From positions 1-64,000 of the forward strand of contig NZ_BJWH01000014.1 in the NCBI RefSeq assembly GCF_007990265.1: a DNA stretch of 64,000 nt. Reading direction: 5' to 3'. A program made the position numbers and the translations under genes. This DNA is from Cellulomonas terrae (GTDB taxonomy: Bacteria > Actinomycetota > Actinomycetes > Actinomycetales > Cellulomonadaceae). Below, in pieces: positions 1 through 64,000 of the stretch. The notes under the pieces were generated by a model. It was not told the origin of the DNA. It made no database searches and saw only the letters and a list, made by a program, of their open reading frames with translations. Positions within the stretch are counted from its first letter, which is position 1, and every line of letters begins with the position of its first letter.

Positions 1-48
1 CGCGTCCCGGGCACCAGGGCGCGACGCCCGCCGAACCGGGCAGGTCGA

Positions 49-2112
49 TCAGCCGCCCAACGTCACCCGCAGGATCCGCTCGTTGCTGTTGTTCGGCACG
101 CTGTCCTTGTCCCCGGTCGTCGTCGTGGTCAGCCACAGCCCGCCGCCGGGTGCCGGCTCGACGGTGCGCAGCCGGCCGTACGTCCCGCTGAAGAAGGTCT
201 GCACGTTCGTCAGGGAGGACCCGCTGATGACCGCGCGGTACATCCGCGCCCCGCGGGCGCAGGCGACGTAGAGCGCGTCGCGCACGATCGCGATGCCGGA
301 GCACGAGCCTTCGGACGTCGGGTAGGTCCGCTTGGGGGCGATGTACCCCGCGGTGCCGCAGGTTCCGACGGTCCCCTCGCAGGCGGGCCAGCCGTAGTTG
401 CCGCCCCGGACGATGAGGTTGGTCTCGTCCATCACCGAGTTGCCGAACTCCTGCTCCCACAGCCGGCCCTGCGAGTCGAACGCGATGCCCTGCGGGTTGC
501 GGTGCCCGTAGCTCCACACGTAGTTGCCGAACGGGTTGTCGGACGGCACCGTCCCGTCCGGGTTGAGGCGCAGGATCTTTCCGGCCAGGTTCGACGTGTT
601 CTGCGCGTAGTCGCCGTTCTGCGCGTCGCCGGTGGCTGCGTAGAGCTTCCCGTCCGGGCCGAAGCGCAGGCGGCCGCCGTCGTGGTACTTGTTGCGCGGG
701 ATCCCGGTGAGCAGCACCTGCGCGCTGCTGGTCACGAGCGCGTCGTTCACCAGCCTGATCCGCACGATCCGGTTGTCGGTGGGCGAGGTGTGCATCAGGT
801 AGACCCACTGGTCGGTCGCGAACGTGGGGGAGAGCGCGAGGCCGAGCAGCCCGCCCTCGCCGTCGGTGCTCTGCACGTTGGGCACGGTGCCGACCGTCGT
901 CTTCGCGCCGGTGGCCGGGTCGAGCCGCACGACCTGGTGCGCGTCGCGGCGGGTGTAGAGGACCGAGCCGTCGGGCAGCGTGTCCAGGCCCCACGGGATG
1001 TCGGTCTCGGTCCCGACCTGCTGCACGCCGCACACCGCCGACGCGCACGCCGCGCCGGTGGTCACGGTCCTCGACGCGCTCGCGGCCGAGGTGTTGCCCT
1101 GGGCGTCCTTCGCGACGATCGCGTAGGAGTAGGCGGTGTTCGCCGCCAGGCCGCTGTCGGTGAACGTGGTGGCGGGCGGGTTCCCGGTGACGGTGCCCAC
1201 GGCGGTCCCGCCGCGCCGCACCTCGTAGGTCCGCACCCCGACGTCGTCGGTCGCCGCCGCCCAGCCGAGCGTCACGGTGGTGCCGGACACGGTGGCCGTC
1301 GGCTGCCCGGGAGCGCTGGGTGCCTGGGTGTCGGCCTGGCACTGCGGGACCGTGATCGTCACGGTCGAGCTGGCCTGTGAGACGTTGCCCGCCGCGTCGC
1401 GGGCGTTCACGTACAGGCCCCACACCGCACCGGCGGCGACGGGCAGGCTGGTCGACAGGGTGCTGCCGCTGACCGACCGCATGAGCTGGCCGTCGTGGTA
1501 GACGTCGTAGAACGCCACGCCGACCGCGTCGCTGGAGGCGTTCCACGCGAAGGTCACGGTGCTGCAGGTCAGGTTGCTGACCCGGGGGTTGCCGGGCACG
1601 GTCGGTGCGGTCGTGTCACCGGTGCGCAGCGTCGTGGTCCAGCTCTGGTTCGTCTGCCCGTTGCAGGTCCACATCCCGACCGTGGTCCCGTTGGCGGTGC
1701 CGCGGCCGGTGACGTCGAGGCACAACCCGGACTGCACGCCGACGATCGTGCCGTTGGTCTGCAGCCGCCACTTCTGGTTCGTCCCGCCGTTGCACGGGTA
1801 GATCTGGACGGCCGCGGGGGCGGTGGTGTCCTGGCCGGCGACGTCGAGGCAGGTCGTCGCGTTGTAGACCTGCAGCTCGCCGTTCGTCGTGAGCGTCCAC
1901 GCCTGGTTGGCGGCGCCGGTGCAGTCGCGGATCGCGACGCCCGTCCGCGCGGTCTGCGCCCCACCGTTGACGTCGAGGCACCTGCCCGAGCCCACGCCGG
2001 TGATGGTGGCCGGCCCTGCGACGACTGCGGCCGGGGCCGGCCCTGCGAGGGTCACGACGAGCGCGAGCGCGGCGACGACCGCCGCGGGAATCCGGAGAAG
2101 GTGTCGTCGCAT
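49..2112 (-). CDS. Secreted lectin-FnIII-sugar dehydrogenase (GSDH family)
   Basis: Predicted extracellular 687-residue protein. Residues 1-29 form a Sec signal peptide ending at an APAA cleavage site. Residues about 33-165 are a ricin-type beta-trefoil lectin (CBM13-like) with three QxW-type repeats (NQAWTL, NQKWRL, NQSWTT). Two fibronectin type III modules follow (about 170-255 and 265-350). The C-terminal third resembles the glucose/sorbosone dehydrogenase beta-propeller (PWGLDTLPDGSVL, HDGGRLRFGPDGKLY, HRNPQGIAFD). Members of that family oxidise aldoses using PQQ, so a carbohydrate-bound sugar oxidase is the likely role; substrate and cofactor are not proven by sequence. An SD-like CAGGAGCAG lies just before the ATG. 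The 128-bp gap to the next gene holds that gene's terminator. Confidence 0.85.
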   Translation of the reverse strand: MRRHLLRIPAAVVAALALVVTLAGPAPAAVVAGPATITGVGSGRCLDVNGGAQTARTGVAIRDCTGAANQAWTLTTNGELQVYNATTCLDVAGQDTTAPAAVQIYPCNGGTNQKWRLQTNGTIVGVQSGLCLDVTGRGTANGTTVGMWTCNGQTNQSWTTTLRTGDTTAPTVPGNPRVSNLTCSTVTFAWNASSDAVGVAFYDVYHDGQLMRSVSGSTLSTSLPVAAGAVWGLYVNARDAAGNVSQASSTVTITVPQCQADTQAPSAPGQPTATVSGTTVTLGWAAATDDVGVRTYEVRRGGTAVGTVTGNPPATTFTDSGLAANTAYSYAIVAKDAQGNTSAASASRTVTTGAACASAVCGVQQVGTETDIPWGLDTLPDGSVLYTRRDAHQVVRLDPATGAKTTVGTVPNVQSTDGEGGLLGLALSPTFATDQWVYLMHTSPTDNRIVRIRLVNDALVTSSAQVLLTGIPRNKYHDGGRLRFGPDGKLYAATGDAQNGDYAQNTSNLAGKILRLNPDGTVPSDNPFGNYVWSYGHRNPQGIAFDSQGRLWEQEFGNSVMDETNLIVRGGNYGWPACEGTVGTCGTAGYIAPKRTYPTSEGSCSGIAIVRDALYVACARGARMYRAVISGSSLTNVQTFFSGTYGRLRTVEPAPGGGLWLTTTTTGDKDSVPNNSNERILRVTLGG

Positions 2113-2201
2113 GGTCTGCTCCTGCCGCGCCGTCGGGGAGGGTCCTGGGCGACGGTCCAGTCATCGCCGGGTGTCACTCTGTCGCACCCGACGACAACAC
2201 G

Positions 2202-2234
2202 CACGTGGGGAGGCCGAGAAGGCCTCCCCACGTG
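2202..2234 (-). terminator. Intrinsic terminator of the merR gene
   Basis: A perfect 14-bp stem (CACGTGGGGAGGCC and its complement) closes a 5-nt GAGAA loop just beyond the MerR stop codon. There is no long U tract, as is common in high-GC actinobacteria. It lies between two minus-strand genes and should separate merR from the dehydrogenase downstream. Confidence 0.75.
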
Positions 2235-2240
2235 GACGTC

Positions 2241-2996
2241 CTACAGGTGACGCGCTGCGTACTCGTGCAGCGCGTCGCGCACGAACGTCGCGCCGGCGAC
2301 GCCGCCGTAGCTCGCGGCGAACCGCTCGTCGGCGACGTACAGGTCGGCGAGCCCGAGCACGTACTCCTTCACCGGCGGCGTGCCGTACCCCGGGGTGCCG
2401 GGGATGCCGCCGAGCCACGCGACGTGCCGTCGCGCCAGGTGTTGCGCCTCGTCGGACAGGGGGTCGGTCCCGGCCGCGGCCGCCTCGCCCCACTCGGTGG
2501 CGAGCCGCGCGGTCGTCGCCTTCCACGCCTCGCGCTCGTCGTCGCTCATCCCTCGCCACCAGGCGTCGGACGACGCGTACGCGTCCTTGCCCCAGCGCTC
2601 CTCGACCTCGTCCTTGTACTGCGTGTGGTCAAAACCGTCGAACATGTCCTCGGCCACGACCGGCCCTCCGTTCTCCCGTGCGGTGATCGTCCGTTCGACC
2701 GAGGCGGCCTGCCGCTCCAGTCGTCGCTGCTCGCTGCGCAGCCAGTCGAGGTGGTGGCGCAGGGCGGCGGTCTCGTCCTGCTCGCGCTCCAGCACCCGCC
2801 GGATGTCCGGCAGCCCGAGCCCGAGCCCGCGCAGCAGCAGGATCCGCTGCAACCGCACCAGCGCGCGGTCGTCGTACCAGCGGTACCCGTTGTCGCCGAC
2901 GCGGCTGGGCTCGAGCAGCCCGATCGCGTCGTAGTGCCGCAGCGTGCGGCTGGTGGTGCCCGTCAGCCGGGCCACCTCCTGGATCGAGGCCTCCAT
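2241..2996 (-). CDS. TipA-like MerR family transcriptional regulator
   Basis: A 251-residue regulator. Residues about 1-70 are a MerR winged helix-turn-helix (EVARLTGTTSRTLRHYDAIG, then YRWYDDRALVRLQRI). A coiled-coil linker spans about 75-110. The C-terminal half matches the TipAS effector-binding domain (AWWRGMSDDEREAWKATTA, EWGEAAAAGTDPLSDEAQ). TipA-type proteins bind thiopeptide-like or other lipophilic drugs and activate promoters with overlong spacers. The start at 2996 is chosen because GAGGAGGG sits four bases upstream and the protein then begins MEASIQEVARL, as in the family; the frame stays open further upstream but is not needed. Its own promoter carries a MerR-type dyad, so autoregulation is likely. 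Confidence 0.9.
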   Translation of the reverse strand: MEASIQEVARLTGTTSRTLRHYDAIGLLEPSRVGDNGYRWYDDRALVRLQRILLLRGLGLGLPDIRRVLEREQDETAALRHHLDWLRSEQRRLERQAASVERTITARENGGPVVAEDMFDGFDHTQYKDEVEERWGKDAYASSDAWWRGMSDDEREAWKATTARLATEWGEAAAAGTDPLSDEAQHLARRHVAWLGGIPGTPGYGTPPVKEYVLGLADLYVADERFAASYGGVAGATFVRDALHEYAARHL

Positions 2997-3021
2997 GCGC
3001 CCCTCCTCTCGTTCCTGATCC

Positions 3022-3052
3022 ACGGTAGGAGTTGACGCAGCGTCAAGGTCAA
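3022..3052 (-). promoter_or_regulatory. MerR-type promoter with 19-bp spacer and dyad
   Basis: Read on the minus strand: -35 TTGACC (3047-3052), a 19-bp spacer (3028-3046), and -10 TACCGT (3022-3027). The spacer contains the perfect dyad TTGACGCTGCGTCAA (3032-3046). A 19-bp spacer with the dyad inside it is the hallmark of MerR-activated promoters. The -35 overlaps the stop codon of the upstream HAD gene. Confidence 0.8.
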
Positions 3053-3720
3053 GCCCGGGGCACCAGCACTCCGTCGAGGCGTGCCAGGACCGTGCGCCGC
3101 AGGTCCTCGACGGTGTCGACGATGACCGCCGCACCGGCGGTCGTGAGCTCGCCGGGTGCTGCGTAGCCCCAGGTCACGCCCACGCAGTCGATGCCGTTCT
3201 CGCGCGCGCCGTGCACGTCGTGCTCGCGGTCCCCGACCATGAGAGCGGCCGACACCGGGCCCGGCTCCGCCGCCAGCGCCCGGGCGATGACGTCCGCCTT
3301 CGTTCCCGACTCGTCGAGCGGGGCACCGAAGACGCCGTCGAGGTGCGGGGTGAGGCCGAGGTCCGCGCAGATCGGCACCGCGAACACCTCCGGCTTGGAC
3401 GTCGCCACGACCAGCCGGCAGCCCGCGGACCGCAGGTCGGCGAGCAGCTCGGGGATGCCGTCGAACACCGTCGCGTCGTGCATCCCCGTCGCCCCGAAGT
3501 CCTCGCGGTACGCGCGGACGACCTCGTCGAGCCGGTCCTCGGGGACGCCGTGCGCGCGGAGGCCGTCGTAGATCGGGGGGCCGATGAACGTGCGCAGCTC
3601 CGTGGGGGTCGGGACGGGCAGGCCGCACCGGCGGAACGCGACCGCGATCGAGGCCGTGATGCCGGAGATGGAGTCGATGAGCGTGCCGTCGAGGTCGACA
3701 AGGACGAGGGGTGAGGTCAC
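3049..3720 (-). CDS. HAD-family phosphatase (phosphoglycolate phosphatase-like)
   Basis: A 223-residue haloacid dehalogenase-superfamily hydrolase. Motif I is DLDGT (D9 nucleophile, D11 acid/base), motif II is VVATSK near residue 107, and motif IV is GDREHD near 165. A helical cap lies between motifs I and II (about 15-85), as in Gph/PpaX-type phosphatases. It probably dephosphorylates a small metabolite; the substrate cannot be assigned. It starts with GTG and diverges from pnuC 38 bp away. Its stop codon lies inside the merR promoter, so the two minus-strand genes may be read together but merR also has its own promoter. Confidence 0.8.
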   Translation of the reverse strand: MTSPLVLVDLDGTLIDSISGITASIAVAFRRCGLPVPTPTELRTFIGPPIYDGLRAHGVPEDRLDEVVRAYREDFGATGMHDATVFDGIPELLADLRSAGCRLVVATSKPEVFAVPICADLGLTPHLDGVFGAPLDESGTKADVIARALAAEPGPVSAALMVGDREHDVHGARENGIDCVGVTWGYAAPGELTTAGAAVIVDTVEDLRRTVLARLDGVLVPRA

Positions 3721-3744
3721 ACCACCGATCCTCTCTCACCGCCG

Positions 3745-3750
3745 TAGGGT
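3745..3750 (+). promoter_or_regulatory. -10 element of pnuC, leaderless arrangement
   Basis: TAGGGT lies 8 nt before the GTG start of pnuC, so transcription would begin at or next to the start codon. No convincing -35 is visible. Confidence 0.5.
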
Positions 3751-3758
3751 GTCCGCTC

Positions 3759-4349
3759 GTGAGCTGGGTCGAGGTCCTCGGGTTCGTCAGCGGTGCGGTG
3801 TGCGTCTGGCTCGCGACCCGGCAGAACGTGTGGAACTTCCCCGTCGGCATCGCGAACAACCTGCTGTTCCTCTGGTTGTTCACGGACGCCGGCCTCTACG
3901 CGAACGCCGGGCTGCAGGTGGTCTTCGCCGCCCTCGCCGTGCTCGGGTGGGTGTGGTGGGTGCGCGGCGGGCCGGACCGTCGAGCGCTCGCGGTCACCCG
4001 GACACCCCGGTGGGTCTGGCCGGCCGGTGCGGCCGTGCTCGCCGCGGCCACCGTCGGGCTGACCGCGCTGCTGTCCACCACGGCGGGGTCCGCGGCGCCG
4101 TTCTGGGACGCGCTGACGACGTCCTCGAGCCTCGTCGCGCAGGTCATGCTGGGCCGCAAGTGGCTCGAGAGCTGGGCCGTGTGGATCGGCACCGACATCG
4201 TCCTCGTCGGCCTCTACGCCAGCCAGGGGCTGCACCTCACCGCGGTCCTGTACGCGGGCTTCATCGGGCTCTGCGTGCTGGGATGGCGCGACTGGCGGCG
4301 GGCGCTGGCGACCGCTTCCGAGCCCGCGCCCGTGGCGGTCCCGGCATGA
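3759..4349 (+). CDS. pnuC: Nicotinamide riboside transporter PnuC
   Basis: A 196-residue polytopic membrane protein with about seven hydrophobic segments. PnuC hallmarks are WNFPVGIANNLLF near the N-terminus, a WWV segment, and GRKWLESWAVWIGTDIV in the second half. PnuC proteins import nicotinamide riboside by facilitated diffusion, made irreversible by intracellular phosphorylation. The adjacent nadR encodes that kinase, and its ATG overlaps the pnuC stop (ATGA). The start is placed at GTG 3759 because the protein then begins VSWVEVLGF, typical of the family. An in-frame start further upstream (3711) would overlap the divergent HAD gene. Confidence 0.9.
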   Translation: MSWVEVLGFVSGAVCVWLATRQNVWNFPVGIANNLLFLWLFTDAGLYANAGLQVVFAALAVLGWVWWVRGGPDRRALAVTRTPRWVWPAGAAVLAAATVGLTALLSTTAGSAAPFWDALTTSSSLVAQVMLGRKWLESWAVWIGTDIVLVGLYASQGLHLTAVLYAGFIGLCVLGWRDWRRALATASEPAPVAVPA

Positions 4350-5413
4350 GCCACGGCCTCGTCATCGGGAAGTTCTACCCGCCCCACGCGGGTCACCTCG
4401 CGCTCGTCCGGTCCGCGCTCGCCCGCTGCGACCGCGTCACCGTCCTGGTCCTCGGGTCGTCGCAGGAGAGCATCCCGGCCGAGGTCCGGGCGGGCTGGCT
4501 GCGCGACGAGCTGCCCGGCGCGCACGTCGTCGCCGGCCTCGACGACGAGCCCGTCGACTACGCCAGCGAGACCGCCTGGCGGGCGCACACCGCGATCATC
4601 GAGGACGTGCTGGACGCCCCCGTCGACGCCCTGTTCAGCTCCGACGACTACGGCGAGGAGCTCGCCCGCCGGCTCGGCGCGCGCTGGGTGCAGATCGACC
4701 CCACCCGGTCCGGCACGCCGGTCAGCGCCCGGGCCGTCCGCGCCGACCCGGCCGCGTACTGGTGGGCGCTGCCTGCGGCTGTCCGCGCGTGGTTCGTGCG
4801 ACGGGTCGTCGTGATCGGGGCCGAGTCGACCGGCACGACGACGCTCGCCGAGGGCCTCACCGCGCACCTCGGGCTGCCGACGGTCCCGGAGTTCGGGCGG
4901 GAGTGGTCGCAGGTCCGGCCCGGCGGCTTCGAGGCGCCGTGGCACCCCGCGGAGTTCGACCTCATCGCCCGCGAGCAGGCGCGCCTCGAGGACGACGCCG
5001 CCGCCCGCACCCCGGTCCCGCTGCTCGTCTGCGACACCGACGTGCTCGCGACCGCGGTCTGGCACGAGCGCTACGTCGGCGGACCGTCGCCGTCGGTCGA
5101 GGCTCTCGCCGCGGACCGCGTGCCCGACCTCTACCTCCTGACCGGCGACGAGATCCCGTTCGTGCAGGACGGGCTGCGCGACGGTGAGCACCTGCGGCAC
5201 GCGATGCAGGACCGCTTCCGGGAGGTGCTCGCCGCCCAGGGCGCCCCGTGGGTCGAGGTGCGGGGCACGCCCCGCGAGCGGCTCGCGCAGGCACTGGCCC
5301 TGGTCGAGCCGCTGCGGGACCGGCCACGGTGGGTGGCCGAGCCGATGGAGCAGCGCCACGAGGTGGTCCCCGACCTGGTCGCCGCACTGTCTCTGCCACA
5401 CTCGGGCGCGTGA
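4346..5413 (+). CDS. nadR: NadR: NMN adenylyltransferase / ribosylnicotinamide kinase
   Basis: A 355-residue bifunctional NAD-salvage enzyme. The N-terminal nucleotidyltransferase carries GKFYPPHAGH (the HxGH motif) and an ISSTxxR-like segment, GTPVSARAVR. The C-terminal domain resembles the ribosylnicotinamide kinase of NadR and starts at a P-loop near residue 158. That P-loop reads GAESTGTTT: position 164, where a Walker A lysine is expected, is threonine (codon ACG). No helix-turn-helix precedes the transferase, so unlike the enterobacterial NadR it is not expected to act as a repressor. It works with PnuC by trapping imported riboside. Its stop overlaps the GTG of the next gene. Confidence 0.87.
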   Translation: MSHGLVIGKFYPPHAGHLALVRSALARCDRVTVLVLGSSQESIPAEVRAGWLRDELPGAHVVAGLDDEPVDYASETAWRAHTAIIEDVLDAPVDALFSSDDYGEELARRLGARWVQIDPTRSGTPVSARAVRADPAAYWWALPAAVRAWFVRRVVVIGAESTGTTTLAEGLTAHLGLPTVPEFGREWSQVRPGGFEAPWHPAEFDLIAREQARLEDDAAARTPVPLLVCDTDVLATAVWHERYVGGPSPSVEALAADRVPDLYLLTGDEIPFVQDGLRDGEHLRHAMQDRFREVLAAQGAPWVEVRGTPRERLAQALALVEPLRDRPRWVAEPMEQRHEVVPDLVAALSLPHSGA

Positions 5414-7005
5414 CGACGCACCCCGCCGAGACGTTCTCGCAGGTCTCCGCCGCCCCGACGCGCGCGGGCACGGGAGCGCCGCGCGCCCGCCTGGACCTCG
5501 ACGTCGACCAGCTCTTCTCGGGTGCCGACGCGCACACTGGTGCCGTCGGCCCTGCGCTCGACGAGAAGCTGCGCCAGGCCTACTTCTGGATGGTCAACCA
5601 CGGGATCATCAGCCCCCACTACGACGTCGAGTTCCACGACCCGGACCGCCCGCGCACGCGCTTCCGCCTCGGTGACTCCAAGGCCGAGGTGGACCTGCCC
5701 ACCGACCAGTCGTACTCCTCCTTCGTCCTGCTCCCGCTGCTCACGTTCGCCGTGCGCGGCCGCTGCCTGCTCGTCGGCGGACCGGGCCGCGGCAAGACGG
5801 CGAGCGCCGTGCTCATGGGGGTCCTCGCGGGCTACCCGGTGCGCGAGGTCCGCCGGGCCATGCAGCACGGCCACCCGCAGCTCACCGTCCAGGACATGTT
5901 CGGCACGCCCCTGCCGAGCGACCTGGTCGCCGCGAAGAGCCTCGCGGACATCGACGTCGCCTGGCGGTCGTGGCTGGGGCGGCGCGTGAAGATCGTCGAC
6001 GAGTACAACCGCATCCCGACGCGCACGCAGTCCGCGCTGCTCACCGTGCTCGCGGACGGCTACGTCGAGGTCTTCGACCAGGTCTACGAGACCGGTGCCG
6101 CGGCCTGGTACCTCACCGCGAACGACGACGCCGGTGGCGGGACGTTCCAGGTCGTCGACGCGCTGCGCGACCGCATCGACGTCGTCGTGAAGGCGCTGTC
6201 GTTCAACTCGCGCTTCGTCGGGGACCTCGTCGACCGCGCCGAGCGCCGGCTGCGACCCGAGGAGCACGTCCCGCCGGCGGTCGTCTTCGACGCCGACGAG
6301 CACGACCGGCTGCACCGCGAGGTCGTCGCCGTCCCCGTGCCGCAGCACGTGCGGCGGCGGCTCGAGTACTTCGCCGCGCAGCTCGAGCTCGCGGAGAAGG
6401 GTGCCGTGCAGCTCGAGTACCGCACCAAGGACACCGTGCGGCTGGCAGGGGAGGACCCGCACCGGGTCCTCGCGCAGGACACCGGCCGTGACCTCCGTGC
6501 GGACATCGGCGCGCAGACGCTCAACGGGCTGTCCGTGCGTGCCCTGCAGTCCCTCGTGCTCTACGCCAAGGCGATGGCGTACTTCCGCGGGCAGCCCGAG
6601 GTCGGGCTCGACGACCTGCGTGCCGTCCTGCCGTTCGTCCTGCACGACAAGCTGCAGCCCGACCTGGCGTCCCCGTCGTTCGAGGACCCGGCCCGCGAGG
6701 CCCTGCGGATCGACCGGGTCTCCTGGCTGCGGGACCTCTTCGACAGCGCGTGCGTGCTCTACGACGCCGAGGGCCTCGACACCGACGACCCCGTCGGCGC
6801 GGTCCTCGACGAGCTCCACGCCGGCCTCGACGGCCTGCCCGAGGCCGAGGTGCGCCGCCGCCTCGCCCACATCGAGGGGATCCTCGCCGGGTGGCAGGAC
6901 ACCACCAAGCTGCACGGCAGCCTCTACGAGGACGCGCTCGCCCTGAAGTACGCCCACCAGCGCTACTCCGGCTACCTCGCGTGGCTGCGCTGGAGCGGCG
7001 CGTGA
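5410..7005 (+). CDS. MoxR-type AAA+ ATPase
   Basis: A 531-residue AAA+ ATPase of the MoxR/RavA group. About 110 unassigned residues precede the core. Walker A is GGPGRGKT near residue 123. The Walker B region is VKIVDEYNR (D197, E198), a variant of the usual DEINR. The sensor segment is AWYLTANDD, followed by a C-terminal lid. MoxR ATPases act as chaperones with vWA-domain partners, here supplied two genes downstream. It starts with GTG inside the nadR stop (GTGA) and ends inside the start of the next gene. At 531 residues it is clearly longer than the usual 300-350; the C-terminal ~150 residues (LDDLRAVLPFVLHDK onward) are helical and unassigned. Confidence 0.85.
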   Translation: MTTHPAETFSQVSAAPTRAGTGAPRARLDLDVDQLFSGADAHTGAVGPALDEKLRQAYFWMVNHGIISPHYDVEFHDPDRPRTRFRLGDSKAEVDLPTDQSYSSFVLLPLLTFAVRGRCLLVGGPGRGKTASAVLMGVLAGYPVREVRRAMQHGHPQLTVQDMFGTPLPSDLVAAKSLADIDVAWRSWLGRRVKIVDEYNRIPTRTQSALLTVLADGYVEVFDQVYETGAAAWYLTANDDAGGGTFQVVDALRDRIDVVVKALSFNSRFVGDLVDRAERRLRPEEHVPPAVVFDADEHDRLHREVVAVPVPQHVRRRLEYFAAQLELAEKGAVQLEYRTKDTVRLAGEDPHRVLAQDTGRDLRADIGAQTLNGLSVRALQSLVLYAKAMAYFRGQPEVGLDDLRAVLPFVLHDKLQPDLASPSFEDPAREALRIDRVSWLRDLFDSACVLYDAEGLDTDDPVGAVLDELHAGLDGLPEAEVRRRLAHIEGILAGWQDTTKLHGSLYEDALALKYAHQRYSGYLAWLRWSGA

Positions 7006-7946
7006 CAGCGGTGCTCGACCGGGCGACCGCGTTCGGCCGCTTCGTGGCGCTGGACCGCGCCTTCGTCGACGACGCCCTGGGCGCAGCCGTCGCGCGCTGC
7101 GGCGACCCGGAGGTCGTGGGCGCCTCCGTCGTGGACGTCGCTGCAGTCGGCGACGGGCTGGCCGGCGACGGCGACCTCGACCCGCTGGTCGGGCGCGCGC
7201 TGCTGACGGCCGCGACGGACCTCGCCGCACGCGGCCGCTGGCGGGCCGGCACCGCGGAGCGTGCGGCCGTCCTGGAGGTCGTGCCCCGGACGGGCACGCT
7301 CGTGCGGGCGAGACCCGACGTGGTCGTGCCGCTGCTCGTGGCGTCCGCGCGCACCGTCGAGCGCAGCGCCGACCGCGCGCTCCTCGCCGACCTGCTCGCC
7401 GCAGCACCGGCCTCGCGGGACGCCGACGAGCTGCGGGCGACGGTCCTCGTCGCGACCTGGCGCGCCGGGGCCGTCCGCTTCCGCTCCGCCGCGCTCGCGG
7501 CCGCTGCCGGGCTCCCCGCACCTCTGGCGGTCGCGGCTCTCGGGCTGCCTCCGGGCACCGAGGCGAGACCTGTGCTCGACGCGCACGCGGTCGACCGGTG
7601 GTGGTGGCCCGGGCAGTCGCAGGCGACGGGTGTGCTGCGTCGGGTCGGCGGCTTCCGGGGCTTCGGTGGCCCGTGGCTGGCGGTGCCGCGCGTCTCGTCG
7701 GGGGCACCCTGGGGCTGCCACGTCCGGACCGACGACGAGTGCTGGGCCGTGCTCGCCGACGTCCACGGCAGCGCCGTCGTGCGACTGGACTCCACGGACG
7801 TGCCCCAGCGCGCGCCTGCGCCGCACCTGCCCGTCCCGTGGGACGACGAGGTCACGGGGTGGTCCACGGTCGACGACGACCCCCGGGTCGTCCTGGTCAG
7901 CCGGCGGCACTCGTACTCGGTCGACGTCGTGCGGCTCGCGTCGTGA
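7002..7946 (+). CDS. Unknown protein of the MoxR-vWA module
   Basis: A 314-residue soluble protein I do not recognise. The N-terminal 200 residues are Ala/Leu/Arg-rich and predicted helical, without a signal peptide or membrane segment. The last 110 residues change character, being rich in Trp, Gly and Val with alternating hydrophobics (RWWWPGQSQATGVLRRVGG, DDECWAVLADVHGSAVV, RRHSYSVDVVRLAS), and suggest a compact beta domain. It sits between the ATPase and the vWA gene with GTGA overlaps on both sides, so it is probably made with them, perhaps as an adaptor. Known MoxR-vWA ternary systems often carry such poorly conserved partners, but I cannot tie it to a named family. Confidence 0.6.
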   Translation: MTAVLDRATAFGRFVALDRAFVDDALGAAVARCGDPEVVGASVVDVAAVGDGLAGDGDLDPLVGRALLTAATDLAARGRWRAGTAERAAVLEVVPRTGTLVRARPDVVVPLLVASARTVERSADRALLADLLAAAPASRDADELRATVLVATWRAGAVRFRSAALAAAAGLPAPLAVAALGLPPGTEARPVLDAHAVDRWWWPGQSQATGVLRRVGGFRGFGGPWLAVPRVSSGAPWGCHVRTDDECWAVLADVHGSAVVRLDSTDVPQRAPAPHLPVPWDDEVTGWSTVDDDPRVVLVSRRHSYSVDVVRLAS

Positions 7947-9664
7947 CGTCCCTCGCAGAGCTGCAGGAGCGCTGGCGCGAGACGTGGCCCGCCGCGCTCG
8001 CCACCTGGGGCCGCACGTCGCGGCTGCACGCACCGGTGCTGCACACCGAACCGTGCGGCATGCCGTCGTGGGCGTGGTACTCCCTCGACGACGTCGAGGT
8101 GCACGTCGACCTGACCGTGGTGCAGGAACGGCACGTGGAGGACCACGCGCTCGCGGTCCTCGCCCACGAGATCGGCCACCACCTGCTGGCGCCGGTGGAC
8201 CTGGCGTCGCACGTGCGCATCGCCGCGCGCGTCCAGATCGGGCTCGTCGACCTCGACCACCTGGTCGGGCTCGTCTCCAACCTGTGGTGCGACCTGCTGA
8301 TCAACGACCGGCTGCAGCGACAGCTCGGGGTGGACCGCGCGGCGCTGTCCGCGGCGGTCGGTCCGCCCGACCCGGACGACACCCTCATGCTCCTGGTCCT
8401 GCGCACGAACGAGATCCTCTGGGGCCTGGCGCGCGGCACCCTCGTCGGCGACAACGTCACCCCCGACGACCAGGCGATGCTCTGCTCGCGGCTCGTGCGG
8501 GCCTACACCCGCGACCCGGTCGGTGGCGCCGCGGGCTTCGCGCTGCTCGTGCGGTCGACGATCCCGGTCGAGGAGCTGCGGGCTGCCCAGCGGCCGAGGA
8601 GCGTCGTCGCGTGCGGTGGCGCCGCGGGCGGCGACGGCTCCGTGCCGTACGGCGTCGCGACCGACCCGACGCTCGGGGCGCCCGGGATCCACCCGTCGCG
8701 GGACCCGCGGGTCGTCGGTGCCGCTCTCGTCGAGGAGACCGCCCCCGACGAGACCCCGGGGGCGGCCACCGGGAACGCCCTGATGCCGGGGGCGCTGCAC
8801 ACCGTGCTCCGGTCGCTCGGCTTCGCGACGACCGCGGAGCAGGTCGCCGTCGCCTGGTACCGGGAGCACGCGGCCCGCCACCTGGTGCCGTTCCCGAGCC
8901 GACCCCGGCCCCGGCGGTCCGACGAGCTGCTCGCCGGGCTCGAGCCGTGGGAGGTCGGCGACGACCTGTCGACCGTCGACTGGACCGGCACGATGACGGC
9001 GTCCCCGGTCGTGGTGCCCGGGATGACGACCGTGCGCCGGGCGTACCTGGACGACCCCGAGGAGGCCGTCGAGGTCCGTCCGGTCGACCTCGACCTGTAC
9101 CTCGACTCGTCGGGGTCCATGCCCGACCCCCGCAGGACGCGCGCGCCCATCGCGCTGGCCGGCGCGATCCTCGCCCTCTCGGCGCTGCGTGCGGGCGCAC
9201 GGGTGCAGGCCACGACGTGGAGCGGTCCCGACCAGGTGGCGGGGACGGACGGCTTCACGCGCGACGCGGACGCGGTGCTGAGGGCCGTCGTGGCGTACTT
9301 CGGCGGGTCCACGGCCTTCCCGCTCGACCTGCTGCGCCGGACCCACCTCGGAGACCCCGCGACGGGTGCTGAGCCCACGCGGCGCGGCCCGACCCACATC
9401 GCCGTCATCTCGGACGACGGGGTCTCGACGATGTTCCGGCAGTACGGCGAGCCCGTAGACCCGACGGCAGGCGAGGCCCTGCGCGCGGCGGACGGGGGCG
9501 GCACGCTCGCGCTGCAGGTCACCCCCGAGTCGGCCCTGCTCTTCGAGGCCATGGCCGACGGCTACGCCGTGCACAGCGTGGTGACCGAGGACGACCTGAT
9601 GACGTTCGTGCGCCGCATGGCCGCGAACACGTGGGGAGGTGACCGTGGAGCGTCGACCCGATGA
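7943..9664 (+). CDS. Zincin-like metallopeptidase plus vWA domain protein
   Basis: A 573-residue protein. The N-terminal domain contains HEIGHH (residues 75-80), the zinc-binding HExxH helix of zincin peptidases, resembling the putative peptidase region of MoxR-associated DUF2201-type proteins. The middle (about 215-330) is a low-complexity linker. The C-terminal domain is a von Willebrand factor A fold with an intact metal-ion-dependent adhesion site, LYLDSSGSM (D388, S390, S392), a later GGSTAF threonine, and THIAVISDDG. vWA proteins are the usual partners of MoxR ATPases. The pairing implies ATP-driven remodelling or metal loading of this protein. Start GTG 7943 overlaps the preceding stop; its 3-prime end overlaps the next gene by 20 bp. 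Confidence 0.83.
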   Translation: MTSLAELQERWRETWPAALATWGRTSRLHAPVLHTEPCGMPSWAWYSLDDVEVHVDLTVVQERHVEDHALAVLAHEIGHHLLAPVDLASHVRIAARVQIGLVDLDHLVGLVSNLWCDLLINDRLQRQLGVDRAALSAAVGPPDPDDTLMLLVLRTNEILWGLARGTLVGDNVTPDDQAMLCSRLVRAYTRDPVGGAAGFALLVRSTIPVEELRAAQRPRSVVACGGAAGGDGSVPYGVATDPTLGAPGIHPSRDPRVVGAALVEETAPDETPGAATGNALMPGALHTVLRSLGFATTAEQVAVAWYREHAARHLVPFPSRPRPRRSDELLAGLEPWEVGDDLSTVDWTGTMTASPVVVPGMTTVRRAYLDDPEEAVEVRPVDLDLYLDSSGSMPDPRRTRAPIALAGAILALSALRAGARVQATTWSGPDQVAGTDGFTRDADAVLRAVVAYFGGSTAFPLDLLRRTHLGDPATGAEPTRRGPTHIAVISDDGVSTMFRQYGEPVDPTAGEALRAADGGGTLALQVTPESALLFEAMADGYAVHSVVTEDDLMTFVRRMAANTWGGDRGASTR

Positions 9665-10283
9665 CCTGGAGCGGGTCCGCGGCGGTGAGCCCGACGGGCC
9701 CGCGCTGGCCACCCTCGTGCACCGCCTGGCGCTCGCCCCGCCCGATCTGTTCGAGCCGTCCGTGAGCGTGTCCGCGCTGGTCGCGGACGTCGCCGTGTCC
9801 CTCGACGGGACCGTCCTGGACCGGCGCGTGCTGCGCGCGCTCGACGCGGACCTGACGGGTCCGGCCGATCAGGGGCTGCACCGGGCGCCGCTCGTCGGAC
9901 TGGTCTGCTGGCTGGTGCTCGACCCGGCAGTGCTCGGGGCGCCCGGCGTGCGCGCGGCGGCGGCCGGCGGGCGGACGGCATGGTTCGTGCGCATCGTCGA
10001 GGGCGTGCAGCGCGTGCTCGCCGGGCAGCGCCCCGACCGGGAGTGGGTGCAGGACGACGTGGCCCGCGAGGAGCTCGCCCGGGCGTTCTGCCGGCTCGGC
10101 GGGGTGCTGCCCGCGGGCGAGCGCGCCGAGACGTCCGACGACCGCTGGCTCGCGGTCAGCTCGGCGTACCAGCGCAAGGTCGCGCAGTCGATGGCCGTCG
10201 AGGTCGCGCGCGCGGAGGAGCTCGCTCGGGCGCTCGCCGAGCAGCGGGCGAAGGAGGCGGCGGCGCAGTATGCGAACTACTGA
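9645..10283 (+). CDS. Unknown helical protein of the MoxR-vWA module
   Basis: A 212-residue protein of unknown function, largely helical, with no signal peptide. The conserved-looking core includes LLGxP-like turns around APLVGLVCWLVLDPAVLG and a C-terminal charged helix (about 175-212, EEL/RALAEQRAKEAAAQ) that could form a coiled coil. GTG 9645 is preferred because GGGGAGG ends five bases upstream; GTG 9639 lies inside that SD. It overlaps the vWA gene by 20 bp and the adenylating enzyme by 14 bp. Position suggests an accessory subunit of the same machine; no family match is claimed. Confidence 0.6.
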   Translation: MERRPDDLERVRGGEPDGPALATLVHRLALAPPDLFEPSVSVSALVADVAVSLDGTVLDRRVLRALDADLTGPADQGLHRAPLVGLVCWLVLDPAVLGAPGVRAAAAGGRTAWFVRIVEGVQRVLAGQRPDREWVQDDVAREELARAFCRLGGVLPAGERAETSDDRWLAVSSAYQRKVAQSMAVEVARAEELARALAEQRAKEAAAQYANY

Positions 10284-11724
10284 CGAGACGACGCCGGTCC
10301 CGGACGTCCCGGACCCGGCGCTCGGCGAGTACACCGCGATGGGCGCGGTCGCGCTGACGGACGCGGAGCGCTGGCCGACGCTGGACGCCGACGGGCTGGC
10401 ACGGGTCGACGCGTGGCGTGGACGTCCCGACGCGCCGGTCTGGGTGCACGCGACGGGGGACCGCCTCGATGCCTCCGACCTCGCCGCCCTCGAGCAGGTG
10501 CGCGTGCGGCCGGCGGGAGGTCCGGCGGAGCCGGCCTGGGTCGCCGAGCTCGTCGCCCGCGTCCACGACACCGTGCCGCGCTGGCGACGAGCCGCGCGCG
10601 AGGGGCGCAGCGGCCCGACGACCCCGCTGCACGACCTGCCGACGACCACCCGCGCCGACCTCGCGGACGCCGCGGCGCACGTGCCGCTCGACGTGCCCCT
10701 GGACCGCGTGCTGGAGGGCAGCAGCTCAGGTCACACCGGCGCCGCGCTGAACGTGCCGCTGCACCCGGTGTCGGTGGCGGCGGACCTGGTGCTGCTCCAG
10801 CACCTCGTGACCGCGGCGGGCGCCGACTGGCAGCCGGACCCGGACCGGCTCGGCCTGGTGAACCTGGTCGACCAGCGGGCGTCGTTCACGTACGTGTCGG
10901 CGATGACGGCGTTCGGTCGACCGTCCGACGCGCCCGTCCCGGTGATGGCCCGGGTCAACCTGGACCCGTCGGTGTGGCGGGCCGCCGGTGACCGCGAGCG
11001 GTTCCTGTCCGCGGCCGACCCGCAGGTGATCAGCAGTTCGACGCTCCCGCTGCTGCGGCTGCTGGACCTGACCCGCGACGGGCTGGACCTCCACCCGGTC
11101 GCGGTCGTCAACGGGGCGACGGACCTGCCGCCGGCTGTCCGGGACGCCGCGGCGGCCGCGTGGGGCTGCCCGGTGATCGACCTGTACGGGCTGCGCGAGA
11201 CGGGCCCGGTCGCGGCGTCGGCCGACGGGGACGGGCACGTCGTCGTGCCGCGCCGGGTGTGGGTCGAGATCCTCGACGACGCGGGACGTGCGGTGCCGGA
11301 CGGGGAGCGCGGCGAGGTGGTGGTGACCGTCGACGAGAACCCGTACCTGCCGCTGCTGCGCTACCGCACCGGTGACACGGCCGCGCTGGTCCGGGACCAC
11401 CGCGGCACGGTGCTCGTCGGCCTGCAGGGGCGGGCGCCCGTGCGCTTCCTCGCGGCCGACGGGTCGTGGCACTCGTCGATCGACGCGACCCAGCTCCTCC
11501 AGGCGTACGGCCTGGCCGGGTGGGAGCTCGTCCAGGCCGCCGACGGCACGGTCCGGCTGACCGCGCTGCCGCTCGTGGGCGTGACCGTCGACCCGGCCGC
11601 CGCCGGTGACGCGATCGCTCGCTGGCTCGACCGTCCGGTCCGCGTCGAGGTCGTCACCGACCCGTCGGCGCTCGGCCCGGGCAAGCCACGCCGCTTCCGT
11701 TCGGACGCTCAGGAGGACTCGTGA
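10270..11724 (+). CDS. ANL-superfamily adenylate-forming enzyme
   Basis: A 484-residue protein with the layout of acyl/aryl adenylating enzymes, closest in feel to PaaK/CapK-like ligases. A3-like P-loop SSSGHTGAALNV is near residue 150, A5-like DLYGLRETGP near 305 (aromatic plus Glu), A7-like YRTGDTAAL near 365, A8-like GLQGR near 382, and a C-terminal GPGKPRRF that could supply the A10 lysine. The P-loop lacks the usual trailing lysine, so activity is plausible but not certain. Family members activate a carboxylate as an AMP ester before thioester or amide formation. Coupling to a MoxR/vWA module is unusual and hints at a modification reaction. AAGGAGG lies 12 nt before the ATG. Confidence 0.75.
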   Translation: MRTTDETTPVPDVPDPALGEYTAMGAVALTDAERWPTLDADGLARVDAWRGRPDAPVWVHATGDRLDASDLAALEQVRVRPAGGPAEPAWVAELVARVHDTVPRWRRAAREGRSGPTTPLHDLPTTTRADLADAAAHVPLDVPLDRVLEGSSSGHTGAALNVPLHPVSVAADLVLLQHLVTAAGADWQPDPDRLGLVNLVDQRASFTYVSAMTAFGRPSDAPVPVMARVNLDPSVWRAAGDRERFLSAADPQVISSSTLPLLRLLDLTRDGLDLHPVAVVNGATDLPPAVRDAAAAAWGCPVIDLYGLRETGPVAASADGDGHVVVPRRVWVEILDDAGRAVPDGERGEVVVTVDENPYLPLLRYRTGDTAALVRDHRGTVLVGLQGRAPVRFLAADGSWHSSIDATQLLQAYGLAGWELVQAADGTVRLTALPLVGVTVDPAAAGDAIARWLDRPVRVEVVTDPSALGPGKPRRFRSDAQEDS

Positions 11725-13460
11725 CAGAGGTGCCGCGCGTGCGCGTCAACCAGGTCGGCTACCTGCCCGACGGGCCCAAGGCGGCCACGCTCGTGACCGA
11801 CGCGACCGCCCCGGTGCCGTGGCGGCTGCTGCGCGACGGGGTGGCCGTGGCGCAGGGCGAGTCCCAGCCGCGCGGTCACGACCCCTCGGCGGGCCTGGAC
11901 GTGCACGTGGTCAGGTTCGACGAGGTGCGTGAGGTCGGCTCGTTCGTGCTGGAGGCGGACGGGGCGACGTCCGACCCGTTCGCCGTCGCAGAGAACCTCT
12001 ACGACGGCCTCCGCGTCGACTCCCTCGTCGTGTTCTACGGCCAGCGCAGCGGCGTCACGATCGACGAGGCGCTCCTCGGCCCCGGCTACGGACGCGCCGC
12101 CGGTCACGTCGACGTCGCACCCAACCGTGGCGACGGTGCGGTCCCGTGCCTCCCGGCAGGCCACGCGACGACCGCGGACGGGGTCGACCTGTACGACGGC
12201 TGGACCGCCGGCTACGTCCTCGACGTGACGGGCGGCTGGTACGACGCGGGCGACCAGGGCAAGTACGTGGTCAACGGCGGCATCGCCGTCGCGCAGCTGC
12301 TCGGCCTGTACGAGCGCGCGCTGCGGACGGGGACGACGGACCCCCTGGGCGACGGGTCGCTGCGCGTGCCCGAACGCGGGAACGGCGTCCCCGACGTGCT
12401 GGACGAGGCGCGGTGGGAGCTGGAGTGGATGCTCCGCATGCGCGTCCCGGCGGGGGAGCCGTACGCAGGGCTGGTGCACCACAAGGTGTCCGACGAGCGG
12501 TGGGTGCCGCTGCCGACCCTGCCCGCCGACGACCCGCAGCCGCGCTACCTGCACCGGCCGTCGACGGCGGCCACGCTCAACCTGGCGGCCGTCGCGGCCC
12601 ACGGCGCCCGGCTGTTCGCACCCCACGACGCGGCGTTCGCGGAGCAGCTGCTCGGCGCCGCGCGCGATGCCTACGACGCCGCGCACGACCACCCGGTGCT
12701 GCTCGCGCCCGACACGAACGTCCTCGCGGACGCCGGGTCCGGCCCGTACGACGACGCCGACCTGGACGACGACCGCCTGTGGGCGGCCGCCGAGCTGTTC
12801 CTGACGACGGGGGAGGACCGGTACGCCGACGACCTGCGGGCGAACCCGTGCACGCCCGTGTTCCGGCCCGAGGGCTTCGACTGGAACCACGTCGCGGCCT
12901 GGGCCTACCTCCAGCTGGCGACGGTGCCCAGCGCCCTGCCGGAGCGCGACACCGTCCGGGCCGCCGTCGTCGAGGCCGCCGACGCGCTGCGGGACCAGCA
13001 GGCCACGCAGCCGTTCGGCCACCCCTACGTCCCGACGACAGGACGGTACGACTGGGGCTCCAACGGGCTGGTCCTCAACAACCTCGCTCTCCTCGCGGCG
13101 GCGCACGAGATCACGGGCGACCCGGCGTACCGCGACGCCGTCCTCGGGGGCGTCGACTACCTGTTCGGCCGCAACGCCCTCGGCGTCTCCTACGTCACCG
13201 GGTACGGCACGCGCGACGTCCGCAACCAGCACAGCCGCTGGTACGCCCACCAGCTCGACCCGAGCCTCCCGCACCCGCCCCGCGGCACGGTGTCGGGCGG
13301 TCCGAACTCCGACTGCCCGGACCCCGTCTCGGCGGCGCTCGCGGGCAGCCCGGCACAGTGCTGCTTCGTCGACGACATCGGCGCGTACGGCGTGAACGAG
13401 ATGACGATCAACTGGAACTCCGCCCTCGCGTGGGTCGCGTCGTACCTGGCGCGTGGGTAA
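11721..13460 (+). CDS. Glycoside hydrolase family 9, predicted cytoplasmic
   Basis: A 579-residue GH9 enzyme. An N-terminal Ig-like module (VRVNQVGYLPDGPKAATLV, residues 5-90) precedes the (alpha/alpha)6 barrel. Catalytic signatures are intact: GGWYDAGDQGKYV (base aspartates), QHSRWY, and the terminal VNEMTINWN (acid glutamate). There is no signal peptide: the protein starts MTEVPRVRVNQ. GH9 enzymes cleave beta-1,4-glucans; an intracellular one most likely acts on imported cello-oligosaccharides. Start GTG 11721 has AGGAGG five bases upstream and overlaps the stop of the adenylating enzyme. It ends the eight-gene overlapping chain. Confidence 0.88.
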   Translation: MTEVPRVRVNQVGYLPDGPKAATLVTDATAPVPWRLLRDGVAVAQGESQPRGHDPSAGLDVHVVRFDEVREVGSFVLEADGATSDPFAVAENLYDGLRVDSLVVFYGQRSGVTIDEALLGPGYGRAAGHVDVAPNRGDGAVPCLPAGHATTADGVDLYDGWTAGYVLDVTGGWYDAGDQGKYVVNGGIAVAQLLGLYERALRTGTTDPLGDGSLRVPERGNGVPDVLDEARWELEWMLRMRVPAGEPYAGLVHHKVSDERWVPLPTLPADDPQPRYLHRPSTAATLNLAAVAAHGARLFAPHDAAFAEQLLGAARDAYDAAHDHPVLLAPDTNVLADAGSGPYDDADLDDDRLWAAAELFLTTGEDRYADDLRANPCTPVFRPEGFDWNHVAAWAYLQLATVPSALPERDTVRAAVVEAADALRDQQATQPFGHPYVPTTGRYDWGSNGLVLNNLALLAAAHEITGDPAYRDAVLGGVDYLFGRNALGVSYVTGYGTRDVRNQHSRWYAHQLDPSLPHPPRGTVSGGPNSDCPDPVSAALAGSPAQCCFVDDIGAYGVNEMTINWNSALAWVASYLARG

Positions 13461-13477
13461 AGGGCTGGACGTCCGGG

Positions 13478-13483
13478 TATCCT
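13478..13483 (+). promoter_or_regulatory. -10 element of ileS
   Basis: TATCCT lies just upstream of the T-box RNA and about 18 bp after the end of the GH9 gene. The predicted transcript start is near 13490. No clear -35 is seen. Confidence 0.45.
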
Positions 13484-13487
13484 GGGC

Positions 13488-13703
13488 GGCACAGGCGTCG
13501 ACCCGGCCATCACCGGTGAGCCTCCGGAAGAACAGGCCGCGCGAGCGGCCCCAGTAGAACCGGACGGGCAGGCCCGTCACAGCCGCAGAGAGTGGTCGAC
13601 GACCCCCCGGGGACGCCGGCAAGCGAGGTGGTACCGCGGTCGTCCCCGTCCCGGGGGTGGTCGTCCTCGCGGCCGTGAGCGAGATCGACCAGGAGAACCG
13701 ACG
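13488..13703 (+). promoter_or_regulatory. Ile-specific T-box riboswitch (translational type)
   Basis: The 5-prime leader of ileS holds the invariant T-box AGGTGGTACCGCGG at 13626-13639, which pairs with the uncharged tRNA acceptor end. An Ile codon ATC at 13509-13511 sits before CACCGGTGAGCCTCCGGAAG, matching the short stem I of actinobacterial ileS T-boxes. Downstream, C-rich and G-rich blocks (13600-13660) and the AGGAG at 13691-13695 fit a sequestrator/anti-sequestrator that hides the Shine-Dalgarno. No terminator with a U tract is present, so regulation of translation initiation by tRNA-Ile charging is expected. Confidence 0.92.
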
Positions 13704-16700
13704 GTGACTGCCGCACCGCGCTACCCGCTGCACCGCCCCGACTCGTCCGTGCCCGCGTCGCCGGACCTGCCCGCCCTCGAGAAGGACGTCCTCGCGTTCT
13801 GGGCGGAGGACGGCACGTTCCAGGCGTCGATCGACGCGCGCGAGGCCGGCGAGCACGGCAGCAACGAGTACGTCTTCTACGACGGACCTCCGTTCGCCAA
13901 CGGCCTGCCGCACTACGGCCACCTGCTGACCGGGTACGCCAAGGACGTCGTGCCTCGCTACCAGACGATGCGCGGCCGCCGGGTCGAGCGCCGGTTCGGC
14001 TGGGACACCCACGGGCTCCCGGCCGAGCTCGAGGCGCAGCGCCTGCTGGGCATCACGGACACCTCCCAGATCGAGGAGATGGGGCTCGCCGCGTTCAACC
14101 GGGCGTGCCGCGAGTCGGTGCTGCGGTACACGGGCGAGTGGCGCGAGTACGTGACGCGCCAGGCCCGCTGGGTCGACTTCGACCACGACTACAAGACGCT
14201 CGACGTGACGTTCATGGAGTCGGTCCTCTGGGCGTTCAAGCGCCTCTACGACCAGGACCTGGCGTACGAGGGCTACCGCGTGCTGCCGTACTGCTGGCGC
14301 GACGAGACGCCGCTGTCCAACCACGAGCTGCGGATGGACGACGACGTCTACCAGTCGCGCCAGGACCCAGCGCTGACGGTGGGCCTGCGGTTGGAGACCG
14401 GCGAGCTGGCGCTCATCTGGACGACGACCCCGTGGACGCTGCCGAGCAACCTCGCGATCGCGGTCGGGCCGGACGTGGACTACGTGACCGTCGAGCCGGG
14501 ACCGGACTCGGCGCTCGCGGGGGAGCGCGTGCTCCTCGCGGCCGCCCGCCTGGGTGCGTACGCCAAGGAGCTCGGGGAGGCCACGGTCGTGGCGACCGTG
14601 AAGGGTGCGGACCTGGCGGGCCGTCGCTACACGCCGCCGTTCGACTACTTCGCCGGCCGCGAGAACGCGCACCAGGTGCTGCTCGCCGACTTCGTGACCA
14701 CGGAGGACGGCTCGGGGATCGTGCACCTCGCGCCCGCGTTCGGCGAGGACGACATGGTCGCGTGCGACGCGGCACGGATCGTGCCCGCGGTGCCTGTGGA
14801 CTCGCAGGGGAAGTTCACCACCGAGGTGCCCGACTACGTCGGTCAGCTCGTGTTCGACGCGAACAAGCCGATCATCGCCGACCTCAAGGCCGGCACCGGC
14901 CCGCTCGCACGCGTCCCAGCGGACCAGCGCGCGGTCGTGGTGCGCCACGAGACGTACGAGCACTCCTACCCGCACTGCTGGCGCTGCCGGAACCCGCTGA
15001 TCTACAAGGCCGTGACCAGCTGGTTCGTGCGCGTGAGCGGCTTCCGCGACCGCATGGTCGAGCTCAACCAGGACATCAGCTGGACGCCGGAGCACATCAA
15101 GGACGGCCAGTTCGGCAAGTGGCTCTCGAACGCGCGCGACTGGTCGATCAGCCGCAACCGCTACTGGGGCACGCCGATCCCCGTGTGGGTCTCGGACGAC
15201 CCCGCGTTCCCACGCGTCGACGTCTACGGCTCGCTGGCCGAGCTGGAGGCGGACTTCGGCCGGGTGCCGACGAACGAGGCGGGCGAGCCGGACCTGCACC
15301 GGCCGTTCATCGACGAGCTCACGCGCCCGAACCCGGACGACCCCACGGGCACCTCGACGATGCGCCGGATCCCCGACGTGCTCGACGTGTGGTTCGACTC
15401 GGGCTCGATGCCGTTCGCGCAGGTGCACTACCCGTTCGAGAACGCCGACTGGTTCGAGCACCACTACCCGGGCGACTTCATCGTCGAGTACATCGGCCAG
15501 ACCCGCGGCTGGTTCTACACGCTGCACGTGCTGGCCACGGCGCTGTTCGACCGCCCGGCGTTCCGCAACGTCCTGTGCCACGGCATCGTGCTGGGCGACG
15601 ACGGGCGCAAGGCCAGCAAGTCGCTGCGCAACTTCCCCGACCCGGCGAAGATGTGGGACGTCTACGGCTCGGACGCCGTGCGCTGGTTCCTCATGTCGAG
15701 CTCGATCCTGCGCGGCGGCAACCTCATCGTGGGCGAGGACGGCATCCGCGACGGGGTGCGCCAGGTGCTGCTGCCGCTGTGGAGCACGTACTACTTCTTC
15801 GCGCTGTACGCGGACGCGGCCGACGGCGGCGCCGGCTACACGGCGAAGGCCGTCGACCCCGCGCGCGCGGCGACGCTCGCACCCATGGACCGGTACGTCC
15901 TGGCGCGCACCCGGGACCTGGTGGAGCGCAGCACGGAGCAGCTGGACGCGTACGACATCTCGGCGGCGTGCGAGAGCATCCGTGAGCACCTGGACGTGCT
16001 GACCAACTGGTACGTGCGCACGCAGCGGGACCGGTTCTGGGCCGAGGACCCCGACGCCTTCGACACGCTGTGGACGTCGCTGGAGACGCTCACGCGCGTC
16101 ATGGCGCCGCTGGCACCGCTGGTCACCGAGGAGGTCTGGCGCGGCCTGACGGGGGGGCGCAGCGTGCACCTGACCGACTGGCCGACGCCGGACCTCGCAC
16201 CCGCCGACGAGGCCCTCGTCGCAGCCATGGACCAGGTCCGGTCCGTCGTGTCGACCGCGCTGGGCCTGCGCAAGGCCGCGGGCGTGCGGGTCCGGCAGCC
16301 GCTGCGCACGCTCACGGTGGCGGTCGACGACTCCGACGCCCTGGCCCCCTACCGCGACCTGCTCGCGGCGGAGCTCAACGTCAAGCGCGTCGACCTGGTC
16401 ACCGCCGACGCCGGCACGGCCGACCGCTTCGGCATCACGCAGCGCCTCGCGGTGAACGCCCGCGCGGCCGGGCCGCGGCTGGGTCGCGGTGTGCAGGCCG
16501 TCATCAAGGCGGCGCGCGCCGAGGCCTGGCGCGTGGACGGGGACGCGGTCGTGGTCACCACCGACGACGGCGACGTCGCGCTGGAGCCGGCCGAGTACGA
16601 GCTGACGACGGTGGTGGGCGGCGAGGGGGGTGCCGCGGCGGTCCTGGCCGGTGGCGGCTTCGTCGTGCTGGACCTGACCCTGGACGACGAGCTGCGGGCC

Positions 16701-16937
16701 GAGGGCTACGCGCGTGACGTCGTCCGGGTGGTCCAGGACGCCCGCAAGGCGGCCGGCCTGCAGGTGGGGGACCGGATCCTGCTGACCCTCGACGTCCCGA
16801 CGGAGCACGTCGCCGCGGTCGAGCAGCACCGTGACACGATCGCGCGCGAGACGTTGGCGCTCTCGGTCGAGATCGAGACGGGGCCGGCGCTGCAGGCCAC
16901 CGTCGAAGCCGTCGACGCCGGAGGGTACGAGGCATGA
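13704..16937 (+). CDS. ileS: Isoleucyl-tRNA synthetase
   Basis: A 1077-residue class I aminoacyl-tRNA synthetase charging tRNA-Ile. The HIGH motif appears as HYGHL (from residue 70, after FANGLP) and KMSKS as KASKS (from residue 636). A CP1 editing domain lies between (about 190-400, with [13 protein letters not shown]). The C-terminal anticodon-binding region spans about 690-1077 and contains RTQRDRFW. Length and motif style fit the larger eukaryote-like IleRS class found in many actinobacteria, a class often associated with mupirocin insensitivity. GTG start follows AGGAG by eight bases. Expression should be controlled by the T-box. The stop overlaps folC (ATGA). Confidence 0.96.
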
Positions 16938-18322
16938 GCCCACGCGAGCACGGAGGGGCCGAGCACCTGCGCACCGAGGCCGAGAAGGAGGCCCGGGCGG
17001 CCGCGGACGAGGTGTACCGCGGGATCCTCGCGCGCGCCCCCGAGCACGAGATCGACCCGTCGTTCGACCGGACGCTGGCCGTCATGGAGCTGCTGGGCGA
17101 CCCGCAGAAGGCCTACCGGGTCGTCCACGTCACCGGCACCAACGGCAAGACGTCGACGTCGCGCATGGTCGAGCGGCTGGTCCGCGAGCACGGCCTTCGC
17201 ACCGGCCGGTTCACCAGCCCGCACCTGTCGCGCGTGAACGAGCGCATCGTCATCGACGGTGAGCCCATCAGCGACGAGCGCTTCGTCGAGGTGTGGCAGG
17301 ACGTCGCGCCGTACGTGCACCTGGTCGACCAGCGGTCGGCGGCCGACGGCAAGCCGCAGCTGTCGTTCTTCGAGGTCTTCACGGTGATGGCGTTCGCCGC
17401 CTTCGCAGACGCCCCGGTCGACGTGGCCGTGGTCGAGGTCGGCATGGGCGGCCTGTGGGACTCGACCAACGTCGCCGACGGCGAGGTCGCGATCATCACG
17501 CCGATCTCCATGGACCACGAGCGCTACCTGGGCGACACCCTGCTCGACATCGCGTCGGTCAAGGCGGGGATCGTCAAGGACGGCGCGACGCTGGTCCTGG
17601 CCGCCCAGCAGGAGGACGTCGAGGGCGTCGTGCTCGCCGCGGCGGCCGAGAAGGGTGCGCGCGTCGTGCGCGAGGGCGTGGACATCGAGGTCGGCGAGCG
17701 GCAGGTGGCCGTCGGCGGTCAGCTCATCACGCTGCAGACGCTCGGCGGCACCTACACGGAGATCTTCCTGCCGCTGCACGGCGAGTTCCAGGCGCACAAC
17801 GCCCTGCTCGCCCTGACCGCCACCGAGGCGCTCCTCACGGGCGGCCGGGCGCTGGACCCCGGCATCGTCGAGACGGCGTTCGCCGACGTGGACTCGCCCG
17901 GCCGGCTCGAGGTCGTGCGCAGCAGCCCGACGATCATCGTCGACGGCGCGCACAACCCCGCGGGCGTCGAGGCGCTCGTCGACGCGGTCGAGGAGGCGTT
18001 CGAGTTCCACCGACTGGTCGGCATCGTCGGGGTGATGGCGGACAAGGACCCCGAGGGCATGCTCGCGCTCCTCGAGCCCTTGCTCGCCGAGGTGGTGATC
18101 ACGAGCGCGTCGAACACCCGGGCGCTCGACGTCGAGGACCTCGCCGAGGTGGCGATCGACATCTTCGGCGAGGACCGGGTCCACGTGGCCGAGCGGCTGA
18201 ACGACGCCCTCGACCTCGCTGTGGCGCGGGCCGAGAGCGAGGTCGAGCGGGGGTCCGGCGTCCTGGTCACCGGCTCGATCCTGCTGGTCGCCGAGGCCCG
18301 CCGGCTGCTGGGCCGGCCCTGA
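16934..18322 (+). CDS. folC: Folylpolyglutamate / dihydrofolate synthase
   Basis: A 462-residue Mur-ligase-fold enzyme that adds glutamate to dihydropteroate or folates using ATP. The P-loop is [13 protein letters not shown] (GTNGKT from residue 68). Other signatures are [40 protein letters not shown] and the C-terminal-domain entry [15 protein letters not shown]. The product acts in the cytoplasm in one-carbon metabolism. It is translationally coupled to ileS by an ATGA overlap, a common actinobacterial pairing. The usual next genes, DUF4233 and ndk, are about 5 kb away here. Confidence 0.95.
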
Positions 18323-18356
18323 TTCCTGGTCATCCGTCCGGCTCCGTCGGGAGTGC

Positions 18357-18370
18357 TGCACGAACGTGCA
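18357..18370 (+). promoter_or_regulatory. Palindrome upstream of the dha operon
   Basis: TGCACGAACGTGCA is a perfect 14-bp dyad in the folC-dhaK gap (18323-18497). A consensus -35-like TTGACG follows at 18392-18397, but no good -10 is seen at the right distance. The dyad could be an operator for dhaKLM; nothing else recognisable lies in this gap. Confidence 0.4.
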
Positions 18371-18497
18371 CCGACGGCGCACGTCCTCCCCTTGACGACC
18401 TCCCACGTCGACACCACGGTGAGACCTGTCGGGCCGACGACGGTCGCGACGGACGTGCGGGCCCCGCCGTGGGCGCCCGGTAGGAGGGATGGCCGCT

Positions 18498-19487
18498 GTG
18501 AAGAAGCTCATCAACGACCCGCAGACCGTCGTGGCCGAGTCGCTCGAGGGGTTCGGGGCGGCCCACCCCGACGTGGTGGCGATCCACCGCGACCCCTGGT
18601 TCGTCACGCGCGCCGGCGGCACGTCGGCCGGCAAGGTCGGGCTCGTCAGCGGTGGCGGCAGCGGGCACGAGCCGTTGCACGGGGGCTTCGTCGGTGCCGG
18701 CATGCTCGACGCGGCCGTCCCGGGCGCGATGTTCACGTCGCCCACCCCGGACCAGATCGCCCCCGCCCTCCAGGCGGCCGACGCGGGCGCCGGAGTGCTC
18801 GCGATCGTGAAGAACTACACGGGCGACGTGCTGAACTTCGAGATGGCCGCCGAGCTGGCCGACGACGTCGAGGTCCGGACCGTCGTGGTCAACGACGACG
18901 TCGCGGTGGAGGACTCCCTGTACACCGCGGGGCGCCGCGGGGTGGCCGGCACGGTCGCCGTCGAGAAGATCGCGGGGGCGGCCGCCGAGCGCGGGGACGA
19001 CCTCGACGCCGTGGTGGCCGTCGCGGAGAAGGTCATCGCGAACGTGCGCTCGATGGGGGTCGCGCTGACCGCCTGCACGGTCCCGCACGCGGGCAAGCCC
19101 AGCTTCGACCTGCCCGACGACGAGATCGAGATCGGTATCGGCATCCACGGGGAGCCGGGCCGCCGGCGGATCCCGCTGGCGGGTGCCGACGAGATCACCG
19201 AGCTGCTGCTCACGCCGGTCGCGGACGACCTGGGACTGACCGGCGGCGAGAAGGTGCTGCTGTTCGTCAACGGCATGGGCGGCACCCCCGCCTCGGAGCT
19301 CTACGTGGTCTATCGTCAGGCCCGCGCGTTGCTCGAAGGGCGCGGGGTCGAGGTGTCCCGCTCGCTCGTCGGCAACTACGTGACATCGCTGGAGATGCAG
19401 GGTGCGTCGGTCACGGTCCTCCGCCTGGACGACGAGCTGACCGCGCTCTGGGACGCCCCGGTGCACACGACCGCCCTGCGGTGGTGA
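18498..19487 (+). CDS. dhaK: Dihydroxyacetone kinase subunit DhaK
   Basis: A 329-residue substrate-binding subunit of the PEP-dependent dihydroxyacetone kinase. GGGSGHEPLHGGFVG binds substrate, and H217 in GIGIHGEPG is the histidine that covalently holds dihydroxyacetone as a hemiaminal. GTG 18498 is chosen over ATG 18489 because AGGAGGG (18482-18488) abuts the ATG but is nine bases from the GTG, and the protein then starts VKKLINDPQ like other DhaK. With DhaL and DhaM it makes DHA phosphate at the cytoplasmic membrane face using PTS phosphate. Confidence 0.95.
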   Translation: MKKLINDPQTVVAESLEGFGAAHPDVVAIHRDPWFVTRAGGTSAGKVGLVSGGGSGHEPLHGGFVGAGMLDAAVPGAMFTSPTPDQIAPALQAADAGAGVLAIVKNYTGDVLNFEMAAELADDVEVRTVVVNDDVAVEDSLYTAGRRGVAGTVAVEKIAGAAAERGDDLDAVVAVAEKVIANVRSMGVALTACTVPHAGKPSFDLPDDEIEIGIGIHGEPGRRRIPLAGADEITELLLTPVADDLGLTGGEKVLLFVNGMGGTPASELYVVYRQARALLEGRGVEVSRSLVGNYVTSLEMQGASVTVLRLDDELTALWDAPVHTTALRW

Positions 19488-19528
19488 GCACCAGTCCAGG
19501 GGCCTGAGCTGTTCGAGGGAGCGTGGGC

Positions 19529-20161
19529 ATGACGCTGGACGTGGCGTGGGCGGTCGACTGGGTGCGCCGCTCGGCGCAGACCGTCACCGAGCACCGGGAG
19601 GAGCTCATCGAGCTCGACCGGCAGATCGGCGACGGTGACCACGGCGAGAACCTGTTCCGCGGCTTCTCGGCGGTCGTCGCCAAGCTCGACGCGCTCCCGG
19701 CGGAGCCTGCGGACATCGGCGAGGTCCTGCGGCTCGTCGCGACGACGCTGATGTCCACCGTCGGCGGTGCCGCCGGTCCGCTGTACGGCACGGCCTACCT
19801 GCGCGCCGCGAAGGCCACGGGCGTCACCCAGCTCGACAGCCACGGGGTCGTCGCGCTGCTCGAGGCTGCGCTCGAAGGGATCGTCGCGCGCGGCAAGGCC
19901 ACGACCGGCGAGAAGACGATGGTCGACGCCTGGACGCCCGCGACGGAGGCCGCGGTGGCGGCTGCCGACGGTGGAGCGTCGCCGGCCCAGGTGCTCGCCG
20001 CGGCGGCGGACGCGGCGCGCGACGGTGCCGAGGCCACCATCCCGCTCGTCGCGACGAAGGGCCGCGCGAGCTACCTCGGCGAGCGGTCGGCCGGGCACCT
20101 CGACCCGGGAGCCCGCTCGACGGAGCTGATCCTGCGGGCCGCTGCGCAGGCGGCCGCGTGA
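19529..20161 (+). CDS. dhaL: Dihydroxyacetone kinase ADP-binding subunit DhaL
   Basis: A 210-residue DhaL. IGDGDHGENLFRGF supplies the Asp/His ligands of the bound ADP-Mg; VGGAAGPLYGTAYL and GEKTMVDAWTPA are conserved nucleotide-site segments. ADP stays bound and is rephosphorylated by DhaM, then transfers phosphate to DHA on DhaK. ATG 19529 is preferred to GTG 19523 because GAGGGA (19515-19520) is then eight bases away. It is 41 bp downstream of dhaK and overlaps the dhaM start. Confidence 0.94.
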   Translation: MTLDVAWAVDWVRRSAQTVTEHREELIELDRQIGDGDHGENLFRGFSAVVAKLDALPAEPADIGEVLRLVATTLMSTVGGAAGPLYGTAYLRAAKATGVTQLDSHGVVALLEAALEGIVARGKATTGEKTMVDAWTPATEAAVAAADGGASPAQVLAAAADAARDGAEATIPLVATKGRASYLGERSAGHLDPGARSTELILRAAAQAAA

Positions 20162-20865
20162 CGCGCGAGCTCGCACCCGTCGCGCTGGTCCTGGTGTCCC
20201 ACTCGCGCGCGCTCGCGCAGGGGACGGTCGAGCTCGCCGGGCAGATGGCGCCGGGCGTGCTGCTGATCGCCGCGGGCGGCATGGACGACGGGGGCCTCGG
20301 GACCAGCTACGAGCTCGTCGAGCAGGCGCTCGTCGAGGCGACGCAGGGCGACCGTTCCGCGGTCGTCCTCACGGACCTCGGTTCGGCGGTGCTGACCACC
20401 GAGTCGGTGCTGGAGCTGCTGGACGAGGACGTCGCGGCGCGCGTGCGCCTGGCGGACGCGCCCTTCGTCGAGGGGGCGGTCGCGGCGGCCGTCACGGCGC
20501 ACGGGGGCGCGGACCTGGGAGGCGTCCTCGCGTCCGCGGTGCACGCGGGCTCGACCTTCGGCGACGTGGCCGGGTCGCCCGCGGCGGCCGAGCGGACCCC
20601 TGACGACGGCGTGCTCCGGGCGGTGGCGGTGCTGCGCAACCCGCTCGGCCTGCACGCGCGCCCGGCGGCGGTCGTGGCGCGGATGCTGGCGGCGTACGAC
20701 GCGAAGGTCCGGGTGAACGGCGCCAACGCGGCGAGCGTGCTGGAGCTGATGAAACTGGGCGCGAAGCAGGGCGTCGAGCTGACCATCGAGACGGAGGGGC
20801 CGCAGGCCGCCGAGGCGCGCGACGCGCTCGTCGCGGCGGTCGAGGGCGGGTTCGGCGAGGTCTGA
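20158..20865 (+). CDS. dhaM: DhaM: EIIA(Man)-HPr phosphoryl donor
   Basis: A 235-residue phosphotransfer protein. Residues about 6-130 form an EIIA-mannose-like domain with active-site H15 in LVSHSRALAQG and LTDLGSAVLTTE. Residues about 150-235 are an HPr-like domain with H166 in LGLHARPAA. The Enzyme I-like third domain of E. coli DhaM is absent, so a general EI must phosphorylate the HPr part. It rephosphorylates ADP on DhaL. GTG start overlaps the dhaL stop. The operon appears to end here, as a promoter region for the next gene follows at once. Confidence 0.92.
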   Translation: MTRELAPVALVLVSHSRALAQGTVELAGQMAPGVLLIAAGGMDDGGLGTSYELVEQALVEATQGDRSAVVLTDLGSAVLTTESVLELLDEDVAARVRLADAPFVEGAVAAAVTAHGGADLGGVLASAVHAGSTFGDVAGSPAAAERTPDDGVLRAVAVLRNPLGLHARPAAVVARMLAAYDAKVRVNGANAASVLELMKLGAKQGVELTIETEGPQAAEARDALVAAVEGGFGEV

Positions 20866-20932
20866 CAGTTGCTGTGATCAACTGCACATGAACGTGCGCC
20901 CACTGCAAAGTTGCAGTGTGTGTAAAGTTGCA
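20866..20932 (+). promoter_or_regulatory. Clustered dyads, probable TetR operators
   Basis: Three related dyads precede tetR: CAGTTG-n7-CAACTG (20866-20884), the perfect CTGCAAAGTTGCAG (20903-20916), and TGTAAAGTTGCA (20921-20932), which repeats the second with one change. TAAAGT at 20923-20928 could be the -10 of a leaderless tetR transcript starting near GTG 20937, so repressor binding would block it. Confidence 0.6.
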
Positions 20933-20936
20933 CCTC

Positions 20937-23287
<2,351 letters not shown>

Positions 23288-23296
23288 CCTTCCCTC

Positions 23297-23701
23297 ATGA
23301 GCTCCACCGTCCCGGACGGCGGCCAGGCCGTACGCCGCAAGCGCCCCGCGAAGCCCCAGTTCACCCAGACGATCCTCGTCCTCGAGGCCGTCCTGGTGTT
23401 CTTCGCGACGCTCGTGGCGTACGGTCTGCGGCTCGCCGAGCCGGCGGCCGTCTGGTGGGTCGGCGGGACGCTGTCGGTGACCCTGATCGTGCTCTCGGGT
23501 CTCATGACCCGTCCCGGCGGCTACGTGGCAGGGTCGGTCGTGCAGGCGCTCGTGCTGGCGGTGGGGTTCTTCGTCCCGATGATGTTCGTCGTGGGCGGGA
23601 TCTTCGTCGTCCTGTGGATCGTGGCGCTGCGCCTCGGAGGCCGGATCGACCGGGAGCGCGCCGAGTACGACGCCGCGAACCCGGGCGCGGTCGGCCCTTA
23701 G
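23297..23701 (+). CDS. DUF4233 membrane protein
   Basis: A 134-residue protein with three or four membrane segments (about 26-46, 55-70, 80-115). It ends in a charged tail, GGRIDRERAEYDAANP. It matches the actinobacterial DUF4233 family by pattern and by its place just before ndk; the family usually follows folC. Function is unknown. Here the dha operon and tetR/MFS pair lie between folC and this gene. Confidence 0.8.
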   Translation: MSSTVPDGGQAVRRKRPAKPQFTQTILVLEAVLVFFATLVAYGLRLAEPAAVWWVGGTLSVTLIVLSGLMTRPGGYVAGSVVQALVLAVGFFVPMMFVVGGIFVVLWIVALRLGGRIDRERAEYDAANPGAVGP

Positions 23702-23709
23702 CTCCCCGT

Positions 23710-23715
23710 TAGGGT
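23710..23715 (+). promoter_or_regulatory. -10 element, leaderless ndk
   Basis: TAGGGT is exactly 6 nt before the ATG of ndk; no Shine-Dalgarno is present. Confidence 0.55.
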
Positions 23716-23721
23716 GACGCC

Positions 23722-24156
23722 ATGACTGACGCACCCACCACGCAGCGCACCCTCGTCCTGGTCAAGCCCGACGGCGTCCGCCGGGGACTGTCGGGCGAGA
23801 TCGTCCGCCGCATCGAGGCCAAGGGCTACACGCTCGTCGCGGTCGAGCTCCGACAGGCGGACGAGGCCCTGCTCGCCGAGCACTACGCCGAGCACGCCGG
23901 CAAGCCGTTCCTCACTCCGCTGATCGAGTTCATGAGCTCCGGCCCGGTGCTCGCGGTCGTCGCCGAGGGCCACAAGGTGATCGAGGGCTTCCGCTCCCTG
24001 GCCGGTGCCACCGACCCCACCGTCGCCGCACCGGGAACCATCCGCGGCGACCTGGGCCGCGACTGGGGCCTGAAGGTCATCCAGAACCTCGTGCACGGCT
24101 CGGACTCCGAGGAGTCGGCAGCCCGCGAGATCGCCCTCTGGTTCCCCGCGCTCTGA
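23722..24156 (+). CDS. ndk: Nucleoside diphosphate kinase
   Basis: A 144-residue enzyme that transfers the gamma-phosphate of ATP to other NDPs through a phosphohistidine. It shows [40 protein letters not shown] and the active-site histidine in NLVHGSDS. Length fits the bacterial family. It lies 20 bp after DUF4233 and just before the HEAT-repeat gene. Confidence 0.97.
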
Positions 24157-24160
24157 CCCG

Positions 24161-24706
24161 ATGACCGGGCGCCCCGCGGACTGGGTGGCCGACGCGTGTG
24201 CCGACCTCGGCACCGACGCGGTGGTCGCCTGGTGCGTGGGGCTCCTCACGGGGCAGACGGTCGACGACGCGCCGTCCCTCGACCGCATCGGCGGACCGGG
24301 AGCCGCGGACCTGGTCGCCGGCTACGAGACCACCCCCGGCAAGCCCGACTACTGGCCGCGCGTCTGGGCCGCCCGCGCCCTGCGGTACGCCTGGCACGAC
24401 GGTCCGGGAGTGCACGGGGCGGTCCTCGCGGCGCTGCACGACCCGGCGTGGCGCGTGCGGGAGCACGCCGCCGCGCTGGCCCGCGAGCACGAGCTGGGCG
24501 AGACCGCCGGCGCGTTGCGCGGCCTGCTCACCGACCAGGTTCCCCGGGTGCGCGCCGCGGCGGCCACGGCGCTGGCCGTCGTCGGCGAGCACGACGACCT
24601 GGAGGCGTTCGCGACCATCGCCGGCGCCGACGCGGTGGTCGACCGGGCCCGGCGACAGCTGGCGGAGCGCCTCGACCTGCCCGACCCGGCCGGACAGGGC
24701 GGCTGA
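24161..24706 (+). CDS. HEAT-repeat protein
   Basis: A 181-residue soluble protein. From about residue 60 it has three helical-pair repeats in HEAT/PBS-lyase style (WPRVWAARALRYAW; DPAWRVREHAAALAREHE; DQVPRVRAAAATALAVVGE). Such repeats mediate protein contacts; no catalytic motif is visible. It starts 4 nt after the ndk stop, so the two genes are probably cotranscribed. Function unknown. Confidence 0.75.
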   Translation: MTGRPADWVADACADLGTDAVVAWCVGLLTGQTVDDAPSLDRIGGPGAADLVAGYETTPGKPDYWPRVWAARALRYAWHDGPGVHGAVLAALHDPAWRVREHAAALAREHELGETAGALRGLLTDQVPRVRAAAATALAVVGEHDDLEAFATIAGADAVVDRARRQLAERLDLPDPAGQGG

Positions 24707-24756
24707 ACCGCACCGCCGAGCAGGTGGACGTCCCCGGGGCTGCGTCGCGCGCGCCT

Positions 24757-24762
24757 TAGGCT
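24757..24762 (+). promoter_or_regulatory. -10 element, leaderless smc
   Basis: TAGGCT is exactly 6 nt before the GTG start of smc. Confidence 0.5.
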
Positions 24763-24768
24763 TCGTGG

Positions 24769-27700
24769 GTGCACCTCAAGACCCTCACCCTGCGGGGGTT
24801 CAAGTCGTTCGCCTCGGCGACGACCCTGAACTTCGAGCCGGGCGTCACCTGCGTGGTCGGGCCCAACGGCTCGGGCAAGTCCAACGTCGTCGACGCCCTG
24901 GCCTGGGTGATGGGGGAGCAGGGCGCCAAGTCGCTGCGCGGCGGCAAGATGGAGGACGTCATCTTCGCCGGCACCGCCGGGCGCCCGCCGCTGGGTCGCG
25001 CCGAGGTGGCGCTCACCATCGACAACTCCGACGGCGCCCTGCCGATCGAGTACTCCGAGGTCACGATCTCGCGGACGCTGTTCCGCAACGGCGGCTCCGA
25101 GTACGCGATCAACGGGCAGGGCTGCCGGCTCCTCGACATCCAGGACCTGCTGTCCGACTCCGGCCTGGGCCGCGAGATGCACGTCATCGTCGGCCAGGGC
25201 CAGCTCGACGCGGTGCTGCGCGCGACGCCCGAGGAGCGCCGCGGGTTCATCGAGGAGGCCGCGGGCGTCCTCAAGCACCGCAAGCGCAAGGAGAAGGCGC
25301 TCCGCAAGCTCGAGGCCATGCAGGCCAACCTGACGCGGCTGGGTGACCTGACGGGGGAGATCCGGCGCCAGCTCGGCCCGCTCGGCCGGCAGGCGGAGGT
25401 CGCCCGCAAGGCGGCGGTGGTCCAGGCCGACCTGCGCGACTCGCGCGCCCGGCTGCTGGCCGACGACCTCGCGCAGCTGACGTCCACGCTCGAGCAGGAG
25501 ATCGCCGACGAGAGCGCCCTGCGCGTCCGTCGCGAGGAGGTCGAGGGCGCGCTGGCCGCCACCCGCGCCCGCCTGGCCACCCTCGAGCGCGAGGCCGCCG
25601 AGGCCGCACCTGCCCTCAGCGAGGCCAGCGAGGTCTGGTACCGCCTCTCGTCGCTGCGCGAGCGCCTGCGCGGCACCGCGTCCCTCGCCACCGACCGGGT
25701 CCGGCTGCTCGGCAGCGCCGGGCAGGAGCGCACCGGCGGGGCCGACCCCGACGACCTGGCCGCCCAGGCGGAGCGCGTGCGCTCCGCCGAGGCCGAGCTG
25801 GCCAGCGAGGTCGAGCTGTCGCGGGCCGCTCTCGAGGCGGCCGTGGCCGCGCGGCAGGAGGCCGAGGCCGAGGCGACCGCTGCCGAGAAGGAGGTCGCCA
25901 CCGCGCTGCGCGGGGCCGCCGACCGCCGCGAGGGCGTCGCCCGGCTCGCCGGTCAGGTCGCCGCGCGCCGCAGCCGTGTCGAGGCGACGCAGGCCGAGCT
26001 CGGACGCCTCCGGGAGTCGCTGACCGCCGCCGAGCAGCGCGGCCAGGAGGCGACCACGCAGTTCGCCGTGCTCGAGTCGCAGGTCGCCGGTGTCGAGGAG
26101 GGCGAGGAGGGGCTGGACGCGGAGCACGAGGCCGCCGTCGAGGCTCTGGAGCGGGCGACCGAGCGGCTGAGCGCCCTGCAGGACCAGCTGAGCGCTGCCG
26201 AGCGTGAGCGCGCCGCGCTGGAGTCCCGCGCCGAGACCCTCGAGCTGAGCCTCACGCGCAAGGACGGCGTCGGCGCGCTGCTCGCCGCGGACGGCCAGCC
26301 CGGCCTCGTCGGGTCGGTCGCGGCCCTGCTCGCGGTCGACCCGGAGAACGAGGAGGCGATCGTCGCCGCGCTCGGCGCGGTGGCCGACGCCGTCGCGGTC
26401 GACTCGGTCGACGCGGCCGTCGACGCGATCCGGTACCTGCGCACCGAGGACGCGGGCCGCGCGACCCTGCTGGTCAGCGGCTCGTCGGACGCGTCCACGC
26501 CGCTGGCCGACGTCCCCGCCGGCGCGGCCCGCGCGGTCGACCTCGTCCGGGCGCCCGAGCACGTCCGCGCGGCCGTCGAGACCCTGCTCGCCGACGTGGT
26601 CGTCGTGGACGACCTGGCCGCTGCGCGCGCGATCGTCGCCACCCGCCCCGACCTCGTCGTGGCCACGCGCACCGGTGACGTGCTGTCCCGGCACCGCGCG
26701 TCCGGAGGTTCGGCGACGGCACCGAGCGCCCTGCACCTGCAGTCGGCGCTCGACCAGGCGCGCTCGGGCGCGGCGAAGGTGACCGCCGACGCCGAGCGGG
26801 TCCGGTTCGAGCTCGCCGGCGCCACGGAGGCCCTGACGGCGGCGCGCGAGGCGCACGAGCGGACGCTCGACCGGCTCAACGAGTCCGACGCGGCGCTTGC
26901 CGCCGTCGCCGAGCAGCTGGGCCACCTCGGCTCGGCGGCCCGCGCCGCGAACGCCGAGGCCGCGCGGCTGCAGCAGTCGCTGGAGGCCGCGTCGCGGACG
27001 CTGGAGGCCGACACAGCCGAGCTCACGGAGCTCGCCGAGCGGCTGGCCGCCGCCGAGGTGGAGCCCGCCGAGAGCGAGGCCGCCATCGTCGAGGGCAGCG
27101 CCCGCCGGGACCGGCTGGCCGAGCTGGCCACCGCCGCACGTGCGCGCGAGACCGAGGCGCGCCTGACGCTGCGCACCGGCGAGGAACGCGCACGCGCGCT
27201 GTCCGGTCGCGCGGAGTCCCTCGAACGAGCCGCCCAGACGGAGCGGGTCGCCCGCGAGCGGGCCGCCGAGCGCGAGCGTGCCCGGTCGCGGCAGGCGAGC
27301 GTCGCCGAGGCCGTGCGCGACGGCGCCACCCGCGCACTGGTCGTGCTCGACGAGTCGCTGCGCCGCGCGTCGGCCGAGCGCGACGCCGCCGAGCTGGCGC
27401 GCGGCGAACGGGACCGCGAGGTCAGTGCCGCCCGTGCCGAGGTCGACGTCCGCGCCACGGAGCTCGCCCAGCTCACCGACGTCGCGCACCGGGACGAGGT
27501 CGCCCGCACGCAGCAGCGTCTGCGCATCGAGGCGCTCCAGGCCCGTGCCGTCGACGACCTGGGGCTCGATCCCGCCGTCCTGCTCGAGGAGTACGGCCCG
27601 CACCAGGACGTGCCCGTGATCCCGCTCCCGGGCGCCGAGGTGGACCCCGACGCCCCGACCGCGGTCCCGTACGTCCGCGAGCAGCAGGAGAAGCGCCTGC

Positions 27701-28335
27701 GGGCCGCCGAGCGGGCGCTGTCGCTGCTGGGTCGCGTCAACCCGCTCGCGCTGGAGGAGTTCGCCGCCCTGGAGGAGCGCCACCAGTTCCTGGTGGAGCA
27801 GCTCGCCGACCTGAAGAAGTCCCGTGCGGACCTCCTCGAGATCGTCAGGGAGATCGACGAGCGCGTCGAGCAGGTGTTCGCGGAGGCGTACCGGGACACG
27901 GCTGCCGCGTTCGACGTCGTGTTCCCGCGGCTGTTCCCCGGCGGAGAGGGTCGGCTCGTCCTGACGGACCCCGACAACATGCTCACCACCGGCATCGACG
28001 TCGAGGCGCGACCGGCCGGCAAGAAGGTCAAGCGGCTCTCGCTGCTGTCGGGCGGGGAGCGCTCGCTGACGGCCGTCGCGCTGCTGGTGGCCATCTTCAA
28101 GGCGCGGCCCAGCCCGTTCTACGTCATGGACGAGGTCGAGGCGGCCCTCGACGACGCCAACCTCGGCCGGCTGCTCGAGATCTTCCGCGAGCTCCAGGAG
28201 GACTCGCAGCTGATCGTCGTCACGCACCAGAAGCGCACCATGGAGATCGCCGACGCCCTGTACGGCGTGACCATGCGCGGCGACGGCGTCACCACCGTCA
28301 TCAGCCAGCGCATGCGGGAGGATGTCGCGGTCTGA
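24769..28335 (+). CDS. smc: Chromosome segregation protein SMC
   Basis: A 1188-residue SMC ATPase that, with ScpA/ScpB, organises and segregates the chromosome. The N-terminal head has Walker A VVGPNGSGKSNVVDAL (residues about 28-43). Two long coiled coils (about 165-500 and 670-1010) flank a hinge near 505-640 (VGSVAALLAVDPENEEAIVA, LLVSGSSDAS). The C-terminal head has the ABC signature LSLLSGGERSLTAVALL and Walker B FYVMDEVEAALDD. GTG start gives the expected MHLKTLTLRGFKSFA. Here it precedes ftsY, as often in actinobacteria. Confidence 0.97.
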   Translation: MHLKTLTLRGFKSFASATTLNFEPGVTCVVGPNGSGKSNVVDALAWVMGEQGAKSLRGGKMEDVIFAGTAGRPPLGRAEVALTIDNSDGALPIEYSEVTISRTLFRNGGSEYAINGQGCRLLDIQDLLSDSGLGREMHVIVGQGQLDAVLRATPEERRGFIEEAAGVLKHRKRKEKALRKLEAMQANLTRLGDLTGEIRRQLGPLGRQAEVARKAAVVQADLRDSRARLLADDLAQLTSTLEQEIADESALRVRREEVEGALAATRARLATLEREAAEAAPALSEASEVWYRLSSLRERLRGTASLATDRVRLLGSAGQERTGGADPDDLAAQAERVRSAEAELASEVELSRAALEAAVAARQEAEAEATAAEKEVATALRGAADRREGVARLAGQVAARRSRVEATQAELGRLRESLTAAEQRGQEATTQFAVLESQVAGVEEGEEGLDAEHEAAVEALERATERLSALQDQLSAAERERAALESRAETLELSLTRKDGVGALLAADGQPGLVGSVAALLAVDPENEEAIVAALGAVADAVAVDSVDAAVDAIRYLRTEDAGRATLLVSGSSDASTPLADVPAGAARAVDLVRAPEHVRAAVETLLADVVVVDDLAAARAIVATRPDLVVATRTGDVLSRHRASGGSATAPSALHLQSALDQARSGAAKVTADAERVRFELAGATEALTAAREAHERTLDRLNESDAALAAVAEQLGHLGSAARAANAEAARLQQSLEAASRTLEADTAELTELAERLAAAEVEPAESEAAIVEGSARRDRLAELATAARARETEARLTLRTGEERARALSGRAESLERAAQTERVARERAAERERARSRQASVAEAVRDGATRALVVLDESLRRASAERDAAELARGERDREVSAARAEVDVRATELAQLTDVAHRDEVARTQQRLRIEALQARAVDDLGLDPAVLLEEYGPHQDVPVIPLPGAEVDPDAPTAVPYVREQQEKRLRAAERALSLLGRVNPLALEEFAALEERHQFLVEQLADLKKSRADLLEIVREIDERVEQVFAEAYRDTAAAFDVVFPRLFPGGEGRLVLTDPDNMLTTGIDVEARPAGKKVKRLSLLSGGERSLTAVALLVAIFKARPSPFYVMDEVEAALDDANLGRLLEIFRELQEDSQLIVVTHQKRTMEIADALYGVTMRGDGVTTVISQRMREDVAV

Positions 28336-28420
28336 CCGGTAGGCCCGGTCTGCCTGTGGAGATTGTGTGCCGTTTGCCTCCCGGGGTGCGTCGAGCGCTG
28401 ATGGACCGGCCACGGGCGCG

Positions 28421-28426
28421 GACACT
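28421..28426 (+). promoter_or_regulatory. -10-like element of the small membrane gene
   Basis: GACACT is 6 nt before ATG 28433, the same geometry as neighbouring leaderless genes. The 97-bp gap after smc holds nothing else recognisable. Confidence 0.35.
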
Positions 28427-28432
28427 GGACCC

Positions 28433-28762
28433 ATGGCTGTCCTCGTCGCGATCCTCCTTGCCGTCCTCGTCGCCGCAGCCGTCCTGGTCGCCGCCAGCCT
28501 GTTCTCGTCGGCGAAGGACAGGCGGGAGTCACCCCTGGCCACGTTCCGCAGCGGGTGGGCGGCCCGCAAGAACCCCGACGCCGAGCAGCGTGCAGCAGCC
28601 GCAGCGGCCGCCGTCGAGCCCGTCGACCTCTCGCTCGCGCAGTTCCTGCGCGAGACGGTCGACGAGGGCGAGGCGTACCTGCAGGTCGACGACCTGGCGG
28701 CCACCCTGCAGCGCGCCAAGGAGAAGGCCACCGGCGTCCTGCCGGGCCACCGCGACCGCTGA
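28433..28762 (+). CDS. Small single-pass membrane protein
   Basis: A 109-residue protein with one N-terminal transmembrane helix (residues 2-24, VLVAILLAVLVAAAVLVAAS) and a charged cytosolic tail (KDRRESPLATFRSGWAARKN, LQVDDLAATLQRAKEKA). ATG 28433 is chosen because the helix then starts at once; an upstream in-frame GTG adds an Ala/Gly-rich stretch. It lies between smc and ftsY. Function unknown. Confidence 0.65.
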   Translation: MAVLVAILLAVLVAAAVLVAASLFSSAKDRRESPLATFRSGWAARKNPDAEQRAAAAAAAVEPVDLSLAQFLRETVDEGEAYLQVDDLAATLQRAKEKATGVLPGHRDR

Positions 28763-28806
28763 ACCCCGCCTGACGCGCCGGTTCGCGTCCTGAGCCCGCC
28801 GCCAGA

Positions 28807-28812
28807 CACACT
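28807..28812 (+). promoter_or_regulatory. -10-like element, leaderless ftsY
   Basis: CACACT is exactly 6 nt before the GTG start of ftsY; no Shine-Dalgarno is visible. Confidence 0.4.
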
Positions 28813-28818
28813 GTCCCG

Positions 28819-29982
28819 GTGACCAACGAGACGCTCGAGATCCTCCTGGCGGCCGGCATCCCGACGGCCATCGTCGTCGCGCTGACGACGCTGCTCGTCC
28901 GCCGCCGCCGCGGCTCCACCGTCGACGAGGCCCCGCCCCCGGTCGACCTGCCGACCTCCGTGCCCGAGGCCGAGACGGCAGCACCTCCGGTCGAGGTGCT
29001 CCCGGAGGAGGTCGAGGCACCGCCGGTCCTCGAGGTGCCCGCACCCGTCGCCGGGCGGCTCTCGCGGCTGCGTGACCGGCTCTCGCGGTCGGGTTCCCCG
29101 CTCGGTGCCCGGCTGCTCGCGGTGCTGTCCAAGGACCACCTCACGGAGGACGACTGGGACGAGCTCGAGGAGACGCTCCTGCTCGCCGACGTCGGCGCCG
29201 GCCCGACCGGGGAGCTCATCGACGCCCTGCGCACCCGCGTCCGCGTGGAGGGCCTCAAGGACCCGGCCCAGGTCCGCGCGCTCCTGCGGGAGCAGCTGAT
29301 CGCGCTCGTCGACCCGACGCTGGACCGCAGCCTGCACACGGCTCCCGGCGAGGCGGCCGACGGCTCCCGCGTCCCTGCCGTGGTGCTCGTCGTCGGCGTC
29401 AACGGGACCGGCAAGACGACCACCGTCGGCAAGCTCGCCCGCGTGCTCGTGGCCGACGGCCGGACCGTCGTCCTGGGTGCCGCGGACACGTTCCGCGCCG
29501 CCGCCGCCGACCAGCTCCAGACCTGGGGCTCGCGCGTCGGCGTGCACACGGTCCGCTCCGACCGCGACGGCGCCGACCCGGCCGCCGTCGCGTTCGACGC
29601 CGTCCGGACGGGCCGCGCCGAGGGGATCGACGTCGTGCTCGTCGACACGGCCGGACGTCTCCAGAACAAGGCCGGCCTGATGGACGAGCTGGGCAAGATC
29701 ACGCGCGTCATCACGCGCGAGGCCCCCCTGTCCGAGGTGCTCCTGGTCCTCGACGCGACCACCGGCCAGAACGGTCTGAACCAGGCGCGGGTGTTCAGCG
29801 AGGTGGCCGGTGTGACGGGCATCGTGCTCACCAAGCTCGACGGCACCGCCAAGGGCGGGATCGTGGTCGCCGTGCAGCGGGAGCTGGGTGTCCCGGTCAA
29901 GCTGGTCGGGCTCGGCGAGGGCCCGGACGACCTGGCCCCGTTCGACCCGGAGGCCTTCGTCGACGCCCTCCTCCAGGGCTGA
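28819..29982 (+). CDS. ftsY: Signal recognition particle receptor FtsY
   Basis: A 387-residue SRP GTPase that docks ribosome-nascent chain complexes at the membrane. An N-terminal hydrophobic helix (about 5-26) followed by RRRRG anchors it directly, as in actinobacterial FtsY. An acidic Pro/Glu-rich linker (about 32-80) leads to the NG domain. G1 is VGVNGTGKTTTVGKLA, DTFRAAAADQLQ is the family signature, G3 is VDTAGRLQNK, and G4 is LTKLDGTAKGG. Its partner Ffh is encoded 3.7 kb downstream. Confidence 0.96.
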   Translation: MTNETLEILLAAGIPTAIVVALTTLLVRRRRGSTVDEAPPPVDLPTSVPEAETAAPPVEVLPEEVEAPPVLEVPAPVAGRLSRLRDRLSRSGSPLGARLLAVLSKDHLTEDDWDELEETLLLADVGAGPTGELIDALRTRVRVEGLKDPAQVRALLREQLIALVDPTLDRSLHTAPGEAADGSRVPAVVLVVGVNGTGKTTTVGKLARVLVADGRTVVLGAADTFRAAAADQLQTWGSRVGVHTVRSDRDGADPAAVAFDAVRTGRAEGIDVVLVDTAGRLQNKAGLMDELGKITRVITREAPLSEVLLVLDATTGQNGLNQARVFSEVAGVTGIVLTKLDGTAKGGIVVAVQRELGVPVKLVGLGEGPDDLAPFDPEAFVDALLQG

Positions 29983-30037
29983 CGCTCCTGGACGTCCGCT
30001 CACCACGAAACCGAACGTTTACGTGCGGGTGAGGCTT

Positions 30038-30053
30038 GTCACACCGCCGTAAC
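30038..30053 (+). promoter_or_regulatory. Candidate GlnR box upstream of amtB
   Basis: GTCAC-n6-GTAAC matches the actinobacterial GlnR consensus gTnAC-n6-GaAAC with one change. It lies 86-101 bp before amtB, the usual nitrogen-starvation target. A further GAAAC occurs in phase at 30071. The 156-bp gap after ftsY holds nothing else recognisable. Confidence 0.5.
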
Positions 30054-30138
30054 GTCCTTCGCCTCTGACGGAAACGCCGTTCGTCAACTGTGATCCCCGA
30101 CCAGCCACCCCCGGCTGGCGAGTGGAGAGGCGATCTCG

Positions 30139-31790
<1,652 letters not shown>

Positions 31791-31812
31791 TCAGGACGGT
31801 CACCAGACACAC

Positions 31813-33609
31813 ATGACACAGGAACGGCCGCCCGCGGGGGGCGCGGCCGCGAACGGGTCGCCCGAGGTCCCGCACCCCGCGATCGGGGTGCGGGACCTCC
31901 GCTCTGAGCGGCTCGAGCTCGCCGCCGGCCTGACCGGCCCCGGCTCCGACGGCATCGCCCGGCGGGCCGCGATCGTCGAGCTCGTCGTGGGCCGGCTGCG
32001 GGAGCAGTGGGAGCTGGCCACCGACGGCGAGGACGTGTCGGGCATCGCGCTCGGGGCCGTCGGGAGCGTCGGACGCGGGGACGCGAGCCCGGTCAGCGAC
32101 CTCGACCTGCTCCTCGTGCACGAGGGCCGTGGCCACTCGACCGAGGCGCTCTCCGCTCTCGCGCAGAAGCTCTGGTACCCCATCTGGGACGCGGGCCTCG
32201 ACCTCGACCACTCGGTCCGGTCGCTCGCGCAGTGCCGTCAGGTCGCGTCCAAGGACCTCCCGGCCGCGGTCGGGCTCCTCGACCTGCAGCCCGTCTCGGG
32301 CGACGCCGTCGTCATCGCCCGGGCGAAGTCCGCGCTGCTGGAGGACTGGCGGTCGGCCGCCCGGCGGCGCCTGCCCGAGCTGCTGGCGTCCACGCGGCAG
32401 CGCGCGGAGCGCCACGGTGAGCTGGCATACCTCATCGAGCCGGAGCTGAAGGAGTCGCGCGGCGGCATCCGCGACGCGGTCGTGCTGAGCGCCCTCGCGG
32501 CGACCTGGCTCACCGACCGGCCGCACGGTGCTGTCGACATGGCGTACGCCCACCTGCTCGACGTGCGCGACACGGTGCAGGTGGTCACCCGGCGGCACAC
32601 CAACCGGCTGCTGCTCGCGGACCAGGACGAGGTCGCGGCGCTGGTCGGCTTCGACGACCGCGACGACCTGCTGGCGAGCATCGCCGAGGCGGCGCGCGTC
32701 ATCTCCTACGCGCTCGACACGACCGTCCGCAACGCCCGCCAGGCCCTGCAGCGACCGGCGCGCACGACGATGCTGGTGCGCGGTCGTCGCTCCGCCCCGC
32801 GGCTGCGGACCATCGCGGAGGACCTCGTCGAGCACGACGGCGAGATCGTGCTCGCCGTCGAGGCGCGTCCGGCGGAGGACCCGTTGCTGTCCCTGCGGGC
32901 GGCGGCGACGGCGGCGCGCACCGGGCTGACCCTCTCGCCCGTCACGGTCGCGAGCCTGACCGCCACGCCGTCCCTCCCGACCCCGTGGCCCCGGGCGGCC
33001 CGCGGGTACCTGCTGCAGCTGCTCGGCTCGGGGCCGGCGCAGGTGCCGATCTGGGAGGCGCTCGACCTCGCCGGCGTCGTGACGACCTGGATCCCGGAGT
33101 GGGCCGGCGTCCGCAACCGGCCGCAGCGCTCGGCGATCCACCGGCACACCGTCGACCGTCACCTCGTCGAGACGGTCGCACGGGCCGGACGGGACAAGCG
33201 TGTCGTCGAGCACGGGGAGACGCTGCTGCTCGCGGCGCTCCTGCACGACATCGGCAAGCGCGCCGGCGCGGGTGACCACTCGACCGAGGGCGCACGGCTG
33301 GCGGGCCCGATCGTCCTGCGGATGGGGTTCGACGAGCAGGTGGCGGCGGACGTCACCCGGCTCGTGCGGGAGCACCTGACGCTCGCCGAGCTGGCCACGA
33401 CGGCCGACCCCGACGACCCGGCGACGCTGGCCCGGCTGCTCGACGCCGTCGACCACCGGCCGGACCTCCTCGAGCTGCTGCGCGCCCTGACCGAGGCCGA
33501 CGCCGGCGCGGCGGGCCCGCAGGCGTGGAGCACGTGGCGCGCGACCCTCGTCGACGACCTGACAGCACGGGCCACCCGGGAGCTGGCAGGTACCCTAGGA
33601 CGTCCGTGA
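31813..33609 (+). CDS. glnD: PII nucleotidyltransferase GlnD, without ACT domains
   Basis: A 598-residue bifunctional enzyme that nucleotidylates and de-modifies PII. The N-terminal transferase has [21 protein letters not shown] (GSxGRG...DxD). A GlnD helical region follows ([13 protein letters not shown]). The HD domain has [14 protein letters not shown] plus HSTEGA. The protein ends about 75 residues after the HD domain ([17 protein letters not shown]). The tandem ACT domains that sense glutamine in the usual 750-900-residue GlnD are missing, and ffh starts 25 bp later. ATG 31813 is assumed; GTG 31765 would overlap glnK. Confidence 0.88.
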
Positions 33610-33634
33610 ACCCCCGAAGTGTGAGGACCGCCAG

Positions 33635-35227
33635 GTGTTCGCCACCCTGTCCGACCGTCTGACGTCGACCTTCAAGAACCTGCGCACCAAGGGCCGGCTG
33701 TCCGAGGCGGACATCGACGCCACCGTGCGCGAGATCCGCCGGGCCCTGCTGGACGCCGACGTCGCCGTCCCGGTCGTCCGCTCCTTCACCGGTGCGGTGC
33801 GCGAGCGCGCGCTGTCCGCCGAGGTGTCCGGCGCGCTCAACCCGGCCCAGCAGGTCGTCAAGATCGTCAACGAGGAGCTCGTCGCCATCCTCGGTGGCCA
33901 GACGCGCACGCTCAACCTCGCCAAGAACCCGCCGACCGTCATCCTGCTCGCGGGCCTGCAGGGTGCGGGCAAGACGACCCTCGCGGGCAAGCTCGCGCTG
34001 CACCTCAAGGGTCAGGGCCACACGCCGCTGCTCGTCGCGGCGGACCTCCAGCGCCCGAACGCCGTCACGCAGCTCCAGGTGGTGGGGGAGCGCGCGGGGG
34101 TGCCCGTGTTCGCCCCGCACCCCGGCAACCAGGGCAGCGAGGACCTCCTGCCGTTCGGCGCGGACCCGGTGGCGGTCGCGCGCGAGGGTCTGGCCACGGC
34201 GAAGACGAAGCTGCACGACGTCCTCATCGTCGACACCGCCGGCCGTCTCGGCGTCGACGCCGAGCTGATGCAGCAGGCCTCCGACATCCGCGACGCGCTC
34301 GACCCCGACGAGATCCTCTTCGTCATCGACGCGATGATCGGCCAGGACGCGGTCACGACCGCGCAGGCGTTCGCGGACGGCGTCGGGTTCACCGGCGTGG
34401 TCCTGTCCAAGCTCGACGGCGACGCGCGCGGCGGTGCCGCCCTGTCGGTCGCCAGCGTGACCGGCAAGCCGATCATGTACGCGTCCACCGGCGAGAAGCT
34501 CACCGAGTTCGAGGTGTTCCACCCCGACCGCATGGCGTCGCGGATCCTCGACATGGGCGACATCCTCACGCTCATCGAGCAGGCCGAGAAGGCGTTCGAC
34601 GCCGGCCAGGCCGAGGAGATGGTGGACAAGCTGGCGTCCGGGAAGGACCTCACGCTCGAGGACTTCCTGACGCAGATGCAGCAGCTGCGCAACGCCGGCC
34701 CGCTGAAGAAGATGATGGGCATGCTGCCGGGCATGGGGCAGATGCGCGAGGCGCTCGACAACTTCGACGAGCGCGAGGTGGACCGCATCGAGGCGATCAT
34801 CCGCTCGATGACCCCCGCGGAGCGCCGGACCCCGAAGATCATCAACGGCTCGCGCCGCTCGCGCATCGCCGCCGGTTCGGGCACCAAGCCCAGCGACGTC
34901 AACCAGCTGCTGGAGCGCTTCGACGGCGCGCAGAAGATGATGCGCCAGATGGCCAAGGGCGGCGGCGTGCCGGGCATGCCTCCGGGCATGGGCAACCTGC
35001 CGGGCATGGGCGGCAAGAAGTCGCGCGGCCGCACGGCGGCGCCGGTGCGCAAGGTCAAGGGCAAGTCGGGCAACCCGGCGAGGCGCGCGGAGCAGGAGCG
35101 CGGCATCACGAGCAAGCCGGCCGCACCGCAGGGCTCGGCGTTCGGGATCGCGCCGAAGGCCGAGCCCACGTCGCCGGCCGAGATCGAGCTCCCCGCCGGT
35201 CTGGACCGCTTCCTCGGCGGACGCTGA
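33635..35227 (+). CDS. ffh: Signal recognition particle protein Ffh
   Basis: A 530-residue SRP54 GTPase. The N domain starts MFATLSDRLTSTFKNLR. The G domain has LAGLQGAGKTTLAGKLA, the DLQRPNAVTQLQVV signature, VDTAGRLGVDAEL and LSKLDGDARGGAAL. The M domain (about 300-440) carries a signal-peptide finger loop (MMGMLPGMGQM) and the RNA-binding helix-turn-helix SRRSRIAAGSG. A basic Met/Gly-rich tail and a final LDRFLGGR end it. It binds signal sequences with 4.5S RNA and docks on FtsY. A TACCCT near 33588 may be its -10. Confidence 0.97.
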   Translation: MFATLSDRLTSTFKNLRTKGRLSEADIDATVREIRRALLDADVAVPVVRSFTGAVRERALSAEVSGALNPAQQVVKIVNEELVAILGGQTRTLNLAKNPPTVILLAGLQGAGKTTLAGKLALHLKGQGHTPLLVAADLQRPNAVTQLQVVGERAGVPVFAPHPGNQGSEDLLPFGADPVAVAREGLATAKTKLHDVLIVDTAGRLGVDAELMQQASDIRDALDPDEILFVIDAMIGQDAVTTAQAFADGVGFTGVVLSKLDGDARGGAALSVASVTGKPIMYASTGEKLTEFEVFHPDRMASRILDMGDILTLIEQAEKAFDAGQAEEMVDKLASGKDLTLEDFLTQMQQLRNAGPLKKMMGMLPGMGQMREALDNFDEREVDRIEAIIRSMTPAERRTPKIINGSRRSRIAAGSGTKPSDVNQLLERFDGAQKMMRQMAKGGGVPGMPPGMGNLPGMGGKKSRGRTAAPVRKVKGKSGNPARRAEQERGITSKPAAPQGSAFGIAPKAEPTSPAEIELPAGLDRFLGGR

Positions 35228-35233
35228 GACCAC

Positions 35234-36337
35234 GTGGTCCTGCACCTGCGCGGCACGGTCGTCCTCGACGACGAGCGGGAGGTCGGCGAGGCGTGGGTCA
35301 TCGATGGTCGGATCACCTTCGAGCGTCCGTCGTCCGCGCGGGACGCGCAGGACACAGTGCTCGACGGCTGGGTCCTGCCCGGACTGGTCGACGTGCACTG
35401 CCACATCGGGCTCGCGTCCGACGGCCCGGTCGACGACGGCACCGCCGAGAAGCAGGCGCTCGCCGACCGTGACTCGGGCGTGCTCCTGGTGCGCGACGCG
35501 GGCTCGCCCGCGGACACCGGGTGGGTGCACGAGCGCGACGACCTGCCGCGCCTGATCCGGGCCGGACGCCACCTCGCCCGTCCCAAGCGGTACCTGCGGA
35601 ACTACGGCCGCGAGCTCGGGTCCGTCGACGAGCTGCCCGACGCCGTGCGCGTGGAGGCGGCCCGCGGCGACGGGTGGGTCAAGCTCGTCGCCGACTGGAT
35701 CGACCGCGACCTGGGTGCCGAGGGCGACCTGCGCCCGCTGTGGCCCGCGGACGTGCTGGCCGACGCGGTGGCGGCCGCCCATGCCGCGGGCGCCCGCGTC
35801 ACCGCCCACACCTTTGCGACGGAGTCGCTCGACGCGCTCCTCGACGCCGGGGTCGACTGCCTGGAGCACGCCACCGGCGCCACCGGCGACCACATCGACC
35901 GGATCGCGGCCGCCGGGATCCCCGTCACCGCGACGCTGCTGCAGATCGGGCAGTTCGAGGCCATCGCCGCGCAGGGCTCCCGCTACCCGGTGTTCGCCGC
36001 GCGGATGCGCGCGCTGTACGAGCACCGGTACGCGCTCGTCCGGGACCTGTACGACGCGGGTGTGCCGGTGCTCGTCGGGACGGACGCGGGCGGCACCCTC
36101 GCGCACGGCAGGATCGCCGACGAGGCCGCGGAGCTGGTCCGCGCCGGCATCCCGGCTCGCGACGTCGTGGCGGCCGCGAGCTGGCGCACCCGCGCGTGGC
36201 TGGGCGCCGAGGGTCTCGACGAGGGTGCGTCGGCGGACCTCGTGGTCTACGACGCGGACCCGCGCCAGGACGTCGAGGTGCTGGCTGCGCCCCGCGCCGT
36301 GGTGCTGCGGGGCGAGGTCGTGCTCGGCGGTCGGTGA
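35234..36337 (+). CDS. Amidohydrolase-family protein
   Basis: A 367-residue metal-dependent hydrolase of the amidohydrolase superfamily. It shows the strand-1 metal motif VDVHCHIGL, a putative carbamylated-lysine region (GWVKLVADW), TAHTFATES and ECLEHATG-like histidines, and the strand-8 aspartate in LVGTDAGGTLAHG. The C-terminal segment (ADLVVYDADPRQDVEVL) forms the small beta-sandwich with the N-terminus. It likely hydrolyses a cyclic amide, imide or peptide bond; substrate not assignable. It starts six bases after ffh and precedes the rpsP promoter. Confidence 0.8.
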   Translation: MVLHLRGTVVLDDEREVGEAWVIDGRITFERPSSARDAQDTVLDGWVLPGLVDVHCHIGLASDGPVDDGTAEKQALADRDSGVLLVRDAGSPADTGWVHERDDLPRLIRAGRHLARPKRYLRNYGRELGSVDELPDAVRVEAARGDGWVKLVADWIDRDLGAEGDLRPLWPADVLADAVAAAHAAGARVTAHTFATESLDALLDAGVDCLEHATGATGDHIDRIAAAGIPVTATLLQIGQFEAIAAQGSRYPVFAARMRALYEHRYALVRDLYDAGVPVLVGTDAGGTLAHGRIADEAAELVRAGIPARDVVAAASWRTRAWLGAEGLDEGASADLVVYDADPRQDVEVLAAPRAVVLRGEVVLGGR

Positions 36338-36351
36338 CGTGCCGCACGTGG

Positions 36352-36381
36352 TTGGGAGTGGTCGCCCCCATCTGGCACAAT
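36352..36381 (+). promoter_or_regulatory. Promoter of the rpsP operon
   Basis: -35 TTGGGA (36352-36357), an 18-bp spacer and -10 CACAAT (36376-36381) lie just after the amidohydrolase stop. A transcript start near 36388 gives a leader of about 124 nt before rpsP. Confidence 0.5.
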
Positions 36382-36511
36382 GGTCGGCTGTACCCGACGT
36401 CTGCAGCCCCTCTACCTGCGTTCGTCGTGTCCCCGACCTTCCCGGCGCGCCCACCCCACGGGCAATGCGCGGAGAGGTCACCCACAGCAGACATCAGGAG
36501 AAGACCACACC

Positions 36512-36937
36512 GTGGCCACCAAGATCCGCCTCAAGCGTCTCGGCAAGATCCGCGCTCCGTACTACCGCATCGTCGTCGCCGACTCGCGCACCAAGCGCGA
36601 CGGCCGCGTGATCGAGGAGATCGGCAAGTACCACCCCACCGAGGAGCCCTCGTTCATCGAGGTCGACTCCGAGCGTGCGCAGTACTGGCTCGGCGTCGGC
36701 GCGCAGCCGACCGAGCAGGTCGCCGTGCTCCTCAAGATCACGGGTGACTGGCAGAAGTTCAAGAACCTCCCCGGCCAGGAGGGCACCCTGCGCACGAAGG
36801 CCGACAAGGTCGACCCGAAGGCTGCCATCGACGCCGTCGCTCTCGACGCCGAGAAGGCCAAGGCCAAGGCGTCCGAGAAGGCTGCCTCGCAGAAGGCCGC
36901 CGCTGCCGAGGCTCCCGCCGAGGACGAGCAGGCCTGA
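36512..36937 (+). CDS. rpsP: 30S ribosomal protein S16
   Basis: A 141-residue S16. The core is [40 protein letters not shown] and [16 protein letters not shown]. The last 45 residues are an Ala/Lys/Glu-rich extension, typical of actinobacterial S16. GTG 36512 with AGGAGAA nine bases upstream gives the family start. It heads the rpsP-khpA-rimM-trmD operon. Confidence 0.97.
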
Positions 36938-37176
36938 TGCTCGCCGACGCTCTCGAGCACCTGGTGCGTGGCATCGTCGACCACCCGGACGACGTCCGCG
37001 TGAACGCGTCGACGCTGCGTCGTGGCGACCTGCTCGAGGTGCGCGTGCACCCCGACGACCTCGGCCGGGTCATCGGCCGTGGCGGTCGGACGGCTCGCGC
37101 GCTGCGCACCGTCGTCGGTGCGCTCTCGACGGACGGCGCCGTCCGCGTCGACGTCGTGGACGTCGACCGGCGCTGA
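36937..37176 (+). CDS. khpA: KH-domain RNA-binding protein KhpA
   Basis: A 79-residue single KH domain with the GxxG loop in VIGRGGRTARALRT. KhpA proteins bind RNA, often with KhpB/Jag, and influence ribosome and cell-envelope functions. ATG overlaps the last base of the rpsP stop codon. A strong hairpin follows before rimM. Confidence 0.93.
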   Translation: MLADALEHLVRGIVDHPDDVRVNASTLRRGDLLEVRVHPDDLGRVIGRGGRTARALRTVVGALSTDGAVRVDVVDVDRR

Positions 37177-37188
37177 ACTCCTCCGCGA

Positions 37189-37218
37189 GGCCCGGTCCCC
37201 TAACCTGGGGACCGGGCC
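37189..37218 (+). terminator. 12-bp hairpin between khpA and rimM
   Basis: GGCCCGGTCCCC and its perfect complement enclose TAACCT. It looks like a terminator or attenuator without a U tract. The loop TAACCT also fits an actinobacterial -10, so this could be the site of a second promoter for rimM-trmD. Confidence 0.55.
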
Positions 37219-37255
37219 TTCGCCATGACCGCCCACTTCGATCGTGAGGACTCCC

Positions 37256-37804
37256 ATGCAGCTGACCGTCGCGCGGATCGGCCGTGCCCACGGCCTGCGC
37301 GGAGAGGTCGCCCTCGACCTGCGTACCGACAACCCCGAGGAGCGCTTCGGCGTCGGCGCCGTGCTCGCCACGGAGCCCGCCGCACGCGGACCCCTCACGG
37401 TGGTGAGCACGCGCACGCAGCAGGACCGCTGGTACGTGACGTTCGCGCAGATCACCGACCGGACCACGGCCGAGGCGATGCGCGGGACCGAGCTCGTGGT
37501 CGACGAGGACAGCTCCGACGAGGACGACGCCTGGTACCCGCACGAGCTCGCCGGGCTGCGAGCGGAGCACGTGGACGGTCGGGTGCTCGGCGAGATCGTC
37601 GGCCTGGAGCACCTGCCGGCGCACGACATGCTGGTCCTGCGCGAGCCCGACGGTGCCCGCACGCTGGTCCCGTTCGTGAAGGTCATCGTCCCGGTGGTCG
37701 ACGTGGCAGGCGGCCGCGTGGTGCTGGACCCGCCGGGCGGGCTCCTGGCGTCCGACGCCGCGAACCTCGTCGTCTCCGAGGAGACCGTCGGGAACGACGA
37801 CTGA
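37256..37804 (+). CDS. rimM: Ribosome maturation factor RimM
   Basis: A 182-residue 16S-processing factor that binds S19 during 30S head assembly. The N-terminal beta-barrel begins [20 protein letters not shown]; the C-terminal PRC-barrel includes [20 protein letters not shown] and [23 protein letters not shown] 37256 has TGAGGA seven bases upstream, which rules out the in-frame GTG at 37244. trmD starts 2 bp after its stop. Confidence 0.95.
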
Positions 37805-37806
37805 CC

Positions 37807-38577
37807 GTGCGCATCGACGTCGTCTCGATCTTCCCCGAGTACCTGGCGCCCCTCGAGCTCTCGCTCGTCGGCAAGGCCCGCACGAGCGGCCTGCTCGACC
37901 TGCGCGTGCACGACCTGCGCGACTGGACCACGGACCGCCACCGGACGGTCGACGACACCCCGTTCGGTGGTGGTGCCGGCATGGTGATGCGGCCCGACGT
38001 GTGGGGGACCGCGCTGGACGACCTGCTCGACGACGACGCCCACCTGCTGGTGCCGACGCCGTCGGGGGAGCCGTTCACGCAGCGCACCGCCGAGGCGCTC
38101 GCGGGCGAGAGCCACCTGGTGCTGGCGTGCGGGCGGTACGAGGGGATCGACGCGCGGGTGGCCGAGCACTACCGCGCGCGGGGACGCGTCACCGAGCTCT
38201 CCCTCGGTGACTACGTGCTCAACGGCGGGGAGGTGGCTGCGCTCGTCGTGGTCGAGGCGGTGGCGCGGCTGCTGCCCGGCGTCGTGGGGAACCCCGAGTC
38301 GCTGGTCGAGGAGTCCCACGGGGCGGCCGGCCTGCTGGAGTACCCCGTCTACACCAAGCCGCCGGTCTGGGCCGGGCTGGAGGTCCCCGAGGTGCTCCTG
38401 TCCGGGCACCACGCGCGGATCGCCCGGTGGCGTCGGGACACGGCGCTCGAGCGGACGGCCGTGCGCCGCCCGGACCTCATCGAGGCCTTGCCCGTCGACG
38501 AGCTCGACAAGCACGACCTGTCCCTGCTCGAGTCGCTCGGGTGGCTGCCGGTGGACGGGCGCCTCGCGCGCCCGTGA
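37807..38577 (+). CDS. trmD: tRNA (guanine-N1)-methyltransferase TrmD
   Basis: A 256-residue SPOUT methyltransferase making m1G37 in tRNA, which prevents +1 frameshifting. The SAM-binding trefoil knot comprises [34 protein letters not shown] and [32 protein letters not shown] and [12 protein letters not shown] form the tRNA-binding side. The N-terminus is [15 protein letters not shown] start lies 2 bp after rimM. Confidence 0.96.
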
Positions 38578-38592
38578 CGTCCAGCACCCGAT

Positions 38593-38622
38593 TTACTGCG
38601 GGTGCGGCCGGTGTGGCAGACT
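38593..38622 (+). promoter_or_regulatory. Promoter of rplS
   Basis: TTACTG (38593-38598), an 18-bp spacer and CAGACT (38617-38622) follow the trmD stop. The expected transcript start is near 38629. Confidence 0.5.
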
Positions 38623-38628
38623 TGCCCG

Positions 38629-38802
38629 TTGGTGCGCGCAGGCTGCGTCTCTGCCACAGGGGAGACGACTCACGGCCACCCGGGGATCGTCCCGGACGCA
38701 CCGGACCATCAGACCAAGGACGCCGGTCCTGCCCTGCACGGGGCGGCCGAGACGCCCTCGACGACGTTCCTGACCTGTGGCAGGGCGGGGAAGTGACATC
38801 AC
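38629..38802 (+). promoter_or_regulatory. Structured 5-prime leader of rplS
   Basis: A leader of about 174 nt. CTGCCACAGG at 38651-38660 is perfectly complementary to CCTGTGGCAG at 38774-38783, which ends next to the GGGGAAG ribosome-binding region. Smaller G/C-rich hairpins lie between (for example around 38681-38696). The layout suggests control of L19 synthesis at translation initiation, but I cannot match it to a named leader family. Confidence 0.45.
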
Positions 38803-39171
38803 ATGCACACGCTCGACCAGGTCGACGCAGCCTCGCTGCGCTCCGACATCCCGGAGTTCCGCGCCGGCGACACGCTCAAGGTCAACGTCAAGGTCGTCGA
38901 GGGCAACCGCTCCCGCATCCAGGCGTTCCAGGGTGTCGTCATCGCCCGCCAGGGCGACGGTGTCCGCGAGACGTTCACGGTCCGCAAGGTCAGCTTCCAG
39001 GTCGGGGTCGAGCGGACGTTCCCCGTGCACTCGCCGAGCCTGGAGTCGATCGAGGTCGTGACGCGCGGCGACGTGCGCCGCGCGAAGCTGTACTACCTGC
39101 GCAAGCTCCGTGGCAAGAAGGCCAAGATCAAGGAGAAGCGCGAGTTCACCCCCGCCGCGAAGAAGGCCTGA
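38803..39171 (+). CDS. rplS: 50S ribosomal protein L19
   Basis: A 122-residue L19 located at the 30S-50S interface. Signatures are [53 protein letters not shown] and the basic C-terminus [19 protein letters not shown]. Full length. It sits between trmD and lepB, the standard actinobacterial order, with its own promoter and a terminator-like hairpin behind. Confidence 0.97.
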
Positions 39172-39192
39172 GCCTTCTCGCCCGCGCGTCCT

Positions 39193-39226
39193 GACGGGCG
39201 GTCACCGGTGTCGGTGGCCGCCCGTC
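39193..39226 (+). terminator. Terminator after rplS
   Basis: A 14-bp stem (GACGGGCGGTCACC with GGTGGCCGCCCGTC, one G-U pair) and a 6-nt loop 21 bp after the L19 stop. No U tract. The rest of the 196-bp gap to lepB holds the lepB promoter. Confidence 0.65.
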
Positions 39227-39355
39227 GGCGTGCCCGACGGGAGGACACGCTGGTCAGGGCGCCGCGTCCCGACGACGGGGTCACGACGACGATGACCCGG
39301 TCACGACGCGCGATCTCGGGGGCTGGTCGTGTGCGCGTCCGGGCCTGCCGCGTGC

Positions 39356-39361
39356 GAGAGT
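39356..39361 (+). promoter_or_regulatory. -10-like element, leaderless lepB
   Basis: GAGAGT is exactly 6 nt before GTG 39368, the same geometry as ndk, smc and ftsY. Confidence 0.4.
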
Positions 39362-39367
39362 GTGCGA

Positions 39368-40210
39368 GTGATCGACCGACCTCCCCGCGACCTCGACGAA
39401 GGCACGCCAGCGACGTCGTGGCCGAGCCGGGAGGCGCCCGACGGAGCCGCCACCGGACCCCGGATGCCGGACGTGACCGTGCCTGACGACGGAGCGACCG
39501 AGCACTCGACGACCCGTCGGCACGCCGCAGCCCGTCGGCCGAGCGGCGCCGGGTCCCTCCTGCGCGAGACGGCGATCATCCTCGTCAGCGCGATCGTCCT
39601 GTCGCTGCTGGTCAAGACGTTCCTCGTGCAGGCGTTCTTCATCCCGAGCCAGTCGATGCACGACACGCTCATCGAGCACGACCGGATCCTGGTCAGCAAG
39701 CTCACGCCGGGCCCGTTCGACCTGCGCCGCGGCGACATCGTCGTCTTCAAGGACCCCGGGGGGTGGCTGCCGTCCGACACCGCCCCCGACCCGGGACCGG
39801 TGCGGGGTGCGATCAACAACGCGCTGACGTTCATCGGGCTCTACCCGGCCGACGCCAACGAGCACCTGGTCAAGCGCCTGATCGGGCTGCCCGGCGACCA
39901 CGTCTCCGCCGAGGTCGGTGGGCCCGTGGTGGTCAACGGCGAGCCGCTCGACGAGCCCTACCTCGCGGCGGGCGTGCAGCCCAGCGACATCGCGTTCGAC
40001 GTCACGGTGCCGGAGAACAGCATCTGGGTCATGGGCGACAACCGGTCGCACTCGTCGGACTCCCGCTACAACCAGGGCAACCCCGGGGGAGGCTCGGTCC
40101 CCGTCGACAACGTCGTCGGCATGGCCTTCGTGACGGTGTGGCCCATCGAGCGCATGGGTCTCCTGCGCAACCCGACCAGCACGTTCGCGGACGTGCCCGA
40201 CCAGCCGTGA
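39368..40210 (+). CDS. lepB: Signal peptidase I
   Basis: A 280-residue type I signal peptidase that cleaves signal peptides outside the membrane. A disordered cytosolic N-terminus (about 65 residues) precedes one transmembrane helix ([19 protein letters not shown]). The catalytic serine is in [11 protein letters not shown] and the general-base lysine in [12 protein letters not shown]. The terminal box is [17 protein letters not shown] 39368 is chosen from the -10 spacing; in-frame GTGs at 39329 and 39362 remain possible and change only the disordered tail. rnhB overlaps its stop. Confidence 0.93.
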
Positions 40211-40980
40211 CCTTGCTCGACGCACCGAGGACGACCACCCCGCGGGTCGCGCCGCACCTGCGCCACGAGCGCCTGCTCCTGCGCGACGGGGCACGGCTCC
40301 TCGCGGGCATGGACGAGGTCGGTCGCGGCTCGCTGGCCGGCCCGGTGAGCGTCGGCGTCGTCGTCGTCGACGTGACGACGAGGTCCGCCCCGAAAGGCGT
40401 CGCGGACTCCAAGCTCCTCGCTCCCGCGGCGCGCACCCGGCTGCTGCCCGCGCTGGGCCGATGGGGGCTCGCCCGGGCGGTCGGTCACGCGAGCGCCGCG
40501 GAGATCGACGAGATCGGCATCATCGCGGCCCTGCGGCTCGCGGGGACGCGGGCGCTCGAGACCGTCGCGGCGAGCGTCGGACCGGTCGACGTCGTGCTCC
40601 TGGACGGGTCGCACGACTGGCTCAGCCGGCCGGCCCAGGCTGATCTCTTCACGCTCGACGAGGAGCCGACGCCGCCCGCGCCACGCGTGCACATGCGCGT
40701 GAAGGCCGACCGGACGTGCGCCTCCGTCGCGGCGGCGAGCGTGCTCGCCAAGTGCGAGCGGGACGCGATGATGGTCGCCCTGGCGGCCGACCACCCGGCG
40801 TACCGGTGGGACGAGAACAAGGGCTACGCGTCGGCCGAGCACATGGCGGCACTGCGCGAGCTCGGCCCGAGCGTCCTGCACCGGCGATCGTGGCGGCTGC
40901 CGGGGACGGGCGACGACGCGCCGCTCCCCGTCGACGAGGAGCTCCTCGACCAGCTCGTCGATCCCGACGAGGTGTTCTGA
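40207..40980 (+). CDS. rnhB: Ribonuclease HII
   Basis: A 257-residue RNase HII that removes ribonucleotides from DNA and RNA from hybrids. Active-site residues are in [17 protein letters not shown] (DEG motif), [10 protein letters not shown] (Asp) and a later [38 protein letters not shown] is the family C-terminal motif. The C-terminus extends about 35 residues beyond the core ([15 protein letters not shown]). GTG overlaps the lepB stop. Confidence 0.95.
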
Positions 40981-41026
40981 GGGGCCGCTCTCGTGGCGTC
41001 GCGCGGTCCCGGCTGCGTGCATGGGG

Positions 41027-41032
41027 GATGAT
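41027..41032 (+). promoter_or_regulatory. -10-like element, leaderless DUF2469 gene
   Basis: GATGAT is exactly 6 nt before GTG 41039. Confidence 0.4.
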
Positions 41033-41038
41033 GTCCCG

Positions 41039-41362
41039 GTGAGCGCGGAGGACCTGGAGAACTACGAGACCGACATGGAGCTCGCGCTGTACCGCGAGTA
41101 CCGCGACGTCGTGGGGCTCTTCTCCTACGTCGTCGAGACCGAGCGGCGCTTCTACCTCGCCAACCAGGTGGACCTGCAGGTCCGCTCGGCGGCCGGTGAG
41201 GTCTACTTCGAGCTGACGCTCGCGGACGCGTGGGTGTGGGACGTCTACCGCTCCGCCCGGTTCGTGAAGTCGGTGCGCGTGGTCACCTTCAAGGACGTGA
41301 ACGTGGAGGAGCTGGCGAAGGCCGAGCTCGACCTCGGCGGCAGCGCGGGCTTCGCCCGCTGA
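41039..41362 (+). CDS. DUF2469 family protein
   Basis: A 107-residue actinobacterial protein of unknown function. It starts VSAEDLENYETDMELALYRE and contains VVGLFSYVVETERRFYLAN, VYFELTLADAWVWDVYR and VKSVRVVTFKDVNVEEL. The pattern and the place after rnhB are characteristic of DUF2469. GTG 41039 gives the family start; an in-frame ATG at 41021 would add six residues. Confidence 0.9.
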   Translation: MSAEDLENYETDMELALYREYRDVVGLFSYVVETERRFYLANQVDLQVRSAAGEVYFELTLADAWVWDVYRSARFVKSVRVVTFKDVNVEELAKAELDLGGSAGFAR

Positions 41363-41373
41363 CGTCCGTCGGG

Positions 41374-41398
41374 GGGTACCCGCGGAGCGCGGGTACCC
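41374..41398 (+). terminator. Terminator after DUF2469 gene
   Basis: GGGTACCCGCG and its perfect 11-bp complement enclose GAG, 12 bp past the stop codon. The remaining ~145 bp before yraN show no recognisable element. Confidence 0.65.
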
Positions 41399-41542
41399 GA
41401 GACTGTCCCGCGCGGTCCGGGATCGGCACGGCGGGCGTCGAGCCGCCCACAGCCCGGCGCGACGCCGTCGCCTCCACGGGGTCGAGCGCCGCAGGCCGAC
41501 CGACCGTCCCACGCTGGCAGCGTCCTGCGCGGAGGTGGTCCG

Positions 41543-41899
41543 GTGCGCGCGAAGGACGCAGTGGGGCGGTACGGGGAGGACGTGGCGGAAGCCCACGTCC
41601 GGGACCGTGGATGGGACGTGCTGGACCGGAACTGGCGGACCCGGGACGGTGAGCTGGACCTCGTGGCGCTCGACGGCCACGAGCTGGTCGTCGTCGAGGT
41701 CAAGACGCGGCGGTCGGCCGCGTACGGGCACCCCGCCGAGGCGGTGACCGCCCGCAAGCTCGCGCGCGTGCGCCGGCTCGCGGCGCAGTGGCTCGCCGCG
41801 CACGACGTGCACCCGAGGTCCGTGCGGATCGACGTGATCGCCGTGGTGCTGCCCGCGCGGGGTGCCGCGCAGGTCGACCACCTCGTCGGGGTGGTCTAG
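41543..41899 (+). CDS. YraN family (UPF0102) putative endonuclease
   Basis: A 118-residue protein of the UPF0102/YraN family, a restriction-endonuclease-like fold. GRYGEDVAEAHVRDRGWDVL is followed by the nuclease-type core DGELDLVALDGHELVVVEVKTR (D...ExK). Biochemical role is unproven. GTG start; GGAGGTGG lies just upstream. It abuts yifB and dprA, a frequent conserved trio. Confidence 0.92.
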   Translation: MRAKDAVGRYGEDVAEAHVRDRGWDVLDRNWRTRDGELDLVALDGHELVVVEVKTRRSAAYGHPAEAVTARKLARVRRLAAQWLAAHDVHPRSVRIDVIAVVLPARGAAQVDHLVGVV

Positions 41900-43423
41900 G
41901 TGGTCCTCGGTCGGACGCTCGGTGTCGCGCTCGTGGGGCTGACCGGGCACGTGGTCGAGGTCGAGGCGCACCTCGCACCCTCGTTGCCTGCGTTCACCCT
42001 CGTCGGCCTGCCCGACGCCTCGTTGGCCGAGTCGCGCGACCGGGTCCGGGCGGCCGTCACCTCGTCGGGCCTGGCGTGGCCCAACCGGCGCATCACCGTG
42101 AACCTCTCGCCCGCCACGCTGCCCAAGTCCGGCTCGGGCTTCGACCTCGCGATCGCCGTCGCCACGCTGGCGGGTGCGGAGGCCATCGACCCCGCTGCGC
42201 CGCGCGGGGTGGTCCACCTCGGGGAGCTCGGGCTCGACGGTCGGCTGCGGCCCGTGCGCGGCGTGCTGCCCGCCGTCGCAGCCGCCGTGGCCGCAGGCTG
42301 GTGCCGCGTGGTCGTCGCGGAGGCCAATGCGGCAGAGGCGCGGCTGGTGCCCGGTGCCCGGGTCGTCGGTGCGGCGAGCCTCGCACAGGTGGCGGCAGGC
42401 TATGGCGCGACTGTCGACGTCCCGGAGGTGGCGCCCGTGTCCCCGGAGGCGGTCCCGCGGCATCCGGGCCGATCGGCGCTGGACCTCGCGGACGTGGTCG
42501 GGCAGGACGACGCTCGGGCGTGCCTCGAGGTCGCCGCGGCGGGTGGGCACCACCTGCTCATGGTCGGTCCGCCGGGGACGGGCAAGACGATGCTCGCGGC
42601 CCGTCTGCCCGGGTTGCTGCCGGACCTGTCGGAGGCCGACGCGGTCGAGGTCACGGCGGTGCACTCGGTGGCGGGAGCGTTCGACCCCGGCGACGGGCTG
42701 CTGCGCCGGCCACCCTTCGAGGACCCGCACCACACGGCGACGCCGGCGAGCGTCGTCGGCGGGGGGTCGGGCGTCCCGCGCCCCGGGGCGGCCTCCCGCG
42801 CGCACCGCGGCGTCCTCTTCCTCGACGAGGCGCCGGAGTTCTCGACCGCGGTGCTGCAGACCTTGCGACAGCCGTTGGAGCACGGCGAGCTGGTGCTCCA
42901 CCGGGCCGCCGGGACGGCTCGCTACCCGGCGCGGTTCCAGCTCGTGCTCGCGGCCAACCCGTGCCCCTGCGGACTGGCCGTCGGGAAGGGGCTCGCGTGC
43001 ACGTGCCGCAGCGAGCAGCGCCGTCGGTACTTCGGGAAGCTGTCGGGCCCCTTGCTGGACCGGGTGGACCTGCAGGTCGAGCTCAGCCCGGCCCGGGCGG
43101 GAGCGGGCGCGGGGGAGTCCACGGCCGTCGTCGCGGGACGGGTGCTCGACGCGCGGGCTGCGCAGGCGCACCGGCTCGCGGGGACGCCGTGGCGTACGAA
43201 CGGCGACGTCCCGGGCAGCTGGCTGCGCGAGCGGCTGGGTCCCGACCGCGCGCTCGTCGCCGACCTGGACCGCGCGGTCGACCGCGGCACCCTGAGCCTG
43301 CGGGGCGTGGACCGGGTGCTGCGCGTGGCGTGGACGGTGGCCGACCTGGCGGGACGCAGCGCGCCCAGCCGCGCCGACGTGGGGCACGCGTTGCTGCTCC
43401 GGACGCGTGGGCACGGCGCATGA
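41900..43423 (+). CDS. YifB/ComM family Mg-chelatase-like ATPase
   Basis: A 507-residue AAA+ protein. An N-terminal Lon-protease-like domain (VEVEAHLAPSLPAFTLVGLP, INLSPA-type segment VNLSPATLPKSGSGFDLAIA) precedes the ATPase (Walker A MVGPPGTGKTMLAARL, Walker B GVLFLDEAPEFS) and a C-terminal Mg-chelatase-like part with a cysteine cluster CPCGLAVGKGLACTC. The ComM group acts as a branch-migration helicase in natural transformation; the dprA neighbour agrees. GTG starts directly after yraN. Confidence 0.93.
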   Translation: MVLGRTLGVALVGLTGHVVEVEAHLAPSLPAFTLVGLPDASLAESRDRVRAAVTSSGLAWPNRRITVNLSPATLPKSGSGFDLAIAVATLAGAEAIDPAAPRGVVHLGELGLDGRLRPVRGVLPAVAAAVAAGWCRVVVAEANAAEARLVPGARVVGAASLAQVAAGYGATVDVPEVAPVSPEAVPRHPGRSALDLADVVGQDDARACLEVAAAGGHHLLMVGPPGTGKTMLAARLPGLLPDLSEADAVEVTAVHSVAGAFDPGDGLLRRPPFEDPHHTATPASVVGGGSGVPRPGAASRAHRGVLFLDEAPEFSTAVLQTLRQPLEHGELVLHRAAGTARYPARFQLVLAANPCPCGLAVGKGLACTCRSEQRRRYFGKLSGPLLDRVDLQVELSPARAGAGAGESTAVVAGRVLDARAAQAHRLAGTPWRTNGDVPGSWLRERLGPDRALVADLDRAVDRGTLSLRGVDRVLRVAWTVADLAGRSAPSRADVGHALLLRTRGHGA

Positions 43424-44625
43424 GCCGTGACGTCGCGGAGGTGCATGCACGTGCGACGTGGAGTGCCCTGGTCGAGCCGGGCGACGCGGTCGCCGGCACG
43501 CTCGTGGGACTGCTCGGTGCCGTGGAGGCGCTCGACTGGGTGCGTGCAGCCGATCGGCACGGCGCGGACCTCGTCCGGCTCGAGGAGGTGCGCGGGCCCC
43601 TCACCGACGCCGACCGCAGACGGGTGCTGAAGGCGGTCGCGCGGTGGGCGGTCCGGTTGCCCGACTGCGACCCGGGCCGCGACCTCGAGGCCCTGGACCG
43701 GCTCCGGGGCACGCTCCTCGTGCCGGGAGATCCTCGATGGCCGACCGCGCTCGACGACCTCGGGACGGGGGCGCCGTTCTGCGTGTGGGTCCGCGGTGAG
43801 CCGGAACTCCGGGAGACGCTCACGCTGGCGGTGGCGGTCGTCGGGTCGCGTGCTGCCACGTCGTACGGGGAGCGTGTCGCGTTCGACCTCGCCGACGGAC
43901 TCGCTGCCGAAGGCCTGTGCGTCGTCTCCGGCGGTGCGTACGGCATCGATGCGGCGGCGCACCGCGGAGCCGTCACCCGGGGCGGCCGGACCCTCGTGGT
44001 CCTCGCGGGTGGTGTCGACCGCGCCTATCCGGCGGGAAACGCGCGGCTGCTCGACGCGGTCGTGGCCTCAGGCGGAGCGCTCCTGTCCGAGGTGCCTCCG
44101 GGAAGTCTGCCGACCAGGAGCCGGTTCCTGCAGCGCAACCGCCTCATCGCCGCAGCGGGCCGGGCGACGGTCGTCGTGGAGGCGGCGTGGCGCTCGGGTG
44201 CGATGAGCACCGCGCACCATGCGGCACGTCTCCTGCGTCCCGTGGGCGCCGTGCCCGGACCGGTGACGTCGATGGCGTCCGCGGGATGTCACCGGCTGCT
44301 CCGGGAGGGGGTCGCGGTGTGCGTCACGGATGCGGCCGAGGTGCGTGAGCTCGCGGGCGTCATCGGCTCCGGTGTCGCCGCCGTGGCCGAGGCGGCCAGC
44401 GCGGCGGACGAGCGTGCTGCGCGGCGGCGCGACGCGCTCGACCCGCTGTCCCAGCGTGTCCTCGACGCCCTCTCGCGTCGCGTGCCCACCGAGCTCGACC
44501 GGCTGGCGAGCCTCGCGGGCGTCACCGTCGCCGAAGCGCGGGGCGCCGTGGGTCTCCTGGAGCTCGAAGGATGGGCGGGTCGCCGAGGTGACGGCTGGGT
44601 CGCCGCGCGGCCCGACGAACCATGA
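43420..44625 (+). CDS. dprA: DNA-processing protein DprA
   Basis: A 401-residue RecA loader for incoming single-stranded DNA. The Rossmann-fold core has VAVVGSRAATSYGERVAFDL, VSGGAYGIDAAAHRGAV, VVLAGGVDRAYPAGN, FLQRNRLIAAAGRATVVVEA and SGAMSTAHHA. The C-terminal 70 residues form a winged helix (LDRLASLAGVTVAEARGAVG). The N-terminal 100 residues are a helical extension. ATG overlaps the yifB stop. Confidence 0.94.
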   Translation: MSRDVAEVHARATWSALVEPGDAVAGTLVGLLGAVEALDWVRAADRHGADLVRLEEVRGPLTDADRRRVLKAVARWAVRLPDCDPGRDLEALDRLRGTLLVPGDPRWPTALDDLGTGAPFCVWVRGEPELRETLTLAVAVVGSRAATSYGERVAFDLADGLAAEGLCVVSGGAYGIDAAAHRGAVTRGGRTLVVLAGGVDRAYPAGNARLLDAVVASGGALLSEVPPGSLPTRSRFLQRNRLIAAAGRATVVVEAAWRSGAMSTAHHAARLLRPVGAVPGPVTSMASAGCHRLLREGVAVCVTDAAEVRELAGVIGSGVAAVAEAASAADERAARRRDALDPLSQRVLDALSRRVPTELDRLASLAGVTVAEARGAVGLLELEGWAGRRGDGWVAARPDEP

Positions 44626-44708
44626 CGGCGGGCCGCTGTCCAGAAGGCGCGCCGGGAGGGGACGCGGGCGAGAGGGGGTGAGGAGTTCCCCGGGTGAAAA
44701 ACTCGCGC

Positions 44709-44744
44709 AATCGGGCCATTGTTCGTCGACGAATCGGACATTGT
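44709..44744 (+). promoter_or_regulatory. Direct repeats around a palindrome upstream of the sigma operon
   Basis: AATCGGGCCATTGT (44709-44722) and AATCGGACATTGT (44732-44744) repeat with the perfect palindrome TTCGTCGACGAA (44722-44733) between. They sit in a locally AT-richer 200-bp gap after dprA. It is a likely binding site controlling the small ORF and sigma factor downstream; the regulator is unknown. Confidence 0.45.
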
Positions 44745-44823
44745 GCCGGGATTCGCCCACGGTTAGGCCGGGCAGGTGAAAGTGCTGCTTGTTACCTGCT
44801 GTGTTTCAGGCCACCGTACTCAC

Positions 44824-45150
44824 ATGAACACCGACGAGAACGCGACGGGGACGCCTGATCGGGCGCTCCTCCAGCCCGCGTTCTCGGTTCACCCGGGCCA
44901 CGCGCGGGGATTGTCGAAGAACGCAGGTCGCGCATATCTGGGCGATGTCGACATTCTTTCCGGTGGCATCCCGCAGTCCGGCCAGAACACGGTGCACTCC
45001 GCAGCCACCCTCGCATTCACGGACGGCTCGGCCCAGCGCAGCGTCCAGGACCTGCTCGGTCGTGCCGGCCTCCCCGCCGGGCAGCGCGACACCCCCGTCT
45101 TTGCCGAGCGGCTCCGCCCGGCGTTCCAGCAAGCGCACCCACGAGCATGA
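44824..45150 (+). CDS. Small protein coupled to sigma factor gene
   Basis: A possible 108-residue soluble protein, Gln/Ala/Gly-rich, with no family I recognise ([40 protein letters not shown]). Codon third positions become GC-rich from about 44824 and strongly so after 44980, suggesting it is translated. No clear Shine-Dalgarno precedes ATG 44824; the frame stays open to GTG 44776, but that part has non-coding codon use. Its stop overlaps the sigma factor start (ATGA), the best evidence that it is real. Confidence 0.4.
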
Positions 45151-46109
45151 CGAAGACAATGGAGTCGACGATGACGACGCAGCTGGACACCGCCTTCCCG
45201 GTGCACACGCGACTGACCAGCACGGCGCCCGAGGGCGTCATCCCGCAGCCGCGCTCGGCCGACGTCGACCTGCTTGCGCCCGCCTCCGTCCCGATCACGC
45301 GCGGCGTGCCGGCCCCCCGGACGCCGGTGGCCCCGACACGTTCTGTCGAAGAGGTCGACGCTCTGTGGGAGGACTACAAGGCGGCGCCGTCGGCCCGTGC
45401 TCGTGAGGGCCTGATCCTGCACTACGCCCCGCTCGTGTCGGCGGTCGCCGGCCGTGTCGGGATGCGTCTGCCAAGCACCGTCGAGCAGGCCGACCTGGTC
45501 TCCTACGGCATGTTCGGACTCATCGACGCCATCGAGAAGTACCAGACGGACCGCTCGGTCAAGTTCGAGTCCTACGCCTCGTCCCGCATCCGCGGCGCCA
45601 TCATCGACGAGCTGCGCGCGATGGACTGGGTTCCGCGCTCGGTCCGCACGAAGGCCCGCTCCGTCGACCGCGCCTATGCCGAGCTCGAGGCGAAGCTGCA
45701 CCGCACGCCCACCGAGGACGAGGTCGCCCAGCACCTCGAGATGCCGGTCGAGGACCTGCGCACCATCTACTCCCAGCTCTCGACGGTCAACGTCGCGGCG
45801 CTCGACGAGCTGCTCGGCGGCGGCGACGACCGCCCCGGCGGCGTCTCGCTCGGCGACACCCTCGGCGACGACCGGATCCTCGACCCCGCCAGCTCGATCG
45901 AGGCGGCCGAGACGAAGTTCCTCCTGGCCCGCGCGATCGAGTGTCTCGGTGAGCGCGAGCGTATCGTGGTCGTCCTCTACTACTACGAGGGCATGACGCT
46001 CGCCGAGATCGGTCGCGTCCTCGGCGTCACCGAGTCGCGCATCTCCCAGATGCACACGGCGGCGATGGTCCGGCTCCGCACCCGCCTCGTCGAGGCCGAG
46101 CGCGCCTGA
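45147..46109 (+). CDS. FliA/WhiG-type RNA polymerase sigma factor
   Basis: A 320-residue sigma-70 group 3 factor. Region 2 (about 90-165) has [38 protein letters not shown] and [20 protein letters not shown]. Region 3 has [20 protein letters not shown] and [13 protein letters not shown]. Region 4 has [20 protein letters not shown] and [18 protein letters not shown]. Such sigmas transcribe flagellar (FliA) or sporulation (WhiG) genes; in a Cellulomonas-like organism motility is more likely. The N-terminal 65 residues are a poorly conserved extension; ATGs at 45147, 45159 and 45171 are all possible starts. Confidence 0.88.
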
Positions 46110-46120
46110 CCGGTCTGCCG

Positions 46121-46268
46121 GCGTCGAGCGACGGCGGGACGGGCGCCGGTCCGGCGCCCACCGCGACCGATCCACCTCCCGCGTCGAGCGACGTCGGCAC
46201 GGCCGACGCTCGGCGCGACCGGTCTACCCCCCGGCCTCGAGCGGGAGCAGGACGGCCGGTCCGGCGCC
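46121..46268. repeat. Three degenerate copies of an M23 gene-end segment
   Basis: Units begin at 46121, 46181 and 46234, the first two sharing GCGTCGAGCGACG. The unit at 46234-46268 is the 3-prime coding end of the minus-strand M23 gene. The unit at 46121-46158 matches it at most positions (GCxTCGAGCG then GGACGG and GGTCCGGCGCC). This looks like past tandem duplication of a gene end. Confidence 0.6.
46141..46159. terminator. Hairpin between convergent sigma and M23 genes
   Basis: GGGCGCCGG-T-CCGGCGCCC is a near-perfect palindrome that can fold as a short stem. Its location between convergent stops suits a bidirectional terminator. No U tract. Confidence 0.45.
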
Positions 46269-46772
46269 GGGGAGCAGGCTGAGCGGGTCGACGTACTCGT
46301 CGTCCACCCGCACACCCCAGTGCAGGCACGCTCCCGGCGCGCAGTGGGATCCCTCGGCCACGACAGTGCCGAGGACGGCCCCCGCGGGGACGAGCTGGCC
46401 GACCTCGACGGCGGGAGCGAGCGGTTCGACGCTCGACCTGCGCCCCTCGCCGTCGGTCACCGTCACCACCGGTCGACCGCCCACGGTTCCCGCGAAGGTG
46501 ACCACGCCGGGGACGGGGGAGACGACCTCGGCGCCGAGGCTCGATCGCAGGTCGACGCCGCGGTGTCCCGCGGCCCAGCGCACGGGCGGTGGCTCGAAGT
46601 CGCGGACCACGTCGGCGGCCCCGGTGAGCGGCAGCCGGTAGGTGGCCGGTGGCGGGGAGCCCGGGGGGCCGGCCGTGCCCGCCGTGGCGGCGGCGACGGT
46701 CATGAGGCCGAGCAGGAGGACCGCGGTCCCGAGCGCGGTAGCGAGGCGAGCGGCGGGGAGTCGTCGGGTCAT
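46224..46772 (-). CDS. M23 (LytM-like) peptidase-domain protein, degenerate HxH
   Basis: A 182-residue secreted protein. Signal peptide residues 1-31 end in TVAAATA. The LytM-like domain (about 60-175) retains GHRGVDLRS (first zinc ligands H..D). The second motif reads CAPGACLHWGV, so the first histidine of the expected HxH is cysteine; another cysteine lies six residues earlier. Active M23 enzymes cut peptidoglycan cross-bridges, while degenerate ones often activate amidases. It probably works in the cell wall, catalytic or regulatory. It diverges from rpsB and converges on the sigma gene. Confidence 0.8.
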   Translation of the reverse strand: MTRRLPAARLATALGTAVLLLGLMTVAAATAGTAGPPGSPPPATYRLPLTGAADVVRDFEPPPVRWAAGHRGVDLRSSLGAEVVSPVPGVVTFAGTVGGRPVVTVTDGEGRRSSVEPLAPAVEVGQLVPAGAVLGTVVAEGSHCAPGACLHWGVRVDDEYVDPLSLLPGAGPAVLLPLEAGG

Positions 46773-46911
46773 GGCGTGATGGTTCGCGGCGACGGTGACC
46801 CGCGGGGTGGGCTTGGGCGAGTCTGTGGATGCCGATGCCGCCGGACGGGCTGTGGTCGGCTCGCGGTGCGCGTGAGCGAGGCCGCGGTCGGGAGCAGCCT
46901 CGCCGATCGGC

Positions 46912-46917
46912 TAGACT
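46912..46917 (+). promoter_or_regulatory. -10 element of rpsB
   Basis: TAGACT lies 265 bp before rpsB; no strong -35 is visible. The long 5-prime region (46918-47181) has no ORF with a plausible product. Confidence 0.5.
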
Positions 46918-46924
46918 TCGGGTG

Positions 46925-46944
46925 CGACCGGTCCGTACCGGTCG
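46925..46944 (+). promoter_or_regulatory. 5-prime hairpin of the rpsB leader
   Basis: CGACCGGT-ccgt-ACCGGTCG is a perfect 8-bp hairpin at the predicted 5-prime end of the rpsB mRNA. It may stabilise the transcript or belong to an S2 autoregulatory leader of about 258 nt. Confidence 0.45.
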
Positions 46945-47181
46945 ACTTCGCGTGTCATCCACCCGATCCCCGGACCATCGGCGTCACCGCCGACCAGGGC
47001 CAGGACGGGGTCGATCTCCGCAGCGGTCCGAGCGTCTGTCCACGTGACAGGTGCCGGAGCGGACGACGACATGACACCAGGGGCGCCGGCCTGCTGGTCG
47101 GAGCCGACAACCGAGATGCGGGCCCCGAGACGGGTCCGCCTTGACGCGTGCACCGTGCGGTGCGCGCCGGAAGGACGTGCC

Positions 47182-48207
47182 ATGGCCGTCGTGACCATGC
47201 GCCAGCTGCTCGAGAGCGGTGTCCACTTCGGGCACCAGACCCGCCGCTGGAACCCCAAGATGAAGCGCTTCATCTTCACCGAGCGCAACGGCATCTACAT
47301 CGTCGACCTGCAGCAGTCGCTGTCGTACATCGACAACGCCTACGACTTCGTGAGCCAGACCGTCGCGCACGGCGGCACCATCCTCTTCGTCGGCACCAAG
47401 AAGCAGGCGCAGGAGCCGGTCGCGGACCAGGCCGCCCGCGTCGGCATGCCCTACGTCAACCAGCGCTGGCTCGGTGGCATGCTCACCAACTTCAGCACGG
47501 TGCACAAGCGTCTCCAGCGCCTCAAGGAGCTCGAGCAGATCGACTTCGACGACGTGGCGGGCTCGAACCTCACGAAGAAGGAGCTGCTCGTCCTGCGTCG
47601 CGAGAAGGACAAGCTGGCCAAGACGCTCGGTGGCATCCGTGACATGGCCAAGGTCCCCTCGGCCGTGTGGATCGTCGACACGAACAAGGAGCACCTCGCC
47701 GTCAACGAGGCGCGCAAGCTCGGCATCCCGGTCGTCGCGATCCTGGACACCAACTGCGACCCCGACGTCGTCGACTACCCGATCCCGGGCAACGACGACG
47801 CGATCCGCGCGGTCCAGCTGCTGACCCGCGTCATCGCGGACGCCGCCGCCGACGGTCTCCTCAAGCGCCACTCGGGTCGCACCGCGGCCGCCGAGGGCGC
47901 CCCGGCCGACGCCGAGCCGCTGGCCGAGTGGGAGCGCGAGCTGCTCGCCGGCGCCGAGGCCGACCTGGCCGGCACCGCGGTCGCCGCTGACGCGACCGCC
48001 GAGGTCGCCGAGGCGAAGACCGAGGTCGCCGAGGAGGTCGCAGCCGAGGAGGCCGCCACCGAGACGGTCGCCGAGGAGGTCGTCGCCGAGGCTGTTGCCG
48101 AGGAGGTCGTCGCCGAGGCTGTCGCCGAGGAGGCCGCCACCGAGGAGGCCGCGACCGAGGTTGCCGCCGACGAGGCCGCCACCGAGGGCGACGCCGACTC
48201 CAAGTGA
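47182..48207 (+). CDS. rpsB: 30S ribosomal protein S2
   Basis: A 341-residue S2. The conserved part (residues 1-255) has [60 protein letters not shown] and [20 protein letters not shown]. Residues about 256-341 are an acidic Ala/Glu/Val tail built partly of repeats. Long acidic S2 tails are seen in other actinobacteria. ATG 47182 with GGAAGGA seven bases upstream. tsf follows after a hairpin. Confidence 0.97.
48070..48123 (+). repeat. 27-bp tandem repeat in the S2 tail
   Basis: Two copies differing at the last base encode AEEVVAEAV twice; further degenerate AEEAATEE units follow. In frame, so it lengthens the acidic tail without disrupting S2. Confidence 0.85.
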
Positions 48208-48214
48208 TCCTGCC

Positions 48215-48249
48215 GGTGCCGGCGCCCCCTGCACGGGGCCGCCGGCACC
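48215..48249 (+). terminator. Hairpin between rpsB and tsf
   Basis: GGTGCCGGC pairs with GCCGGCACC, and inner GCCCC with GGGGC. A strong stem without U tract, likely an attenuator or RNA-processing/stability element that lets rpsB and tsf be expressed unequally. Confidence 0.6.
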
Positions 48250-48316
48250 GCGGCACGTCACCGGACCGTTGAGGTCCCGCATCAACGTCACGACACACGA
48301 GGAACGGACACGACTG

Positions 48317-49162
48317 ATGGCGAACTACTCGCTCGCAGACATCAAGGCGCTGCGCGAGAAGACCGGTGCCGGAATGATGGACGTCAAGAAGGCGCTCGAG
48401 GAGGCTGAGGGCGACTCCGACAAGGCGCTCGAGCTCATCCGGGTCAAGGGCCTCAAGGGCGTCGGCAAGCGTGAGGGCCGTGCGGCCTCGGACGGCCTCG
48501 TGGTCGCTCACGTGGGCCCGACGGCCGACGGCGAGGGTCAGACGGGCGTGCTCGTCGAGATCAACTCGGAGACCGACTTCGTGGCGAAGAGCCCGAACTT
48601 CGTGGCCCTCGCGGACCGCGTGCTCGCGGCTGCGGTCGACAGCCCGGCCCGCGACGCGGACGCGCTGCTGGCCACGGACGTCGACGGTTCCAGCGTCCAG
48701 ACGATCGTCGACGAGACGGCCGCCACCCTGGGTGAGCGCGTCGTCGTGCGCCGCCTGGCCCGCGTGGCCGGCGAGCACGTCGAGGTCTACCTGCACAAGG
48801 TCAGCAAGGACCTCCCCCCGCAGGTCGGCGTGCTCGTCGCGACCGACGCGGCCGGCGCCGGCGTGGCGCGGGACATCGCGACGCACATCGCGGCGTTCTC
48901 GCCCACGTACCTCACGCGCGAGGAGGTCTCGGCCGACGTCGTCGCGAACGAGCGCCACATCGCCGAGGAGACGGCCCGCAACGAGGGCAAGCCCGAGGCT
49001 GCGCTGCCGAAGATCATCGAGGGCCGTCTGAACGGCTTCTTCAAGGAGAACGTGCTGCTCGAGCAGGCGTTCGCCAAGGACAACAAGAAGACGGTCGCGC
49101 AGGTCCTCGCCGAGGCCGGCGGCACGCTGACGGGCTTCGTCCGCTACCGCGTGGGAGCCTGA
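48317..49162 (+). CDS. tsf: Elongation factor Ts
   Basis: A 281-residue nucleotide exchange factor for EF-Tu. The N-terminal UBA-like domain has MANYSLADIKALREKTGAGM and MDVKKALEEAEGDSDKA. The core includes VLVEINSETDFVAKSPNFVA with the TDFV motif that inserts near the EF-Tu nucleotide site, and a C-terminal dimerisation-like part ends in ENVLLEQAFAKDNKKTVAQV. Full length. It follows rpsB by 109 bp. Confidence 0.97.
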   Translation: MANYSLADIKALREKTGAGMMDVKKALEEAEGDSDKALELIRVKGLKGVGKREGRAASDGLVVAHVGPTADGEGQTGVLVEINSETDFVAKSPNFVALADRVLAAAVDSPARDADALLATDVDGSSVQTIVDETAATLGERVVVRRLARVAGEHVEVYLHKVSKDLPPQVGVLVATDAAGAGVARDIATHIAAFSPTYLTREEVSADVVANERHIAEETARNEGKPEAALPKIIEGRLNGFFKENVLLEQAFAKDNKKTVAQVLAEAGGTLTGFVRYRVGA

Positions 49163-49173
49163 CCTCAGGTGAT

Positions 49174-49213
49174 CGACGGTGGCCCCGGCCCTGCGGGGTC
49201 GGGGCCACCGTCG
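49174..49213 (+). terminator. Strong hairpin between tsf and pyrH
   Basis: CGACGGTGGCCCCG and its perfect 14-bp complement surround a 12-nt loop. Terminator-like stem without a U tract; pyrH may be expressed by read-through or a promoter not seen. Confidence 0.7.
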
Positions 49214-49246
49214 CAACCAGCCCGATCCAACTTCCGTGGAGGCACC

Positions 49247-49990
49247 GTGACCCTGGACCCCGAGTCGACCCGCGGAGCGGTGCCGGACCGGCGCGTCCTG
49301 CTCAAGCTGTCCGGCGAGACGTTCGGTGGTGGCGACGTGGGCCTTGCAGCGGACGTCGTCCAGCGCGTCGCGGCCGAGATCGCCGTGGCGGTCCGGGCAG
49401 GTGTGCAGGTGGCGATCGTCGTCGGCGGCGGCAACTTCTTCCGTGGCGCCGAGCTCTCGCAGCGCGGTCTGGACCGGGCGCGTGCCGACTACATGGGCAT
49501 GCTCGGCACGGTCATGAACTGCCTGGCGCTCCAGGACTTCCTCGAGCAGGCCGGCGTGAGCACGCGCGTGCAGACGGCGATCGCGATGGGCCAGGTGGCC
49601 GAGCCGTACATCCCGCTGCGCGCCATCCGGCACCTCGAGAAGGGTCGCGTCGTCATCTTCGGCGCGGGCGCGGGCATGCCGTACTTCTCGACGGACACCG
49701 TGAGCGTGCAGCGTGCCCTCGAGACGCACTGCCACGAGGTGCTCATGGGCAAGAACGGCGTCGACGGCGTGTACTCCGCGGACCCGCGGACCAACCCCGA
49801 CGCAGTGAAGCTGGACCACCTGACGTACACCGACGCCCTCGTCAACGACCTCGGCGTGATGGACGGCTCGGCGCTCAGCCTGTGCCGTGACAACGACGTG
49901 CGGATGCGCGTCTTCGGCCTCGAGGAGGCCGGCAACGTCACGCGGGCGCTCCGGGGTGAGAAGATCGGCACGCTGATCACGGCCAGCTGA
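49247..49990 (+). CDS. pyrH: Uridylate kinase
   Basis: A 247-residue hexameric UMP kinase of the amino acid kinase fold, converting UMP to UDP. Motifs are [67 protein letters not shown] and [23 protein letters not shown] 49247 is chosen because GTGGAGG lies five bases upstream; the frame continues to 49169 but that part is the tsf-pyrH hairpin. Confidence 0.96.
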
Positions 49991-50046
49991 CAATGCCGAC
50001 GCTGTACGGACGCAGCACCACGAACTGACGACACGAAGGAGCTCCG

Positions 50047-50604
50047 GTGATCGACGAGACCCTCTTCGAGGCTGAAGAGAAGATGGACAAGGCCGTCGAG
50101 GTCGCCAAGGAGGACTTCTCGACGATCCGCACCGGTCGGGCGAACGCGGCGATGTTCTCCAAGGTGTTCGTCGACTACTACGGCAGCCCCACCCCGCTGC
50201 AGCAGCTGGCGTCGTTCAACGTCACCGAGGCGCGCACGATCCTCGTCTCGCCCTTCGACAAGTCGTCGACCGCCGCGATCGAGAAGGCGCTGCGCGACTC
50301 CGACCTGGGAGTCAACCCGACCAACGACGGCAACGTCATCCGGATCGTGCTGCCCGCGCTCACGCAGGAGCGTCGCAAGGACTTCGTCAAGCTCGCCAAG
50401 TCGAAGGCGGAGGACGCCCGGGTCTCGGTGCGCAACGTCCGGCGGCGGGCGAAGGAGGAGCTGGACCGCATCGTCAAGGACGGTGAGGCCGGTGAGGACG
50501 AGGTCGGTCGTGCGGAGAAGGAGCTCGAGTCCCTGACGAAGAAGCACGTGGACCTCATCGACCACCTGCTCGCGTCCAAGGAGAACGAGCTCCTCGAGGT
50601 CTGA
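50047..50604 (+). CDS. frr: Ribosome recycling factor
   Basis: A 185-residue tRNA-mimic that, with EF-G, splits post-termination ribosomes. It shows the three-helix-bundle pattern ([60 protein letters not shown]-like helix) and the [16 protein letters not shown] domain II entry. GTG start has GAAGGAG four bases upstream. It follows pyrH and overlaps cdsA (TGATG). Confidence 0.97.
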
Positions 50605-51446
50605 TGAGCCAGACAGCCATCGCCGCCACCCGGACCCCCCGCCCCGGTCGTGACCTCCCGGTCGCGATCGTCGTCGGCGTCGCCATGCTCGTGGCGGTGG
50701 TCGCGTCGCTGTTCATCCGCAAGGAAGCCTTCGCGGTCGTCGCCGTCCTGGCCGTCAGCGCAGGGCTGTGGGAGCTGGCGCAGGCGTTCACGCGCCGCAA
50801 CATCCACCTGCCCCTGCTCCCGCTGCTGGTCGGCGCGATCGGCATCCTGGTGTCCGCGTACACGGCAGGCCCGGAGGCGCTGTTCGTCGCGTTCATGCTG
50901 ACGGTCGGCGGTGTCGTCGTGTGGCGCGTGCTCGACGGGAGCGGTCAGCCGGCCCTGCGGGACGCGACCGCGGGAGCGTTCGCGGCGGCGTACCTGCCGT
51001 TCCTCGGCGGGTTCGTGATGCTGATGCTCGCGGAGCCCGACGGTGCTGCGCGCGTGATGCTCTTCATCCTCCTGTGCGTCGCCAGCGACGTGGGCGGCTA
51101 CACGGTGGGCGTCCTGCTCGGCCGGCACCCGCTCGCCCCCTCGGTGAGCCCGAAGAAGACCTGGGAGGGTCTCGCGGGCTCGTTGATCCTCGCGTGCGTC
51201 GTCGGCGTCGTCGGTGTGCAGGTCGCGTTCGACGGGGAGCCGCTGGTCGGCGTGATCCTCGGCCTCGCCACGGTCGTGACCGCCACGCTCGGCGACCTCG
51301 CCGAGTCGATGCTCAAGCGCGACCTCGAGCTCAAGGACATGGGCCGGCTCGTGCCGGGCCACGGCGGCCTGCTGGACCGTCTCGACTCGCTCGTCCTGAC
51401 CGCCCCCGCCGTGTACGTCGTGCTCACGGTCTTCCAGCCCGCGTGA
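50604..51446 (+). CDS. cdsA: Phosphatidate cytidylyltransferase
   Basis: A 280-residue membrane enzyme making CDP-diacylglycerol from phosphatidic acid and CTP. About eight transmembrane segments fill residues 20-205 and the C-terminus. The diagnostic signature is SMLKRDLELKD followed by PGHGGLLDRLDS near 228-256; ASDVGGYTVGVLLGRHPL and SPKKTWEG are further family motifs. It overlaps frr by one base and precedes rlmN. Confidence 0.96.
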   Translation: MSQTAIAATRTPRPGRDLPVAIVVGVAMLVAVVASLFIRKEAFAVVAVLAVSAGLWELAQAFTRRNIHLPLLPLLVGAIGILVSAYTAGPEALFVAFMLTVGGVVVWRVLDGSGQPALRDATAGAFAAAYLPFLGGFVMLMLAEPDGAARVMLFILLCVASDVGGYTVGVLLGRHPLAPSVSPKKTWEGLAGSLILACVVGVVGVQVAFDGEPLVGVILGLATVVTATLGDLAESMLKRDLELKDMGRLVPGHGGLLDRLDSLVLTAPAVYVVLTVFQPA

Positions 51447-51477
51447 CCCGCCCTAGTCCGAGAGGGGGTACCCGGCC

Positions 51478-52605
51478 ATGACCGGTACACCCGTACGCCT
51501 CGACCTGTCCTCGCCCAGCCGGGGACCTCGTGGCAAGCCGCCCAAGCACTTCGTCGACCTCACGCCCGAGCAGCGGGTCGAGGCGGTCACCGAGCTCGGC
51601 GAGAAGCCGTTCCGCGCCAAGCAGCTGGCGACGCACTACTTCACGCACCTGACCAACGACCCGGCCCTGATGACCGACCTGCCGAAGGCGACGCGCGACA
51701 AGCTCGTCGAGGGCCTGTTCCCGCAGCTGCTCACGGCGCACCGGACGCAGACGGCCGACAAGGGCACCACGGTCAAGACGCTGTGGCACCTGTTCGACGG
51801 GGCCAAGGTCGAGTCGGTCCTCATGCGGTATGCCAACCGCACGACGCTGTGCGTGTCGAGCCAGGCGGGGTGCGGGCTCGCGTGCTCGTTCTGCGCGACG
51901 GGCCAGCTCGGCCTGACGCGGAACCTGTCCACGGCGGAGATCGTCGAGCAGGTCCGTGCGGCGGCGCGCTCGCTGGCCGACGGCGAGGTGCCGGGCGGCC
52001 CGACGCGCCTGAGCAACGTGGTGTTCATGGGCATGGGCGAGCCGCTCGCCAACTACAAGTCCGTGATGGAGACGGTCCGCCGCCTGGTGGCTCCGGCGCC
52101 CGACGGTCTGGGCATGTCGGCGCGGAACGTCACGGTCTCGACCGTCGGGATGGTGCCGGCGATGGACCGCCTCGCCAAGGAGGGCATCCCGGTGACCCTC
52201 GCGCTGTCGCTGCACGCGCCGGACGACGAGCTGCGCAGCGAGCTGGTCCCGGTGAACACGCGGTGGAGCGTGGACGAGGCGCTCGACTCCGCGCACCGCT
52301 ACTTCGAGGTCACCGGCCGGCGCGTCTCCATCGAGTACGCGCTGATCCGGGACATCAACGACCACGCCTGGCGGGCGGACCTCCTGGGAGAGAAGCTCAA
52401 CGCCCGCGGCCGCGGCTGGGTGCACTGCAACCCGATCCCGCTGAACCCGACGCCGGGCTCGAAGTGGACCGCGAGCGATCCCCGGGTCGAGCAGGAGTTC
52501 GTGGCACGCTTGCGTGCGCACGGGATCCCGACGACGATCCGGGACACCCGGGGCAGCGAGATCGACGGCGCCTGCGGACAGCTGGCAGCGGAGGAGGACG
52601 AGTGA
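51478..52605 (+). CDS. rlmN: 23S rRNA/tRNA A2503/A37 methyltransferase RlmN
   Basis: A 375-residue radical SAM enzyme making m2A2503 in 23S rRNA and m2A37 in some tRNAs. The [4Fe-4S] cysteines are in [37 protein letters not shown] and [20 protein letters not shown] (as [12 protein letters not shown]) are family segments. The C-terminal [13 protein letters not shown] holds the second catalytic cysteine. ATG 51478 with AGAGGGGG upstream. Its stop overlaps the next gene. Confidence 0.96.
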
Positions 52606-53156
52606 GCGACGGGATGTTCCGGACCGTCTCGGGCTTCAAGCAGGGGTACGACCCGGACGAGGTCGACGACTTCTTCGCCCACGCACGGGCCGTGTACGAG
52701 CAGGGGCCGGCCTCCGGGCTGGCCAGCAAGGACGTCCGTGGCGTCGCGTTCGACATGGTGCGCGGCGGGTACGTGACCGCGGCGGTCGACGCGGCGCTCG
52801 ACCGCCTGGAGGCCGCGTTCGTGGCCCGCGCCCGCTCGGAGTACATCGCGACGCGCGGCCAGCAGGGCTGGATGGACCACCTGAGCGAGCAGGCCCGTAC
52901 GCTGTACGGCCGTCTGGGCCGTCCCGACGGTGACCGGTTCGCCCCGCCGGACGGCCGCCAGCAGGGGTACGAGCCGGCCGATGTCGACGCGCTCTGCCAG
53001 CGCCTCGTCGCCTACTTCGACAAGGGCACGCCGCTGTCGGCCGCGGAGGTCCGGTCCGCGACGTTCCGCCGCCGCAAGGGCCACAACGCGTACGCGGAGG
53101 GCCCCGTCGACGCGTTCCTGTCCCGCGCGGTCGAGGTGCTCCTCGGGGTCGAGTAG
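52602..53156 (+). CDS. DivIVA-domain protein
   Basis: A 184-residue protein with two copies of the short DivIVA N-terminal motif: [20 protein letters not shown] (residues 4-23) and [19 protein letters not shown] (about 121-140). Each is followed by a predicted coiled-coil region ([20 protein letters not shown]). DivIVA proteins bind curved membranes at poles or septa; this short one may be an adaptor. Two copies of a segment [12 protein letters not shown] / [12 protein letters not shown] resemble a repeat unit. GTG overlaps the rlmN stop. Confidence 0.75.
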
Positions 53157-53167
53157 CTCCCGACGTG

Positions 53168-53207
53168 ACGACGGCCGCGCCCCCCTGCGAGGGAGCGCGG
53201 CCGTCGT
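53168..53207. terminator. Bidirectional terminator between convergent genes
   Basis: ACGACGGCCGCGC and its perfect 13-bp complement enclose a C-rich/G-rich loop. It lies 12 bp after the DivIVA-protein stop and before the end of the minus-strand ABC permease, so it can serve both. Confidence 0.75.
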
Positions 53208-53255
53208 GTCCTCGCGCTGATCCTGCGCTCCGGACCAGCGCCGGGTCGTGAGGTG

Positions 53256-54071
53256 TCAGCCGTCCTCGCGCTTGAAGGTGCAGGTGCCGAACCAGAGGCC
53301 GACGGCGGCGAGCACGATCGTCAGCGCGGAGCCCCACAGCGCGACGGAGCTGCCGATGTCGCCGTCGAACTGGGCGCGGATGCCCGAGACCACGTGCTTG
53401 ATCGGGTTGAGGTTCGAGAGCGTGTTGAGCCACGCGGGTGCCGATGCGGCCGTGATCGGCAGCAGGATCCCGGACAGCAGGAGCAGCGGCAGGGCGACCC
53501 CGTTCATCAGGGGAGCCAGGGCATCCTCGCTCTTGAGGGTGAGCGCCACGGCGTAGGACGCGGAGGCGAACGCGGCGGCGAGCAGCGCGGCGGTGACGAT
53601 GCCGAGCACGATGCCCCAGAAGGGCGCCTCGAGCCCGAACAGGAACGCCACGGACACCAGGACGACGCCCTGGACGGCGACGACGATCACGTCGCGCAGC
53701 ACGCGCCCGACGACGAGCGCGGAGCGGGGTGCGGGGCTGACGCGCTCCGCCTCGATGACCCCGTCGCGCCACTCGCCGATGAGCCCGAAGCCGACGAACA
53801 GGGCTCCGAACATGCCGAGCTGCACGAGCAGGCCCGGGACGAAGAGCTGGTACGCGTTGCTAGCGCCCAGCGCCGGGGCCAGCGGCTCGAGGAGCGGACC
53901 AAACAGGGACAGGTAGAGCACCGGCTGGAGCAGTCCCATGACGGCCCACACGGGGTTGCGCAGCGAGATCCGCATGGCCCGCCGGAAGACCGTGAGCGTG
54001 TCCCGGACGAAGGTGCTCCGGCTGCGCTGCTCGTCGGTGACGGCGGGGGAGGTGGCGGTGGCGGCGGTCAT
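53256..54071 (-). CDS. ABC-2 type exporter permease
   Basis: A 271-residue membrane subunit of a drug/lipid ABC exporter. A cytosolic N-terminus with an amphipathic start (STFVRDTLTVFRRAMRISLR) precedes about six membrane segments: VWAVMGLLQPVLYLSLFGPL, FVPGLLVQLGMFGALFVGFG, VIVVAVQGVVLVSVAFLFGL, GIVTAALLAAAFASASYAVA, MNGVALPLLLLSGILLPITA and a C-terminal one. LNTLSNLNPIKHVVSGIRAQ is the conserved ABC-2 segment before the last helix. Its ATG overlaps the stop of the ATPase gene. DrrB-like; substrate unknown. Confidence 0.9.
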   Translation of the reverse strand: MTAATATSPAVTDEQRSRSTFVRDTLTVFRRAMRISLRNPVWAVMGLLQPVLYLSLFGPLLEPLAPALGASNAYQLFVPGLLVQLGMFGALFVGFGLIGEWRDGVIEAERVSPAPRSALVVGRVLRDVIVVAVQGVVLVSVAFLFGLEAPFWGIVLGIVTAALLAAAFASASYAVALTLKSEDALAPLMNGVALPLLLLSGILLPITAASAPAWLNTLSNLNPIKHVVSGIRAQFDGDIGSSVALWGSALTIVLAAVGLWFGTCTFKREDG

Positions 54072-55054
54072 GCTGCTGCTCCTTCGGTGGGCTGCGCCGG
54101 GCTCTCTCCGTCGCGCAGGGACCGGCCGGTCAGGGTGAGGAAGACGTCGTCGAGCGTGGGGCGGCGCAGCTCGACGCCGTCCAGCTCGAGGCCTTCCGCG
54201 TCGAGCGTCCGGAGCAGACCGGTGAGCAGGGTGCGGCCCTGGGGGACGCGGACCTCGACCAGCGTGCCGTCGACCGTCGGGGTGTCGGCGCCGGGCAGCT
54301 GCGCGGCGACGGCGGCGATGCGGGCGACGTCGCCAAGCTGCGCGACGCTGAGCAGGACGGCGTCGCCGCTCACGCGCTGCTTGAGCTCCTCCGGGGAGCC
54401 CTGCGCGACGATCGCGCCGTGGTCGATGACGAGGATGCGGTCGCACAGGGCGTCGGCCTCGTCGAGGTAGTGCGTCGTGAGGAACACGGTGCTGCCGTGC
54501 TCGTCGCGCAGGCCACGCACGTGGGTCCAGAGGTTCGCGCGCGCCTGCGGGTCGAGGCCGGTGGTCGGCTCGTCGAGGAACACCAGCCGCGGCGTGTGGA
54601 TCAGGCCTGTCACGATGTCGAGCCGGCGTCGCTGGCCGCCGGACAGCGAGGAGCACGTTCGGTCCCAGAGGCCGTCGAGCTCGAGCCGGGCGAACAGGTC
54701 GCGGCCGCGGGCGGTGGCGGCGGCGCGGTCGACGCCGTAGAGCAGCGCGTGGTCGACGACCTCCTCGCCGGCGCGCGCCTCTCCGGACGTGGAGCCGGAC
54801 TGGGCGACGTAGCCGATGCGGCGGCGGACGGTGCCGGGGTCGCGCCGCAGGTCGGCGCCGGCGACGGTCGCCTCGCCGCGGGTGGGGCGCAGGAGGGTGG
54901 TGAGCATCCGGAGGGTGGTCGTCTTGCCGGCGCCGTTGGGGCCGAGGAAGCCGACGATCTCGCCGGCCTCGACGTCGAGGTCCACGCCGCGCACGGCGTC
55001 GACGTCCCCTCGTCGGGTCTGGTAGGTGCGGGCCAGGCCGCGGGCATGGATCAT
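54068..55054 (-). CDS. ABC exporter ATPase, DrrA-like
   Basis: A 328-residue ABC ATPase. Walker A is [17 protein letters not shown] (near residue 38), signature is CSSLSGGQRRRLDIVTG, Walker B is RLVFLDEPTTGLDPQ, and the switch is TTHYLDEADALCDRILVIDH. The C-terminal 80 residues (LEGVELRRPTLDDVFLTLTG type) are the DrrA extension used for assembly with the permease. The family exports antibiotics or lipids. GAAGGAG lies before the ATG. It is cotranscribed with the permease and probably controlled by the adjacent PadR repressor. Confidence 0.94.
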   Translation of the reverse strand: MIHARGLARTYQTRRGDVDAVRGVDLDVEAGEIVGFLGPNGAGKTTTLRMLTTLLRPTRGEATVAGADLRRDPGTVRRRIGYVAQSGSTSGEARAGEEVVDHALLYGVDRAAATARGRDLFARLELDGLWDRTCSSLSGGQRRRLDIVTGLIHTPRLVFLDEPTTGLDPQARANLWTHVRGLRDEHGSTVFLTTHYLDEADALCDRILVIDHGAIVAQGSPEELKQRVSGDAVLLSVAQLGDVARIAAVAAQLPGADTPTVDGTLVEVRVPQGRTLLTGLLRTLDAEGLELDGVELRRPTLDDVFLTLTGRSLRDGESPAQPTEGAAA

Positions 55055-55095
55055 GCGGGGTTCTCCTTCGAGTGGAGACCCCAGTATTCAAGATG

Positions 55096-55124
55096 GACTA
55101 TTACTCGTCATCCTTGACTATTAC
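55096..55124 (-). promoter_or_regulatory. Repeated PadR operator candidate before the ABC operon
   Basis: GACTATTAC occurs at 55096-55104 and 55116-55124, spaced 20 bp, flanked by TCAAGAT and ATCCTTGA arms. This AT-rich patch lies between padR and the ABC genes; the second copy overlaps the padR stop codon. Two helical turns of spacing suit a dimeric repressor. Confidence 0.5.
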
Positions 55125-55798
55125 GTGTTCTCCTCGGCCATCGCGAGGACGACGCCCGGCCCTACGCCGGCGGCGCGCGCGATCTCGATCTGCTCAGGGG
55201 TCGGGGTCCACAGCGGCGGCTCGTCCTGGAACGCGTAGGCACCGCCTGCCAGCCGGTCGAGGTACTCCCCGGACCACGCCAGCTCGCCCCGGGTCCGGGC
55301 CATGATCAACCGGGGGACCTCGGTCGCGGTGTCCGGTGTGTCCTTCGCCTCGAGGATCTGGTCGATCTGCGTCGCGAGCACGGTGAGGTACTCCTCGAGC
55401 AGCTCGACGCGCGTCCGGACCGCCTGGACGACCTCGTCGCGGGGGAGGGCGAACGCCATGTTCACGGCCGTGAGGAACAGGGTCGGGTCGTCGGTCGTGA
55501 CCAGGCCAGCGCGCACCAGCGCGAGGAACTCGGACTCGCCGGCGTCGGTCAGCCGGTACGTCGTCCGCGGCGGTCGCGGACCCGCAGCGGCGACGCCCAC
55601 CTCCTCCAGCAGCCCCGAGCGCGTCAAGGACTTCAGCGCGTTGTAGATCGACCCCGGGTGCACGTGCGCCCACTGGTCGACCTCCCAGCTCACGAGCTCC
55701 CTGCGCAGGAAGTACCCGTGCACGGGTTGGAAGATGCGCACGCAGCCGAGCACGAGCAGGCGCGTCGAGGACCCCTGGGGCGTCGCAGGAGCGGACAT
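55121..55798 (-). CDS. PadR family transcriptional regulator
   Basis: A 225-residue repressor. The PadR winged helix is in residues about 14-100: [49 protein letters not shown]...[11 protein letters not shown] long C-terminal helical domain ([40 protein letters not shown]) mediates dimerisation (Vir-type). PadR proteins often repress adjacent transporters in response to drugs or phenolics. The gene is upstream of the ABC operon in the same direction and 40 bp divergent from dxr. Confidence 0.9.
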
Positions 55799-55838
55799 GC
55801 GGCGATCCTGCCACGGGCGATGCACGAAGATGGGCAGC

Positions 55839-56996
55839 GTGACACAGCGCAGCGTCGTCCTCCTCGGGTCCACCGGCTCCATCGGCACGCAGGCCGTCGA
55901 CGTCATCACCCGCAACCCCGACCGGTTCGCCGTGACGGGCCTGTCCGCAGGCGGCGGGGACGTCGACCTGCTCGCGCGGCAGGCCCGCGAGCTCGGGGTC
56001 TCGACCGTCGCGGTGGCCGACCCCCGCGCCGAGCAGCCCCTGCGCGACGCGCTCCCGGGCGTCGAGGTGCTGGCCGGCCCCGACGCGTCCACGGACCTGG
56101 CCGGGCGCGGCGCCGACGTCGTGCTCAACGGAGTCACGGGCTCGGTCGGTCTGGGGCCGACGCTCGCCGCGCTGCAGGCAGGTTCCACGCTCGCGCTGGC
56201 CAACAAGGAGTCGCTCGTCGTCGGCGGCCGGCTGGTGCACGCCGCGCGGCAGCGCCCGGACCAGATCGTGCCGGTCGACTCCGAGCACTCGGCCATCGCG
56301 CAGGCGCTGCGGGGCGGAACCCACGCCGAGGTCCGACGGCTGATCCTCACGGCGTCGGGCGGGCCGTTCCGCGGCTGGTCCCACGACGACGTCAAGGCGG
56401 TCAGCCCGCAGCAGGCGCTCGCGCACCCGACGTGGTCGATGGGTCCCGTGGTGACGATCAACTCCGCGACCCTGATGAACAAGGGCCTGGAGCTCATCGA
56501 GGCGCACCTGCTGTTCGACGTGCCGGTCGCGGACATCACCGTGGTGGTGCACCCCCAGTCGGTCGTGCACTCGATGGTCGAGTTCGTCGACGGCTCCACG
56601 CTGGCGCAGGCGTCGCCGCCCGACATGCGTCTCCCGATCGCCCTCGGTCTCTCCTGGCCGGACCGGGTCCCGCAGGTCGCGCCCCCGTGCGACTGGACGC
56701 AGGCCACGGCCTGGACGTTCGAGCCTCTGGACGAGGAGGTGTTCGCCGCGGTGCGGCTGGCCCGGGCGGCCGTCGCGACGTCCGCGACGCACCCTGCGGT
56801 CTACAACGCGGCGAACGAGGAGTGCGTCGAGGCGTTCCTGGCGGGGCGGATCGGGTTCCTCGACATCGTCACCACCGTCGAGCGGGTGCTCGGGGAGCAC
56901 GACGGCACCCCGCCGGCCGACCTGACGCTCGACGCCGTCCTGGCTGCAGAGCGGTGGGCCCGCGCGCGCGCCCAGGAGATCCTGGCGCGCGCCTGA
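55839..56996 (+). CDS. dxr: 1-deoxy-D-xylulose 5-phosphate reductoisomerase
   Basis: A 385-residue second enzyme of the MEP isoprenoid pathway (DXP to MEP, NADPH). The N-terminal Rossmann motif is [20 protein letters not shown]. The catalytic part has [49 protein letters not shown] and [16 protein letters not shown]. The C-terminal helical domain has [22 protein letters not shown] 55839 is preferred ([13 protein letters not shown]), with GAAGAT 7 nt upstream as a leaderless -10; ATG 55830 is an alternative. The usual next genes rseP and ispG are not adjacent. Confidence 0.95.
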
Positions 56997-57000
56997 CCGC

Positions 57001-58356
57001 TCAGTGCCCGAGGACCTGGCTCAGCAGGCCGCCCATGCGGCTGGGGTGACCTGTCCGGGCCTCCGTGCGGTCGGCCCACGCGGTCGCGCGTCGGGTCGCC
57101 GTGATGCCCGCCCACCGGATCGGCTCCGGCTCCCAGGCGGGGGAGCGGTGGTCGACCCACGGCAGCCGGACCAGGGGGCTGTCGGCCCCGGTGAGCAGGT
57201 CCGCGAGCGTCCTGCCCGCGAGGTTGGTCAGCGCGACACCGTCGCCGACGTAGCCGCCCGCCCACGCGATACCGGTCTCCAGGTCGAGCCCGACGGACGG
57301 GTGCCAGTCGCGCGGCACCCCGAGCGGACCGCCCCAGTGGTGGGTGATCTCGGCCCGGTCGAGCACGGGGAACAGGTCGACCAGCTCGTGCTCCAGGTGC
57401 GCGGCGACCGCGTCGACGCGGTCGTACGCGGGCCGGATGGCGGAGCGCACGTGGTAGGGCGCGCCCCGGCCGCCGAACGCGAGGCGGTCGTCGGTGGTGC
57501 GCTGGCCGTAGACGACGAGGTGCCGCGCGTCCGTGAAGGTCTGCCCTCGCGCCAGGCCGATCTGCGCCCAGACCTCGGGCGGCAGCGGCTCGGTGGCGAT
57601 CATGTGGGAGTACACGGGCGCGACGTCGCGGTGCGACCCGGGCAGGTGTGCGCTCCAGGCCTCGGTCGCGCGGACCACCCAGCGGGCGCGGACGGTGCCG
57701 TGGTCCGTCACGACCGCACGCGGCGAGAGTCGCAGCGCGCGCGTCCCCTCGACCAGCCGGGCACCGCGCGCCAGGACGACGTCCAGCAGCCCGCGGACCA
57801 GCCGGGCGGGGTGCACCCGCGCGCAGTCCGGGGTGAACGAGCCGCCGACGGCACCGGACGCGCGGACGTGCTCGGCGACCCCGTCGGCGTCGAGCAGGTG
57901 CGACTCGTCGCCCCACCGCGCGTCGGCGGCGACGGCGTCGGCGACGCGTTCGAGCTGCGGTCGGTTGCGGGCGACCGTCACGGTGCCACCGAAGGTGAAC
58001 CCGCAGTCGATCAGCTCCGCGGCGGCCACCCCACCGACCTCGACGACCGTGTCCCGCATCGCTGCGCGCATCGCCGCGGCGGCGTCGGGACCGTGCCGGC
58101 GGGCCAGCTCGTCGGCGGACACCGGCAGGAGCGCGGAGCACCAGCCGCCGTTGCGTCCGCTCGCACCGAAGCCGGCGACCTGCGCCTCGACGAGGAGCAC
58201 GTCGAGCGACGGGTCCGCCTCCAGCAGGTAGTACGCGGTCCAGAGGCCGGTCAGACCGGCTCCGACGATGACGACGTCCGCCTGGTCGTCCCCGTCGAGC
58301 GGGTCGTGCGGGGCACGCTCCTCGACCTGCTCGGACCAGAGCGACCGACCCGTCAC
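57001..58356 (-). CDS. FAD-dependent amine/amino-acid oxidoreductase (DAO family)
   Basis: A 451-residue flavoprotein. The dinucleotide fold is VVIVGAGLTGLWTAYYLLEA (near residue 28), then VEAQVAGFGASGRNGGWCSA, a segment typical of the gamma-glutamylputrescine oxidase (PuuB)/GlpD-like DAO group. VYGQRTTDDRLAFGGRG, HHWGGPLGVPRDWHPSVG and GYVGDGVALTNLAGRTLADL complete the FAD site. Context with an aminotransferase, aldehyde dehydrogenase and PotDA suggests oxidation of a polyamine derivative. GTG overlaps the stop of the aminotransferase gene. It converges on dxr with 4 bp between. Confidence 0.87.
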   Translation of the reverse strand: MTGRSLWSEQVEERAPHDPLDGDDQADVVIVGAGLTGLWTAYYLLEADPSLDVLLVEAQVAGFGASGRNGGWCSALLPVSADELARRHGPDAAAAMRAAMRDTVVEVGGVAAAELIDCGFTFGGTVTVARNRPQLERVADAVAADARWGDESHLLDADGVAEHVRASGAVGGSFTPDCARVHPARLVRGLLDVVLARGARLVEGTRALRLSPRAVVTDHGTVRARWVVRATEAWSAHLPGSHRDVAPVYSHMIATEPLPPEVWAQIGLARGQTFTDARHLVVYGQRTTDDRLAFGGRGAPYHVRSAIRPAYDRVDAVAAHLEHELVDLFPVLDRAEITHHWGGPLGVPRDWHPSVGLDLETGIAWAGGYVGDGVALTNLAGRTLADLLTGADSPLVRLPWVDHRSPAWEPEPIRWAGITATRRATAWADRTEARTGHPSRMGGLLSQVLGH

Positions 58357-59729
58357 AGACGCGCCCAGGCGTCAGTGAGCACGCTGCGCAGGATGCCCGT
58401 GATCTCGTCGAACTCCGCCTGCCCGCACGTCAGCGGCGGGGCGAGCTGGATGACCGGGTCGCCGCGGTCGTCGGCGCGGCAGTACAGCCCGGCGTCGAAC
58501 AGGGCGCCGGACAGGAACCCGCGCAGCAGCCGTTCGCTCTCGTCGTCGTCGAACGTCTCCCGCGTGACCTTGTCCTTGACCAGCTCGATCCCGTAGAAGA
58601 ACCCCTCGCCGCGCACGTCACCGACGATCGGCAGGTCGAGCAGGGTCTCGAGGGTGCGCCGGAACGCGGGGGCCGACTCCTTGACGTGCGTGGTGATGCC
58701 CTCGCGCTCGAACAGGTCGAGGTTGGCGTTGGCCACGGCCGCGGAGACCGGGTGACCGCCGAAGGTGTAGCCGTGCGAGAACGACGCGCTGCCCGTCGCG
58801 AACGGCTCGTAGAGCTTGTCGGACGCGATGAGGGCGCCGATCGGGGAGTACCCCGACGTCATGCCCTTCGCGCACGTGATCATGTCCGGGACGTAGCCGA
58901 AGTCGTCGCACGCGAAGATCGAGCCGATCCGGCCGAACGCGCAGATGACCTCGTCGGAGACCAGGAGGACGTCGTACTGGTCGCAGATCTCCCGCACCCG
59001 CTCGAAGTAGCCCGGGGGCGGCGGGAAGCAGCCGCCGGCGTTCTGCACGGGCTCCAGGAACACCGCGGCGACCGAGTCGGGCCCCTCCATCTCGATGGCG
59101 TCACCGATCCGGTCCGCCGCCCACCGCCCGAACGCCTTCGGGTCGTCGCGCAGATGAGCGGGCGCCCGGTACTCGTTGGTGTTCGGCACCTTGTGGGCGC
59201 CGGGCACCAGCGGCTCGAACTGGGCCTTGAGCGTCGGCAGCCCGGTGATCGACAGCGCGCCGTGCGTGGTGCCGTGGTACGCGATCGACCGCGAGATCAC
59301 CTTGTACTTGTTCGGCTTGCCGGTGAGCTTGAAATAGTTCTTCGCCAGCTTCCAGGCGGTCTCGACGGCCTCGCCGCCGCCGGTGGTGAAGAACACGTGG
59401 TTGAGGTCGCCCGGGGCGTAGGCCGCCAGCCGCTCCGCGAGGTCGATCGCCTGCGGGTGCGCGTACGACCACAGCGGGAAGAACGCCAGCTTCTCGGCCT
59501 GCACGCGGGCGACCTCGGCGAGCTCGGCGCGCCCGTGCCCGGCCTGCACGACGAACAGCCCCGAGAGGCCGTCGATGTACTGGCGGCCCTGGTCGTCCCA
59601 GATGTGGTGACCCTGGCCGCGCACGATCGTCGGGACGCCGTCGTCCCAGGCGCTCTGTCGGGTGAAGTGCCCCCACAGGTGCGCCCGGGCAGCCTCCGAA
59701 CGGGGCGTCCCGGCGGGAGTCGTGCTCAT
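58353..59729 (-). CDS. Class III aminotransferase (polyamine/GABA type)
   Basis: A 458-residue PLP enzyme of the omega-aminotransferase group. Landmarks are HVFFTTGGGEAVETAWKLAK (phosphate cup), SRSIAYHGTTHGALSITGLP, FLEPVQNAGGCFPPPPGYFE, VLLVSDEVICAFGRIGSIFA and the Schiff-base lysine K288 in ITCAKGMTSGYSPIG. Close to putrescine/spermidine:pyruvate aminotransferases (SpuC-like), which yield 4-aminobutyraldehyde. The divergent aldehyde dehydrogenase could use that product. ATG overlaps the lrp stop (ATGA). Amino donor and acceptor are inferred. Confidence 0.92.
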   Translation of the reverse strand: MSTTPAGTPRSEAARAHLWGHFTRQSAWDDGVPTIVRGQGHHIWDDQGRQYIDGLSGLFVVQAGHGRAELAEVARVQAEKLAFFPLWSYAHPQAIDLAERLAAYAPGDLNHVFFTTGGGEAVETAWKLAKNYFKLTGKPNKYKVISRSIAYHGTTHGALSITGLPTLKAQFEPLVPGAHKVPNTNEYRAPAHLRDDPKAFGRWAADRIGDAIEMEGPDSVAAVFLEPVQNAGGCFPPPPGYFERVREICDQYDVLLVSDEVICAFGRIGSIFACDDFGYVPDMITCAKGMTSGYSPIGALIASDKLYEPFATGSASFSHGYTFGGHPVSAAVANANLDLFEREGITTHVKESAPAFRRTLETLLDLPIVGDVRGEGFFYGIELVKDKVTRETFDDDESERLLRGFLSGALFDAGLYCRADDRGDPVIQLAPPLTCGQAEFDEITGILRSVLTDAWARL

Positions 59730-60202
59730 CTGGTCCCCCAGTTGTAGAGCTGCTTGCGCAGCTTCAGGTAGACGAACGTCTCGGTGGTCCGCACCCCGGG
59801 GAGCGTGCGGATCTTCTGGTTCAGCACCTCGAGCAGGTGGTCGTCGTCCTCGCAGACGACCTCGCACAGCAGGTCGAAGCCGCCCGCGGTGATCACGACG
59901 TAGTCGACCTCGGTCATCGCCGCGAGCGCGTCCGCGACGAGCGACAGGTCACCCTCGCACCGCAGGCCGATCATCGCCTGCCGCGAGAAGCCCACCTGCA
60001 GCGGATCGGTCACCGCGACGATCTGCATGACCCCGGAGTCGGTGAGGCGCTGGACGCGCTGGCGCACCGCGGCCTCGGACAGCCCGATCGCCTTGCCGAT
60101 GGTGGCGTACGGTCGCCGACCGTCCTCCTGGAGCTGTTCGACGATGGCCTTGGAGACGTCGTCGAGTGCCGGGTGCCCCGGTGCTGGTCTGCGTGTGCCC
60201 AC
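59726..60202 (-). CDS. Lrp/AsnC family regulator
   Basis: A 158-residue regulator. The AsnC-type helix-turn-helix is LDDVSKAIVEQLQEDGRRPY, ATIGKAIGLSEAAVRQRVQR (about 12-60). The RAM/ligand domain (about 72-150) has MIGLRCEGDLSLVADALAAM and VVITAGGFDLLCEVVCEDDD. GTG 60202 is chosen for length and family fit; there is no strong Shine-Dalgarno. It heads an operon with the aminotransferase and FAD oxidase, and faces the aldehyde dehydrogenase gene, a common arrangement for control by an amino compound. Confidence 0.9.
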   Translation of the reverse strand: MGTRRPAPGHPALDDVSKAIVEQLQEDGRRPYATIGKAIGLSEAAVRQRVQRLTDSGVMQIVAVTDPLQVGFSRQAMIGLRCEGDLSLVADALAAMTEVDYVVITAGGFDLLCEVVCEDDDHLLEVLNQKIRTLPGVRTTETFVYLKLRKQLYNWGTR

Positions 60203-60255
60203 CTGCCGATGGTGGTGCGCGTCGCGTCTCAATGCAAGAGAACCGCGCGCCGGGA

Positions 60256-60271
60256 GCAAAGGATTTCGTCG
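60256..60271. promoter_or_regulatory. Possible Lrp site in the lrp-ALDH intergenic region
   Basis: GCAAAGGATTTCGTCG resembles GCAACATTTTCGTTG upstream of the PotD gene (61880). It lies in the AT-richer centre of the 197-bp divergent region. A TAGCGT at 60366-60371 may be the -10 of the aldehyde dehydrogenase gene. Confidence 0.35.
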
Positions 60272-60399
60272 TGACATGCCGCGGGAACTTCTGATTCCGG
60301 CGTCAACAGGGGTCCTCTCAGCCGAATGGGGCACCAGGGGCTCCCGCGGCGGCGCGTTGCGGCGTAGCGTGCGGCGCACCGACTGTGAGGAGAGCACCC

Positions 60400-61845
60400 G
60401 TGAGCCAGACCGCCGACCTGATCGAGCTGCGCAACGTGATCGGGGGCGCCCAGCGGCCCTCCGCGGACGGTCGCACCACGTCGGTGGTCGACCCGTCGAC
60501 GGGTCAGGAGTACGCACGCGCGCCCCTGTCCGGCGCACAGGACGTCGACGCCGCGTACGACGCCGCGTCGGACGCGTTCACCACCTGGGGCCGCACCACC
60601 CCGGCGGAACGCCAGCTGGCGCTGCTGCGCCTCGCCGACGCGATCGAGCAGCGTGCCGACGAGTTCGTCGCCGTCGAGTCCCGCAACACCGGCAAGCCGC
60701 TGCACCTGACCGCCACCGACGAGGTCCCGCCCTGCGTCGACCAGCTGAGGTTCTTCGCCGGCGCCGCCCGCGTGCTCGACGGGCTGAGCGCGGGGGAGTA
60801 CATGGCGGGTCACACGTCCTGGGTGCGACGCGAGCCGGTCGGGGTCGTCGGCCAGGTCACGCCGTGGAACTACCCCCTGATGATGGCGATCTGGAAGATC
60901 GCCCCGGCGCTCGCGGCGGGCAACACGATCGTCCTGAAGCCGTCGGACACGACGCCGGCCTCGACGCTGCTGCTCGGCCAGGTCGCCAACGAGGTCCTGC
61001 CGCCCGGCGTGCTGAACATCGTCTGCGGCGACCGCGACACGGGCCGCGCCCTGGTCTCCCACCAGCGCCCCGACATGGTGGCCATCACGGGTTCGGTGCG
61101 CGCCGGCTCCCAGGTGGCGGCTGCGGCTGCGGCGAACGTCAAGCGTGTCCACCTGGAGCTGGGCGGCAAGGCGCCGGTCATCGTCTTCGCCGACGCCGAC
61201 CTCGCCGCTGCCGCCGAGGGCATCGCGGGCGCCGGGTACTACAACGCCGGCCAGGACTGCACGGCGGCGACCCGCGTGCTCGTGCACGCGTCCGTGCACG
61301 ACGACTTCGTCGCGGCGCTCGCCGAGGCCGCCCGCGGGCAGCGCACCGGTGTGCCCAGCGACCCGGACGTCGCGTTCGGGCCCGTGAACAACGCCCTGCA
61401 GCTCGACCGGGTCACGGGCTTCCTCGACCGGCTCCCGGACCACGCGTCGGTCGTGGCGGGCGGTCACCGCGTGGGGGACGTCGGGTACTTCGTCGAGGCG
61501 ACCGTGGTCTCGGGGCTGAAGCAGGACGACGAGGCGGTGCAGGAGGAGATCTTCGGGCCGGTCATCACCGTGCAGACGTTCACCGACGAGGACGAGGCCG
61601 TCACGCTGGCCAACGGCGTGCGGTATGGCCTGTCGAGCTCGGTGTGGACGCAGAACCACGGCCGGGCGCTGCGCGTGTCCCGCGCACTGGACTTCGGGGT
61701 GGTGTGGATCAACACCCACATCCCGTTCGTGGCGGAGATGCCGCACGGCGGTTTCAAGCACTCCGGGTACGGCAAGGACCTGTCGATGTACGGGTTCGAG
61801 GACTACACCCGCATCAAGCACGTGATGTCTGCTTTCGACGCCTAG
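60400..61845 (+). CDS. Aminobutyraldehyde dehydrogenase-like ALDH
   Basis: A 481-residue NAD-dependent aldehyde dehydrogenase. The catalytic cysteine is C287 in NAGQDCTAATRVLVH and the general base E253 in HLELGGKAPVIVFAD. The cofactor fold has QVTPWNYPLMMAIWKIAPAL and FTGS-type ITGSVRAGSQVA. It resembles gamma-aminobutyraldehyde dehydrogenases (PatD/YdcW-like), giving GABA. The C-terminus is MPHGGFKHSGYGKDLSMYGF. GTG 60400 has TGAGGAGAG seven bases upstream. It is divergent from the lrp operon and followed by a PotD-like gene. Confidence 0.93.
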   Translation: MSQTADLIELRNVIGGAQRPSADGRTTSVVDPSTGQEYARAPLSGAQDVDAAYDAASDAFTTWGRTTPAERQLALLRLADAIEQRADEFVAVESRNTGKPLHLTATDEVPPCVDQLRFFAGAARVLDGLSAGEYMAGHTSWVRREPVGVVGQVTPWNYPLMMAIWKIAPALAAGNTIVLKPSDTTPASTLLLGQVANEVLPPGVLNIVCGDRDTGRALVSHQRPDMVAITGSVRAGSQVAAAAAANVKRVHLELGGKAPVIVFADADLAAAAEGIAGAGYYNAGQDCTAATRVLVHASVHDDFVAALAEAARGQRTGVPSDPDVAFGPVNNALQLDRVTGFLDRLPDHASVVAGGHRVGDVGYFVEATVVSGLKQDDEAVQEEIFGPVITVQTFTDEDEAVTLANGVRYGLSSSVWTQNHGRALRVSRALDFGVVWINTHIPFVAEMPHGGFKHSGYGKDLSMYGFEDYTRIKHVMSAFDA

Positions 61846-61879
61846 GTCGACGGATCCCGGGGTCGCATGTTCCGTGCGT

Positions 61880-61895
61880 GCAACATTTTCGTTGC
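61880..61895. promoter_or_regulatory. Inverted repeat upstream of the potD-like gene
   Basis: GCAAC-attttc-GTTGC is a 5-bp inverted repeat in the 153-bp gap. Its core resembles the site at 60256, so the same Lrp regulator may bind. The rest of the gap shows no terminator. Confidence 0.4.
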
Positions 61896-61998
61896 GGACG
61901 GGTTCTGATGCGACGGATTCCTTGCTGGACAGCCGTCCGTTTGCGAAGATCCAGCGACCCGCCGTGCAGCACGGCGCCCGTCGGCACCTAGGAGCACC

Positions 61999-63221
61999 AT
62001 GAGCCCCCACCGTCGCCCCGCCCCCGCCGACCCCCGGGTCCGGGCGCTCGTCGCCCGGGCGTCGCACCGCGGCGGGATGTCCCGGCGGTCGTTCCTCGTC
62101 GCTGCCCTGGGCACCGCGGGGGCCGGCGCGCTGCTCGCGGCGTGCGGCACCGGGTCGCCGTCCTCGGCCGCGTCGTCGGCGGAGGACCTCTCCGACAGCG
62201 ACAAGATCGTGCGCTGGGCCAACTGGACGCAGTACCTCGACCAGGACGAGGAGGGGACCAGCTACCCGTCGCTCCAGGCGTTCGAGGAGCAGTCGGGCCT
62301 GAAGGCCACCTACGCCGAGGACATCGACGACAACGACGCGTTCTTCGGGAAGGTCTCCGGTCAGCTCAAGAACGGTCAGGACATCGGCTACGACATCGTC
62401 ACCCTGACCGACTGGATGGCGGCCAGGATGATCCGCCTGGGCTACACCCAGGCGCTCGACAAGTCGCGCATGCCGAACGCGGACAACATCCTGCCCGGTC
62501 TGGCGAACGTCGACTTCGACCCGGCGCGCACGCACTCCCTCACGTGGCAGTCCGGCTTCGCCGGGCTCGCGTGGGACAAGGAGAGGGTGCCGGGCGGCCT
62601 GCACACGCTGTCGGACCTGTGGGCCCCCGAGCTGGCGGGCCGCGTCGAGGTGCTCTCCGAGATGCGCGACACGATGGGGCTGATCATGCTCGACCAGGGC
62701 GTCGACCCCGCGGGCAGCTGGAGCGACAGCGACTTCTACGCAGCGCTCGAGGTGCTCAAGGAGAAGATCGACTCCGGCCACATCCGGCAGGTCCGCGGCA
62801 ACGCGTACACCCAGGACCTGGCCTCGGGCGACGCGATCGCGGTCATCGGCTGGTCCGGGGACATCACCTCGCTCAACTACGAGGCCGACGACAAGTTCGA
62901 GTTCGCGATCCCGGAGGCCGGCGGGACGCTCTGGAGCGACAACATGATGGTGCCGATCGGCTCGCCGTACCTGAGCAACGCCGAGGACCTCATGAACTAC
63001 TACTACGACCCCGAGGTCGCCGCTCAGGTCGCCGCCTGGGTCAACTACATCACCCCGGTGCAGGGAGCCCAGGAGGCGATGATGGCCATCGACCCCGAGC
63101 TCGCCGAGAACCCGATGATCTTCCCCACCGACGAGATCCTGTCCAAGGTCAGTGTGTTCCGGACGCTCAGCCCCGACGAGGAGGAGCGGTACAACGGCGA
63201 GTTCCTCACCGTGATCGGCGC

Positions 63222-63225
<4 letters not shown>
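61999..63225 (+). CDS. Polyamine ABC transporter substrate-binding lipoprotein (PotD/PotF-like)
   Basis: A 408-residue extracellular binding protein. A twin-arginine motif ([12 protein letters not shown], from residue 27) and a lipobox LLAACG indicate Tat export and lipid anchoring. The mature part has the PotD-type opening [55 protein letters not shown] and the C-terminal [20 protein letters not shown]. PotD/PotF proteins bind putrescine or spermidine. The start ATG has AGGAG upstream; the N-terminal 26 residues before RR are unusually long. It overlaps the ATPase gene (ATGA). Confidence 0.92.

Positions 63226-64000
<775 letters not shown>

Follow-up and report, generated by a model that had tools for sequence, protein, structure and literature searches.

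The MoxR ATPase and zincin-vWA genes described here belong to an operon of seven genes, pnuC to the gene of an ANL enzyme, whose members are mostly inherited together. Within the window, by which we mean the whole 64,000-nucleotide stretch of Cellulomonas terrae DNA that was analyzed, an initial annotation had singled out five consecutive same-strand genes with GTGA or longer overlaps (5410–11724). This layout was confirmed: moxR (5410–7005), unkA (7002–7946), znvWA (7943–9664), unkB (9639–10283), and the ANL gene (10270–11724) all lie on the + strand and overlap by 4 bp (GTGA at 7002), 4 bp (GTGA at 7943), 26 bp (9639–9664), and 14 bp (10270–10283), respectively. The five do form one module, but its boundary had been drawn too narrowly: The chain of overlaps starts two genes upstream, where pnuC (3759–4349, + strand), for a nicotinamide riboside transporter, overlaps nadR (4346–5413, + strand) by 4 bp at 4346, and nadR in turn overlaps moxR by 4 bp at 5410. 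The GTG start of pnuC at 3759 was placed according to its homologues and the empty site described below; the mechanical open reading frame starts at 3711.

The empty site was found in G298, a genome of the family sample without a znvWA match, whose ileS is 92% identical to that of the window. Its locus (L161) reads up1-merR-HAD and then directly GH9-ileS. Homology to the window covers the first two codons of pnuC, stops after position 3764, and starts again at 11712, where the ribosome-binding site of GH9 lies. Exactly pnuC to ANL, seven genes, is thus missing as one unit between intact flanks (3765–11711, a feature without strand). GH9 in G298 directly follows the sequence that stands upstream of pnuC in the window. 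Two downstream genes were rejected as members of the unit: the GH9 cellulase gene (11721–13460), which is assigned by Pfam and NCBIfam profiles and overlaps the ANL gene by 4 bp in the window, because G298 keeps it without the block, and ileS, because it follows the ANL gene in C. humilata (L018). Five more loci of the same genus (L164–L168, 15–19 kb) contain HAD and ileS, and neither the block nor GH9; this applies to the fetched loci, two of the genomes (G704 and G697) lying outside the whole-genome search for znvWA.

To assess codistribution, we used genome samples drawn evenly from larger groups (order, 119 genomes; family, 200; phylum, 396), with thresholds of E up to 0.001 for znvWA and unkA, 1e-100 for moxR, 1e-30 for ANL, and 1e-50 for nadR; the last three are strict, and their counts exclude weaker paralogues. 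The search for znvWA homologues was positive in 4 of the 119 order genomes and 36 of the 200 family genomes, the window's own genome (G000) being included in both. The 18 matches among the 396 phylum genomes comprise G000, a full-length homologue in G467, and 16 weaker matches in the families f38 and f44. As the initial annotation would have it, the proteins occur together across genomes: the sets of family genomes with moxR, with ANL, and with znvWA coincide completely (36 of 200; one ANL being split over two contigs), and unkA was found in 32 of 180, every one of them a carrier. The other four carriers (G290, G294, G299, and G303) have unkA at the locus and presumably lay outside the 180 drawn; unkB, followed at the loci only, is present at every uncut carrier locus. 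Of the 200, 35 encode nadR, namely all carriers but G212 and G225 (34 of 36) and the noncarrier G307, so that 34/36 stands against 1/164 (Fisher 7e-35, a value that ignores kinship). Within the family sample the core genes covered by the searches (moxR, unkA, znvWA, and ANL) are all-or-none, and nadR nearly so.

Gene order was compared in 43 carriers, which are the 36 of the family sample together with G013, G063, G115, G467, G706, G699, and Georgenia thermotolerans (L021). In 39 of them the co-occurrence in order that the initial annotation asked about was seen, the five core genes sharing order and strand; in the remaining four (G286, G176, G260, and G699) a contig end interrupts the locus, and the visible part conforms to this arrangement. 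The overlapping starts are likewise conserved across the carrier loci. Chance adjacency is rejected, as the order of the five genes is identical wherever a full-length znvWA homologue stands in an uncut locus; the shared 36/200 occurrence of the core genes and the confinement of unkA to carriers speak against it as well.

Among the 36 family carriers, 30 have nadR at most 240 bp from moxR and three at 1.3–3.4 kb; it lies about 8 kb away on the opposite strand in G202, and is absent from G212 and G225. Outside the family sample, nadR adjoins the core in G013, G063, G115, L021, and G706, the locus of G699 is cut at this point, and no nadR was found in G467 within the regions fetched. Both fetched loci of the genus g76 (L096 and L098) hold a protein of 930–940 aa (family F44) between nadR and moxR, and the locus of G467 (L159) has three tandem related proteins of ~926 aa, then one of 1691 aa (as called), upstream of the core. 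One could suppose that pnuC-nadR is an ordinary NAD-salvage pair and that the five core genes, though transcribed from the same promoter, are unrelated to it; G212, G225, G202, and G467 do have the core without an adjacent pair, and the noncarriers G307 and G413 have the pair without the core. We nevertheless regard this as unlikely, given the skew of nadR toward carriers and the empty site, which removes exactly seven genes. The pairwise distances of nadR and moxR also correlate (r 0.87), which could stem from shared ancestry alone.

The assignments of the two upstream genes rest on family profiles, and for NadR also on known structures and motif counts. The PnuC protein matches PF04973 with 171.4 bits and TIGR01528 with 87.3, above the cut-off of 42.45, and its gene contains the empty-site junction after 3764. 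NadR, a predicted NMN adenylyltransferase with a ribosylnicotinamide-kinase-like domain, matches TIGR01526 at 4.5e-54, which is under the family cut-off, and PF13521 above the cut-off, and its best match among NadR chains of the PDB has an E value of 8e-42. The HxGH motif of the adenylyltransferase is intact in the NadR homologues (HAGH in 34 of 35 and HVGH in one), and the Walker A lysine of the kinase is missing from all 35, with Thr/Ser in its place (GAESTG[T/S]TT). The loss of this lysine was rejected as a trait of the module, as the NadR proteins of the noncarriers G307 and G413 also lack it; among these actinobacterial NadR proteins (those of the carriers and of L155 and L156), ribosylnicotinamide-kinase activity is putative. 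Adjacent pnuC-nadR pairs stand at L155 (G413) and L156 (G307), in genomes without a znvWA match. NadA was found in 191 of the 200 family genomes, and the nine negatives are all noncarriers. Since all 36 carriers encode NadA, a role of NadR-PnuC as a stand-in for lost de novo NAD synthesis was rejected for the family sample. No NAD riboswitch was found upstream, as Rfam gave no match at E up to 1 within positions 3000–14000 of the window, and in seven relatives, at gathering scores, Rfam returned only two tRNAs and one Actino-pnp.

The block is constant while its flanks vary by genus (flanking genes clustered by family), and this clustering, which was done without annotation, yielded no additional gene family that neighbors the block in different genera. 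An unrooted tree was built from moxR, znvWA, and ANL. Every genus of the family that was sampled more than once stays together in it, and a single grouping, g61 with f8, crosses families, perhaps through a transfer. The seven proteins have correlated pairwise distances (r 0.84–0.94), for which shared ancestry alone could account. An old, mostly vertically inherited unit with repeated loss or relocation fits these observations more than a fast-moving defence cassette.

A role in conflict or stress, which the initial annotation mentioned for MoxR-vWA ternary systems, is unsupported for this module. Under such a reading, the operon would belong to these ternary systems and act against phages or stress, NadR-PnuC restoring NAD during an attack; its presence is indeed patchy and all-or-none, and a part in conflict has been proposed for ternary systems of MoxR and vWA proteins (PMC7159879). 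It should be noted, however, that PADLOC gave no family at E up to 1 among the eight proteins scanned, and that Pfam recognized no effector-like domain in these eight. Nor were relatives of znvWA found in viral contigs or plasmids, or relatives of moxR in phages, where tblastn of the window's moxR against a phage collection returned nothing at E 1e-5. With the sampled genera also staying together in the module tree, we consider a conflict system distinctly unlikely.

The MoxR ATPase named in the initial annotation is borne out: Walker A (GGPGRGKT) and [VI]DEYNR are kept in 40 of 40 homologues, and the lid matches AAA_lid_2 (PF17863) with 29.9 bits over a cut-off of 22.7. Judged by its Walker A/B motifs and MoxR-type lid, the moxR product is a MoxR-class AAA+ ATPase.

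Its neighbor znvWA does combine, as had been described, a HEIGHH motif with an intact vWA MIDAS in one protein. The zincin motif (residues 75–80, at 8165–8182, + strand) has H75, E76, H79, and H80 identical in 37 of 37 homologues, and the same holds for the MIDAS, where DSSGS (residues 388–392, at 9104–9118, + strand) contributes D388, S390, and S392 and is completed by T457 and D491. Candidate third zincin ligands, proposed from the alignment of the 37 homologues, are N113, D117, N121, D122, and E157, all of them invariant. By its motifs, moxR-znvWA qualifies as a MoxR-vWA neighbor pair with a DxSxS-T-D MIDAS. Pfam gave only a subthreshold M48 profile (7 of 13 members). The AlphaFold2 model of the 573 residues has a pLDDT of 86.9, and the vWA match reaches to about residues 566–571, near the C-terminus, so that no propeller domain is present behind the vWA within the protein. 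In Foldseek searches against the PDB, the three best matches of the vWA domain are NorD of NorQ-NorD complexes (best E 1.4e-5), the fold that the modeled vWA domain of znvWA most resembles, whereas for the zincin half the PDB fold lists tell little. To our knowledge, NorD carries no zincin. A viral structure library gave vWA-type matches, some named CobT-like, with poor superposition (rmsd about 20–30 for most of the best rows). That MoxR remodels the zincin-vWA protein, as had been supposed, would fit the predicted NorD-like fold of a partner.

Several described systems share parts of this architecture. NorQ-NorD likewise pairs a MoxR AAA+ protein with a MIDAS-bearing vWA partner; it is reported to be a metal-insertion machine for NO reductase, in which a finger of the vWA protein occupies the pore of MoxR and the client is proposed to be opened when ATP hydrolysis twists a linker (PMC13036017). 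The operon differs in adding unkA, unkB, ANL, PnuC, and NadR, and no NO reductase is among the genes named beside the block in the window. The Rubisco activase CbbQ-CbbO is again a MoxR protein with a vWA partner, its client is encoded in its own cluster, and activation is reported to need the MIDAS as well as a C-terminal motif conserved among the clients (PMC5437159); here, by contrast, there is a zincin domain as well as the NAD genes, and the client is only putative. A MoxR protein beside a vWA cochaperone with an N-terminal metallopeptidase has been described in group 2.2 jumbo phages, where it is proposed to act in virion assembly (PMC7824862), and the MoxR and metallopeptidase-vWA pair as such is therefore already known. 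The ternary conflict systems share MoxR, vWA, and extra proteins with the operon; their third components are described as VMAP, iSTAND, FtsH, or a beta-propeller, the last of these C-terminal to the vWA within the vWA protein (PMC7159879), whereas propeller-like blades are here predicted on unkA and not behind the vWA. For a VMAP, iSTAND, or FtsH component, Pfam (whose coverage of these components is unconfirmed) matches nothing in unkA or unkB.

Two further groups have vWA proteins with a zincin-like or pseudo-zincin part. Members of DUF2201 (PF13203) have a zincin-like part and a C-terminal vWA, and three of the seven sequences fetched show HExxH and, after it, N..D..[IV]N; a local profile alignment to znvWA covers exactly these motifs at a probability of only 36%, PF13203 has no match in znvWA, and a PF13203 search of the window's own genome (G000) was empty. 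The distant pseudo-zincin sets of f38 and f44 comprise a full-length znvWA homologue (hhalign 99.7%) beside a MoxR, with YQLLHY (9 of the 11 sequences listed), YQMLHY (1/11), or YQILHY (1/11) in place of HEIGHH. For 14 of the 16 weak loci, fetched as long regions (L073–L086), no neighboring unkA, unkB, or NadR was found, and one weak ANL match (3e-4) occurs in L073. In 12 of these 14 loci the MoxR and vWA genes are followed by a different, conserved third gene, F2 (281–300 aa), and the one F2 protein scanned matches no Pfam or NCBIfam family.

No system joining all five core genes was known to the initial annotation, and we likewise found none in the open-licence literature, nor any description of the seven-gene set in open-licence papers. 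The sole open-licence paper mentioning MoxR and NadR together has NadR in its reference list, and NadR has no occurrence in the main text of PMC7159879.

Neither Pfam nor NCBIfam has a family that matches the two remaining core proteins, unkA and unkB. In unkA, the N-terminal part is helical, with PDB fold lists that tell little, and the C-terminal beta domain weakly resembles a two-blade propeller; GGFRGFGGPW is a conserved motif. The alignments of unkB reveal a conserved C-terminal tail, KEAAAQYANY (10251–10280, + strand): The last 12 sites score 3.56 bits versus 2.47 for residues 1–180, and the tail is retained even at loci where unkB and ANL do not overlap.

The ANL protein is a putative PaaK-like member of the adenylate-forming enzymes. 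Its AMP-binding domain (PF00501) scores 37.0 against a cut-off of 29.9, confined to residues 275–352, and the best match among PaaK chains of the PDB has an E value of 3.2e-18. The motifs of ANL enzymes are named A3, A5, A7, and A10. The A5 Glu and RYRTGD are present in 34 of 34 homologues, but the A3 motif is without the lysine present in PaaK and the A10 lysine is kept in only 20 of 34, which makes the activation of a carboxylate uncertain. The adenylating enzyme of the initial annotation stands as to its AMP-binding domain, and is uncertain as to carboxylate activation.

Another reading is a biosynthetic or cofactor-repair operon, in which NadR and ANL make or repair a nicotinamide- or adenylate-derived metabolite and MoxR/znvWA only matures one of the enzymes. 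The unit combines a transporter with two enzymes that use nucleotides, it is mostly inherited by genus, and all family carriers have NadA, all of which is in line with such a function; with no further gene family recurring beside the block in the clustering of its flanks, varying flanks, and atypical ANL motifs, we think it rather improbable.

The reading we prefer, although tentatively and with less than even confidence, is that the seven genes encode an ATP-driven activase similar to NorQD and CbbQO, which would serve the operon's own ANL and unkB and be wired to NAD supply. MoxR, presumably as a hexamer, and znvWA would form the activase in the fashion of NorQ-NorD or CbbQ-CbbO, with the MIDAS gripping an acidic residue of the client. 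The likeliest client would be encoded by the operon itself, namely the PaaK-like ANL enzyme together with the small protein unkB. The C-terminal tail conserved in unkB could serve as the handle, a part played for CbbQO by a conserved motif at the C-terminus of Rubisco. In this activase, unkA, with its helical part and propeller-like blades, may be the scaffold, and the zincin may, in a maturation step, cleave the client or the tail of unkB. PnuC and NadR would import nicotinamide riboside and make the NAD(H) that is used or protected by the ANL-unkB chemistry. From the comparisons above we infer the formation of the complex, its client, the role of the tail, the proteolysis, and a functional link to NAD. 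A more specific form of the activase reading, in which the built-in metalloprotease matures ANL-unkB through a C-terminal tag for a new NAD-linked reaction with its own importer and NAD-making enzyme, seems to us improbable as a whole.

MoxR-vWA pairs are widespread, and few have a known client. The sharp boundaries of this unit, together with its clean empty site in a close relative, make its client and phenotype readily testable. Should the link to NAD be functional, AAA+ remodeling, and perhaps proteolysis, would be tied to NAD metabolism, for which no precedent in print was found in open-licence papers; if the more specific form of the activase reading holds, the operon would be the first case of an AAA+/vWA machine coupled to the supply of NAD.
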